From positions 1 through 41,301 of IMG/VR virus record IMGVR_UViG_3300005663_000019: a stretch of 41,301 nucleotides of DNA; one strand, 5' to 3'. Of this stretch, positions 1 to 41,301 are shown one piece after another. The notes beneath the pieces were generated by a model. The model ran no database searches. It worked only from the letters and a program-made list of their open reading frames with translations, and was not told the origin of the DNA. Every line of letters begins with the position of its first letter. The first letter of the stretch is position 1. This DNA comes from a virus. Position numbers and translations under genes: made by a program.

Positions 1-239
1 GCCGCCGCCTGTGTAGATGTAGCCGCCGCCTGTGTAGATGTTGCCGCCGCCTGTGTAGATGTTGCCGCCGCCTGTGTCGATGTTGCCGCCGCCGTCGATG
101 TTGCCGCCGCCTGTGTAGATGTTGCCGCCGCCTGTGTAGATGTAGCCGCCGCCTGTGTAGATGTAGCCGCCGCCTGTGTCGATGTAGCCGCCGCCTGTGT
201 AGATGTAGCCGCCGCCGTAGCCGCCGCCTGTGTCGATGT
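1..239 (-). repeat. 21-bp coding tandem repeat array (left piece)
   Basis: Read on the minus strand, about eleven units encode GGG-Y/N-I-Y/D-T. The only variable codons are TAC or AAC at position 4 and TAC or GAC at position 6; every Gly is GGC, every Ile ATC and every Thr ACA. One unit lacks the Thr codon (GGGNID) and the first is shortened to GGGY. The order from the N-terminus is YY, YD, YY, YY, NY, ND (short), ND, NY, NY, YY. Such uniform codon use points to recent expansion or gene conversion. Confidence 0.95.
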
Positions 240-393
240 TTTTACATTGTATGGACGCTCCTTTTGTTTTAAGGCCCCTACACCTAATATCCCCGCTCAC
301 CTCAATAAGTCCATCCGAAACATCAAATACAATCTTGCCGTCAAATTCCAAGTTGCCTGTGATTTTTCTGTTTTTAATAACTTTTTCTTTCAT
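1..393 (-). CDS. GGGYIYT-repeat protein, N-terminal part (gene cut by window end)
   Basis: The reading frame opens at ATG 393-391 behind a strong AAAGGAG seven bases upstream and stays open to base 1. The first 51 residues or so are beta-rich (alternating hydrophobic residues, VFDV, IEVSGDI, ASIQC). From about residue 52 the protein is a run of 7-residue units GGG-(Y/N)-I-(Y/D)-T. The other part of the gene is at the right end of the window (40889-41301), which enters the same repeat in the same frame, so the two pieces are one gene on a circular molecule. The regular isoleucine and glycine spacing suggests a solenoid or fibrous surface protein, but no family was recognised. It lies in the early, non-virion region between a small hypothetical gene and a DNA methyltransferase. 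The true repeat number is unknown because the assembly breaks here. Confidence 0.8.
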   Translation of the reverse strand, partial: MKEKVIKNRKITGNLEFDGKIVFDVSDGLIEVSGDIRCRGLKTKGASIQCKNIDTGGGYGGGYIYTGGGYIDTGGGYIYTGGGYIYTGGGNIYTGGGNIDGGGNIDTGGGNIYTGGGNIYTGGGYIYTGGG

Positions 394-418
394 TTCTTTG
401 CTCCTTTATCAAAACTTC

Positions 419-649
419 TCAATCAATAATCGCATTTTTACACGCTGAAGGGCAAGGCATACAAGCCGAAGATTCTTCCCCATCAGGATATTTAAAATAA
501 TAACCTATGACTCGGTCGCCAATATCAGCGGTTCTATTTCCCGTCTTTGTTAATATTGGACCAAAGGGTTTGTTGTTATTCAGGTTGACCTCTCTAAATC
601 TGGTTCCTGTCGGCATTTTTAAAAAGATATCGCCCGGCACTATCCTCAT
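419..649 (-). CDS. Small hypothetical protein with CxxC motif (76 aa)
   Basis: An ATG at 649 opens a 76-residue frame preceded by AGAGG about ten bases upstream. The protein begins MRIVPGDIF, has a beta-like middle and ends with a cysteine cluster (ACMPCPSAC) that could bind a metal. It sits 25 bases upstream of the start of the repeat protein and downstream of the 245-residue hypothetical, in the same direction, so it is probably co-transcribed. No family was recognised. Confidence 0.6.
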   Translation of the reverse strand: MRIVPGDIFLKMPTGTRFREVNLNNNKPFGPILTKTGNRTADIGDRVIGYYFKYPDGEESSACMPCPSACKNAIID

Positions 650-718
650 TCAAACAAACCTCTCAAATTCATAAACGCTGCGGCCGCCTGCTACGGAACT
701 ACGCCGTTACCTAATAAC

Positions 719-1456
719 CTAAGTCAGTAATTTTTGTTTTAATTCTATCATTTTAAGTATTGATTTTGGGTCGAGCCGACCTTTGATATTTTCGCTAAGC
801 CTGCAAATAGAGGTTAGTAAATTAACAAAAAATTCCGCAGTTTCTTCCGTATAGTCTATTTCTTTCAAATTTTCCCCATAACCGTCTGGTGTTTCCATAG
901 AGGAAAAAGACGCCAAATGATACAAAAAATCCCCCTTTTTCAAACCGTTTGTATAAATACCATCATATTCTGTTTTTATTTTGCCAGACTTATATTGGTA
1001 TTGTCGCTTGCGAAACAATCTCGCGTAAACCAAAATACCGTATGGCTTACTATGGGCAGCATCTTGCCCTATAGTTCCGGTTTGCCAGCTATACTCGTTT
1101 GACAGCACCCACTCTTCTTGGCCGTTCGGTACAATATTGCCGTGAATATCTAAGCAATACGCACAAGTAGTTTGTATGTCATATCGTATAACGATTTTAT
1201 CGTCAATTTCCTCCTTGCTAAAATACTCAACCAAAACCGCGCCTATTTGTTTTTTTAACCCGTGCATTGTTTCATCTGAAAAAAAGCCTGCACGTGTTCG
1301 CCGGGCGGGATTTTGTTCCAGACTTATACCAGCATTTTCAAACACCGCCACAATATCTTCTGGCAAATAAGCTGTGAATATTCCCTGTTGGTCAATATTA
1401 ACTTTACAGCTAAAATCAAGTTCGTCCTTACAAAATCTAATTATCTTAAAAGCCAT
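719..1456 (-). CDS. Hypothetical protein (245 aa)
   Basis: The frame starts at ATG 1456 with a good AAGGAG nine bases upstream and runs 245 residues. It starts MAFKIIRFCKDEL and contains a CAYCLD segment near residue 99, several aromatic-rich stretches and a charged helical C-terminus (SILKMIELKQKLLT). No signal peptide, membrane segment or catalytic motif is evident. It is the first gene after a 243-bp gap that follows the second tyrosine recombinase, so it may have its own promoter there. The length, ribosome-binding site and coding character make it a real gene; its function is not recognised. Confidence 0.75.
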   Translation of the reverse strand: MAFKIIRFCKDELDFSCKVNIDQQGIFTAYLPEDIVAVFENAGISLEQNPARRTRAGFFSDETMHGLKKQIGAVLVEYFSKEEIDDKIVIRYDIQTTCAYCLDIHGNIVPNGQEEWVLSNEYSWQTGTIGQDAAHSKPYGILVYARLFRKRQYQYKSGKIKTEYDGIYTNGLKKGDFLYHLASFSSMETPDGYGENLKEIDYTEETAEFFVNLLTSICRLSENIKGRLDPKSILKMIELKQKLLT

Positions 1457-1699
1457 TTTTCTTCTCCTTCGCTATTACCCACATTTTTCCTCAACCTGTC
1501 TTTTTAGCCCAAAAACGCCGGTGCCAAACCCATTATTTCAACCGCGTTTTTAGTACCAAACGGCCTCCAAAACTTTTTCCGAAATTTCCGTGCATTTCCA
1601 CGTTTCATAAACTAACGTCCATAAACGACTTATCTTTCCCAACACCCCCCTTATTTCTGTTTACTTCTACAAATGTGAACTGATTTTTCAATTCTGCCC
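1457..1699. other. Non-coding gap (243 bp)
   Basis: No frame with a plausible start and ribosome-binding site is seen here. On the minus strand there are two similar segments starting GTTTGG(T/C)AC, at about 1555 and 1529. They may be a short diverged direct repeat (regulatory or origin-type iterons), but with two imperfect copies this is weak. The gap separates the recombinase gene from the 245-residue hypothetical. Confidence 0.4.
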
Positions 1700-2347
1700 T
1701 CAATACACCCAACGACCGCGATCTAAGTTATTTCCGAACTCCGGATTGAGCAGGCCCACAGGATACAAATACATCTCTGTTGTTGCCAATTTTGAGTGCC
1801 CCAGAAGCGCTTGCAACTGTTTGGTATTTAACCTGTTTTCAAAAAGTGATAACGTCGCAAACGTGTGCCTGGTCATGTGTGGCGTGACATGCTTGTCAAG
1901 CCCCGCCAGTAAAGTGAACTTTTTTAGCTTATGTGCTATCGCTGCCCGCTTATAAGGCTGTTTTAACGCCGAATAGAACACCTGTTTACGCCTGTCAGAC
2001 GCCCGAACGGTCTGCGGCAGGGTTGCAGGGCGATAGTTTTTCAGATAATCTGATAATCTCGCCGCTAATCTGTCGCTTATCGGGATATCACGCGACTTTT
2101 GACCCTTACTCTCGTGAACGTGTATCGCATTAGCTCCGAGATATTTGGGAGTGTCCTTAGCCCGCAGACCGCATAACTCCGATACCCGCAAACCCGTCTG
2201 CAACATCAAATCAAATATCAGACAGTTCTGCACACCGCCCTCGTCGCCGCTCACAGAAACCATGTATTCCATGAACCGCCGCTCCTCGTCAGAGGTCAAA
2301 AACTTATTCAAGCCGATAGGAGCCTCTGGTTTTCGCTTCTTAGCCAT
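1700..2347 (-). CDS. Tyrosine recombinase, catalytic domain only (XerC/D-like, 215 aa)
   Basis: This is a strand-exchange enzyme of the tyrosine recombinase family. The catalytic set is complete: R54 in TGLRVSEL, K81 in ESKGQKS, H157-x-x-R160 in HMTRHTFAT, H184 in LLGHSKLATT and the nucleophile Y193 in TTEMY. The start is taken at ATG 2347 because GGAG lies eight bases upstream; an in-frame ATG at 2353 is only two bases from it. Only about 45 residues precede the first catalytic arginine, so the usual N-terminal core-binding domain is missing. The gene overlaps the 3' end of its upstream neighbour by 8 bp, as in an operon. It is distinct from the integrase beside attP, and may act in dimer resolution or another site-specific inversion or excision; that role is inference. 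Confidence 0.85.
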   Translation of the reverse strand: MAKKRKPEAPIGLNKFLTSDEERRFMEYMVSVSGDEGGVQNCLIFDLMLQTGLRVSELCGLRAKDTPKYLGANAIHVHESKGQKSRDIPISDRLAARLSDYLKNYRPATLPQTVRASDRRKQVFYSALKQPYKRAAIAHKLKKFTLLAGLDKHVTPHMTRHTFATLSLFENRLNTKQLQALLGHSKLATTEMYLYPVGLLNPEFGNNLDRGRWVY

Positions 2348-2666
2348 TACCATTACTCCGCTCAGTCGCCGCGGCTTTTTCAAGGGCGTTAATCTTGGTT
2401 TTTAATGTTTTAATAGTTCGGCGAGGCTTTGTGGCCTTGGCTATTCTTTCTTGCCTTGTCTCTTGTAGTAGCCTGCGATTTGTTTTGTAATAATGGAAAA
2501 TCGTTTCAGACGCAATGTCCCAAAATTCTCTCCCCAGGCAGCCGCTTAGAGCCGTTCTCGTCCGTGGGTTGGGTACAATTTCTGTATATTCATCTCGATG
2601 CATGGGAAAGATGGCCTCTGGATAGGGGTTTTCGGGCCACCAGTGTGGTTTTATTGCTTTTTCCAT
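2340..2666 (-). CDS. Hypothetical basic protein (108 aa)
   Basis: ATG 2666 is preceded by GGGG seven bases upstream and overlaps the end of the previous gene. The protein has an aromatic N-terminal segment (HWWPENPYPEAIFPMH) and a Lys/Arg-rich helical C-terminus that looks like a coiled coil (TIKTLKTKINALEKAA). It ends with the module KAAATERSNGNG, which resembles the C-termini of two other proteins in this genome (ends near 4885 and 37008). No family was recognised; the basic helical tail suggests nucleic-acid contact, but this is only inference. Confidence 0.6.
   Translation of the reverse strand: MEKAIKPHWWPENPYPEAIFPMHRDEYTEIVPNPRTRTALSGCLGREFWDIASETIFHYYKTNRRLLQETRQERIAKATKPRRTIKTLKTKINALEKAAATERSNGNG
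2356..2380 (-). repeat. Gene-junction module, copy 1
   Basis: On the minus strand this segment reads AAAAAGCCGCGGCGACTGAG followed by CGGAG. It matches copies at 4903-4930 and 37045-37070, except that it lacks the three bases TCC. It encodes a C-terminal Lys-Ala-Ala-Ala-Thr-Glu-Arg and also supplies the GGAG ribosome-binding site of the next gene (recombinase, ATG 2347). A short CCGC/GCGG stem with a nine-base loop is possible. Confidence 0.6.
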
Positions 2667-2854
2667 TTTATCCCCTTTATCAGTTCCTCAAATAGTTTTT
2701 TCGCTCTCTGTGCTGCCCGGCCGTGGTCTATCGTGACTACCCGCAACAGCGACGGCGGCGCCGACCGTTCGTAACTGTCCTGGTCGGCGTAAAATTCAAG
2801 CGTGGTCTTTATCTCCGCGATGGCTTTCATTTTCTCAAAATCGTTAAGCGCCAT
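2651..2854 (-). CDS. Small hypothetical protein (67 aa)
   Basis: ATG 2854 (MALNDFEKMK) is chosen because GGGG lies six bases upstream; the alternative ATG 2866 has no such signal. The protein is mostly helical and charged, with RAAQRAKKLFEELIKG at its end. The start overlaps the preceding gene by 11 bp and the stop overlaps the next start by 16 bp, which suggests translational coupling. No domain was recognised. Confidence 0.6.
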   Translation of the reverse strand: MALNDFEKMKAIAEIKTTLEFYADQDSYERSAPPSLLRVVTIDHGRAAQRAKKLFEELIKGIKWKKQ

Positions 2855-3185
2855 TTTTTGCCCCATTCATTTCGTTTACCAAATCGTACATATCCCGCGC
2901 CATTGGCCGGGGATCGTTGTAGATATACACTGTCGTCAGACCGAATTTCCCCGCCCGTTCGGCCAGCCTCTGCCTAAAATCTTTCCAGTCATCACGCCAC
3001 CCTGGGATTAGCCATTGAAACCAGCCGATAGCTCTGGTCCCGCATATACCCTGAAAGCAAACGTGCCAGAACTTCATTGTCGGCTCTTCCGTCCCCAAAT
3101 CACACGCCCAGTCGGGAAATGCCCAAAAATCCGGCCAATCGCCTCGATGCTCCGGTGCTATCAATCGAACCGCCGCGTGTCTCAT
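2844..3185 (-). CDS. Hypothetical phage protein, tryptophan-rich (113 aa)
   Basis: ATG 3185 overlaps the TGA of the upstream replication-type gene (ATGA), a typical operon junction. The protein has many tryptophans (DWPDFWAFPDWACDLG, KFWHVCFQG, WFQWLIPGWRDDW) and an alpha/beta pattern towards the end (KFGLTTVYIYNDPRPMARDMYDLV). It may be a small nuclease-fold or Toprim-like fold, but no catalytic set is convincing, so function is left open. Confidence 0.65.
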   Translation of the reverse strand: MRHAAVRLIAPEHRGDWPDFWAFPDWACDLGTEEPTMKFWHVCFQGICGTRAIGWFQWLIPGWRDDWKDFRQRLAERAGKFGLTTVYIYNDPRPMARDMYDLVNEMNGAKNGA

Positions 3186-3964
3186 TTTTCTGCCCTCTTG
3201 CTCTTACATTCATAATCCAGTTCTTTTTTCAGCCGGGCTTGGAACACCGCCATCGGTTTTTGGCCGTTCACGCCGTCCATGGCCCACTGCCACACATTGT
3301 CGAATATCCTGATTTTGTATCTGCCTGCCTCCACCTGGTCGCCCAGCCACTGGGCAATATCCCGCAGACATGCCATATCTCCTTTGTTCTTCAATTTCAG
3401 TAACGGCTTTACAACCTCAAACCAATGGAACGCCACGAGCCGAACCGAAGGCGAAAGATAACACTTTGAAAAATCGAAAAAAACGTCTTTTCCTGTTTCG
3501 ATATGTTTAGTTTCGTTATCTTTCGTTTTCGTTTCGTTCTTGAAGGCGCCGGACTTTCCCGCAATCTCCCTGGAACTCCCGGAACTTTCGGTTTTTTCTG
3601 GAACTTTCTCCAACCAGCCAATGTCCGGGTCGCACAGCACATTCAAGGCCGCTGACATCTGATGTTCACCCACCCCAATAATAAACGCCAGATCGGACAA
3701 GCTGTGGTTGATTGTCCCCCTGCTTGCACGGTCCTGGCCGGCCGCAATTTCCAGAAGTTTATGAAATATACCGAAGGTCTCGAGCGCCTTTGAATTAGCT
3801 ATTGCCAGTAGTTTGCGATAGCCTTTACCCTGCTGTGTGCCGGTGACTTTTGAGCGGTAATATGCGAGTGGGTGTTTCTGTAATTTATCGTTAGAGCCAG
3901 CGGCGGCGCCCCTGGAATTAACTTCATATCTCTGTTGCCAATCAACTATACAGTATTCCGGCAT
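3182..3964 (-). CDS. Probable phage replication-type winged-helix protein (260 aa)
   Basis: ATG 3964 follows GGAGG by four bases. Residues 50-125 (YRKLLAIANSKALETFGIFHKLLEIA ... INHSLSDLAFIIGV... ALNVLCDPDIGWLEKV) have the pattern of a winged-helix domain as in phage replication initiators of the Lin1244/DnaT-like kind: replacement of a cell-wide test (ALETFGIFHKLL) and a recognition helix followed by a wing. A disordered Ser/Lys/Thr-rich linker (about 125-165) leads to a helical C-terminal part (LVAFHWFEVVKPLL ... NVWQWAMDG). It is the largest gene of the early block. No helicase or polymerase is nearby, so it would recruit host replication proteins; this is inference from the fold and position. 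Confidence 0.55.
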   Translation of the reverse strand: MPEYCIVDWQQRYEVNSRGAAAGSNDKLQKHPLAYYRSKVTGTQQGKGYRKLLAIANSKALETFGIFHKLLEIAAGQDRASRGTINHSLSDLAFIIGVGEHQMSAALNVLCDPDIGWLEKVPEKTESSGSSREIAGKSGAFKNETKTKDNETKHIETGKDVFFDFSKCYLSPSVRLVAFHWFEVVKPLLKLKNKGDMACLRDIAQWLGDQVEAGRYKIRIFDNVWQWAMDGVNGQKPMAVFQARLKKELDYECKSKRAEK

Positions 3965-3998
3965 TTAACCTCCGTGTCCTATCAACCCTCCACCCTGC

Positions 3999-4169
3999 TT
4001 AATAAAACCACGACCTCACTGTTATGTTTTGTTTATAAAAGTCCCAATAAACAAAAACATTTTTTTTCATTCTTGCCCCCTCTAATAAATGGTCTATCTC
4101 AGGCTTCTCAAAACCTAAATCGGAAAGTAGTCTTGCCGTACTCTCAGGCGTCAAATCTTCAAATATCAT
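3999..4169 (-). CDS. Small hypothetical protein (56 aa)
   Basis: ATG 4169 overlaps the TGA of the upstream gene (ATGA) and has AAGGTG six bases upstream, so it is preferred over upstream in-frame starts. The protein (MIFEDLTPESTARLLSDLG...) has a short helical N-terminus and an aromatic, basic C-terminus (FVYWDFYKQNITVRSWFY). No family was recognised. Confidence 0.55.
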   Translation of the reverse strand: MIFEDLTPESTARLLSDLGFEKPEIDHLLEGARMKKNVFVYWDFYKQNITVRSWFY

Positions 4170-4366
4170 TTTATCACCTTCAAACATCTTCCAGCCGCCA
4201 GGCACATAAAAGGCCCGCCGGCGGCAAAGCAATTACAAGCCTCTTCGTCCCAATATGCGCAAGGTTTGTACGTCTTGGGACAGGTGTCCTTCGACCACGG
4301 CTCAGGTACCGAATCCTCTGCCCAAAGCTCATTATCTGTTAATGGTTTTTGTATGCCGTTAACCAT
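4166..4366 (-). CDS. Small cysteine-rich protein (66 aa)
   Basis: ATG 4366 (MVNGIQKPL) is chosen because GGGGA lies five bases upstream; the upstream GTG at 4387 lacks a site. The C-terminal half holds six cysteines (TCPKTYKPC, ACNC, FMCLAAGRC), suggesting a metal-binding or disulphide-stabilised fold. It overlaps both neighbours by a few bases. Function is unknown. Confidence 0.55.
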   Translation of the reverse strand: MVNGIQKPLTDNELWAEDSVPEPWSKDTCPKTYKPCAYWDEEACNCFAAGGPFMCLAAGRCLKVIK

Positions 4367-4496
4367 TTTTATCCCCAAGTTTTCCACAACCAGCCAATTT
4401 TCTGGCCATTTCCGGGCTGAAAATCACAACCAACCCGCACAAAATTGCCTTGACCATCCGCCCAAACCACGATTCTTTTTCCCAAACACCACTCAT
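4359..4496 (-). CDS. Tiny membrane protein (45 aa)
   Basis: ATG 4496 has AGGTG six bases upstream, right after the stop of the HNH gene (4505). The 45-residue product begins MSGVWEKESWFGRM and has one hydrophobic stretch (AILCGLVVIFS) followed by a basic tail. Its stop overlaps the start of the cysteine-rich gene by 8 bp. The tight packing and ribosome-binding site support it as a real gene; a membrane-anchored role is inferred from the hydrophobic stretch only. Confidence 0.5.
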   Translation of the reverse strand: MSGVWEKESWFGRMVKAILCGLVVIFSPEMARKLAGCGKLGDKNG

Positions 4497-4504
4497 TTTT
4501 TCAC

Positions 4505-4888
4505 CTACGCCACCTGGTATAATACTTTGTGCGCTTGTTTCTCTAAATCTTCGCAGATTTTTTTCATATCCATGTCTCTATTATGCACCCTTGCGTACCT
4601 TAACTTCAAATACATCGCGTACTTTTCCGGGTAGTTGAATTCCAGCCAGGAGAGGTATAACGGCTTATTATTATGCGGCGCAAACTGTGCATTGTGATGA
4701 TGGTGAGTGCAGTGTATTATCTGTAACTCAGGCACATAAATACAAGCGTTGTCACGCCCCCCTATATGATGCCGTTCAAGAGGTCCCTTACACGGCTCAT
4801 GCGATTTTCTCATTGTGCATTGATAGTTACTCTCTGCTAAGGCTATCTGCCTGCCCAATGTCATCGCTCTTCGTTCGTGATAGGTCAT
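4505..4888 (-). CDS. HNH-type endonuclease-like protein (127 aa)
   Basis: The product carries an HNH-like metal-dependent nuclease pattern. There is a cysteine pair (C24, C33), then LERHHIGGRDNA at residues 38-48 with the paired histidines and asparagine, and a second metal-ligand block CTHHHHNAQF near residues 60-69. ATG 4888 overlaps the TGA of the zinc-binding gene upstream, with AAGGAGGGTG a few bases before it. HNH proteins of this size in phages may be packaging cofactors or free-standing homing-type nucleases. It lies far from the terminase genes, so the second is more likely here, but the sequence does not decide. Confidence 0.65.
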   Translation of the reverse strand: MTYHERRAMTLGRQIALAESNYQCTMRKSHEPCKGPLERHHIGGRDNACIYVPELQIIHCTHHHHNAQFAPHNNKPLYLSWLEFNYPEKYAMYLKLRYARVHNRDMDMKKICEDLEKQAHKVLYQVA

Positions 4889-5100
4889 TCATCACCCTCC
4901 TTCCCCCGCTTAGTTGCCGCGGAGGCTTTTGGGCTTGTTAATGTAGTTCTGTTTCCACAAGAACCCTTTAATAGCGTTTTACAGCGGACACATTGGTATA
5001 AGCCTAAAATTAAGTCAGCCTTGAATTCATTTTTACCCCAAACAACATCGGTAATATGAACCCATTTATGGGGTTGAATAAAACACAATAATTTCATCAT
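4885..5100 (-). CDS. Small zinc-ribbon-like protein (71 aa)
   Basis: ATG 5100 (MMKLLCFIQ) follows AGGTGAG closely. The protein has a CVRCKTLLKGSC segment at about residues 37-48 that could form part of a zinc site, together with H11/H15. It ends with KASAATKRGKEGDE, the C-terminal module shared with the proteins ending at 2340 and 37008. It is the first ordinary gene downstream of the tRNA and leader peptide. Function is not recognised. Confidence 0.6.
   Translation of the reverse strand: MMKLLCFIQPHKWVHITDVVWGKNEFKADLILGLYQCVRCKTLLKGSCGNRTTLTSPKASAATKRGKEGDE
4903..4930 (-). repeat. Gene-junction module, copy 2
   Basis: The minus strand reads AAAAGCCTCCGCGGCAACTA followed by AGCGGGGG. CCTCCGC can pair with GCGGGGG across a nine-base loop (GGCAACTAA). 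It encodes the C-terminal Lys-Ala-Ser-Ala-Ala-Thr-Lys-Arg-Gly of the zinc-ribbon-like protein and runs into the ribosome-binding site of the HNH gene. See copies at 2356-2380 and 37045-37070. Confidence 0.65.
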
Positions 5101-5130
5101 TTCTCACCTAAATTTATTTTATAATTCCGT

Positions 5131-5155
5131 GGGGCGGACTCTGTCATTCCGCCCC
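5131..5155 (-). promoter_or_regulatory. GC-rich hairpin between leader peptide and first early gene
   Basis: GGGGCGGA (5131-5138) and TCCGCCCC (5148-5155) form a perfect 8-bp stem with a nine-base loop. On the minus strand it follows the stop of the 18-residue leader peptide by 16 bases and precedes the ATG of the zinc-ribbon gene by about 30. No T-run follows, so it is not an intrinsic terminator. It may protect the transcript or modulate translation. Confidence 0.5.
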
Positions 5156-5171
5156 GCACAACCTGTCTACT

Positions 5172-5228
5172 TCAACACCTAAAACCTCTTACCTTGCTCA
5201 CGGCGTCGAATAATTCTCTGAAGTGCAT
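5172..5228 (-). CDS. 18-residue leader peptide-like ORF
   Basis: ATG 5228 is preceded by AAGGAGG with five bases of spacing, the closest to a consensus ribosome-binding site in this window, but the frame ends after 18 codons (MHFRELFDAVSKVRGFRC). It starts 29 bases downstream of the 3' end of the tRNA gene and is followed by a strong hairpin. The combination looks like a leader peptide or a coupling ORF for the early transcript. No run of a single amino acid suggests classical attenuation. It could also be a degraded remnant of a longer gene. Confidence 0.45.
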   Translation of the reverse strand: MHFRELFDAVSKVRGFRC

Positions 5229-5256
5229 AGTGACCTCCTTTCTTTGTATCACTCAA

Positions 5257-5330
5257 TAGCGGGGGCCGGATTTGAACCGGCGACCTCCGGGTTATGGGCC
5301 CGGCGTTCTGCCGGACTGAACTACCCCGCG
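5257..5330 (-). tRNA. tRNA with CAU anticodon (initiator-like Met)
   Basis: A full 74-nt cloverleaf can be drawn on the minus strand. The acceptor strand CGCGGGG (5330-5324) pairs with CCCCGCT (5264-5258) with a C:U mismatch at 1:72. The D arm is GTTC/GAAC, the anticodon arm is CCGGG-CCCATAA-CCCGG, and the T arm is GCCGG-TTCAAAT-CCGGC. The anticodon is CAU; CCA is not encoded. Three G:C pairs in the anticodon stem and the unpaired 1:72 position are initiator hallmarks. The T11:A24 pair is elongator-like and position 33 is C instead of the near-universal U. tRNA-Ile2 (CAU, lysidine) is an alternative. It heads the early minus-strand operon. Confidence 0.85.
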
Positions 5331-5464
5331 ATATATATTCACTTTTCAAAATTGGGGGCCGGCCGCGCCAACAGCCGTACCCCCGGACTGTCTAATGACA
5401 GCAGTAGATTTTATAAAAGCCGGCCAGCAGCCAAACCCTGACCGGCTTCGGAGGAGGGTGATGC

Positions 5465-5487
5465 GCCGGGCTGTGAACCCGGCTTTT
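5465..5487 (+). terminator. Possible intrinsic terminator upstream of the int promoter
   Basis: GCCGGG (5465-5470), loop CTGTGAA and CCCGGC (5478-5483) form a 6-bp stem followed by TTTT. It could stop plus-strand transcription entering the attachment region. The arm resembles a tRNA-His anticodon arm, but no other tRNA arms are present. Confidence is low because the T-run is short. Confidence 0.35.
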
Positions 5488-5530
5488 ATGATGACAGCCG
5501 GCGGCGTTTCACGGTGCACCGCTGGCTACT

Positions 5531-5548
5531 TGTGTCAAGGATGTGTCA
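5531..5548 (+). promoter_or_regulatory. Candidate integrase arm-site pair, left (P) arm
   Basis: TGTGTCA occurs at 5531-5537 and again at 5542-5548, an 11-bp step, so both would face the same side of the helix. The block TGTGTCAAGGATGTGTCA closely matches the pair at 5781-5798 on the other side of the core. Matching short direct repeats flanking an attP core are what arm-type integrase sites look like; binding itself is inferred. Confidence 0.5.
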
Positions 5549-5557
5549 GTTTTTTAG

Positions 5558-5586
5558 TTGACAGGGTGAAAACCACTCTGTATAAA
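5558..5586 (+). promoter_or_regulatory. Strong sigma70-type promoter reading towards attP core and int
   Basis: TTGACA (5558-5563), a 17-bp spacer and TATAAA (5581-5586) give a near-consensus promoter. Transcription would start near 5593, cross the tRNA-Gly core at 5633-5675 and reach the integrase at 5800. Because the core lies between promoter and gene, integration would uncouple them. Confidence 0.7.
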
Positions 5587-5632
5587 GCTGTTTTTTGGCA
5601 TGAAAAACAGGCAGGATGGGTAAGACTATAAA

Positions 5633-5675
5633 TTTCCCAAGCTGAAAGTCGAGGGTTCGAATCCCTTCGCCCGCT
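5633..5675 (+). other. attP: Probable attP core: 3' half of a tRNA-Gly(CCC) gene
   Basis: From the anticodon loop onward the sequence reads like a tRNA: loop TTCCCAA (anticodon CCC), 3' anticodon strand GCTGA, variable AAGTC, T arm GAGGG-TTCGAAT-CCCTT, acceptor CGCCCGC and discriminator T. The 5' half is absent: the bases before the loop (TATAAA..) do not pair with GCTGA. Phages that integrate into tRNA genes carry exactly such a 3' fragment so that the host gene is restored. The integrase begins 125 bp downstream. The predicted attB is the 3' half of a host tRNA-Gly(CCC) gene. The exact core boundaries cannot be set without the host sequence. Confidence 0.8.
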
Positions 5676-5747
5676 TTTGCAGTAAGCGGTTGAAACAAAA
5701 GGGTTTATGTTTCTCGACCGCGCGCATTGTCTTTTCGCATTTGCCGC

Positions 5748-5798
5748 CGTGTCGTGTTTGTGTCATGTTTTTTTGTGAAAAACGTCAAGGTTGTGTCG
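5748..5798 (+). promoter_or_regulatory. Candidate integrase arm-site pairs, right (P') arm
   Basis: Two more pairs with the same 11-bp step are present: CGTGTCG (5748-5754) with TGTGTCA (5759-5765), and AACGTCA (5781-5787) with TGTGTCG (5792-5798). The second pair has the same GTCAAGG(A/T)TGTGTC core as the left-arm pair. It abuts the integrase ATG at 5800 and covers its ribosome-binding region, so integrase binding there could repress its own translation or transcription. Confidence 0.5.
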
Positions 5799-5799
5799 T

Positions 5800-6762
5800 A
5801 TGGCTACTCTAAGTTTTGTAAAGGATCGTAGAAGGTGGCGCGTTCGCTACCGCGCAACTCACCGTGAATCCGGCAAAATTTTCTCCGGCAGTAGGGTGTT
5901 TTTTGAAAAATCCCAAGCAGTTAAGTTTTACGCCGATGCTGAAGAACATGAAAGTCTCTGGCGTTCCGGCAATGTATCAATTCAGGAATCCATCGACCAG
6001 GCGGTAGACGAATTTTTCCGACATTGCAAATCTCACACGGAAGGAACCCAAGTCCTTTACCGTATGGTATTGGATCGGTTCATTAAATGCCTGCCGAAAA
6101 ACTGTTGTCGTATCCAACAGATAGAGCCGTTCCATATCCAGGACTATCTCTATCATATAACGGATCAGCGGTTTACAAACCGAACTTGCAATTCGCATCT
6201 TACCGCGATCAAGTCTTTCTGCCGCCATTACTCGCATCGGCACAATGTTTCGAATCCCGCCGAAAAGGTCAAGATGCTCGTAGAAAACCCACCGAAAAGC
6301 AGGTTCATTACCCCTAACGAATTAGCCCGACTTCTGGCAATTGCCGATACAGTCGCTACCGACCGGATTCTATTCCTCGCTAACACCGGATTAAGAGCCT
6401 CGGAGTTTTCACGCCTTACGCCCGATTGCTATAGCGATAAAGCCATTACGATTGTCGGCAAGGGCCGCAAACGCCGCACAATACCCCTTAACAAAGCAGC
6501 AAGAAAGGCAGCAAATAAACTCAAACCGGCAACACCTGGTGCCCTATACCTTCAACTAAGCCGCCTGGCAGCGAAGGCCAAGCTGGAGCCGTTAGGCCCA
6601 CACTCGCTAAGGCATTACTTCGCCACTCAACTGCTGCTCGCCGGTGTACCTATAATCAAGGTAAGCAAGCTACTCGGCCATAGTTCCGTCCGAACGACAG
6701 AGCGTTGTTACGCCCACATTCTGGATTCAGACCTAAAAAACGTGACTGACATCCTCGATTAA
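5800..6762 (+). CDS. int: Phage integrase, tyrosine recombinase with arm-binding domain (320 aa)
   Basis: This enzyme would recombine attP with the host attB. The catalytic residues are R199 (TGLRASEF), K221 (VGKGRKR), H268-x-x-R271 (HSLRHYF), H294 (LLGHSSVRTT) and nucleophile Y304 (ERCYAH). Residues 1-60 (SFVKDRRRWRVRYRATHRES...FFEKSQAVKFY) look like the three-stranded arm-binding domain of two-domain integrases. Residues 61-155 form the helical core-binding domain. ATG 5800 has AAGG nine bases upstream; an in-frame TTG at 5791 lacks a site. It is one of few plus-strand genes, lies 125 bp from the attP core and is followed by an intrinsic terminator. No excisionase gene was recognised nearby. 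Confidence 0.95.
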   Translation: MATLSFVKDRRRWRVRYRATHRESGKIFSGSRVFFEKSQAVKFYADAEEHESLWRSGNVSIQESIDQAVDEFFRHCKSHTEGTQVLYRMVLDRFIKCLPKNCCRIQQIEPFHIQDYLYHITDQRFTNRTCNSHLTAIKSFCRHYSHRHNVSNPAEKVKMLVENPPKSRFITPNELARLLAIADTVATDRILFLANTGLRASEFSRLTPDCYSDKAITIVGKGRKRRTIPLNKAARKAANKLKPATPGALYLQLSRLAAKAKLEPLGPHSLRHYFATQLLLAGVPIIKVSKLLGHSSVRTTERCYAHILDSDLKNVTDILD

Positions 6763-6915
6763 CTTTTCAAAGAACTTATCTTAATTAGCAATCTGCCGCC
6801 GCCCCACTGGGCCTGCTGGCAAGAGGCTAAGTTTTTACATTACTTTTTTAATATAGCGTCAAACACTTTTTTGGTGATTAAAGAGCCATTTTAGATTTTC
6901 ATTTTTCCCTTCCTT

Positions 6916-6974
6916 AAAGCGGCTGGGCCTTCCTTGACCCATTGCGACCCTCTGTGGCCGCGAGCCGCTTTTTT
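6916..6974 (+). terminator. Intrinsic terminator downstream of int
   Basis: AAAGCGGCT (6916-6924) pairs with AGCCGCTTT (6963-6971); GGCC pairs can extend the stem, and the 3' arm ends in a run of six T. It lies about 150 bp after the integrase stop on the plus strand. Confidence 0.75.
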
Positions 6975-7022
6975 AACTTTTTCTATGGCCCTTCATTTTT
7001 TTCCACCCTTTTAATTTTTCCC

Positions 7023-7051
7023 TTGACACCACCCTGCCAAATCATTATATA
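7023..7051 (+). promoter_or_regulatory. Sigma70-type promoter for the accessory island
   Basis: TTGACA (7023-7028), a 17-bp spacer and TATATA (7046-7051). The start point would be near 7058, giving a leader of about 270 nt before the ATG at 7328. That leader contains the interleaved repeats at 7104-7205. Confidence 0.6.
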
Positions 7052-7103
7052 TGTCACAGTTGGAACGGTGATAAAAGTTAGCGAGGCAAATCAAAAAAAA
7101 TAA

Positions 7104-7205
7104 AAAACCCGCGCGAAAACTAATTTGAACAGACTCAGCTATGCTGATAGAAGGAATGTCCGCATGAGTTGACAACACGGGTTTTCTTTTTGTATTCAGC
7201 ATAGC
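7104..7205 (+). promoter_or_regulatory. Structured leader or small RNA with interleaved inverted repeats
   Basis: Two perfect inverted repeats interleave in A-B-A'-B' order. A is AAAACCCG (7104-7111) with A' CGGGTTTT (7178-7185). B is GCTATGCTGA (7138-7147) with B' TCAGCATAGC (7196-7205). Each 3' arm is followed by a T-tract. B is also part of a local dyad TCAGC-TAT-GCTGA (7135-7147). The two hairpins are mutually exclusive as simple stems or could form a pseudoknot. Candidates are an attenuator, a small RNA, or protein-binding dyads for the downstream ribbon-helix-helix-like gene. Confidence 0.5.
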
Positions 7206-7327
7206 CTTTTTCTCCCTAACTGATGTTTCTATTTCGGCATAGTTAGGTTGAAAAGTCAAGAGGAAACAAGAGAAAAAACTTGAAAAAAAGATGTTGCTTG
7301 TGATAAGTAGAGTTATATATTAAAGTT

Positions 7328-7630
7328 ATGGCAGAAAAAAAATACCAAAAATTATTAAGTGCGGACGTCGATTCCGAATTGGTTGACCTGTTTTTAACAC
7401 AAGCCGATGAACGTGGTTATAAGAAAAAGCGGGCTTTGGCCGCTGCCACAAAACTATGGGTTGAGTTGCCCGTTGAAATACAAGGTCAATTTATTAATCA
7501 ATCTCTCAACGCAAATAGTTTTCTTATTCTTGTTCAGGGGATTGTTGACGAACGGATCGAAAAGGGTTACGCCGATGGCAAGAAGTTCTTAGCCAAACGC
7601 CAAAAGCGTAAGCGACCTCGAAAGGATTAA
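7328..7630 (+). CDS. Putative ribbon-helix-helix-type DNA-binding protein (100 aa)
   Basis: ATG 7328 opens a 100-residue frame, though the ribosome-binding site (AAAG) is weak. The N-terminus has a short strand (KKYQKLLSADVDSEL) followed by two helices (VDLFLTQADERGY, KKKRALAAATKLWVELP). This is the order of a ribbon-helix-helix domain as in Arc/CopG-type regulators, although no family can be fixed by eye. The C-terminus is strongly basic (KFLAKRQKRKRPRKD). It lies downstream of a strong promoter and a structured leader with dyads that could be its operators. It probably regulates the small accessory island that follows. Confidence 0.55.
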   Translation: MAEKKYQKLLSADVDSELVDLFLTQADERGYKKKRALAAATKLWVELPVEIQGQFINQSLNANSFLILVQGIVDERIEKGYADGKKFLAKRQKRKRPRKD

Positions 7631-7715
7631 TTTGCCCCTCCCCACATTGATTCTTAATTTGTTCTTTGATAATTTCACGTGATTGCTTCGTTGAAGTGGG
7701 TTTGGTTTTTCTCAT
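7524..7715 (-). CDS. Doubtful small ORF antisense to the previous gene (63 aa)
   Basis: On the minus strand GGGAGG lies five bases before ATG 7715 (MRKTKPTSTKQSREIIKEQI...), and TTGACA with a TATAAG box occurs further upstream (7831-7805, 15-bp spacing). The frame overlaps the 3' end of the ribbon-helix-helix-like gene by 107 bp. The first 30 residues look protein-like, while the part antisense to the gene does not. It is listed because of the good ribosome-binding site only. Confidence 0.25.
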   Translation of the reverse strand: MRKTKPTSTKQSREIIKEQIKNQCGEGQINPFEVAYAFGVWLRTSCHRRNPFRSVRQQSPEQE

Positions 7716-7804
7716 CATAACCTCCCTGCTAATAGGCGCTTATATCGCCATCCAACGGGCCGGCAACCAGCCTTCCCGCCACGACCAAGAAGTAATAATG
7801 TGTA

Positions 7805-7821
7805 CTTATAGTATTTATAAG
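7805..7821. promoter_or_regulatory. Dyad CTTATA-GTATT-TATAAG
   Basis: A perfect 6-bp inverted repeat (7805-7810 and 7816-7821) with a five-base centre overlaps a possible minus-strand promoter (TTGACA at 7831-7826, TATAAG at 7810-7805). It lies about 55 bp upstream of the plus-strand extended -10 at 7873. An operator between the two is possible. Confidence 0.35.
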
Positions 7822-7872
7822 ACTTTGTCAATAGGAAAAATAAAGGTTTTTTATAGGGGAAAGTGCCCATTG

Positions 7873-7881
7873 TGGTATAAT
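7873..7881 (+). promoter_or_regulatory. Extended -10 promoter for small membrane-protein genes
   Basis: TGGTATAAT (7873-7881) matches the extended -10 consensus TGnTATAAT; no clear -35 is present. It lies 36 bp upstream of the ATG at 7917, with GGAG and AAGGTG between. Confidence 0.55.
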
Positions 7882-7916
7882 GGATTTCCCTGATGTTAAG
7901 GAGTTAAAAAGGTGAA

Positions 7917-8099
7917 ATGAGATTGATACGATTATTTTTGATGTATGTTTTTCTGGTGATCGGTTATGTTTTGTGCTTTGTGCCGATGTTCCTCGCCGCA
8001 TGGATAACGCCGAAAGACTTATATGATACCAAGAAGTTTGTACGACCCAATACCTACTGGATAAAGCTTAAAGACTTATATGATACCAAGAAGGAGTGA
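7917..8099 (+). CDS. Small membrane protein with internal repeat (60 aa)
   Basis: ATG 7917 has AAGGTG two bases upstream and GGAG further off. Residues 3-31 form one strong hydrophobic segment (IRLFLMYVFLVIGYVLCFVPMFLAAWI). The rest contains KDLYDTKK twice, encoded by a perfect 24-bp direct repeat with a 57-bp period. It is the first of four tiny envelope-type genes in a row on the plus strand. Function is unknown. Confidence 0.55.
   Translation: MRLIRLFLMYVFLVIGYVLCFVPMFLAAWITPKDLYDTKKFVRPNTYWIKLKDLYDTKKE
8013..8093 (+). repeat. 24-bp perfect direct repeat inside a small gene
   Basis: Positions 8013-8036 and 8070-8093 are identical (starting AAAGACTTAT, ending CCAAGAAG) with a 57-bp step, that is 19 codons, so the frame is kept. 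A recent short duplication is the simplest reading. Confidence 0.9.
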
Positions 8100-8102
8100 A
8101 AA

Positions 8103-8252
8103 ATGACAGGTTTATGGGGAAAATCGTCGTGGTTTAGCCAATTAGTTTACATTATCATCGTCATTCTTACTCTGTGTCTTGTCGTTTTTCTTATTCTGTG
8201 TATTGTCGTTTTTGGTCTGCATCGTTTCCTGTGTCCATCGGTTCCTGTATGA
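8103..8252 (+). CDS. Tiny membrane protein (49 aa)
   Basis: ATG 8103 follows AAGGAGTGAAAA, giving a good ribosome-binding site. The 49-residue product starts MTGLWGKSSWFSQ and is dominated by a hydrophobic segment (LVYIIIVILTLCLVVFLILC), followed by a short tail with two cysteines in total. The gene is packed between two other envelope-type genes (4 bp after the first, 13 bp before the lipoprotein), which supports it as real. Confidence 0.55.
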   Translation: MTGLWGKSSWFSQLVYIIIVILTLCLVVFLILCIVVFGLHRFLCPSVPV

Positions 8253-8265
8253 TAAGGATGAGAAA

Positions 8266-8667
8266 ATGAGAAAACTGGTATGTTTGTTACTTATCTTTGC
8301 TGTGTTTCTCGCTGGTTGCGCAGGACGTGAATCTAATCCAATTCCTTCTTATCTTCCCGGTGACGAAAATCGAAGTTGCACCGCATTGCGGGCCGAAATA
8401 GCTCAGTTACAGGCGGACATGCAGCGGATGCTACCTAAAACCGACAAAGGGCTTTCTAATGCTTTATGGGCTACTGCCGGGGTCTTTACTCTCGGTATCG
8501 GCTTTTTCTTTATGGATTTCAAGGAAGCTGAAAGAATCGAATTTGATGCTATGCGCCAACGACACAACAGACTTCTTGTTTATGCGGCTGAAAGAAAATG
8601 TGATTTTGGCGAAATTAAAATGGAACGTATACCATCAGTTGAGGAACGAAAAGATGCCACTAAATAA
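8266..8667 (+). CDS. Lipoprotein of accessory type (133 aa)
   Basis: ATG 8266 is preceded by AAGGATG. The N-terminus is a lipoprotein signal with a clear lipobox (MRKLVCLLLIFAVFLAGC, cleavage before C18). The mature part has a helical pattern: CTALRAEIAQLQADMQRMLPKTDKG, then a hydrophobic stretch (ALWATAGVFTLGIGFFFMDF) and a final AExxExxAxxxRxxxL..A..KC segment. This arrangement recalls small lipoproteins found in integrons and on mobile elements; that recollection could not be checked. It is probably an envelope protein made by the lysogen. A spanin-type role is possible, but no matching partner is seen. Confidence 0.7.
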   Translation: MRKLVCLLLIFAVFLAGCAGRESNPIPSYLPGDENRSCTALRAEIAQLQADMQRMLPKTDKGLSNALWATAGVFTLGIGFFFMDFKEAERIEFDAMRQRHNRLLVYAAERKCDFGEIKMERIPSVEERKDATK

Positions 8668-8815
8668 AAGGGCACTTCTAAAAATCATCAAATGGTTGGT
8701 AATTATTTTTCTCGCATCATTACTCTTCCATTTGGCTAATCATATTGTCCGTGGATCCATAAAAGCACTTAACAAACCCGAACCCAGACTACCAAAATTT
8801 CAATTCAATCCTTAA
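8654..8815 (+). CDS. Small membrane-anchored protein (53 aa)
   Basis: ATG 8654 overlaps the 3' end of the lipoprotein gene, with GAGG 8-9 bases upstream. It has a basic start (MPLNKRALLKIIK), one hydrophobic segment (WLVIIFLASLLFHLA) and a proline-rich tail (KPEPRLPKFQFNP). The coupling to the lipoprotein suggests they act together at the envelope. The gene ends four bases before the convergent minus-strand gene at 8819. Confidence 0.5.
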   Translation: MPLNKRALLKIIKWLVIIFLASLLFHLANHIVRGSIKALNKPEPRLPKFQFNP

Positions 8816-8818
8816 AAT

Positions 8819-9280
8819 TCATACCTCAATAATTTTTCCTCTCGGGTGCCGGCGGGGGTTTGTTATTTGTTTCCACCAACTCCACAATCGTACACCAGCA
8901 TATACCCATTGCCTGCGTAGCCAACCCATGCCATCTTCTTTTGTAATTATCACAAGTTCTTTATCGGCTATTTCACGATAAATCCAATCCAACAATCCCA
9001 AGTCGGTCAACTGGCATAAAGCATCGTGAACGGCGGAACCCCGCATGAATGATTCAGTGTCAAAGGTGGGGCCGGAAGGTCCATCCCAGCGATAGCCCGG
9101 GCCAATATACAGCCTCTTGGTGCGTGGGGAATACCAAAAAACTACCCCTCCCGCTTTGTCTCTTACTGCAAGTTCTATGCCGCCTAAATCTATTTCGTGA
9201 ATGTAAGTCTCAGTTACTTCGTATTTCCATTTGCTGCCTTTGCGTTCTTCGCGGCTTAGTTTGCGGTACTGAAATTTCAT
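8819..9280 (-). CDS. DUF1353-like phage protein (153 aa)
   Basis: The central segment YRWDGPSGPTFDTESFMRGSAVHDALCQL matches, by eye, the conserved core of DUF1353 phage proteins, with the HD pair in AVHDALC. The C-terminus is rich in Trp and Arg. ATG 9280 has only a weak GGGG-type site. It is the last gene of the long minus-strand late operon, next to a small membrane protein. DUF1353 members often sit near lysis or tail genes; their activity is not established. Pairs such as RxDG and HD may be catalytic, which is inference. Confidence 0.65.
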   Translation of the reverse strand: MKFQYRKLSREERKGSKWKYEVTETYIHEIDLGGIELAVRDKAGGVVFWYSPRTKRLYIGPGYRWDGPSGPTFDTESFMRGSAVHDALCQLTDLGLLDWIYREIADKELVIITKEDGMGWLRRQWVYAGVRLWSWWKQITNPRRHPRGKIIEV

Positions 9281-9305
9281 AATTTTATCAGCCCCACATC
9301 AATCG

Positions 9306-9554
9306 TTATTTTCCATTCTTGATAAGTCTTTCTACTCTCTCAAAGCCATCTTTCATATCCGCTTTAATATCATCCAGGCGAATATTCATATTTTTAATTT
9401 CGCTTTCAATACAATCTTGTTTAGCCTCGCAGACATCCTTAAAAACAATATCTTTTTTGCATGGGTGTTTTTGGGAATTCGTTATATGCTTAGTCACCCA
9501 GCCGATGAAACCTAATATCGGTGTTACTATCAAAGCTATTAATTTGACTTCCAT
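9306..9554 (-). CDS. Small membrane protein with coiled coil, possible lysis accessory (82 aa)
   Basis: ATG 9554 follows AAGGAG by six bases. Residues 3-20 form a membrane segment (VKLIALIVTPILGFIGWV). After it come a short Cys-containing stretch and a heptad-rich helix (EIKNMNIRLDDIKADMKDGFERVERLI). A membrane anchor plus coiled coil is common in holin-type and XhlA-like accessory proteins, although there the coil precedes the membrane segment. It lies directly after the giant virion protein gene. The call rests on topology and position only. Confidence 0.5.
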   Translation of the reverse strand: MEVKLIALIVTPILGFIGWVTKHITNSQKHPCKKDIVFKDVCEAKQDCIESEIKNMNIRLDDIKADMKDGFERVERLIKNGK

Positions 9555-9564
9555 GCCGCTCTCC

Positions 9565-12500
9565 TTATTCTGCGAATTGAAATTTTCCTCGCTTGCGTTT
9601 TTGTTTTTCAGCTTTTTTAGGGCTTAATCTTTTGCGGCCCCCTTTTGTTGTCCAGACGCCGGTAAACATTGCCCTGGCCAAGTCTGATACACTCTTCATT
9701 TCAAATAACACACGACCATTCCGGTCTGTTAGACCGCCGCTTGAATATACTATAATAGCATCCACCATTCTGGCCCACTGCACACCACCCGGAATCCCGA
9801 ATACGCCGGGTCCGTATTTTAACATCTCATTTCTCAGTTTTCGCCAGTTTCCTTCTTCCAAAACATCATTTATCCCTTTAGCAACTCTTGCTGCTGTTTC
9901 AACGGGCGCCGGCAATCCTGCCGACCCAGGCACAAATTCCCCCGTCAGCTTGCGAGCGATAGGCGTCAGCCAGAACTCTCTAAAAGGTATTGGTATCAAA
10001 TCCCACCACGACCATTCTTTGCCCCTTACACTATTAGCCATCATCTTTAATACCGACATTGCGGCCAGCCACCGGGCTATGGACCACATCGCATACAGTT
10101 TTGAATCCGGAGGGGTGCCGGTTCTGCCCAGCCATTCTCTAAATGTATTGGCTACCTCAAAAGCATAAGTCTGGTACGGAGCTCCTGATTTTACAATTAA
10201 AGACCGCAATATCATCGGTTTATCTTCATCATTATACATGCTCTGTGTTTTACCGCCGCCATCCGAGGCGAAGTTTTTAAGTGCCTCACCTTTCAATCCC
10301 CTTCTGACACCGGTGATATGAGCTGCTCTTATCGATGTCCCTGTAAGCAACTTTTCCATCTCAGTTAATAATATTGTGGTGAAATTCTCTATAAACTCTC
10401 CCGTGGTTTTTTGTATTTTAATATTATCACCCAAAAGATTTGAGGCGTCCTGTTTTGTGACCCCACCTCTTTTAGTGGTTTTTATGATGAAAGAAAAATA
10501 ATCCTGCGCAGCCTGCTTTCTGATAGATGGTTTTAGCCATTGAAAAAACCCTCTTGTTGTATCTACTAATCCAAAACGGCCTATAGTATTAGATAAAGAC
10601 AATGGTTGTGTACTTAGTGACCACGCCACATTCATCGGAAACACCGCAAGATTTCTGAGTCTGTTGAAGAACCTCAAACTTCCCCCTGCCCATTTTGGTA
10701 ATTTAATGGCCCTATCCAGTTTTGGTTTTATCCCCACGAAAGATGTCGCCGTCCACTCTGATAAATATTCCGCACTTTTTCCCAGTCCCTGCCCTCTGAA
10801 CTGATCAATAAACGCTTTGTTGTTCTGGATGATTGATGTATTGAAAATATCTTTCGATGCTGTTATTATGTAACTTTCTGCCAGTTCGCGAGCACTCAAC
10901 ACCCTTTTGTCATAAGGTATGTCAGCCTCTCTTGCCTGTGCCCTGGGATTGAATGGTGCGTTCGGTCTTATATAATCCGGCAACTCTTTTTTCTCCAGGA
11001 TTTTGGCCGTTTTATCCCGTAAAAACAGTTGTTCCCACACAGTTGTATCTCTGAGAATGTTGGGCGAATAATTTTGTCGGTATGGTATCGGTTGTTGGCT
11101 CCTCATAAGTCTCGCCGCATTTTGCTCTTCAATCAAATCATCATAAAATTGTCTCAGTTCCTGCGCGGCTTTTATGGATTCTTTACTGAACGCCGCCAGC
11201 GTCTTTTTATCAAGAACCTGTTCTATTGGGGTGTCCCGGTCGGCCGCACCTATCTTTTCGAGGACCAGGTTGATTTCTTTATCGAGTTTAGATTCTTTTT
11301 TGGTTGTCAAAATCCCCTGTATCTCAATAGTTTTTTCTTTTAACCAATTCAACTTCTGGATGGTCATTGTGCGGGTTCTGAACAGGACAAACCTTTCTGT
11401 TGGCCCCGCCTGTTCTTTTAATTTTAGTTTTTCTTTTATAGACAACGCGCCATCCATCTGCTGGATGGCGCGTGTTATATCCTGACCTCCGCCGAGCAAA
11501 GGCTCAATATTTTTATATCTATTATAGGTCGCCACTTCTTCCGGAACAAACACTCCTGATTCTCTTAGGGCAATTTTTACTTTGCCTTTTTCACTTACTC
11601 TTATGGCTATTTTTTCTTTCACCGCTTGCTTAAGGAGTAACTGTCTTAATTTGTGTATTCTTTTATTCGCGACAACCGGTGTAATCTTGCCAGCCAGTCT
11701 TTGACCGTTTACCCTTTTCATTCGCTTAGTCAATTGTGGTATTCGTGATGTTGCTGGCAATTGGTAAGATTGGAAAGTGTTTATGTGATCAGTGAATGAT
11801 GCACCCGCCGGTTCGATCCCTACTTCTCCGGCCTCGGCGGCGGTTATTTTCTCTTGGGTTCGCACCGCTTCATTAAAAACCTGAGCTTCTTTAGCTTTCA
11901 AATCTACCGTAGGTTCTTGTTCTGTTACCGGGGTCTTTGGCGCTTTGGGTATTTTAGTTACCACCTCTCTTGGCTTTGATATTACCACCTCTGCCGGCGG
12001 CTTACCTTCCAGTTTATCGAGTCGGGCCTGTAGTTCCGCCCTGCTCTCTTCTGTTTTGGCCCGGGCTATCTGACCTCGTAATACCTGCTTGGCAATCTCA
12101 TCGCCCTTATCTGTAATCGCCGCGGGGGCTAAATCAGGGTAATCTTTTAAGACTTCAGCAGAAACAGGTTTGCCCTCTTCTAATGCTTTCTCAACAAGTT
12201 TTTTATGTGTTGTAACCTCGCCTTGTTCTGTAAGTTCAACAATTGCGTCTGGTCCAAATTTGCCTTCTGCTACTGCTTTTTCCATCCTGTCAATTTTGGC
12301 AAGGTCAGAACGTAAATCGGCTAAGGTAATTGTTTCCCATTGAAGTTTTGTTAATTGCCATGCCGGTTTGATTTTTCCTTCTATTTTCGTGTCTTTTATA
12401 ACCTCTCTTATGTTCTTGATGCTTTCATCAAAACGGGTTTGAGCGGAGTTTATCTTGGTCTCTATTTCAGGTGAATCCCCTTCATCGATGCGTTGTATTT

Positions 12501-14655
12501 TGGCATTTTCCAGAATTTCAAAAGCTGTATCTCTTTCTTTCCAAAGTTGGGTTGCCGACACCTTCCCCTCTGTAACCGCCGCGGGGGCTAACTGCTTTGG
12601 CTTTCCAATTACCACAAAAGCATTTTCTATTTCCTCGTGAATCTTAGTTGCTTTTTTTATAAATCTATCTACCAATGCTTTTTGTTCAGATTTAGACAGT
12701 CCACTCGCTTGTGAAAAAACACCCTCTGGGCTTAAACCTTCTTTAGTTAAGTGGTCTTTTAGTAATCTCTTAGCCAATTTGTCGATTGTAGCCTGTCTAT
12801 CTTCCGAAAATATACGACTTGAGGCATCGAATACTAAATTTGCACCTGATGGAAATATGCTACCATCTTTGTTTATAAGGGGAGCAAAATAAATATCGTG
12901 GGCGATACCAAAAGTTTGATTTTCCAAACTTACATCGACCCCATTATTTGACAAAACCTTTTTAATCCTATCACCATATTCACGAACTATATCAATATCA
13001 ATTTTATCACGCTTGTCTGACAATGCTTTAACTTCAGGGTCTTCGTCTGCTTGTTCAAATGTAAGGCCTTTTTCTTTCCTTACTTTGTCGATTAAGTCAT
13101 CTACCTGAGCGGTCAATTCATCAGATTGCTTAGATATATCTGCTAAGTCTATTTCCACCCTCCCCTCTGTAACCGCCGCTTTAGCAATTTCTAAGCCCTC
13201 TTTTGTTACGGGGGGTATTTTGGTACCCTCCGGCGCCCGTTCGACAGCCTGGCGGGCAACAGCCGCCTCTGGCGTAGGTTCTGCGGCCTGTTTTATCGGT
13301 ACTCTCGCGGCCGGTTCAACCGCTCTCGCCGCTGCTTTTCTTGCGGTCGCGACGGGCTGTCTAATTGCCTTGCCTATCTCCCCTGCTCTTTCGGCGATTT
13401 CCCCGGCTCTCGTCACGGCCAACAATGGCTTTTTGGCGGGTTTGCCAAGTCCTTTTTTTAGCCTCGCGGGTCCTCTGGCCGGCGGTTTACTAAAATCAAC
13501 ACCTTTTGTCGCGATCCTGTTTGCTGCCGTTTGTGGCGATTCAACTGCCGCTTGGCCCTCACGAAACAGCTTGCCCTCTTTTAATCCTATCAGTTCGGCC
13601 TCGACGGCCGCTACAAGACTATCTATCTGTTGAAGTTCAAGATTTTCCTGCGTTATCAACGCTTTTGCTCTCGGATCGGCTTTGCCCTGGGGTAACTTTC
13701 TAATTGCGGCGTCTGTTTTTGCACCTACATTTTTAATCAAGGCGGCACGAAAACTTTTGACATAAACAGCCGTATCTATCGAACTTGCTAAACTGAATCC
13801 CCCCGCTATCACACCCACCTTGAGACCCCTGATGTTCATTATCTTTAAGATATTACCTGCGGTTTCGCCTTCATCCAGCCCCTCTAAAAGGCCGATTGTT
13901 TGGCCCAAGGTTTCGCCTTCTGCGAACGCTCTCAATAAATCCCTGTTCGCCGCAAAAATTCGCGGAAACTTTTGAGCGAACGCATCGACTCCCTTGAAAC
14001 TCTTTACCGCCTCTCCGATTTTTTGCACCCTCTGTATTTTGCCCAGACCAGAAAAACCTCTGTGAGTAAGCCCGAACAGTTGTTGAAAAGCAAACCACTC
14101 TGCCGCTAATCCCACGGCTTCTCCGCCGGCGGGAACAAGTGCCGGGCCAAAACCTGTGAATTTTTCCACTTCTTCGTCGAGTTCTCTAATAAGTTCGCTC
14201 CGAGATACGCCTGGTATCACAAGAGCCAAAGAAGAAATGCCCCTCGTTACCATATTTTTTAATCGCTTCTGTATTTCGCCTTTTGGAACGGGTTGGTCTA
14301 ATATTATATTCGCCGCCTGACCGACAGTTTTTATGTCGTCAATTATATCTCCAAATTCTCCCTGTGGCGGTCTTATGTTTTCCGGTGTGCCGCTTGGAAA
14401 TTGTGGTCGTGCGAATTCTGGTTCTGGCTCTGATGGTGCAGGCACCCCAGATGGGTCTGCGGCTTGAGGAAATAAAAGGTCTGGCGAAATACTGGGTGTG
14501 AGAGCCTCTTGCCCTACTTGATCCATATCAAAATGGCTATTTATCTCCTGCTGTGAGAAGCCGGCTCGAGACAATCTCTGGTTCTCGGATTCGATATGCT
14601 GCTCAATCTCCGTATCGTTAAATCCGGCTTGTTTTAATTCAATTGCCGTCGCCAT
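9565..14655 (-). CDS. Giant internal virion / ejection protein (1696 aa)
   Basis: This is the largest gene. ATG 14655 overlaps the TAA of the previous ejection-type gene. The N-terminus has two copies of an AGFxxxEIxxH motif (residues about 11-20 and 31-41). There follow membrane-leaning stretches (GLAAEWFAFQQLFGL; GVIAGGFSLASS), then long Ala/Glu/Lys-rich low-complexity regions (about 440-520, 830-960) and a helical C-terminal region from about 1100. The last 600 residues have the feel of the LPD38-type region of large polyvalent phage proteins, which could not be verified. No transglycosylase or protease motif was found. Position after the tail genes fits a protein packaged in the head and ejected with the DNA. 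Confidence 0.7.
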   Translation of the reverse strand: MATAIELKQAGFNDTEIEQHIESENQRLSRAGFSQQEINSHFDMDQVGQEALTPSISPDLLFPQAADPSGVPAPSEPEPEFARPQFPSGTPENIRPPQGEFGDIIDDIKTVGQAANIILDQPVPKGEIQKRLKNMVTRGISSLALVIPGVSRSELIRELDEEVEKFTGFGPALVPAGGEAVGLAAEWFAFQQLFGLTHRGFSGLGKIQRVQKIGEAVKSFKGVDAFAQKFPRIFAANRDLLRAFAEGETLGQTIGLLEGLDEGETAGNILKIMNIRGLKVGVIAGGFSLASSIDTAVYVKSFRAALIKNVGAKTDAAIRKLPQGKADPRAKALITQENLELQQIDSLVAAVEAELIGLKEGKLFREGQAAVESPQTAANRIATKGVDFSKPPARGPARLKKGLGKPAKKPLLAVTRAGEIAERAGEIGKAIRQPVATARKAAARAVEPAARVPIKQAAEPTPEAAVARQAVERAPEGTKIPPVTKEGLEIAKAAVTEGRVEIDLADISKQSDELTAQVDDLIDKVRKEKGLTFEQADEDPEVKALSDKRDKIDIDIVREYGDRIKKVLSNNGVDVSLENQTFGIAHDIYFAPLINKDGSIFPSGANLVFDASSRIFSEDRQATIDKLAKRLLKDHLTKEGLSPEGVFSQASGLSKSEQKALVDRFIKKATKIHEEIENAFVVIGKPKQLAPAAVTEGKVSATQLWKERDTAFEILENAKIQRIDEGDSPEIETKINSAQTRFDESIKNIREVIKDTKIEGKIKPAWQLTKLQWETITLADLRSDLAKIDRMEKAVAEGKFGPDAIVELTEQGEVTTHKKLVEKALEEGKPVSAEVLKDYPDLAPAAITDKGDEIAKQVLRGQIARAKTEESRAELQARLDKLEGKPPAEVVISKPREVVTKIPKAPKTPVTEQEPTVDLKAKEAQVFNEAVRTQEKITAAEAGEVGIEPAGASFTDHINTFQSYQLPATSRIPQLTKRMKRVNGQRLAGKITPVVANKRIHKLRQLLLKQAVKEKIAIRVSEKGKVKIALRESGVFVPEEVATYNRYKNIEPLLGGGQDITRAIQQMDGALSIKEKLKLKEQAGPTERFVLFRTRTMTIQKLNWLKEKTIEIQGILTTKKESKLDKEINLVLEKIGAADRDTPIEQVLDKKTLAAFSKESIKAAQELRQFYDDLIEEQNAARLMRSQQPIPYRQNYSPNILRDTTVWEQLFLRDKTAKILEKKELPDYIRPNAPFNPRAQAREADIPYDKRVLSARELAESYIITASKDIFNTSIIQNNKAFIDQFRGQGLGKSAEYLSEWTATSFVGIKPKLDRAIKLPKWAGGSLRFFNRLRNLAVFPMNVAWSLSTQPLSLSNTIGRFGLVDTTRGFFQWLKPSIRKQAAQDYFSFIIKTTKRGGVTKQDASNLLGDNIKIQKTTGEFIENFTTILLTEMEKLLTGTSIRAAHITGVRRGLKGEALKNFASDGGGKTQSMYNDEDKPMILRSLIVKSGAPYQTYAFEVANTFREWLGRTGTPPDSKLYAMWSIARWLAAMSVLKMMANSVRGKEWSWWDLIPIPFREFWLTPIARKLTGEFVPGSAGLPAPVETAARVAKGINDVLEEGNWRKLRNEMLKYGPGVFGIPGGVQWARMVDAIIVYSSGGLTDRNGRVLFEMKSVSDLARAMFTGVWTTKGGRKRLSPKKAEKQKRKRGKFQFAE

Positions 14656-15662
14656 TATTTACTCGTTCTTTTGAGAAATTCGTCTATCGCTTCTCCAGGG
14701 TTCCTTGTTTGGGCCGCTAACGGAGTCGGCTTTATTTTTCCCTTCTCGGCTGGAGGTAGTATCGAAGGTTTTACAGGCTCTCCTCTTTGGAGAAGATCCT
14801 GTCTTTGAGGAAGATCCTGAAACTCTGATCTCGGTATGACAAACACGCCGAATCCAGGCTGGCCTTTACTGCCGGCGGCGGCGGTTTTATCCCACCATGC
14901 GTTAAAATCAGCCTCTACGCTGGCCTCTGTGGCCCCTTCGGCAAGTCCCTCGTCCATTGCCTCTTTTAACGCCAGTTTGTATGCCTCTTCACCGAACGCC
15001 TTATCGAAGGTAGCTCCTTTTACTTTAACTTTCGGTTTGTCTGTGAGGTTATCCGAATAATCTGTTTTACCTGGCAAAACATCCTGTATGCTCGGATTTT
15101 TTCTTAGCCGCCGCCGGGCTGAATTTTTCTGTACGTCCGTAGCTTTTACCACCCCCTGTTTGTCTTTATCGGTTAGTATTTTAATATCTCTATTGCGGGC
15201 CTTTTCGGGCTTTGTCTGCTCGAATGGCTGGATCCCTTCCCCTGCCCGTTTCTTGGTCCCGAATATCGCCTTGTCTCTTTCCTCTTCTCTGGATAATAGC
15301 GGTGGCGGTTCCGTTGCCCGCCGCACTCCCTGGCCGATGATCGCCTGCTGGATACTCTGTCGGACCCCGCCTGTTGATGGCGGCTGGAAACCTCCGGCGA
15401 CCTTTTGTAATATCCCGCGCAGACCGCCACTGAACTCCGCCGGTTGACTGGCCGCGGCGTTAATTGCCTCTATCGTGGATGCGCCGTTGGCGATTGCTGT
15501 TGCTACCCTGTCAAGTTGCTGGCGTTCCCGCCGAATTTGTTCTCCCTGTCCGATCGTCTTTAGAATACCGGTTATCGCCTGTAAGTTACGCTGAGAACTT
15601 GACAGGCCGCGTCTCTGCTCTGCCGTCCGCAGGTCTATCGGTGATAATATTTGTCTCGCCAC
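14655..15662 (-). CDS. Putative internal virion / ejection protein (335 aa)
   Basis: GTG 15662 has AAAGGAG six bases upstream. The protein is helical and Gln/Arg/Ala-rich (SSQRNLQAITGILKTIGQGEQIRRERQQLDRV) with Pro/Lys-rich linkers and a conserved-looking block near residues 220-285 (FDKAFGEEAYKLALKEAMDEG...FNAWWDKTAAAGSKGQPGFGVFV). It has no membrane segment. It sits between another ejection-type protein and the giant virion protein, with overlapping junctions, so the three are probably made and packaged together, as in P22-like gene sets. Confidence 0.55.
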   Translation of the reverse strand: MARQILSPIDLRTAEQRRGLSSSQRNLQAITGILKTIGQGEQIRRERQQLDRVATAIANGASTIEAINAAASQPAEFSGGLRGILQKVAGGFQPPSTGGVRQSIQQAIIGQGVRRATEPPPLLSREEERDKAIFGTKKRAGEGIQPFEQTKPEKARNRDIKILTDKDKQGVVKATDVQKNSARRRLRKNPSIQDVLPGKTDYSDNLTDKPKVKVKGATFDKAFGEEAYKLALKEAMDEGLAEGATEASVEADFNAWWDKTAAAGSKGQPGFGVFVIPRSEFQDLPQRQDLLQRGEPVKPSILPPAEKGKIKPTPLAAQTRNPGEAIDEFLKRTSK

Positions 15663-15673
15663 GATTTTCTCCT

Positions 15674-16486
15674 TTAGTTCAAAAAGCCTGTACCGGGGGC
15701 GGTTACTCTGCCAAGAAGTTCATTGAATTGTGCAGAACTGCTTGCAACGCCGCTGCCTGTCCTACCGACTGTACTGGTAGGGCCCGAAATGGAAGTCAAT
15801 AGCTGCCCAATTATACCAGAAAATCCTTCGAGTGATGTTGGTCCGGCTCCACCACCTGAAATTATCGGCAAAACTCCCGGCTGCTGACCTATGATCGACT
15901 GCAGTAATGGTATTGTGAACGTCTGTAGTTGTTGTGATTCGGTTGTCTCCTGCTGGAACAAGGCGTCTAATTCGTCCTGCGAAAAGCCCTGTGCTCGCAA
16001 TTCTTCTGTCAGGCCGAGTCCCTCAAGTACCGGTATCAGGCTCCGCCTTCGCGCCCGCTCTTCTGATGCGAACGGCGCTAATGACGCTGTGATACTCTTT
16101 TCTACATCCGTCACTGCCCTGCCAAGCACATCCCGCCCGGGCGTTGATGTCAGGGTACCCGCCGCCTGCAGCGATCTGCCCAATCTGTTAGCGAGCAGGT
16201 CTCCTCTTTTTGTCGCCTCAAATATAATCCCCTGAACTTCCGGCAAACTGAATATATCTACGGGTTGGGCAAGTTCTTTCGCCGTCTCTCTGGCAAGGGT
16301 CCGCTCCTCTCCCAATGGTCCCGGGGCGGCTATTCCACGCCGTGGCACATCCGGCGGCGGACCTTCGGCCAGTTCTTCCAATCTTGTCCTTGCCTTTTTG
16401 GCCCCTGGGGTTTGTGGCACTGTCTGGAAACGAACTGTCGGGTCCTTATCGTCACCACCACCAAGTATTTTATCAAGAAATCCCAT
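15674..16486 (-). CDS. Putative internal virion / ejection protein (270 aa)
   Basis: ATG 16486 follows GGGGA six bases upstream, right after the stop of the fibre-like gene. It begins MGFLDKILGGGDD, a start common in phage ejection or tail-needle associated proteins, and is helical to about residue 190. It carries GFSQDELDALF (about 170-180), which resembles the AGFxxxEI motifs of the giant protein. The C-terminal third is Gly/Ser/Thr-rich (IISGGGAGPTSLEGF...GSGVASSSAQFNELLGRV). The role as an ejection protein is inferred from position and composition. Confidence 0.55.
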   Translation of the reverse strand: MGFLDKILGGGDDKDPTVRFQTVPQTPGAKKARTRLEELAEGPPPDVPRRGIAAPGPLGEERTLARETAKELAQPVDIFSLPEVQGIIFEATKRGDLLANRLGRSLQAAGTLTSTPGRDVLGRAVTDVEKSITASLAPFASEERARRRSLIPVLEGLGLTEELRAQGFSQDELDALFQQETTESQQLQTFTIPLLQSIIGQQPGVLPIISGGGAGPTSLEGFSGIIGQLLTSISGPTSTVGRTGSGVASSSAQFNELLGRVTAPGTGFLN

Positions 16487-16488
16487 TT

Positions 16489-19400
16489 TTAATCCCCTAT
16501 TCTTTTTGCTTCCATGTTAACAATCGTAAAGTCTATATCATCTGTCCCGCCTATATTGGCGACATACAACTTTAATTTATCAGAGATCTCAAGTCGTAAA
16601 TCAGCATTACCTCCACCAGTTCCTAATTGGCCTTGTGCCAGCTTACGATGCAATAATATATTGCCGTGATATACTATATCTACTGTAGCCGTACTTGCAT
16701 CATAAGTCCCTGAGCCGACTGAATTATTGCCTTGCAAGTCGAGTAATGTAAAAGTGTCAGCAGTCACAGGTTTCAGAAACCAGTCGCCATTTATAGCAGT
16801 CATTCCAGTACCGTCTGAAATAGTTACCATATCGCCTTTTCGTATGCCATGAGCAACTGCAGTACAAACTATAGGGGTCGCTGTCGTAGCGGCAGTAATA
16901 GTAATTGGCGTAGCCAATACTTGCCCTACCACAACTATAAACTCATCAGCCGCACCCCCAGAGCCTGCCGATAAATGAAACGTAGCAGTATACCGTCCAG
17001 CACCATTCACTCCAACGGTCATATCATCCGTGGTCGTATTTCCAACTAAATTACCTACGTCGTCTTCCTCACCTATTACATCGAATGAGTCTACCACTAC
17101 AAATGTGTTAGATGTTGATATTGTTACTGTATCCACAACTGGGTCATGGAACCATAAATTGCTCTCTGAATCCCCATGTACCAAATGCTCGTTACCAGCA
17201 CCATCCTGAAAATAAAGAGCATTATCCGTCTTGGTATATATCGCCCCATGATTAGCAATCGCTGTCGGGGTGGTTGTTTCGTTGAGGAATAAAACACCGG
17301 CATCTATAATAAAGTTAGAGTGTGAGTGAACATTATCAGTTGCATACAAATCTAAAGTGGTTGCAGTATCTGAGCCGATGCGTTCATTTTTGTCAGTCTG
17401 ACCAAAGGCAATATCGCCGGTGAAAAAAGAATCAGAAGTAGCTGAAAAAATGTCCCAATTCGTATCACCCCCGGAAGCAGAGGCATAAACACCTATCATC
17501 GTGGATACGTTCTCTGTGGTTCCTGCCGCTATAAACCGCCCCGCAGTGGCGTTTACAATATCAATGTCACTATCATCGGGATTATAATCAATCTCGCCGA
17601 ATATTGCGTTAAGGGCCTCTGTCACGCCGCCGTCATGTGTATTCGCTCTTTCCTCTATTAAAGAATACACCCCATTCCATGTAGAATTTTGACTGTCAGG
17701 CATATCATCGGAATTAAGCGTTAGTTTGTTATAATTAGTGTACACAGTTATCGCACCGGAAGCGCCAGACCAATCCGCCGTTGATGTAGAAAATTGATTA
17801 AAAATACCATATTGAGTACTTGCCGCTGGATTTTCCTTATTCCACGTCTTTACTAATTCCACAAATGAGTCTACCCCATCTGTTGTTTCGGTGAACGACA
17901 TCTCTAATCTGGTTGGGATTGTTATCATACCCGCGCCACTATCATCTATTGTATTGACGAACAGAGTGCCTGATGTAATATCCATATCACCTACTAAATT
18001 AAGTTTTCCGGTTCCTAACAAAGTAATGTCAAAGTTATTATTTGCATCCCCTACATAAAGAAAACCACCTGAGTCAACATCTATGCCGCCTATCGCTCCA
18101 CCCCAATTAAAAGAAAATGCTGAGGGACTTGTGAATAAAACAGAACTCGTTCCAGATAAAGTCCGGTCGTTCATACTTAGGCGGGCAACACTTACAGTTC
18201 CGCCAGTTATTGTTCCTGTAGTGGTCAAATTCTCGTTAGAAAAACCTATTGCACCAGTATCAGAAGATATTACAGCACCATTTATATTAATGTTATCAAC
18301 CTGAAGATTGCCAAAAGTGCCGGTGGCTGTCGTAGTGATACCGCCGTTAAGCGTTATCAGATTATTGCCGAATGTTATTGTCGGGTCTGTACCGGTCGCC
18401 CTGTTCCATGTCCACACTATCGTATCCGTCGAGGCATCACCCCACGTTCGGTTACCCGACACCTCCGTCGAATCAAACGATAACGTATGCGATATATTTT
18501 CTCCCGATGTTGCCCCCGTACTGTCTATCCCTGTCCCGCCCGTGATACTATTGACAAAATCGCCTGTCGTATCAGTGGCCAGGGCTACCGAATTGGCCTG
18601 GACAGAACTTACCGTCCACACCCCACCCACTGAAACATCTACATCACCATAATCGGCATCTTTTATTTTCGTTCCATCTATCTCATCAGATGAATTCCAT
18701 TGAGTCGTGCCTAATGTAATGTTCTTACCGGTAGCTATAGTCAGTGAATTGGCCAGGCTAAACAAATCGTTTCCGAATGTCATTGCCGGGTCTGTACCCG
18801 TTGCCCTGTCCCACGTCCATACTATCGTATCCGTCGAGGCATCGCCCCATGTCCTGTTGCCCGAAAGTTCTGTCGGGTCAAAAGCCACTGTTATCGAGCC
18901 CGCCCCGTTGGTAATGTCTATCGCCAATCCCTCGCTTATCGTGGCTAAAACAGGGTCTGTCGCGCCGTCACCGATAGGAATTTGCCCGTTGGTGGCCACA
19001 CCGAGGGCCGTAATCGCTCCTGTGCCGGAACCTAAAAGAATCCCACCATCTGTCAGGGACGATGCCCCTGTACCGCCGTAGGTGACCGTTATAACATCCG
19101 CGTTCCACGTCCCGGTCGTTACCGTCCCTAAGTCGGTGATAAATGTTGTTGCCTGCCAGTCGGGCAGGCCGCTGGCTACTCTTAAAATCTCATTCGACGC
19201 CCCTATCGCCAAATCGTCCCATTTGGGCGTGGCATTACCGAATATAATATCGCCTTTTGTGGCCGCAGCTCCTACGGCGTCGTCATGCGTAACTGACAAT
19301 ATGTCGTGCGTACCGGCAACTGCGTTAACATCAGCAAAACTCAAAACACCAGCCCCGTCAGTAATTATAGTCTGGCCTGGATCACCATCTGCAACCCAAA

Positions 19401-19560
19401 GAATGTAATTCACACTTTCGGACATTGATGGGGATGCGGCAAAAGTGATTGTCTGTGAATTATTCGCAAAGATCAGTTTTTCGCCATCACCAAATACCAC
19501 AATATCGGCCTTGCAGACGGCTGAAAGAATTAGCAAAAGTATAAATATAAATTTTTTCAC
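16489..19560 (-). CDS. Large repeat-rich fibre-like protein with signal peptide (1023 aa)
   Basis: GTG 19560 is chosen because it overlaps the TGA of the upstream gene (GTGA). From there the protein begins with a textbook Sec signal (VKKFIFILLLILSAVCKA). The body is Thr/Gly/Ser/Asp-rich beta structure with phage-fibre phrases (GGTGASSLTDGGILLGSGTGAITALG, LVGNTTTDDMTV). A block of about 40 residues (SGNRTWGDASTDTIVWTW...) occurs twice, 135 residues apart (DNA 18366-18484 and 18771-18890). The C-terminal 150 residues resemble a jelly-roll or carbohydrate-binding end domain. It is likely a tail fibre or spike. A cleavable export signal on a virion protein is unusual. Confidence 0.7.
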   Translation of the reverse strand: MKKFIFILLLILSAVCKADIVVFGDGEKLIFANNSQTITFAASPSMSESVNYILWVADGDPGQTIITDGAGVLSFADVNAVAGTHDILSVTHDDAVGAAATKGDIIFGNATPKWDDLAIGASNEILRVASGLPDWQATTFITDLGTVTTGTWNADVITVTYGGTGASSLTDGGILLGSGTGAITALGVATNGQIPIGDGATDPVLATISEGLAIDITNGAGSITVAFDPTELSGNRTWGDASTDTIVWTWDRATGTDPAMTFGNDLFSLANSLTIATGKNITLGTTQWNSSDEIDGTKIKDADYGDVDVSVGGVWTVSSVQANSVALATDTTGDFVNSITGGTGIDSTGATSGENISHTLSFDSTEVSGNRTWGDASTDTIVWTWNRATGTDPTITFGNNLITLNGGITTTATGTFGNLQVDNININGAVISSDTGAIGFSNENLTTTGTITGGTVSVARLSMNDRTLSGTSSVLFTSPSAFSFNWGGAIGGIDVDSGGFLYVGDANNNFDITLLGTGKLNLVGDMDITSGTLFVNTIDDSGAGMITIPTRLEMSFTETTDGVDSFVELVKTWNKENPAASTQYGIFNQFSTSTADWSGASGAITVYTNYNKLTLNSDDMPDSQNSTWNGVYSLIEERANTHDGGVTEALNAIFGEIDYNPDDSDIDIVNATAGRFIAAGTTENVSTMIGVYASASGGDTNWDIFSATSDSFFTGDIAFGQTDKNERIGSDTATTLDLYATDNVHSHSNFIIDAGVLFLNETTTPTAIANHGAIYTKTDNALYFQDGAGNEHLVHGDSESNLWFHDPVVDTVTISTSNTFVVVDSFDVIGEEDDVGNLVGNTTTDDMTVGVNGAGRYTATFHLSAGSGGAADEFIVVVGQVLATPITITAATTATPIVCTAVAHGIRKGDMVTISDGTGMTAINGDWFLKPVTADTFTLLDLQGNNSVGSGTYDASTATVDIVYHGNILLHRKLAQGQLGTGGGNADLRLEISDKLKLYVANIGGTDDIDFTIVNMEAKRIGD

Positions 19561-19841
19561 GGTCTCGATCCCAATCTTGACGTATAAGTACCCGCTATAA
19601 AATGCTGACATACCCAATCTGTCCCCACCAATCCGATCCTCGCGCTTCCGGTCACATTTTTGCCACCGAAATAAATCCAGCCATCACCATCGACCTGAAT
19701 AGTATTCACATCCTCCCACAAGAGCCGATATTGCTTGTCAAGTTCTTCGTACAACAGCCGGAACTCATTTTGTATATCACTTAACCGATTCGATTTAAGG
19801 TCTTTGTCGCTTCGTAGTTTTAATGTTCTTCTAGCGCGCAT
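19557..19841 (-). CDS. Small coiled-coil structural protein (94 aa)
   Basis: ATG 19841 overlaps the end of the tail-protein gene by 11 bp and its stop overlaps the next start. Residues 15-45 form a helix (DLKSNRLSDIQNEFRLLYEELDKQYRLLWEDV), then a beta segment (TIQVDGDGWIYFGGKNVTGSARIGLVG). Such short helix-plus-beta proteins between tail and fibre genes are often fibre adaptors or connectors. This one lacks a recognised family. Confidence 0.55.
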   Translation of the reverse strand: MRARRTLKLRSDKDLKSNRLSDIQNEFRLLYEELDKQYRLLWEDVNTIQVDGDGWIYFGGKNVTGSARIGLVGTDWVCQHFIAGTYTSRLGSRP

Positions 19842-21699
19842 CGTCGAATTCGAACTCCCTGAATATATATCCCAAAAATTCCATTTGGTCCGTGGTCTCT
19901 GCTTCTAACTGAAAAGACCTCGCCCTTTTATCGAATGAAACGTGGACAATTACTTCTTCCGGCCCCTCAGAATCTACCATCGATGCCGTTCCTACTAATT
20001 GCCTGCTCGCCTCCGTATCTTTTTTGACGTAAAGCGTAATACTGCCCGATGATTTTCTGTTCATTATCACATCAACGCCGTTATTTATTCGTTTTTTCAG
20101 ATTGAGCGATTTCTGGGTCGTTAGAGTAGTCGATATTATAAATTTTCTGGTGAATAGATTGCCATCGTCATTGTCGGCCCTGTGCAAATCGAATGTATTA
20201 CCTAAGTAATCCGACGCCAGGTCCAGCGGAAAGCCCACGACATTGCGTGATGTATCGTAAATCAACCAGTCCGCCCCCCAATCGGCATAAGTATCAAACG
20301 GCAGTGTATCGTAGGTAAACGCTTCCTGCTGTGTGAAATCGCCGAACGCTCGAACGGGAAATTTATAAATAGCGCTCCTGCCCGAATCGGGGTGTAATGC
20401 TACAATAGTATCGTTCGTATTACTACCACCGCCCGATATCGACCACCATATCTCCTCGAATTCCTCTATGTAAGTACCCTGTATGAATTCCGATTGTGAG
20501 GTATTCAGGCCCTTTACGGTCAAATCAACGGCCGTACTCAAAGGTACCGGCGTCTGTATCTCTCTTATAGTCAGGTCAGATGCTATCCAGTACAATCGGC
20601 CGGCCTTATCGTTCACCAGGCCGTCTGCCGACAGGTTGCCTACTTTCAGTGTGAACTCTTCATATTCGAATACCGTATCCGCCGTTACCAGCCAGGCCCG
20701 GTGCATACTGTCCTGTTTCGATATCACAAGGTCGTCGCCATGCCGGGCGAATCCTATTAAAAATCCCGGTGTGGTAGTAAAATCTTTACTACCGGCGTCG
20801 CCCGATCCGTTCTCATCGAAATCTATCGTTGACCCTCCTGTGGCAAGTGACGCCCACCTTTTGCGCTGGGGAAATACAGTCCCCGCCTCTGTGGTATAAC
20901 CCAATATCAGGTACCTCTCGTAAGAAGTGATATGTTTGCACTTCGTCAGCCTGTTGGCTGTACCTTCGTAATCTATACCGTCGGCGTTATCCAATGCTGC
21001 GAAATTATTTGCCGAACTGCTGTCTATGTTCCACCACAAAACAAAATCCGAGTTATTCGTCGCCACCACGTTTCTCAAATGGTCTTTTATCTCCCACCTG
21101 AAAACATTGTCAGGGTCTCCATTAGCATCGCCGACAGTAAATTTGACGGTTAAGGATTTGTCCGATTGCAGCCAAAGTAAAATATGATATTTCGTCCCTA
21201 AAAGCAGGTGTTCGGTCCCTGTTCCTTTTACAATGTGCCTGTGATATTCTATTACCGACGTCGCTCCGACAAACAGGTTTCCAGGTGTTGCGCCCGCCGC
21301 TGATATCACCTCTGCCAGTACAACCGTGGAATTCGGAGAGGAAAAAGTTGGTGTCCCGCTAACTGTGAAAGTGATATTATTAGCCGCCGTTGTACCGCCG
21401 TTAATGCGTACTGTGGCGCCGTCTGTAAGCGGCGTGGCCCCTGACGTCACATCGCCTGTTACTGTGAGTGTCTTTGTCCCTGTATTGATTGCCGTAATCA
21501 CAAAAACATCGGTCGGGGTCTTTATCTTTACACCCTCACTATCGAACAGATCCGGCAATCGCCCCCGCAACCCGTCGTAACGTCCGTAGCGATGATGTAC
21601 GTTCTCTGACCCTTGCGCCATGAAAACTTCCGACAAGAGACTTGTCGGTATATTTTCTGCTACACCACCTTTCTGAGTTATAACTGCAAAATCGGGCAT
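19831..21699 (-). CDS. Tail protein, beta-propeller-like (622 aa)
   Basis: ATG 21699 has AGGA five bases upstream. The N-terminus (KGGVAENIPTSLLSEVFMAQGSENVHHRYGRYDGLRGRLPDL) resembles the start of phage tail-tube-cap or tail-stabilising proteins that wrap the portal-tail junction. The middle has repeated beta blades (HHIVKGTGTEHLLLG, WLVTADTVFEYEEFTL, GRLYWIASDLTIREI, FPVRAFGDFTQQEAFTYD). The C-terminal 130 residues form a beta domain (SITLYVKKDTEASRQLVGT...SFQLEAETTD). No signal peptide is present, unlike the neighbouring proteins. A role as hub or stabilisation protein of a short tail is inferred. Confidence 0.6.
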   Translation of the reverse strand: MPDFAVITQKGGVAENIPTSLLSEVFMAQGSENVHHRYGRYDGLRGRLPDLFDSEGVKIKTPTDVFVITAINTGTKTLTVTGDVTSGATPLTDGATVRINGGTTAANNITFTVSGTPTFSSPNSTVVLAEVISAAGATPGNLFVGATSVIEYHRHIVKGTGTEHLLLGTKYHILLWLQSDKSLTVKFTVGDANGDPDNVFRWEIKDHLRNVVATNNSDFVLWWNIDSSSANNFAALDNADGIDYEGTANRLTKCKHITSYERYLILGYTTEAGTVFPQRKRWASLATGGSTIDFDENGSGDAGSKDFTTTPGFLIGFARHGDDLVISKQDSMHRAWLVTADTVFEYEEFTLKVGNLSADGLVNDKAGRLYWIASDLTIREIQTPVPLSTAVDLTVKGLNTSQSEFIQGTYIEEFEEIWWSISGGGSNTNDTIVALHPDSGRSAIYKFPVRAFGDFTQQEAFTYDTLPFDTYADWGADWLIYDTSRNVVGFPLDLASDYLGNTFDLHRADNDDGNLFTRKFIISTTLTTQKSLNLKKRINNGVDVIMNRKSSGSITLYVKKDTEASRQLVGTASMVDSEGPEEVIVHVSFDKRARSFQLEAETTDQMEFLGYIFREFEFDDAR

Positions 21700-21709
21700 C
21701 TATATCCTA

Positions 21710-22717
21710 TCAAATTGAATTAGCTAATTTACAAAGACTGATATAAGTTTTCGTCTCACCGTTATTGACCGTATAACTTGAGTCAGTTGACTTGATATAG
21801 AGTTCGACAAAATCATCAGCATCGAGAAAAATAATATCAGATACAAGCGGAGATTGTTTTACGGATGACCCCCCTGAATCTATTGTCATTTGAGCAACTG
21901 ATGCACCATTCTTAAAAATCAATACCGTTATCGTGTCGAAATCGCCAACATTTGCGCACTCAACACAACCGTTTACCTGATAATATCCTATTACAGCAGG
22001 TGTGATTTTATTACTTCCAGCGATAGAGCCTGAATCAAAAGATTCACCATCCAGAGTTACTTTCGTCGCAGCAGTGCTTGAAATAGATTGCGTAGATGCA
22101 CTCTTAAACAATCGTGCAAAGACACTATTGATCCCATCCACATATTTCTTGTTGGCTATTCCTGCGGTACTCGTTGGTGCGGCGTTCGTTGCGGTCTGTG
22201 AATTGTCTGGTAATACCGCTACGTCATTGGTATCGGCCCTTATCAGATTAACCGACCCCGTGCCGGCAACGTCAGAAGATGTAAGCCATTGCCCTCGGCT
22301 TAGATTGTTTCCCATGCTCGATAGTTGCAACTCGTTTTCGCTCTCGTCTGTATAGTGTAGTTCCGCTATGCTATTGACGTCTTTAATTCGCAGGTCTCCA
22401 TGATCCGCCGCTACGGTTGGCGTTGCTGCTATCGGGGCATGGTATAGTATATTAAGATGCTCACCCGCGTCAGCGTCCGATACTTCTGTCCCGGTCAAAG
22501 GCCAATAGTGATTTACAGCCTCTCGCTCCTGAACGGCCGCTTTAATCTCTCTCATCCTGTCGTCAGCTTCCGCCGGATCGTCACTACCCGCCGGCGTGGC
22601 GGTATCGTAGGTAAAACTGAACGTGGTTGCATAAACAACGCCCCAGAACGTTAAGCAAAATATTGTGGCTATTACGGACGGTCTTGTTATAATTGGCTTC
22701 CAGTTAATCCTTTTCAT
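21710..22717 (-). CDS. Fibre-like protein with N-terminal export signal and C1q-like end (335 aa)
   Basis: ATG 22717 is preferred (AGAGG six bases upstream); ATG 22723 sits too close to that site. Residues 10-32 (ITRPSVIATIFCLTFWGVVYATT) form a signal peptide or anchor. The middle is short-repeat, Thr/Ala-rich. Residues about 195-335 have the pattern of a phage C1q/TNF-like trimeric head domain (TKVTLDGESFDSGSIAG...YYQVNGCVECANVGDFDTITVLIFKNGA...LVSDIIFLDADDFVELYI). It is likely a receptor-binding or decoration fibre. Confidence 0.6.
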   Translation of the reverse strand: MKRINWKPIITRPSVIATIFCLTFWGVVYATTFSFTYDTATPAGSDDPAEADDRMREIKAAVQEREAVNHYWPLTGTEVSDADAGEHLNILYHAPIAATPTVAADHGDLRIKDVNSIAELHYTDESENELQLSSMGNNLSRGQWLTSSDVAGTGSVNLIRADTNDVAVLPDNSQTATNAAPTSTAGIANKKYVDGINSVFARLFKSASTQSISSTAATKVTLDGESFDSGSIAGSNKITPAVIGYYQVNGCVECANVGDFDTITVLIFKNGASVAQMTIDSGGSSVKQSPLVSDIIFLDADDFVELYIKSTDSSYTVNNGETKTYISLCKLANSI

Positions 22718-22964
22718 TGTCATCCTCTTTCTTCCATTTCAGCGGCCCTTTTGCAACCGACCTGCCATAAACCGAATACAGTATCGCCCCCAGCATCCCC
22801 ACGTCTTTTGCCCGCTCAGTTGTTTTGCCCTGATGGTCGTTGATTGTGTCGTAGGTCTTTCCTATCTGTTCTTCACCTACGCCCAGTAGTGACAATATAA
22901 CTATCACCGCCGCCGTCAGTAGGCCTCTAATCGTTTTTGATTTTAATGCTTCCGGTCCCTTCAT
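22704..22964 (-). CDS. Small membrane protein, holin-like (86 aa)
   Basis: ATG 22964 is preceded by GGGGA seven bases upstream. The N-terminal segment (SKTIRGLLTAAVIVILSLLGVG) is a membrane helix, and a second weaker hydrophobic stretch (DVGMLGAILYSVYGRSVAKGPL) follows. The SKTI...G-L-L-YGR-A layout recalls small holin-type phage membrane proteins. The tail is charged (KWKKEDDNEKD). It lies within the tail gene cluster and overlaps the next gene. The lysis role is tentative. Confidence 0.5.
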   Translation of the reverse strand: MKGPEALKSKTIRGLLTAAVIVILSLLGVGEEQIGKTYDTINDHQGKTTERAKDVGMLGAILYSVYGRSVAKGPLKWKKEDDNEKD

Positions 22965-22975
22965 AATTGTTCCCC

Positions 22976-23257
22976 TTACGTTAAAGGTATTGCGTTATCG
23001 ATATCGTCGGCGCTGGTTTTAACAGCGATCACCGCCGCCTTAATCTCTGCGTATTTTTCGTTTATGCGTTTGACTTTCTGGTAGACGGCCGTAACATTGA
23101 CCTCGATCCCAGGTTTATAGCGACCGGAGATATGCGGCTTGCCTGCCACACCGGTTATCATATCGGCCTCGGCCTCAGTGAGTTCGGCAACATAGCACCG
23201 TTCCGTCACCTTGCCATCATCATCCTTTGTAACTTTGCCAATCCCTAAAAATTTCAT
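22976..23257 (-). CDS. Small structural or connector protein (93 aa)
   Basis: ATG 23257 has AGGAGG five bases upstream. It starts with a beta segment (MKFLGIGKVTKDDDGKVTERCYVAEL), then a helical half (VYQKVKRINEKYAEIKAAVIAVKTSADDIDN). It lies directly after the adaptor gene. No family was recognised; a neck or tail connector is possible from position. Confidence 0.5.
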   Translation of the reverse strand: MKFLGIGKVTKDDDGKVTERCYVAELTEAEADMITGVAGKPHISGRYKPGIEVNVTAVYQKVKRINEKYAEIKAAVIAVKTSADDIDNAIPLT

Positions 23258-23258
23258 A

Positions 23259-23858
23259 TTATCCTCCTACGATTACTGGTTGAAGGTTTGGTCTTGACGT
23301 TCTGAGTAAGCCGGAATAAATTGGACCCCAAAGATTCACTGCCTTTATTCGGGTCAATGCCGCCGCTTTCCAAAAAGTGACCCCTGCAAACATCACATCC
23401 TCGAATTTCTCATCGAATTCTATATTATCCGGGTCGTTGGCGTGGTTTTTGTAAAACTCTATCAACGTCGTAAATGATGCGTTTGGCGGTCTCCATAAGT
23501 GGAATAATTTATTAAAATCACTGAACCATTCTGTCGAACCTGTGTTCGCGTCGTTTTCTCTTAACTCGTGATATTCTCTGTGTCCACCTGATAACTTCGT
23601 TAGTGGTCTTTTCGTGTTACCCGAACCATCTATCAGGGTTATGCTGATAATCTCTCGGAATCCTGTAGGATGGGCAAGTGTTGTACTGGCACTGGTGAGG
23701 GTTTGGGTTGTGTCTGTGCCGACAAGCAGTTTGTTCTTACTCATGTCCTTTAGGGTCTTTGTGATCGCCCTGTCGAGTTCTGTACTGGCTGCCACAAGTT
23801 CAAGTTCGAGGTTCTCGTTTACATCTGTGATTATGTCTGCTTTTACTATAACCGCCAT
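23259..23858 (-). CDS. Head-tail adaptor-like protein (199 aa)
   Basis: ATG 23858 (MAVIVKADIITDV) is chosen because GGGGA lies five bases upstream; an in-frame upstream start is not needed. The layout fits the phage adaptor family of short-tailed phages: helical start (VNENLELELVAASTELDRAITKTLKDMSK), beta section with LTSASTTLAHPTGFREIISITLIDG, then a WRPP segment and a helical end (FEDVMFAGVTFWKAAALTRIKAVNLW). Its place between the capsid block and tail protein supports a portal-to-tail connector role. Confidence 0.6.
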   Translation of the reverse strand: MAVIVKADIITDVNENLELELVAASTELDRAITKTLKDMSKNKLLVGTDTTQTLTSASTTLAHPTGFREIISITLIDGSGNTKRPLTKLSGGHREYHELRENDANTGSTEWFSDFNKLFHLWRPPNASFTTLIEFYKNHANDPDNIEFDEKFEDVMFAGVTFWKAAALTRIKAVNLWGPIYSGLLRTSRPNLQPVIVGG

Positions 23859-23917
23859 AAGATTCCCCAAAAACAGGAGCCAGCCGAAACCGGCTCCTGT
23901 TAAAATTCCTTACCTAC

Positions 23918-26020
23918 TTATTCTCCTGTAGTCAAAGGATTGGTTGTGATACCAAAAGTACCGAGTATCGCCCAACCGACAGTTGAATCTACAAACATAA
24001 ATGTTGCACCTTCGCCGTCATTGGTGAATACCATAGTAGCCCATCCATCACCGGTTGTACTATCGGGGGTGAGCGTAGCGGCACCGCCATCGGTTCCAAT
24101 AACAATCGAAAGAACCTGTCCCGGATTCCCGTCAGGTAAAGACCAAGACGATGTTGCATCGCTCGTGCCGATGACAACTGCGGCAGTTAAAGGAATAGCT
24201 GCGTCTGTTGCATCCTTAGTAGTAGAACCTGTTGGGATATAGCCTATACCACCTGAATCGTCAGCAAATGTAAGCGTATTATCAGCAGTCGCATCAATAA
24301 CAGTTAAGACAGTTTCTTCGGTATCTGCATCAGTACCTTCAAAAATTAACTGATTTGTGCCACCCCAAACAGAGTTTACAATCTCAGGCATATTTGTTGC
24401 AAGGGTAGAACTCATAAACGAAACCGTCTGTGCTCCTGCGTCTGGAAGTGTCCAGATAATATCAGCAGTTGGATCAGTTGCTGTAATGATCGTTTCTTCG
24501 GTATCTGCGTCAGAACCCTCGAAGATCAATTGATTTGTCCCGCCAGTAACGGAATCAGCAATATCGGGATAATTAGTAGCAAGTGTCGAGGCCATAATAG
24601 CTACAGTATCAGCCCCGCCCGTTGGAAACGTCCAAGTGATATTGGCAGTAGGGTCAGTAAATACTATAGTTGCATCTGTGCCATTAGAAGTTCCTTCAAT
24701 AGTCCACGTTTCAGCAGCAGCACCATCAAAGATTTTTACATCAGTGGAAGTAAATGTCATGATGTCAGCAGCATCTAACGTAATATCACCGTTATTAACT
24801 CCATCAGCGTTCATCTGGATACCACCGTCTGTAGTCTCGAATACTTGTGCGAATCCCGCTACAGTACCTGTAGTATCAACCTTAAACTGATTGGCCGCTG
24901 CTTCGCTTGCAATAACCAGAACTCGACCACCTGTAGCTGTTACATCGATATCAAACGTCGCGGCGGCTGTAATATCAACCCCGCCGGTGGATATCAAACC
25001 GATTGCATCGGCTATGGCTTCTGTCGCAGTAACAATGATTGATCCACCAGTATTAGTGATAGATATATCCTCACCCGCCGTTCCGGTCGTGGTGATATCA
25101 ATGTCGGCTAAAGATGTGATATCAATGCCGCCTGCTACGCCTGTAGCTCTGATTATAACAGCGTCGGCAACAGCTTCGCCGCCATCAATAATAACCGAGC
25201 CGGCCGTTGCGTCTACTGTAAGGTCCGCGGACCCATCAGTAGTTGTTAAAGACATTGCTGTATCGGAATTAGCTGTCAATCCTGCGGTGGTGTCAAGAGC
25301 AATGGCGCCTGCTGTGGAACTTCCGATATTGATGGCCCCGGTCGATGTTCCGGTATTGATGTTGGTCGTGAAGTTAGAGCTTGCATTGATATTTGCCGCT
25401 CCACCGTCCCAAGTAAGAGACGGAACGCCGGCGTCAAGTTTGAAACCCAAAGCCGTGCCAACATAGACGTTAAAATCGGAATTCAAAGCTGTACCTGATG
25501 TTCCAATTCTGAAATTGGAATTATCCGCTGCGGGGACAAAGGATATTTCGTCAGCGACATTACCACCTCTTATTACCCAGTCTGACCCGGTACCCATCGT
25601 TATCGATTGAGCGTCTGAGTAGGTTGTCGAACTGATCGAGGTCAGATAAGTCGGAAAGATAAGTAATCCTTCCGATGATGTCCGGGTCCGGTGGTTGGCG
25701 TTTGTTGAAATATTCGTTCCGTCGGTGATACTAAAATCGTAACCATCGGGGCCATACCAGGTAAAAAGGCCATTTACCAAAGTTGTATTCGTCGAGCCGG
25801 TTGTCATCGGTATTGTGATAGTGTTCTGGAGATTGCGGTCTTTGTAAATCACCGCGTTGGTTGTAGTATCGGGTGCGTATATTTCTACAGAACTTATCGT
25901 AGTAACATTTGCTCCGACCTCATCTTTTACCTGTACTGCGTGGTAGACATCGCTGGTGTTTCTCGCCTGTGCCGTGCCAGTCAGCAGGGCAAGCATTAAA
26001 ATAATTGTAAATCTCTTCAT
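23918..26020 (-). CDS. Beta-repeat structural protein with signal peptide (700 aa)
   Basis: ATG 26020 follows AAGGAAG. The first 19 residues are a clear Sec signal (MKRFTIILMLALLTGTAQA). Residues 20-110 form a beta domain (SVEIYAPDTTTNAVIYKDRNLQNTITIPMTTG) like virion-decoration N-domains. From 200 there are DITxxxADIDI-type repeats of a beta-solenoid, and at about 490-610 tandem 60-residue modules (TNQLIFEGSDADTEET...). Two module copies are clear at DNA level with a 180-bp period (24315 and 24495). It lies immediately after the capsid gene, where head fibre or decoration genes are common. The export signal is unexpected for a virion protein. Confidence 0.65.
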   Translation of the reverse strand: MKRFTIILMLALLTGTAQARNTSDVYHAVQVKDEVGANVTTISSVEIYAPDTTTNAVIYKDRNLQNTITIPMTTGSTNTTLVNGLFTWYGPDGYDFSITDGTNISTNANHRTRTSSEGLLIFPTYLTSISSTTYSDAQSITMGTGSDWVIRGGNVADEISFVPAADNSNFRIGTSGTALNSDFNVYVGTALGFKLDAGVPSLTWDGGAANINASSNFTTNINTGTSTGAINIGSSTAGAIALDTTAGLTANSDTAMSLTTTDGSADLTVDATAGSVIIDGGEAVADAVIIRATGVAGGIDITSLADIDITTTGTAGEDISITNTGGSIIVTATEAIADAIGLISTGGVDITAAATFDIDVTATGGRVLVIASEAAANQFKVDTTGTVAGFAQVFETTDGGIQMNADGVNNGDITLDAADIMTFTSTDVKIFDGAAAETWTIEGTSNGTDATIVFTDPTANITWTFPTGGADTVAIMASTLATNYPDIADSVTGGTNQLIFEGSDADTEETIITATDPTADIIWTLPDAGAQTVSFMSSTLATNMPEIVNSVWGGTNQLIFEGTDADTEETVLTVIDATADNTLTFADDSGGIGYIPTGSTTKDATDAAIPLTAAVVIGTSDATSSWSLPDGNPGQVLSIVIGTDGGAATLTPDSTTGDGWATMVFTNDGEGATFMFVDSTVGWAILGTFGITTNPLTTGE

Positions 26021-26040
26021 TTTACACTTCCTTCCTGCTG

Positions 26041-27384
26041 TTAAGCATCGGCCTGTACTTCGGTGTCAATGGCATAAATAGCCTCTGTTGACCCCGGAGT
26101 GCTGCCACCGTGAGCATTGAAAATTGTTGGTCCGACACCATAAAGCATATCGACTTTCACTTTAGGTATATTGTTATCAACAAAATCCTCGGACCATTCC
26201 GGCTTTTGGGCCCAGCCGAAAACCAGGGCTTGAGCACCCATGAATAGTGCTCTGTTTACTGTCCTGCCGCTTGCGCAGGCGTCGGTTGTGACCGACCGCC
26301 CTGCATTAAGCAGAAAACCCTCGGCAAGCGTTGTGCCGCCCGCTCCGGTTCTCGAAGGTATCCGGTCATACTCGAATACCAGCATTCCATCCCAGTAGAA
26401 GGTAGCGCCCGCAAATATCGGGTTCAAATTCCCCCTGAGCTGGGCCGCTGATACCATCGCTCTGTAACCGTTGGTGCCTGTCTCTGCCTTAATAGCTTTG
26501 TTCTGTAAGGGACTTACCAAAACTATTGCTATCTTAGCCAGAACAGGGCCCAGGAACTTGCCCGATCTCATATCGTCGTTGTTTGCTCCCTGCAAGTTAC
26601 GGACTATCACAGGCCGGAACTTCGGGGTTGCGGCGATTGCCCGCCTCTTAATGGCTTCCAGAAGTACGGTACCCATTAAGTTGTTTGCGGTCGTATCTGC
26701 TGTTAGCAAAGCATCTGTGGTAAAACTTGCTCCGCCGTTTGAAAGTGCTCCTGCCGCATTCTGTCCGCCGTAATGGATGCGGTCGGAGGTCGGATAGGAT
26801 TCGTTGATGGTCGTAATTGCCGCACTCGATGAGTTCTCGTTGTAGAGACCTGATGCCGCTGTTGTAATATCATCTTCGAGTACCTCTGTAAGCCATTCGG
26901 ACAGATCTATCTTTGAATTTTCTCTGATGTTCGTCGAGGTCAGTTGTTCACTTACTTTACCGGCTGAAACAACCGCGGTCGATCTTCCCGCAATAATCAA
27001 AGACATATTACGTCTTTTAAGCTGTTGCTCGTTGCCGGTGGTATTACCGTCGTTGCCTTGACCTGCACCCGTCAAAGGATCCCTGGACTCAAAAACTATT
27101 GTCCCGCCCTTTTTTATGAGGAGGTCGGTGTTTACGTGAATCAAACTATTCTTGTCTTTACCCATCATTCCGGTATAGAACATATTCTGCAGGCCATATA
27201 CGAACATAGCCTGAGACCAGATAGTTTGAGCACGTGGGTCTGCAAATGCAAAACTCGTATCGATAAAACGCATATTCCACCCACCCATACCGAGCGGATT
27301 AAGCATTTTATGATACGCCTGTTTCTCCAGGGCGCGGTCAATTGCACCTTGTCGAGAAAAATCAAAAAACTCAAAATACTTCAT
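26041..27384 (-). CDS. Major capsid protein, N4-gp56-like (447 aa)
   Basis: ATG 27384 (MKYFEFFDF) is chosen over ATG 27399 because AAGGAG lies six bases upstream of it. The region KKGGTIVFESRDPLTGAGQG...NEQQLKRRNMSLIIAGR (residues about 95-145) has the pattern of N4-gp56/DUF4043-type HK97-fold capsids, including the conserved change to LTGAG and the helix with EWL (SKIDLSEWLTEVLEDD). The C-terminal half has the expected beta and Gly-rich segments. It follows the scaffold gene directly, the usual order. Length is in the expected range for this family. Confidence 0.85.
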   Translation of the reverse strand: MKYFEFFDFSRQGAIDRALEKQAYHKMLNPLGMGGWNMRFIDTSFAFADPRAQTIWSQAMFVYGLQNMFYTGMMGKDKNSLIHVNTDLLIKKGGTIVFESRDPLTGAGQGNDGNTTGNEQQLKRRNMSLIIAGRSTAVVSAGKVSEQLTSTNIRENSKIDLSEWLTEVLEDDITTAASGLYNENSSSAAITTINESYPTSDRIHYGGQNAAGALSNGGASFTTDALLTADTTANNLMGTVLLEAIKRRAIAATPKFRPVIVRNLQGANNDDMRSGKFLGPVLAKIAIVLVSPLQNKAIKAETGTNGYRAMVSAAQLRGNLNPIFAGATFYWDGMLVFEYDRIPSRTGAGGTTLAEGFLLNAGRSVTTDACASGRTVNRALFMGAQALVFGWAQKPEWSEDFVDNNIPKVKVDMLYGVGPTIFNAHGGSTPGSTEAIYAIDTEVQADA

Positions 27385-27414
27385 AGTATGCTCCTTCATT
27401 CAGGAGCAAACCAT

Positions 27415-28122
27415 CTACAGCTTCGACGCCGCTTCTGTTACCGGGTCAACTTTTAAGTCTGCCAGTATCTCATCCTGCGTAGGCGTTTTGTGTTCGGCGG
27501 CTTCTTCTTCTGCTTTTTTTTCTGCCGCCGCCTTTTCTGCTGCTTCCGATTTGCTCGTTTCGGGAGCAGTGTCTTTATCAGGATTAACTCGCTCTAAGAC
27601 TTCCTTGGATTTGGTGTAAATTGCTTCACCAAAGTTCTCACCTTCGGCTTCAAGGTCAATCATTTCGCCCTTGGTCATGTGTGCTACCGCCTTATTTACA
27701 ACCTGCTGCCAGTCGTCATGGGCTACCAGCGCCAATTCTCTTGACGCTAACTGTGCCTGTGATATGGCCTGTGTTGCATCTGCCTGGGCTGCCTGTTCGG
27801 CCTGTTCCTGTTTCCACCTGTTGTTTGCCTCCATAACAGCCCACGGCTTTTCCAAATCGTCAGGACTGGTCACGTCTTCCGCTGCCATAGCAATTTCCAA
27901 AGGTGATTTTACAGTTTGCACGGTAGTCTGTTGCAATGCGGTTAGCTGACCGCGTAAATTGGCCGCTTCAACCTCCGCAACTTGTGCTCTGGTGCGTATC
28001 TTCGTGACTTCATGCAACGGGACCGTTGGCTCTTTTACCGACTCACTCGCCGGAGATTCCTGCTCAGTCTTAGCCTGTTGAGTTTTTTCCTGTTCACTGC
28101 TCATGTTAGTTTCTTCCGTCAT
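27415..28122 (-). CDS. Scaffolding protein (235 aa)
   Basis: ATG 28122 follows AAGGAG by six bases. The product is acidic, Glu/Gln/Ala-rich and almost entirely helical, without cysteine or a membrane segment (TRAQVAEVEAANLRGQLTALQQT; AEKAAAEKKAEEEAAEHK). This is the usual composition of capsid scaffolding proteins. It lies directly upstream of the major capsid gene and is in the same transcription unit. No protease motif is seen, so it would be recycled rather than self-cleaving; this is inference. Confidence 0.7.
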   Translation of the reverse strand: MTEETNMSSEQEKTQQAKTEQESPASESVKEPTVPLHEVTKIRTRAQVAEVEAANLRGQLTALQQTTVQTVKSPLEIAMAAEDVTSPDDLEKPWAVMEANNRWKQEQAEQAAQADATQAISQAQLASRELALVAHDDWQQVVNKAVAHMTKGEMIDLEAEGENFGEAIYTKSKEVLERVNPDKDTAPETSKSEAAEKAAAEKKAEEEAAEHKTPTQDEILADLKVDPVTEAASKL

Positions 28123-28163
28123 AACAAACTCCTTTTTCCCGGCCGAGTAAGCCGTACAAGTCT

Positions 28164-28205
28164 CGCGAATCCCCGCGATTGGGGGCGGTTTTTATCGAAA
28201 CCGCC
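28164..28205 (-). promoter_or_regulatory. Pair of hairpins upstream of the scaffold gene
   Basis: GGCGGTTT (28184-28191) pairs with AAACCGCC (28198-28205) over a six-base loop; next to it CGCG (28164-28167) pairs with CGCG (28174-28177). They lie in the 157-bp gap between the 80-residue gene and the scaffold gene. No T-run follows on the minus strand. A processing or stability element that sets capsid gene expression is possible. Confidence 0.4.
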
Positions 28206-28279
28206 GAAAACTCCCTGCTCATGCAGGCTCTTACAATTAAACCATGTAATCAGGTTCCGGTTTGCCGCTGTCCGTTCAG

Positions 28280-28522
28280 TCAAATTGTCTTGGCCGCTTT
28301 TAGATCAGCTATCTTTTGATCTAATTTGGCCTGTGCCGCTGCAAAGAGGTCTGGATCGTTCTCTTTCATGTCGTCAACTTCTCGCGTAATTTCCGTAAGG
28401 CGTTCCAACTTGAAAAAGGCGCCATCAACCATAAAACGCTTTTCGTCCTTGTCCTTTACCTGCGACAACTTTTTAGCTTCCGGTACACCCGGAAACATCG
28501 TTTTTATTTTTGCATGCGACAT
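28280..28522 (-). CDS. Hypothetical helical protein (80 aa)
   Basis: ATG 28522 follows directly on the TAA of the upstream gene. The product is charged and helical (LERLTEITREVDDMKENDPDLFAAAQAKLDQKIADLKA) with a short beta N-terminus (RFMVDGAFFKLERL). It lies between a Lys/Ala/Glu-rich protein and the scaffold gene, in the head cluster. It may be a minor head or scaffold-associated protein; no family was recognised. Confidence 0.55.
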   Translation of the reverse strand: MSHAKIKTMFPGVPEAKKLSQVKDKDEKRFMVDGAFFKLERLTEITREVDDMKENDPDLFAAAQAKLDQKIADLKAAKTI

Positions 28523-28523
28523 A

Positions 28524-28934
28524 TTAAATCTTCTCTCGTTTTATCAGCTGTGAATACCTTGTTATGTCCGCCGGACCTGGCTGCTCTACCGGCCGGCCCT
28601 TAGTCATCATGGGGCGTATGCGGGCGATAAATGCCCTCTCCTCGTCATTGAGCGGAGTGTCAGCAAGTTCCGCCTCTGCCCTTGCCGCATCCGCGGCCCT
28701 TGCCTTATTGGCCGCGTCAACTGCTTTCTTGCGGGCTGTGTCCGCTATTTTCTCAGCTTCCTCTTTTGACACCACCCTCGCCGCTGCCTCAGCCTTTGCT
28801 TTTGCCGCGGCCTTTACCTCCGCCTCGGCCTCCGCTTTTGCCTTCGCCTCCGCCTCGGCCTCCGCTTTTGCCTTCGCCTCGGCCTCGGCCTTTGCTTTTG
28901 CCTCAGCCGCCGCTTCCTTCTCTGCGTTTGTCAT
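28524..28934 (-). CDS. Low-complexity KAEAEA helical protein (136 aa)
   Basis: ATG 28934 follows AAGGG seven bases upstream. The first 85 residues are tandem Lys/Ala/Glu repeats (EAKAKAEAEA) encoded by near-repeats of GCCTCGGCCTCCGCTTTTGC-like units on the plus strand, as in TolA-type linkers. The last 45 residues are less simple (LADTPLNDEERAFIARIRPMMTKGRPVEQ). It would form a long single helix. The simple-sequence part could shrink or grow by slippage. Confidence 0.6.
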   Translation of the reverse strand: MTNAEKEAAAEAKAKAEAEAKAKAEAEAEAKAKAEAEAEVKAAAKAKAEAAARVVSKEEAEKIADTARKKAVDAANKARAADAARAEAELADTPLNDEERAFIARIRPMMTKGRPVEQPGPADITRYSQLIKREKI

Positions 28935-28950
28935 TTTTTTCCCTTCCGGT

Positions 28951-29241
28951 TTAGGTTATTATTCTTTTTTCAAATGTCAAAATGTCAGACTTCTTTTCTT
29001 TTATCTGCAATTTCTCATGCAATTTTAATGTGACTACTCTGGTCTCTTCGTCGTAATCTAACTGTGTTGCGGGCTCGCCCTGTATGCCGGTAAATGCTTT
29101 TAGTCTGTCGAGAGAAATACTGACCTTGCCGCCGGCTTTGGCCAAAAGTAGTATCATAAACGCCTCTACCCAGGCCGGATCGGCCTCCGGGATCTTCTTG
29201 TCGGCGTTTATACGTCTTGTATTTTTAATCGGTCTTATCAC
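28951..29241 (-). CDS. Hypothetical protein (96 aa)
   Basis: GTG 29241 is preferred because GGAGG lies five bases before it and it follows the TGA of the membrane gene (29245-29243) by one base. Another in-frame GTG at 29253 would overlap more. Residues are helical then beta (AWVEAFMILLLAKAGGKVSISLDRLKAFTG; VVTLKLHEKLQI). Proteins of this type (a helical half plus a short beta tail) are common in phage head clusters without known function. Confidence 0.55.
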   Translation of the reverse strand: MIRPIKNTRRINADKKIPEADPAWVEAFMILLLAKAGGKVSISLDRLKAFTGIQGEPATQLDYDEETRVVTLKLHEKLQIKEKKSDILTFEKRIIT

Positions 29242-29242
29242 A

Positions 29243-29413
29243 TCACCCTCCACTTTCTAATTGTTCAATGCGGGTTTCTAATTGTTCAATGCGGGTTTCT
29301 ACTTTGTTGCCATAGCTGAATTTCCAGTTTATCCATCGTTCAAGTTTCCATCCGCCAAACCAGAGGAGGGCAAAAAAAAGTATTAACAAAATATAACCTG
29401 TCAATTTCTTCAT
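29243..29413 (-). CDS. Membrane protein with duplicated coiled-coil heptad (56 aa)
   Basis: ATG 29413 (MKKLTGYILL) with AAGGA just upstream is chosen; upstream in-frame starts run through a terminator. Residues 5-22 form one membrane helix (TGYILLILFFALLWFGGW). The tail ends in ETRIEQLETRIEQLESGG, a heptad present twice through a perfect 21-bp tandem DNA repeat. It is a short anchored coiled coil, similar in plan to small lysis or envelope accessory proteins. Confidence 0.6.
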   Translation of the reverse strand: MKKLTGYILLILFFALLWFGGWKLERWINWKFSYGNKVETRIEQLETRIEQLESGG

Positions 29414-29433
29414 AATCCTTCTTTCTCCGGGCA

Positions 29434-29480
29434 ATAAAAAAGGCGGCAATGTGAAGGTGTGGCTCCACACAACCGCCTTA
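29434..29480 (-). terminator. Intrinsic terminator within the late operon
   Basis: AAGGCGG (29440-29446) pairs with CCGCCTT (29473-29479), with an inner GTGTG/CACAC stem. On the minus strand the stem is followed by TTTTTT. It lies between the 239-residue zinc protein and the membrane-coiled-coil gene, separating the terminase-portal block from the capsid block. Confidence 0.75.
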
Positions 29481-29535
29481 AATTATTCTTGCGCTGACCT
29501 CAAGCTGGCCTGCTCTCAGTCAAACCCGTTTGTAA

Positions 29536-30255
29536 CTATTGAATTATACTCTTCTTCACTTCGTTATATATTCTCTGTGCTTCGCTATGATATTTATCTT
29601 TATGTTGTTTCATTAACTGGGACAATGTGCCCGCCACTCTGACTATTTGCTTTTCAAGGATTTGCTTCGCTATTTCGTCGGCGGCAGAATAATCCTTTAT
29701 CAATTGTCGTAATTCATCATCCGAGAGGCTCACAGGACTTGGCTCGCATTGTGATAACATATCTTTGCCTACGGCAGGCATATTGGGGGGTTCTTTTTCG
29801 TCTTCTTTCGCTGTGGAAGGATATCGTCCCCAGGCTTGTTCACAAGCCAACCCTAAAGCCTTGCACAAGTGATTATATCGTGTTTTCTCATCAATTCGCT
29901 TCCTTACATCCATAGTTGCTTTATGGAGCAATCTGTCGAATATCTGCTCAAAAATTTCTTTCTTTTTTTGTTCAGGTTTTGCTTCCTCAACTCTCTCTCT
30001 TAATCCCTGAATAAAACAAAGTTTACACGTATTTTTACCCAACTCACCACACATATCATCTTTGGCAAACCGTCCTTCGCATATCTCACATTGAATTCGC
30101 CCTTCCGGGTCGTCGGCAAACTCATACTCAGCGACTTTGGCCAAAGTATTCTCGAAAATCTCGAATGTGCTTTTTGAGCATACCTCTTTCAGCATTATAT
30201 GACGACCCAATTCTTTTTTCAAAATGCTTGCTAAATATCTTATGTCTCTATTCAA
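29536..30255 (-). CDS. Zinc-finger-containing hypothetical protein (239 aa)
   Basis: ATG 30255 overlaps the stop of the preceding gene (ATGA). Two CxxC pairs (CEICEGRF at about residue 56 and CKLCFI at about 77) form a probable zinc finger. The rest is helical with long charged stretches (KKKEIFEQIFDRLLHKATMDVRKRIDEKTRYNHL) and a C-terminal coil. It lies upstream of the late terminator. No known family is evident. Confidence 0.6.
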   Translation of the reverse strand: MNRDIRYLASILKKELGRHIMLKEVCSKSTFEIFENTLAKVAEYEFADDPEGRIQCEICEGRFAKDDMCGELGKNTCKLCFIQGLRERVEEAKPEQKKKEIFEQIFDRLLHKATMDVRKRIDEKTRYNHLCKALGLACEQAWGRYPSTAKEDEKEPPNMPAVGKDMLSQCEPSPVSLSDDELRQLIKDYSAADEIAKQILEKQIVRVAGTLSQLMKQHKDKYHSEAQRIYNEVKKSIIQ

Positions 30256-30539
30256 CTCGTCACCTCTATTGATTTTTCGTATATAGGCCGTAGTTTTAAG
30301 ATCATTTTATGTTTATCTTCCGCCGTCTGGCCGGTTGCCAGAAAATCTTTTTTAATATCCATTGCCTCAACAAAATCCTCAACCGTACCGGAAAAATGCA
30401 GGTCACGCTCTGACGGATGACTGTGTAACACGCCAACCGGAAATCCCGTAGCAATTAACGATTGCAAAGTCACCTTTTCAGCCTTTTTTGTTTTGTCATC
30501 GGGCTCATTAACCCTGTCGATTTTTATATCAATTCTCAA
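30252..30539 (-). CDS. Hypothetical protein (95 aa)
   Basis: Translation probably starts at TTG 30539, with AAAGGA seven bases upstream; no ATG fits. The product has a beta-rich start (MRIDIKIDRVNEP), VTLQSLIATGFPVGVLHSHPSERDLHFSGTVEDFVEAM and a charged end. The VLHSHPSERDLHFSG stretch looks like part of a JAB/MPN-type metalloprotease motif (HxHP...S...D), but the protein is short and the call is tentative. Confidence 0.5.
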   Translation of the reverse strand: MRIDIKIDRVNEPDDKTKKAEKVTLQSLIATGFPVGVLHSHPSERDLHFSGTVEDFVEAMDIKKDFLATGQTAEDKHKMILKLRPIYEKSIEVTS

Positions 30540-30577
30540 CTTGTCATCCTTTCGGCGATTATCCGGTCTATGGTTTC

Positions 30578-31216
30578 CTATTCGTTCGGGTCTGTGCCGA
30601 TATGTTTATCGAGATATATACGGGCTACGTCCCACAAGCAATGCGGACAATATGCTTTATCACTACCTGGAAGCACAACAGGGGTATAATCCCATCCACC
30701 TAATCGACCATGTTTCGTGCATACGATATTCCCAGGGTCTGATGACAAATACATCGCATTGGGGTCTCTTTGAAGGGGACTATCGTAAATATATGGCAAA
30801 TTGGGTTCTGGCGCCTCCAGGGTCTTGATTCTCTTATAGAATCGGATATCCGTCTCGCCGAGTTTTTTGTGCTGTTCGGAGTTTATACGCTCCAGAACGT
30901 CTATGCGGTCCGTCAGGCTCTCTAACGTTGTTATCCGCTCTATGATTCCGCGTTTGTGTACTGTCGGGCCGTTGGGGTCTTTTATATTCAGGCCGTGGAT
31001 TATTGCGTGATGCTGATTGACCACCTGACCGGTCTGATTGATCTCTCTTGTCTGAACCAGGTCCAGCCGGGCGCCGTTACTGGTACCGAAAAATCCCCTC
31101 CAGTCCGCCGGCAACTCGCCCCGTCCCCAGACCTTCTGCTCTTCCTGGCAGCCACCACAGAACAAAATTGCTATAGATACTAACGCTACAATCATCCAGC
31201 CTAATTCTTTTTTCAT
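30578..31216 (-). CDS. Predicted lipoprotein with C-terminal zinc ribbon (212 aa)
   Basis: ATG 31216 follows GGGAG. The start is a lipoprotein signal (KKELGWMIVALVSIAILFCGGC, lipobox FCGGC). The middle is a coiled coil (RGIIERITTLESLTDRIDVLERINSEQHKKLG). Near the C-terminus are a CTKHG segment and CPHC, a possible zinc site. It is the second exported protein in a row in the late region, downstream of the portal. It may be an envelope protein made late in infection; it has no recognised family. Confidence 0.65.
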   Translation of the reverse strand: MKKELGWMIVALVSIAILFCGGCQEEQKVWGRGELPADWRGFFGTSNGARLDLVQTREINQTGQVVNQHHAIIHGLNIKDPNGPTVHKRGIIERITTLESLTDRIDVLERINSEQHKKLGETDIRFYKRIKTLEAPEPNLPYIYDSPLQRDPNAMYLSSDPGNIVCTKHGRLGGWDYTPVVLPGSDKAYCPHCLWDVARIYLDKHIGTDPNE

Positions 31217-31272
31217 ACTACTCTCCCTTTTCTTTTGTCGGAAAAGCCTTTTGACTTTCCCGACGATTAAAA

Positions 31273-31629
31273 TTATCCGTTCGGATCAACATATAAATCA
31301 TTATAATCAACGCTCCATGCGTCGCTTCCAAACGACAAAGCGCTAATATCCACTACGCTAAAAGAATCATCTGTAAATTCGAAAACAACCTCACCTTCCT
31401 CAATAGAAATCCTAAAGTCATTGTTATCAGCCGTTATCTCAAAGGCTATCTCGGATATATCAACTATCAAGTCGTTATAGTTTCCGGCATACCAGATAAA
31501 TTCATTATCGTTATTACTAATCCCTGGCTCGGACACAGGAGCATCGAAGTCTGTAAAATCAATTGCAAACACACTCAGCACTCCCAACACCCCCAACACT
31601 CCCAATACAATCAATAATCTCTTTTTCAT
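31273..31629 (-). CDS. Secreted acidic protein (118 aa)
   Basis: ATG 31629 starts a signal peptide (MKKRLLIVLGVLGVLGVLSVFA) whose core is a GVL repeat made by short tandem DNA repeats. The mature part is acidic and beta-rich (DFTDFDAPVSEPG..NNDNEFIWYAGNYNDLIVDISEIAFEI). It lies between the portal-linked small gene and the lipoprotein gene. No family was recognised; the DNA repeats in the signal region could make its length variable. Confidence 0.6.
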   Translation of the reverse strand: MKKRLLIVLGVLGVLGVLSVFAIDFTDFDAPVSEPGISNNDNEFIWYAGNYNDLIVDISEIAFEITADNNDFRISIEEGEVVFEFTDDSFSVVDISALSFGSDAWSVDYNDLYVDPNG

Positions 31630-31641
31630 TTCTGTTTCCCT

Positions 31642-31884
31642 CTATACCTGGCAATGTTCATTTATCGGCAGGCTGCAATGACTGCCGTCTGTTGATGGTT
31701 TTCCTTCGTACTTATCACATTTCTTACACGCGCCGAAAGCTAACGAATAATTCTTTGTATACCGGGCCGAATTGGATTGAGTTCCCTCGAACTTCTTTTC
31801 CTGCCCGGGCGCCCAGCCAAAACCGTCCTTTTCATAAGTGCCCTCGCATTTAGTAGGACTGAAATTTCGGGATTTAATCAGCAT
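31642..31884 (-). CDS. Hypothetical cysteine-containing protein (80 aa)
   Basis: ATG 31884 abuts the TAA of the portal gene, so the two are translationally linked. The protein has five cysteines spread over its length (KCEGTYEKDGFG; GACKKCDKYEGK; HCSLPINEHC), consistent with a metal-binding or disulphide fold. No signal peptide is present. Function unknown. Confidence 0.5.
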   Translation of the reverse strand: MLIKSRNFSPTKCEGTYEKDGFGWAPGQEKKFEGTQSNSARYTKNYSLAFGACKKCDKYEGKPSTDGSHCSLPINEHCQV

Positions 31885-34017
31885 TTATGCTGTCCTCACA
31901 GTCTCAAGCAATTCCCGCCGGCCGTCTTTCAGTCGTTCTTTGTCCGGCGCGTCCGTTGCGTCTATCAGATCGTCGGGGTTAAGTCCCACGTCCCCAGATT
32001 CTCTCAGGGTCGTATGCAATTCGAATACCTCTATCGCTTTGATAGTTCTCATAGTCTCGCCCATCGGAGAGGTTGTTACTTTAGTGCTGTACTTGCCTGC
32101 CTTCATATTCCGAATCAATTTTAACATTATATCTTCGGCGATAGGAATAGCCGCTTGCTCTACTTTATTTACAAACTGCTCAAATTTTTTCATATCTTTT
32201 TGGAATTTTTCAAGCATTTCGGCTTGTATTACCGGCGGAGCGTTACGGACCAATATCGGATTTGGGGGTTCGGGTTGTTCCAGTATCTGTTTCCCCATCT
32301 GCCTGATCTGATTCAGGATGATTCCTTTGGCCTGGTCTAATATATCGTTATCTATCAGTTCGTCCTTATCGACCGTCTCTCTTATTTCATCCTCGCTGAA
32401 TATGTCGTTTTTGCGAATAATATCAACTACCAAATCCCCGAAAATTGCAAGGGTGTAGAACCAGTTATTCAATAGCGACATTGAGCCTTGCTGGGTCTTT
32501 TGGATATCAAGAAACTTCGCCCTGCCCGATAATGCTTTCGGGTCCCGCTCCGGCAGGTCGAGTCTGCCGGTGATGGTCTTTACATTGTCCATTGCGCTTT
32601 TAGAGAACTGCTCATACTGATTCCCGGCGAAACTTGGCGGGTCTAATTGCTCTACCTTACCGCCGCCCCTTGATTCGTTAAGAACAATACCATCTTCTCC
32701 GCCGTGAACACCCAGCCACGTTTCGTAGCCACCATCAATGTCCTCTGCAATCCTATATCCTGTCCTGGCTATCTGCTTAATCAGGTTCAACGCCATTGAG
32801 TGTGTCCAGTTGATCTCTTCCTGCGTGCCGATCAGGTCCTCTGAAACACCGGATTTGTAGCCATTTATCCAATAGGGCCAATAGAAACTAAGGGGGAACA
32901 TCTGAACGCCATTTAGCTCGTCTACCCTGTCCGCCAGGAAAGTATCGCCCACGCGGATAGTGTGGTGCATTATAAAACTGTTTACTTCCTCAATAGAAAA
33001 TATCGGAGTTCCTACCTGTTTTATGGCCTCTTGAACTTTCGGGTCTTTAAGGGGTATGCCTTTCTCATTGGCGATATCGATGACTTTTTTAACACTCTCG
33101 GCGGCAATATCTTCGCTTTCTTTCGTGGCTTTCTTAGCAGCCGTTATCTGGTCGCTTCTGATAAGGAATACTGAATCTATCTCTGACTTTCTATCATCGT
33201 ACCAGTGGACGCCTTTTTTAGGCTCCCTCCACCAGGTATGAGTTACTTTGTAGCGGTTGCGGGTCATTACCTCAATGTCTGTGCGTTCCCTGGCACTAAA
33301 GGCGCTTGACTCTCTACTACTTCTGCGTCCGGTCATCCAGTCTACAATACCGGAAATATTACCCGCAACTACTTCAAGGAACGACTGATGCCCTTTCGCT
33401 GCCAATTCATCTTTCTGGTCGGGGTATTCGACCTCCACGTCCTCCATATCCACCCATTCTTCATATATCATGTACTTGGAGCCTGTCTTTCGTTTGTTGG
33501 GATTGTATGATGTGGTATTGGGGTCAATCAGGCAGTTATGCTCGTTAAGTTTTTCGATCCGAAGATTGGCGTGTTTGGGGTCGTCTGTTTTATCGATGAA
33601 CACCCCCAATACCCCCTGACCGGTATTCAAACCACTCTCGAAAGCATGGGATTTTTCATATCTTACCCGCTCTGAATCGGCGGCCTGCTTTGTGAGTGCC
33701 GTTAATAACTTGGCTACTACCGCCGTCCCGTCCCTGGTGTTCTCGATTATAAAGTCCTGGGGGTTCTGTATCTCCGCTCCGGCGATTTGTTTTATCTGCG
33801 GCTTGATAATGGGTATTGTAAGAGTAAACTTTCGCTTCAACTTCGCCGCCCCTTTTATGCCAGGCTCCCACTGATCACCAATTACGAAATCCTCGGCTAT
33901 TCTCATACGGTCGAAGAAGTTGGCCGAACCCGATATCCCGTCACTGCGCATCTGCTGGACCTTACGCAGTATCTCGGCATCTGTTTTTGGATGTGCTATC
34001 GTGTCTGTATCAGCCAT
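31885..34017 (-). CDS. Portal protein, P22-type (710 aa)
   Basis: ATG 34017 is preceded by GAGAGG. The first 130 residues (RIAEDFVIGDQWEPGIKGAAK...FTLTIPIIKPQIKQIAGAEIQNPQDFII) match the P22-type portal pattern: a tripartite start with a DQW segment, then PxxxxxI..I.G.E.QN. A middle LNTGQGVLGVFID and NWTHSMALNLIKQIARTGYRIAED segment fits the stem-wing fold. The C-terminal 100 residues are helical, as for the barrel. It forms the dodecameric DNA channel at the head vertex. It follows terminase and three small genes, as expected. Confidence 0.85.
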   Translation of the reverse strand: MADTDTIAHPKTDAEILRKVQQMRSDGISGSANFFDRMRIAEDFVIGDQWEPGIKGAAKLKRKFTLTIPIIKPQIKQIAGAEIQNPQDFIIENTRDGTAVVAKLLTALTKQAADSERVRYEKSHAFESGLNTGQGVLGVFIDKTDDPKHANLRIEKLNEHNCLIDPNTTSYNPNKRKTGSKYMIYEEWVDMEDVEVEYPDQKDELAAKGHQSFLEVVAGNISGIVDWMTGRRSSRESSAFSARERTDIEVMTRNRYKVTHTWWREPKKGVHWYDDRKSEIDSVFLIRSDQITAAKKATKESEDIAAESVKKVIDIANEKGIPLKDPKVQEAIKQVGTPIFSIEEVNSFIMHHTIRVGDTFLADRVDELNGVQMFPLSFYWPYWINGYKSGVSEDLIGTQEEINWTHSMALNLIKQIARTGYRIAEDIDGGYETWLGVHGGEDGIVLNESRGGGKVEQLDPPSFAGNQYEQFSKSAMDNVKTITGRLDLPERDPKALSGRAKFLDIQKTQQGSMSLLNNWFYTLAIFGDLVVDIIRKNDIFSEDEIRETVDKDELIDNDILDQAKGIILNQIRQMGKQILEQPEPPNPILVRNAPPVIQAEMLEKFQKDMKKFEQFVNKVEQAAIPIAEDIMLKLIRNMKAGKYSTKVTTSPMGETMRTIKAIEVFELHTTLRESGDVGLNPDDLIDATDAPDKERLKDGRRELLETVRTA

Positions 34018-34029
34018 ACTTTAGCCTCT

Positions 34030-34359
34030 CTAATCCTTGCCTCGAAGGTCAACGTGAACAGTCCTGTTTCCGTCATAAATATTGTCTCGAATCAAAAAAA
34101 TCATATCAGTGTGTCCTTTTTCGATGCCCTTCTCCGCCGTCTCAAGAGTTTCTTTTAGTTGTTTAAGTTCTATTGAAAACTCCTGTATCACTAAACTTTC
34201 CAATATCTTATCTGCGAGTAGTTCAACTTCCTCTGGATCCCTTGGTTCGAAGTGCACATGGCTTCCACAATTCTGGCAGCCATGCCGTCCAAGGACGCCA
34301 TTTTTTGGGTGAAAAGTTAACAATAGTTCTACAAGCTTTTCTTTTTTTGTGTCAGCCAT
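34030..34359 (-). CDS. Hypothetical protein with zinc-knuckle-like motif (109 aa)
   Basis: ATG 34359 follows the TAA of the previous gene and has GGAG eight bases upstream. The N-terminal third has HGCQNCGSHVHFEPR (CxxC-x-H-x-H), a plausible zinc knuckle; the rest is helical (EELLADKILESLVIQEFSIELKQLKETLETAEKGIEKG). It sits between terminase and portal genes. Function is unrecognised. Confidence 0.55.
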   Translation of the reverse strand: MADTKKEKLVELLLTFHPKNGVLGRHGCQNCGSHVHFEPRDPEEVELLADKILESLVIQEFSIELKQLKETLETAEKGIEKGHTDMIFLIRDNIYDGNRTVHVDLRGKD

Positions 34360-34560
34360 TTATGATCTCCGTTTTTCTCTCCACATTTTCACTCTCGACC
34401 ACTTGAAAAACTTTACTTGCAGCCGCTGCGTCTCTCCTCCAAACCCAATATACCAAGCAGCGTCGAAAAAAACTTTAATTAGCCCAAAACCCATACTAAT
34501 TCTCAATGTAGGTTTTTGTTCCGCTATTGCTCTCATATCGTCTTGTGGACACATTCCCAT
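34360..34560 (-). CDS. Small hypothetical protein (66 aa)
   Basis: ATG 34560 follows the stop of the previous gene by 12 bases with AAGG a little upstream. The product (MGMCPQDDMRAIAEQ...) is basic at its end (KVKFFKWSRVKMWREKRRS) and has a hydrophobic middle (MGFGLIKVFFDAAWYIGFGG), possibly a membrane-associated helix. No family was recognised, and it may be a minor late protein. Confidence 0.45.
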   Translation of the reverse strand: MGMCPQDDMRAIAEQKPTLRISMGFGLIKVFFDAAWYIGFGGETQRLQVKFFKWSRVKMWREKRRS

Positions 34561-34572
34561 ATTACATTGGCC

Positions 34573-34794
34573 TTACATTAAATATTCCCAAATTCTTTCT
34601 GTCTTATCCTCATTAAACCTGTTTCTCACCTTACAACCATCAGGGATACAAGAATCAATCAAAGCTACCTGGCCTCTAAAGGTAAAGTCATCATTGTTCC
34701 TGCTGATAATTAGTCTGTGATATTCTATCCAAACTTCCGGATTATTTAGATTCGTGATTGGAAATATATTGTTGTTTGGTATGTCAAATTTCAT
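34573..34794 (-). CDS. Small hypothetical protein (73 aa)
   Basis: ATG 34794 comes directly after the terminase large subunit stop. The protein (MKFDIPNNNIFPITNLNNPEVWIEYHRLI...) is beta-leaning and charged, with an internal SCIPDGCKV pair of cysteines. No clear ribosome-binding site is seen, so it is probably coupled to terminase translation. Function unknown. Confidence 0.45.
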   Translation of the reverse strand: MKFDIPNNNIFPITNLNNPEVWIEYHRLIISRNNDDFTFRGQVALIDSCIPDGCKVRNRFNEDKTERIWEYLM

Positions 34795-34795
34795 C

Positions 34796-36190
34796 TTACA
34801 TTGCCATCGGGCTTAGTATTTTCCCGCGACTCCTCTCTCGGTCTCTGTCTCTAATTGGTTTTGCGTTTATTTTTTTCCATGCCCAAAGTCCTATTACATA
34901 AGTATCGGCCCTATCCGGGCTGTTTCCGAGTCTGGTTTTGATCTTCTTTTTGCTCTCAATTAAAATCTTGCCGTTTCGGTATTCGTAGGTTGGTACACAC
35001 AATTGCCCTCTTGTTTTGGAATCCATGTTTCGACAGTTTACAGGGCAATTCGTTATTCTGTCAAATTTACCATCACTTAATATTTTGGCCGCCGTGTGCC
35101 ATGCCTCCGCTCTCTGGTTATAAAATTTGTCCGGGTCTATTGATTGGCCCTGTGGCGTGTACTCTATAACATGTTTTTTCATCTTCCTTAAATCAGTTAT
35201 AACCGCTGCCCCGATATCGGAACCGACCGATTCAACAACTATTGTACAATCATCATTTTGAGCACTTAATATGGCTAAACGACCAGCGATTTCATCATGA
35301 TCACAATAAGGCATAATAACCTGTTTTTCTATTTCCGCGTTGTCCATCAGGAATATCACCGTCTCATCATCACCGAAGCGGGCTGTGTCACAAACTAAGT
35401 ATTTTTTATGTACTCTTTCAGAGGCCACGCTTTCTTTTGCATTTCTTAACCATGCGTCTTTAATTATTTGTTCCGGGCCCTCAAAACTGTCCCAGTCGCC
35501 AAATAAATACGCTTGGAGCAATTCTGGCCTGTGCTTAAATGCGTCTCGGAGTGTCTCAATGTATTTTTTGGGCAATAGTGGGTTGTCGCCTGGAAGAGCT
35601 TGAACGAATTTTCTGTTAGGGGTGGGATTTGATATAAATTCATCTTTAAGCCAGCATGTTCGGGGATTCGCCGTGAACAACCCTTTATATGCTAATTCCT
35701 TATCCTGGATAGTCAGCCTCAACGATGCCCTCAGTACGGATATGTCGTCAACATTTGTTTCTTCCGCTTGGTCAATAAAGAAAAACGCCAATTCCGCACT
35801 ATTGAATTTTTGTACTTCCTCCGATCTGTCCAGCCCACCTGTCAATATTTTTACTCTATCCTCGATGATTATCTCTGCCGGCTTGCCTACAATTTTATAT
35901 CTATCGAAGGGTATAAATCTTTTCCAGGTCCCCAGTGTTGTGTCCTTGAAATCTTTGCCTACCTTCCTGCCCATGAACCCAACTGTTAGGGGATGTGTTG
36001 GCGGTGCTTTGGGAAAAAATCTCTGGGCTATTTCGTATGCTTGCAGATAACACCATAAACACCCGAATACACTTTTGCCGCCGCCTTTTGCCCCTCCGTA
36101 CAGAAGCTCATCTATCGCGGGTTGCTTTAATGTGTTGAAAGCTATTGTCTGCTTTTCAATCTTTGAGAAGTCTGGAACAAATGCTACCAC
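34796..36190 (-). CDS. Terminase large subunit (464 aa)
   Basis: This is the packaging motor ATPase and nuclease. Walker A is GGAKGGGKS (residues 32-40) and Walker B with the catalytic glutamate is LAFFFIDQAEE (134-144). The C-terminal RNase H-like nuclease has D268 (LVCDTARFGDD), E320 (IVVESVG) and the acidic SPDRADTYVIG block at 424-433. GTG 36190 overlaps the TAG of the small subunit by one base; GAGGTG lies ten bases upstream. A P22-type portal downstream and a circularly permuted contig suggest headful packaging. Length is at the short end for the family. Confidence 0.9.
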   Translation of the reverse strand: MVAFVPDFSKIEKQTIAFNTLKQPAIDELLYGGAKGGGKSVFGCLWCYLQAYEIAQRFFPKAPPTHPLTVGFMGRKVGKDFKDTTLGTWKRFIPFDRYKIVGKPAEIIIEDRVKILTGGLDRSEEVQKFNSAELAFFFIDQAEETNVDDISVLRASLRLTIQDKELAYKGLFTANPRTCWLKDEFISNPTPNRKFVQALPGDNPLLPKKYIETLRDAFKHRPELLQAYLFGDWDSFEGPEQIIKDAWLRNAKESVASERVHKKYLVCDTARFGDDETVIFLMDNAEIEKQVIMPYCDHDEIAGRLAILSAQNDDCTIVVESVGSDIGAAVITDLRKMKKHVIEYTPQGQSIDPDKFYNQRAEAWHTAAKILSDGKFDRITNCPVNCRNMDSKTRGQLCVPTYEYRNGKILIESKKKIKTRLGNSPDRADTYVIGLWAWKKINAKPIRDRDRERSRGKILSPMAM

Positions 36191-36741
36191 TATTTTTGCA
36201 CCTCTTTGTTTTTAATTATAACTTGTATTGGCAATAACGGTTTTCCATCCGGCCCGCTGAGTTCCTGCTTGTTCTTGTACTTTTCTATATTCGCCGTTAG
36301 GATCTTCTCACAAGCCCTCTGATTTGGCGGCAGGTTTCCTTTTTTAACCTTCACTATGCCTAGCGCCAGTTGATAATGTGTACTATCTACCGCTGCAACT
36401 GCAATTTTTTCACCCTCTTCTACGGCCTCTGCAAATTTCGGGTGCATATCAATCCAGTTCTTTATAGTAGGGACGCTTACTTTGAACTTTTTAGCTAATC
36501 TACTGTGAGCAAACTGGCCAACTTCTGCGTATGTCAGGGCCCTCTCAGGAAAACTTACTCGATATTTTGTCTGTCCGCCGCCCGTGTCTTTCTTGCGCCG
36601 CTTCGTCTTGGCAGGCTTTCCCTTTGTGGTTTTCTTCGAGGCCGTTTTGTGCCGCTTCGGCTTGGGCCGTGATGCAGTCTTGCGGGTTTTGACCCTGGTC
36701 TTGACTTTTACTTTCGCGGTTTTTTTCTTTTTCTTCGCCAC
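36190..36741 (-). CDS. Terminase small subunit with basic tail (183 aa)
   Basis: GTG 36741 opens a protein whose first 52 residues are almost all Lys, Arg, Thr, Ala and Pro (KKKKKTAKVKVKTRVKTRK...), like a histone H1 tail. Residues about 72-110 form an HTH with ALTYAEVGQFAHSRLAKKFKVSVPTIKNWIDMHPKFAEAV, typical of small terminase subunits. The C-terminal part includes a helical oligomerisation region (ACEKILTANIEKYKNKQEL) and ends near the large-subunit start. Its job would be recognising the packaging site. The long basic extension is unusual for the family. Confidence 0.75.
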   Translation of the reverse strand: MAKKKKKTAKVKVKTRVKTRKTASRPKPKRHKTASKKTTKGKPAKTKRRKKDTGGGQTKYRVSFPERALTYAEVGQFAHSRLAKKFKVSVPTIKNWIDMHPKFAEAVEEGEKIAVAAVDSTHYQLALGIVKVKKGNLPPNQRACEKILTANIEKYKNKQELSGPDGKPLLPIQVIIKNKEVQK

Positions 36742-36799
36742 TGTCTTAATTATTGACGGCTGGGGTGGGATTTGTCTAACACTTCATAGGAGTAAAATT

Positions 36800-37033
36800 T
36801 CACATATCATAAAACTCTATCTCAAATTCTGCCATAAGCTCTCTTAAAGTGGGTTTGTCAATCGCGTGTGGTAATCGCTGGCTCTCAATTCTCGAAACGT
36901 TTTGCTGTTTGCCGAGAAGGGGCACATATCTCGATAGTTCTTCCTGGGACATATTCCCTCGCGCTCTCGTAAGGTTTACGCCCTCCACAGCGTATTCCAC
37001 CGTTGTTTTACGACCTATTCTTAGTTTCGCCAT
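36800..37033 (-). CDS. XRE-like HTH regulator (77 aa)
   Basis: ATG 37033 (MAKLRIGRKT) with AAGG four bases upstream is chosen; the longer frame runs through the gene-junction repeat. Residues about 20-60 contain LTRARGNMSQEELSRYVPLLGKQQNVSRIESQRL, the pattern of a Cro/C1-type helix-turn-helix. It overlaps the 3' end of the zinc-ribbon gene and lies just upstream of terminase, so it could be a switch between early and late expression. Confidence 0.65.
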   Translation of the reverse strand: MAKLRIGRKTTVEYAVEGVNLTRARGNMSQEELSRYVPLLGKQQNVSRIESQRLPHAIDKPTLRELMAEFEIEFYDM

Positions 37034-37295
37034 CCTTGACCTTTCCCCACTCAATCGCCGCGGAGGCTTTAGCCTCGTGCATACATCCATCATGCCAATC
37101 GGCGGGAGGGTTGCCTGCCTGCACATAACATTTACAACAAAGACGTTTCTTTATATCTTTTTCGTATATTGTATGACTTGATATTACTCCACAGGCACAT
37201 TTATCTTTTATTTTTTTATCACCTTTCAGGGCTTGCTCTAAACCACAAGTGCGGCATAATCTTCTAATAGGAAATCGTGGTTTTTTGCGCCTCAC
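37008..37295 (-). CDS. Zinc-ribbon-like protein (95 aa)
   Basis: GTG 37295 overlaps the TGA of the DUF5131 gene (GTGA). Cysteine pairs LCRTCG (about 14-17), CACG and LCCKCY form one or two zinc sites, with a further His/Cys cluster (DWHDGCMHE). It ends with KASAAIEWGKVKDGETKNRS, which contains the module shared with the proteins ending at 2340 and 4885. Function is not recognised. Confidence 0.6.
   Translation of the reverse strand: MRRKKPRFPIRRLCRTCGLEQALKGDKKIKDKCACGVISSHTIYEKDIKKRLCCKCYVQAGNPPADWHDGCMHEAKASAAIEWGKVKDGETKNRS
37045..37070 (-). repeat. Gene-junction module, copy 3
   Basis: The minus strand reads AAAGCCTCCGCGGCGATTGA followed by GTGGGG, with a CCTCCGC/GTGGGG stem that includes a G:U pair. 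It encodes Lys-Ala-Ser-Ala-Ala-Ile-Glu near the C-terminus of the zinc-ribbon protein and lies shortly before the ribosome-binding site of the HTH regulator. Confidence 0.65.
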
Positions 37296-38281
37296 TTGCC
37301 GCCTTTCGGGTACTGCCTGATTCTTAAATCTTCCGGAAATTGGTTTATGTCTTTGATAAGTACGCGCTTTGGTTTACACTCGCTCCACCAATCCTTTGCG
37401 TCCTTAATTGTTTCAAAGTATATATTTTCCTTTGGCTCTTTCTGCCCTAATATTTTATTGATACGAACTTTCCACAAGTGCATCTGCTTAACAAACACAG
37501 GAACGCCCGCCGCTTTGCATTGTTTTACAACATCCCTGATATTATCAACCGGACAATACCTCGCCCCCGGCCCGGACTCACCGCCAACGATTACCCAGTC
37601 GAGTAAATCCGCTATGTGGCAATAGCCAACGCCCCAAGATTTTGGGACAGTACCAAACAAACTTAAATCCACCGCCCCCAGCATCGGCTCAATACTCACG
37701 AACCGCACCGCCGCCGGTATCTGTAACAGTATCGGGATTCGCTTGTCGGCCTGCTCTTGATTCTCTGCCGTTACGCCAAGCCAGAGGTTAAGTAAGGGTA
37801 ATATATCTGTAATCTTACCTGCTGCATCAAGGTCAAATACTCCGCTGCTATGTCGATAATCTTGAAATAGCCCATCAAAATACTCCCACATTCTCTTTGC
37901 CCTTTTGGTTAATATTTGGAATGTGTGTTGGGGGCAGTTCACAATTATACCCATCACCTTGTCGATAAACTCAAACGGCACGGACTTATGAAACATATCA
38001 CCCATTGAGTCGGAGAATATCATCCGGGGCTTGCGCCAGTGCAGGGGGATTTCAAGGGCGGACTCATCGCAGAATACATGGCCGTTCCACTTGCCATCCA
38101 TTGTAAGAACTTCATCGTATTTCTCCCAAGTTGCCATGCTTTTGTCGGTGGATTGAAAATACATCATACCACGAACACGATTTGCCATCCTCTCGGCATA
38201 GCAGTTATCGCAGCCGGGGCTGACCTTAGTGCAGCCGACAACTGGATTCCAGGTAGATTCTGTCCATTCAATTTTACTCAT
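37292..38281 (-). CDS. DUF5131 / phage Gp37-Gp68 family protein (329 aa)
   Basis: ATG 38281 (MSKIEWTESTWNP) has AAAGG six bases upstream. The start IEWTESTWNPVVGCTKVSPGCDNCYAERMA with C17, C24 and C27 is the signature of this widespread phage family; it resembles a metal-cluster site of radical-SAM-like enzymes. Further on are PRMIFSDSMGDMFH, DWVIVGGESGPGARYCP and PVFVKQMHLW, also typical. The biochemical activity of the family is not firmly known. It lies among early genes with an ASCH-like protein and a DNA methyltransferase, possibly a nucleic-acid modification set. Confidence 0.8.
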   Translation of the reverse strand: MSKIEWTESTWNPVVGCTKVSPGCDNCYAERMANRVRGMMYFQSTDKSMATWEKYDEVLTMDGKWNGHVFCDESALEIPLHWRKPRMIFSDSMGDMFHKSVPFEFIDKVMGIIVNCPQHTFQILTKRAKRMWEYFDGLFQDYRHSSGVFDLDAAGKITDILPLLNLWLGVTAENQEQADKRIPILLQIPAAVRFVSIEPMLGAVDLSLFGTVPKSWGVGYCHIADLLDWVIVGGESGPGARYCPVDNIRDVVKQCKAAGVPVFVKQMHLWKVRINKILGQKEPKENIYFETIKDAKDWWSECKPKRVLIKDINQFPEDLRIRQYPKGGK

Positions 38282-38293
38282 CTTCAACCTTTC

Positions 38294-38629
38294 TCAGACG
38301 TACTTAAACTCAATTCGGTTAATAACTCTTTTAGAGTCTTGCTTGTAATGTTCACATATCATCCGGACAAAATCAGATGGTTCAAATTCAGGGAATCCCT
38401 CTTTGATACAGTCGTTTTTTGTAATCTCATCCAAAGGCTCGGGCCGTGTCGAAACAATCTTAATCACCGCAATCCTTTGAATCTTCTGGCCCTTCTTTAG
38501 CCCCATTGCTTTTTCAACTGCCTGAACTTTGTCGCCCGGTTTCAAAAACCACCAGCCAAATCGCCGCGTAACGGTTTTTGTCCGGGCCTTGACCTGCTCG
38601 GTCGTCATTGCAAAACTCATATTACGCAT
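38294..38629 (-). CDS. ASCH-like domain protein (111 aa)
   Basis: ATG 38629 (MRNMSFAMTTEQV) follows AAGGAG by eight bases; the TTG at 38635 is less well placed. The protein has the small beta-barrel pattern of ASCH proteins: SFAMTTEQVKARTKTVTRRFG...WFLKPGDKVQAVEK...IAVIKIVSTRPEPLDEIT. ASCH domains bind RNA or modified nucleosides. It lies next to the DUF5131 gene, a pairing often seen in phages, though this was not checked here. Confidence 0.7.
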   Translation of the reverse strand: MRNMSFAMTTEQVKARTKTVTRRFGWWFLKPGDKVQAVEKAMGLKKGQKIQRIAVIKIVSTRPEPLDEITKNDCIKEGFPEFEPSDFVRMICEHYKQDSKRVINRIEFKYV

Positions 38630-38640
38630 CTTCAACTCTC

Positions 38641-38658
38641 CTTGCCGCCCGGCGGCTG
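38641..38658 (-). repeat. GC hairpin linker before an RBS, copy 1
   Basis: The minus strand has CAGCCGCCGGGCGGCAAG immediately followed by GAG. GCCGC/GCGGC forms a 5-bp stem with loop CGG, and AAGGAG of the ASCH-like gene begins directly after the stem. The same arrangement occurs at 39074-39093. Confidence 0.65.
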
Positions 38659-38666
38659 TTAATTAT

Positions 38667-38948
38667 TTAAGCCCGCAGTCTTCGCCAGTTTCTGAAAACT
38701 TGTTCTGACATTGCAGTCCCTTTAGGTATGGGGCGACCATGTTCATCTATCCCATGACATATTTTTCCTGCAATTCCCAACAGGGCATTGTCGCTTATAT
38801 TTATTTTTCTCATTTCTATCCAACCCTCATTGGTCACTACTTCAGGAACTTCCTTCTCCCATATAGTTCCCAATGGCCACCTGTTTCCTTCGGACGTCCA
38901 ATTACATAAATCCGTCTCTGTAATATTGTTTAGTGCCACATCCGTCAT
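38667..38948 (-). CDS. Hypothetical protein (93 aa)
   Basis: ATG 38948 (MTDVALNN) with GAGGTG a few bases upstream is preferred over a TTG at 38963. The product has NWTSEGNRWPLGTIWEKEVPEVVTNEGWIEM and ends with an ICHGIDEHGRPIPKG...VFRNWRRLRA segment. The HGRP motif recalls small DNA-binding or morphogenesis proteins, but no family is clear. It is co-directional and tightly packed. Confidence 0.5.
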   Translation of the reverse strand: MTDVALNNITETDLCNWTSEGNRWPLGTIWEKEVPEVVTNEGWIEMRKINISDNALLGIAGKICHGIDEHGRPIPKGTAMSEQVFRNWRRLRA

Positions 38949-38972
38949 TTTTTCACCTCTCAAAATTGTAAT

Positions 38973-39065
38973 TTACTCATTCACCTTTTCCATTATTAAA
39001 TGAGCAACCAGTTCTTCATCGTTCCTGTCCTGCCCAACAACATATTCCGTGCCGTTTATTTCCAT
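38973..39065 (-). CDS. Tiny hypothetical protein (30 aa)
   Basis: ATG 39065 is preceded by AAGGAG six bases upstream, next to the GC hairpin linker. The 30-residue product (MEINGTEYVVGQ...) is acidic. It sits between two genes with the same strand and proper spacing, which supports expression, although its size makes function impossible to read. Confidence 0.4.
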   Translation of the reverse strand: MEINGTEYVVGQDRNDEELVAHLIMEKVNE

Positions 39066-39073
39066 CTGTCACT

Positions 39074-39093
39074 CCTTGCCGCCGGGCGGCTGA
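39074..39093 (-). repeat. GC hairpin linker before an RBS, copy 2
   Basis: The minus strand has CAGCCGCCCGGCGGCAAGG; GCCGC/GCGGC can pair with loop CCG. It precedes the tiny gene at 39065. It differs from the copy at 38641-38658 only in the middle base pair, so both keep the same stem. Confidence 0.65.
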
Positions 39094-39095
39094 AA

Positions 39096-39482
39096 TTACC
39101 AATCAATGTCTATTATATAACAACCTTTTTCTAAAAGACCCCTCTCGTGTAAATCATTAGCTACCATTTGTATATCAGGGTAAAAGTTTCGCTCCCACCA
39201 TAATCGTATTAAAAACTTATCAACATCCTGCTTCAGGCGGGTTTTAGGGTCACGCTTGAGCCAAGCAGAAAAACTAACACCCATTTTGTTGTGATTCACT
39301 ATCTCTGGGACAGACTCCCGTTTATAATCCTCGGCTTTATCAGGAACTTGTATACGAAAAATTCCTCTTGACTTACACCCGCCTTGCTGCTGAAACGAAT
39401 AAGGTCGCCCATAGGTTTTTTCTACTAACTTGTCCCAATCAAAAACATCTACTATATTTTCTTTTGTTATTTTTAAATCCAT
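39096..39482 (-). CDS. Hypothetical protein (128 aa)
   Basis: ATG 39482 follows GAGGTG six bases upstream. The product begins MDLKITKENIVDVFDWDKL, has SRGIFRIQVPDKAEDYKRESVPEIV and a helical end (DVDKFLIRLWWERNFYPDIQMVANDLHERGLLEKG). No motif is recognised. It comes directly after the DNA methyltransferase in the early block. Confidence 0.55.
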   Translation of the reverse strand: MDLKITKENIVDVFDWDKLVEKTYGRPYSFQQQGGCKSRGIFRIQVPDKAEDYKRESVPEIVNHNKMGVSFSAWLKRDPKTRLKQDVDKFLIRLWWERNFYPDIQMVANDLHERGLLEKGCYIIDIDW

Positions 39483-39493
39483 TTTTCACCTCG

Positions 39494-40885
39494 CTATTCA
39501 CTGAATAAACTCCTCTGGCCGGCCAGTTGCTCTTGCTTCGATATTCCCGTCTCGGCCTCAGCCACTCGGTAATCGGCCTGCTCGGTTATGTATGATTCGT
39601 TTAGTTCACTGCCTATATAATTGCGGCCCAAACGCGCTGCCACAGCCGCCACAGTGCCCGAACCCATGAACGGGTCATAAACTATCGCCGGCACCGGCTC
39701 TTCTACCACACAGCCGCACGTAGGCCGCCAGCCGATGGTTGTGGTATTTACGCCGGCTACCGTGTTGCCGCAGGAATTGACGCCATCGCCCTGCTTGTGC
39801 CTGTCTGTTTTGTCGGCGGGCCTGTCTCGCTTCACCTGCTGCTTATCAACAACCCTGGCCCACTGGCTACCGCACGTTGGACACACGCCCTTTTGACTGG
39901 TAGCTACTTTAATACAAGGCTCAACCAACTTTTCCGGGAACGTGGCGTAATGTGCATCGGGATAAGCCTGCGGATTTATGGTCCATACGTCACGAAGATT
40001 GCGACCGGCACCGCATCGTAACATACCGTTGCCTTGCGAGTTATTGCCCGGAAAATCTCTATCAGGTCTTTGGTTAGTGAAATCACCATCGACGATCCGT
40101 TTGTCGTTTTGTGTGCTTTCGGCAAGTTCCTCTTTCACCGCCTCCATATCGCAATAGTAATTGCCGGTCTTAACAAATTGGAATAAATACTCGTGCGCCC
40201 TCGTTGGCCGCCAACTGCCACGCCGCAATACCAAACCATCATTCGGCTTACACTTCGCGCAGCCGGGACAATCTACCCATTTTGCAAGTGGGTTTTTGTT
40301 CATGGACGGAAAGCCGCTTAAACCGCTTTTCATGCCACCACTCTTTTGACTACCGCCCAAGCTAACCCTACATCTTTCCCACCGCCAGCCGTTGACCGAT
40401 TCCGGCATCGTTGAACCGCTATATTTATCACAGAAACTTACAGCCTTCGCCCAAATAGTATCACTTCGCAGTATCCAGCCATCGGCCTGTAATGCTAAAG
40501 CCAGCCGCCAGGCCAGACCCATGAGGTCGCCAGTCTTTAATTTGTTTTCCGGCCATTCCGGTTTAACTCTCTGGCGTGAGTCTTTGTGATTTTCGTTTGT
40601 AGTTTTTGTGTCGCCATATCCCTTGCCACTTCCCCAGTAAGCATCCCCATAATTAAGAAACAGCACACCATCATCACGCAATTTCTGCCGAAGCACCCTA
40701 AATCCGGCGACGAGTTTTTCGATATGTTCCTCGACCGTCTTTTCCGAACCGAGTTGACCTTCAACGCCATAATCCCTTTGCCCCCAGTACGGCGGCGATG
40801 TGATAATACAATGCAGTAATTTATCGGGCAGGCCCTCTCCTACCTCAACCCAATCGCCACAAATAATAGTATTAACCGGTATCAT
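39494..40885 (-). CDS. Site-specific DNA methyltransferase, beta class (463 aa)
   Basis: The catalytic motif IV TSPPYW is at residues 29-34 and the S-adenosylmethionine motif I DPFMGSGT at 404-411. This order, IV before I, is that of beta-class N4-cytosine or N6-adenine methyltransferases. Between them are a helical target region and two CxxC pairs (CPGCAKC; CPTCGSQW) that may bind zinc. ATG 40885 is three bases after the stop of the repeat protein. No restriction enzyme is adjacent, so it is probably an orphan methyltransferase that protects phage DNA or regulates its genes; the target sequence cannot be read from the protein. Confidence 0.85.
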   Translation of the reverse strand: MIPVNTIICGDWVEVGEGLPDKLLHCIITSPPYWGQRDYGVEGQLGSEKTVEEHIEKLVAGFRVLRQKLRDDGVLFLNYGDAYWGSGKGYGDTKTTNENHKDSRQRVKPEWPENKLKTGDLMGLAWRLALALQADGWILRSDTIWAKAVSFCDKYSGSTMPESVNGWRWERCRVSLGGSQKSGGMKSGLSGFPSMNKNPLAKWVDCPGCAKCKPNDGLVLRRGSWRPTRAHEYLFQFVKTGNYYCDMEAVKEELAESTQNDKRIVDGDFTNQRPDRDFPGNNSQGNGMLRCGAGRNLRDVWTINPQAYPDAHYATFPEKLVEPCIKVATSQKGVCPTCGSQWARVVDKQQVKRDRPADKTDRHKQGDGVNSCGNTVAGVNTTTIGWRPTCGCVVEEPVPAIVYDPFMGSGTVAAVAARLGRNYIGSELNESYITEQADYRVAEAETGISKQEQLAGQRSLFSE

Positions 40886-40888
40886 CTG

Positions 40889-41301
40889 TTAGCCTATTTT
40901 TTCTTCTTTTAACCCACCCTCAAACCATGATTTCAGCGATGCCCGCTCAATCTTTGTCCACAACTCACATTCCAATACTTTCTTCCTGTAAGATTTTGGT
41001 AACTTGCTTAAATTCTTTTGAATTTCAGCGATACACCCTTTCTTGACAATGTTCACCATTTCAGGAAAACCAAAACAGTGACATTTTTCAATCCACCACC
41101 CTCTCTCTCTTTCACCGTCAAGGTCAAACCTTATTAAATCGCAAGTTAGTTTTCCTATTTTGGAATAATCAAAAGTGAGTGGAATATATAATCCGCCTGT
41201 GTAGATGTTGCCGCCGCCTGTGTCGATGTAGCCGCCGCCTGTGTAGATGTAGCCGCCGCCTGTGTAGATGTTGCCGCCGCCTGTGTAGATGTAGCCGCCG
41301 C
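40889..41301 (-). CDS. GGGYIYT-repeat protein, C-terminal part (gene cut by window end)
   Basis: The frame enters the window at 41301 within the repeat (GGYIYT-GGGNIYT-GGGYIYT-GGGYIDT-GGGNIYT) and leaves it with GG-LYIPLTFDYSKIGK. About 100 residues follow: a beta start, a Trp/Cys-rich stretch (RERGWWIEKCHCFGFPE) and a helical, basic end (KLPKSYRKKVLECELWTKIERASLKSWFEGGLKEEKIG) to TAA 40891-40889. The C-terminal domain is not recognised; its helical region may anchor or oligomerise the repeat part. It continues the N-terminal piece at 1-393. Confidence 0.8.
   Translation of the reverse strand, partial: GGYIYTGGGNIYTGGGYIYTGGGYIDTGGGNIYTGGLYIPLTFDYSKIGKLTCDLIRFDLDGERERGWWIEKCHCFGFPEMVNIVKKGCIAEIQKNLSKLPKSYRKKVLECELWTKIERASLKSWFEGGLKEEKIG
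41194..41301 (-). repeat. 21-bp coding tandem repeat array (right piece)
   Basis: About five units in the order YY, NY, YY, YD, NY, with the same codons as the array at 1-239. The last 29 bases of the window (41273-41301) equal its first 29 bases, which joins the ends in frame; longer overlap fails because the next units differ (TAC versus AAC). Confidence 0.9.

Follow-up and report, generated by a model that had tools for sequence, protein, structure and literature searches.

Probable exchange of promoters upon integration of a temperate phage of Planctomycetota: an attP site that separates a conserved predicted promoter from the integrase gene

The window analyzed in this study (a whole 41.3-kb virus record; 41,301 nt) encodes a P22-like portal protein, a terminase and a major head protein. 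Its two ends have 29 nt in common, located within a tandem repeat (unit of approximately 20 nt, GCCGCCGCCTGTGTAGATGT; positions 1–240 and 41200–41301) that falls within an open frame and at which the assembled circle has probably been collapsed. A capsid relative of the phage leads to a Planctomycetota MAG, and the host phylum was reached by the capsid protein alone. The features of the integrase gene (int) and of the region upstream of it are listed in Table 1.

Table 1. Features of the attP-int region of the window.
Feature	Position	Strand	Basis
Terminator-like hairpin with T run, upstream of the attP/int unit	5465–5483	+	Consensus scan only
P-arm tandem integrase sites (GTGTC at 5532 and 5543, 11 bp apart)	5531–5549	+	Putative; layout also in relatives
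Sigma-70-type promoter (TTGACA-17-TATAAA; -35 starts 76 bp before the core)	5558–5586	+	Consensus match; conserved at -75/-76 in six relatives
Dyad CTGTTTTT/AAAAACAG at the predicted transcription start	5588–5610	+	Sequence
attP core (tRNA-Gly(CCC) 3′ half, T32 of the anticodon loop to U73)	5634–5675	+	Sequence; tRNA comparison
P′-arm integrase sites (GTGTC at 5749, 5760 and 5793; the last ends 3 bp before the int ATG)	5749–5797	+	Putative; layout also in relatives
int (tyrosine recombinase, 320 aa)	5800–6762	+	Complete gene
Terminator-like hairpin downstream of int	6954–6968	+	Consensus scan only

Five GTGTC sites, which the earlier note described below does not mention, are present in attP, including two pairs whose members are exactly 11 bp apart, an arrangement that was found in none of 20,000 shuffled sequences. 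Since the tandem GTGTC sites flank the core on both sides, the region 5530–5800 represents a full attP with arm-type sites, in which the promoter is situated between the left (P) arm sites and the core. The crossover site is expected to be the anticodon loop of the core. An earlier note on this DNA had placed the tRNA-Gly(CCC) 3′ half at 5633–5675; its identity, strand and end hold, and its start lies one base later. No 5′ half of tRNA-Gly(CCC) was detected within the window. A dyad of the form AAAAAC..GTTTTT is found in the relatives described below, at a place similar to that of the dyad in the window. A complete tRNA-Met (CAT) gene is located approximately 200 bp from attP (5256–5331, minus strand), which is reminiscent of phages whose own tRNA genes reportedly matter in lysogeny (PMC10865867).

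The int product matches Pfam Phage_integrase (E 1e-24), and alignment revealed a complete catalytic set (R199, K221, H268, R271, H294 and Y304). The start codon proposed in the earlier note, the plus-strand ATG at 5800, was confirmed (an alternative TTG is located at 5791). With all six catalytic residues in the protein and arm-type sites around the core, this is a tyrosine recombinase integrase with a bipartite attP. The window encodes a second tyrosine recombinase (1700–2383, minus strand; 227 aa; Pfam E 2e-33), which consists of the catalytic part alone and is possibly a resolvase or an excision partner; it had no match in the searched sequence of the attP relatives.

The close relatives of the integrase are encoded by viral contigs L089 to L095 (52–57% identity); L090 duplicates L089, which leaves six relatives. 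In all six, the order of parts upstream of int is the same as in the window. Among the window proteins tested, Int alone matches the sequence searched for L089–L095, and DNA conservation ends slightly past the P arm; the arms, promoter, core and int therefore travel as one cassette. Kin identified by their capsid proteins were unusable as a source of attP sequences: G006, a 43-kb capsid relative with common structural genes, gave no integrase match. Several of the integrases of L092–L095 are without one or both of the usual catalytic histidines (GPNALRH; MGN-S or MGV-S), with the arm/core/promoter layout retained. A motif like AAGAACTTACR, possibly an excision-factor site, is conserved in the 20–40 bp behind the tRNA half in L089–L095 and also behind tRNA-Leu in G129, G322, G375, G194 and G402; in the window it is not clear.

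The TTGACA-17-TATAAA sequence reported in the earlier note was confirmed on the plus strand. It agrees with the sigma-70 consensus at 11 of 12 positions, and no other plus-strand site in the window scores as high; the only other 11/12 site identified is on the minus strand. A site as good occurs in approximately 0.08% (8e-4) of shuffled 400-bp stretches of local composition (plus strand). A consensus scan requiring T at the last position of the -10 hexamer does not report it. The earlier note also described this promoter as strong; it is indeed near consensus, and "strength" is to be read here as consensus match alone.

In blind scoring of the P arms, the start of the best sigma-70 site fell 75 or 76 bp before the core in each of the seven attPs, the window included. 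In the more distant relatives, the best promoter-like site is located 65 (L100), 59 (L101) and 64 bp (L126) before the core. The promoter scores of L089, L091 and L093 (9/12) are not significant one by one; summed over nine attPs, the score is 91, compared to 72.6±2.1 for shuffled arms. When permuted consensus sequences were applied to the unchanged DNA, a score as high was obtained in 1 of 1500 cases, and in none were the sites equally clustered. Within the P arm, the -35 and -10 hexamers show pairwise identities of 0.57 and 0.51, respectively, versus 0.34 in the spacer and 0.24–0.48 in the flanks. The L095 record carries a 123-bp terminal repeat and is therefore a complete genome with an undivided attP. 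That otherwise unrelated phages keep a predicted promoter at one and the same distance from the core points to selection acting on the switch itself.

The TTGACA/TATAAA sequence might instead form part of a binding array for Int or an accessory protein, with int transcribed from a promoter that escaped recognition. Read as its reverse complement, TTGACA becomes TGTCAA, the arm motif in several relatives, and copies of TTGACACC are clearly arm sites in the unrelated G399 element. However, the arm motif varies (GTGTC, TGTCAA, GGGCAA, TTCCAA, GTGTAA) while the -35 remains TTGA(C/T): the arms carry GGGCAA in L092, TTCCAA in L093 and GTGTAA in L101, yet the respective -35 hexamers are TTGACA, TTGACT and TTGACA, each with a -10-like hexamer 16–18 bp from TTGAC(A/T). 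The -35 is therefore not merely an inverted arm site, and this identification was set aside. The same consensus is also seen in host tRNA promoters, and the binding-array explanation is considered quite improbable.

The DNA between the core and int offers no comparable signal. The best promoter scores between the tRNA half and int range from 7 to 9 of 12 in nine attPs, which is the level of shuffled sequences in a consensus search (by which unusual promoters could be missed). Together with the position of the upstream site and the divergence of its surroundings, this supports the proposal of the earlier note that the attP core separates the promoter from int. Neither the window nor most relatives showed a convincing terminator in the interval from the tRNA end to int, and T runs are shorter behind the phage tRNA halves than behind host genes (p 8e-5), which makes read-through from the tRNA plausible. 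Attenuating stem-loops were sought in the 5′ UTR, and the folding of the int leader was at shuffle level (z -0.44). In G129 (L040), a stable hairpin followed by a T run is present between tRNA-Leu and int; it is a candidate attenuator of tRNA read-through, and some members of the family may therefore keep int low in the prophage. The putative Int sites adjoining the start codon suggest self-repression.

The same interval bears on a further explanation, in which integration disconnects int and supplies it with no other promoter. The phage promoter would drive int in the circle only, and int would be essentially silent in the prophage, with tRNA transcripts ended or cut behind the tRNA; integration would lock int off, and excision would need another source of Int. 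This would agree with the lack of a phage promoter on the int side of the core, with the T7–T8 tracts at the end of some host tRNA-Gly genes and the hairpin of G129, and with the position of the P′ sites, at which bound Int could block int. Against it stand the shorter T runs behind the phage halves, the lack of a convincing terminator before int in the window and most relatives, and the behavior of ICEKp1 and ICEclc, whose tRNA promoter does reach int. A silent prophage int is judged unlikely, and an exchange of promoters is the preferred reading.

The integrase family was detected in 11 of 161 genomes of the host order, versus 1 of 392 phylum-wide. An exact search of viral and genome collections with the tRNA half of the window gave no match. 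In L089 and L092, the half is identical to host tRNA-Gly(CCC) genes of this order, and that of the window shows a single difference, one compensated T-stem pair, from tRNA-Gly(CCC) of G135, G286, G402 and G504. The earlier note gave it as established that integration at a tRNA 3′ half restores the tRNA; in agreement with this, a host 5′ half joined in silico to the window half yielded a normal tRNA-Gly(CCC) (ARAGORN). The tRNA-Gly(CCC) genes of the order carry TTGACA/TATAAT-type promoters, and in genuine tRNA-Gly genes the distance from the -35 to the anticodon loop is mostly approximately 68 to 89 bp; the phage position falls within this range. Other elements reside in tRNA-Gly(CCC) of the same class in G390 (L198, L199) and G399 (L200, L201); in both, one end holds an intact tRNA and the opposite end a 3′ half. 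These two loci (half-only tRNA-Gly with TTGAC upstream) were excluded as members of the family, as the nearest recombinase match is on the opposite strand, and G442 was excluded since no int was found on the stretch examined.

The host genes also bear on the possibility that the promoter was selected for a role in the prophage, where, at attR, it would transcribe host genes behind the tRNA. In the integrated state it must, by geometry, face the host flank, and a rescue of this kind is known: the SpyCI promoter rescues mutL (PMC3430984). However, most host tRNA-Gly(CCC) genes stand alone, with T runs and varied neighbors behind them, so there is little to rescue, and conservation tracks the int-attP cassette across unrelated phages. 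Selection for the supply of host genes is therefore considered very improbable.

Integrated homologs provide a view of the prophage state. In G129, G322 and G375, of the same Planctomycetota order, an int gene whose product is 40–46% identical is located 208 to 469 bp behind an intact tRNA-Leu gene, on the same strand; the weaker relatives in G123 and G194 are likewise placed behind intact tRNA-Leu, on the same strand, and the int of the prophage L096 (41%) is found 106 bp downstream of an intact tRNA-Gly(TCC), again co-oriented. These copies confirm the predicted position of int in the prophage, directly behind the tRNA. One full integrated copy was found in G402, where a tRNA-Leu gene is followed 16 kb on by a copy of its 3′ part, from the anticodon loop; tandem TGTGAAA sites lie beside both junctions, and int is truncated. 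At this attR, the P arm yields a best promoter match of 8/12 and no consensus promoter, a result that gives the far-end promoter no support in the tRNA-Leu branch. The attRs of G129, G322, G048, G123, G375 and G194 were not found within the sequence searched, nor was any integrated copy or attR of the close (>50%) tRNA-Gly subfamily.

The DNA itself shows the parts and the order in which they occur, how both are conserved among the phages, and that relatives are integrated behind intact tRNAs. Taken together, these observations suggest that the region 5530–5800 serves a temperate phage of Planctomycetota, in a single order of that phylum, both as attP and as int control region. Transcription of int would probably start at the phage promoter as long as the DNA is circular, and at the host tRNA promoter once it is integrated. 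In the circle, RNA polymerase would start between the P arm and the core, traverse first the tRNA half, then the P′ arm, and go on to transcribe int. Int would then recombine the anticodon-loop core with the host tRNA-Gly(CCC) gene, the host tRNA being completed by the phage half. As a result, int would be located approximately 125 bp behind the tRNA, under the host tRNA promoter and at a distance similar to that of the phage promoter, which would itself be relocated to attR, at the end of the prophage opposite to int, facing host DNA. Int bound to the P′ sites beside the start codon may repress int. This scheme presumes activity of both promoters, extension of tRNA transcripts into int and an action of Int on its own gene through the P′ sites. 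Because integration would swap the promoters, Int production would be tied to the state of the DNA, circular or integrated. The idea of state-dependent int expression, put forward in the earlier note, appears sound, since it has been established for ICEs (PMC13023037).

Related int genes with another arrangement were also identified. In L097 (5900–6001), L098 (180–397), L107 (G423:C92; approximately 1330–1500) and L127 (upstream of 5262), int is placed behind a 5′ half of tRNA-Gly(CCC) with a tRNA-type promoter, and not behind a 3′ half; integration of such elements would give the tRNA a phage promoter and 5′ half, and int a host promoter. In L128 (within 250 bp before 6001), a tRNA-Gly 5′ half adjoining a TTGACA..TAGAAT promoter is present on the opposite strand upstream of a related int. 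On a broader view, which we offer tentatively and hold to be somewhat less probable than its negation, target choice and int regulation could be one co-evolved device: a portable int-attP cassette, exchanged among unrelated phages, that has its promoter where the host tRNA keeps its own relative to the crossover, so that recombination swaps promoters at a nearly matched distance, with a sister design (5′ half plus promoter) in the same family. The promoter exchange proposed for this phage would extend the switching of int between circular and integrated states from conjugative elements to temperate phages, in a phylum whose phages have seen little genetic work. It also offers one reason for the orientation of int away from the targeted tRNA gene in many phages, namely that the target gives both a site and a promoter, and it provides a quick comparative test applicable to any tRNA-targeting integrase.

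State-dependent switching of the int promoter was revealed by 5′-RACE and reporter fusions in ICEKp1, with support in ICEclc and ICEEc1 (PMC13023037); Pcirc of ICEclc was the subject of earlier accounts (PMC2892462, PMC9286271). As in these three elements, int is found close behind the target tRNA and co-oriented with it in homologous integrated copies, and the same is predicted for the window. A promoter at the opposite end of the element, facing int across attP in the circle, is likewise shared, in the window by sequence and conservation. The consensus search detected no strong promoter between the core and int, as in the ICEKp1 type, and, like ICEclc, the window phage uses tRNA-Gly. In the ICEKp1 type, integration also separates the tRNA from its terminator and so permits read-through; the observations that bear on this here are the shorter T runs behind the phage halves and the terminator-like hairpin before int in G129. 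In contrast to these ICEs, its crossover is placed in the anticodon loop and its promoter between the P-arm Int sites and the core. A literature search with limited terms found no phage with exactly this arrangement.

Among prophages, KplE1 (intS) and others like it also have int adjoining a tRNA and co-oriented with it, and arm sites crowding the int control region suggest self-repression (PMC2951348). However, the int promoter of KplE1 lies within attL, between the core and int, and is active in the prophage, whereas in the window the best score there is 7/12, equal to that of shuffled sequences. Anatomically, the window groups with the ICEKp1-type layout and not with the KplE1 type. Mycobacteriophage BPs resembles it in having an attachment site in a regulatory unit, so that integration alters gene output; the BPs attP is reported to be in the repressor gene, whereas that of the window separates a promoter from int (PMC4557955). 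ICEKp1, ICEclc and ICEEc1 are conjugative elements of Proteobacteria with measured transcripts and a mapped 5′-UTR attenuator, whereas the elements described here are temperate phages of uncultured Planctomycetota known from sequence. Since the promoter switch has already been shown in those ICEs, the mechanism as such is not new; what is new is the phage family, the phylum, the fact that the arrangement is conserved in a portable cassette, and how closely the promoter position matches that of the tRNA promoter.
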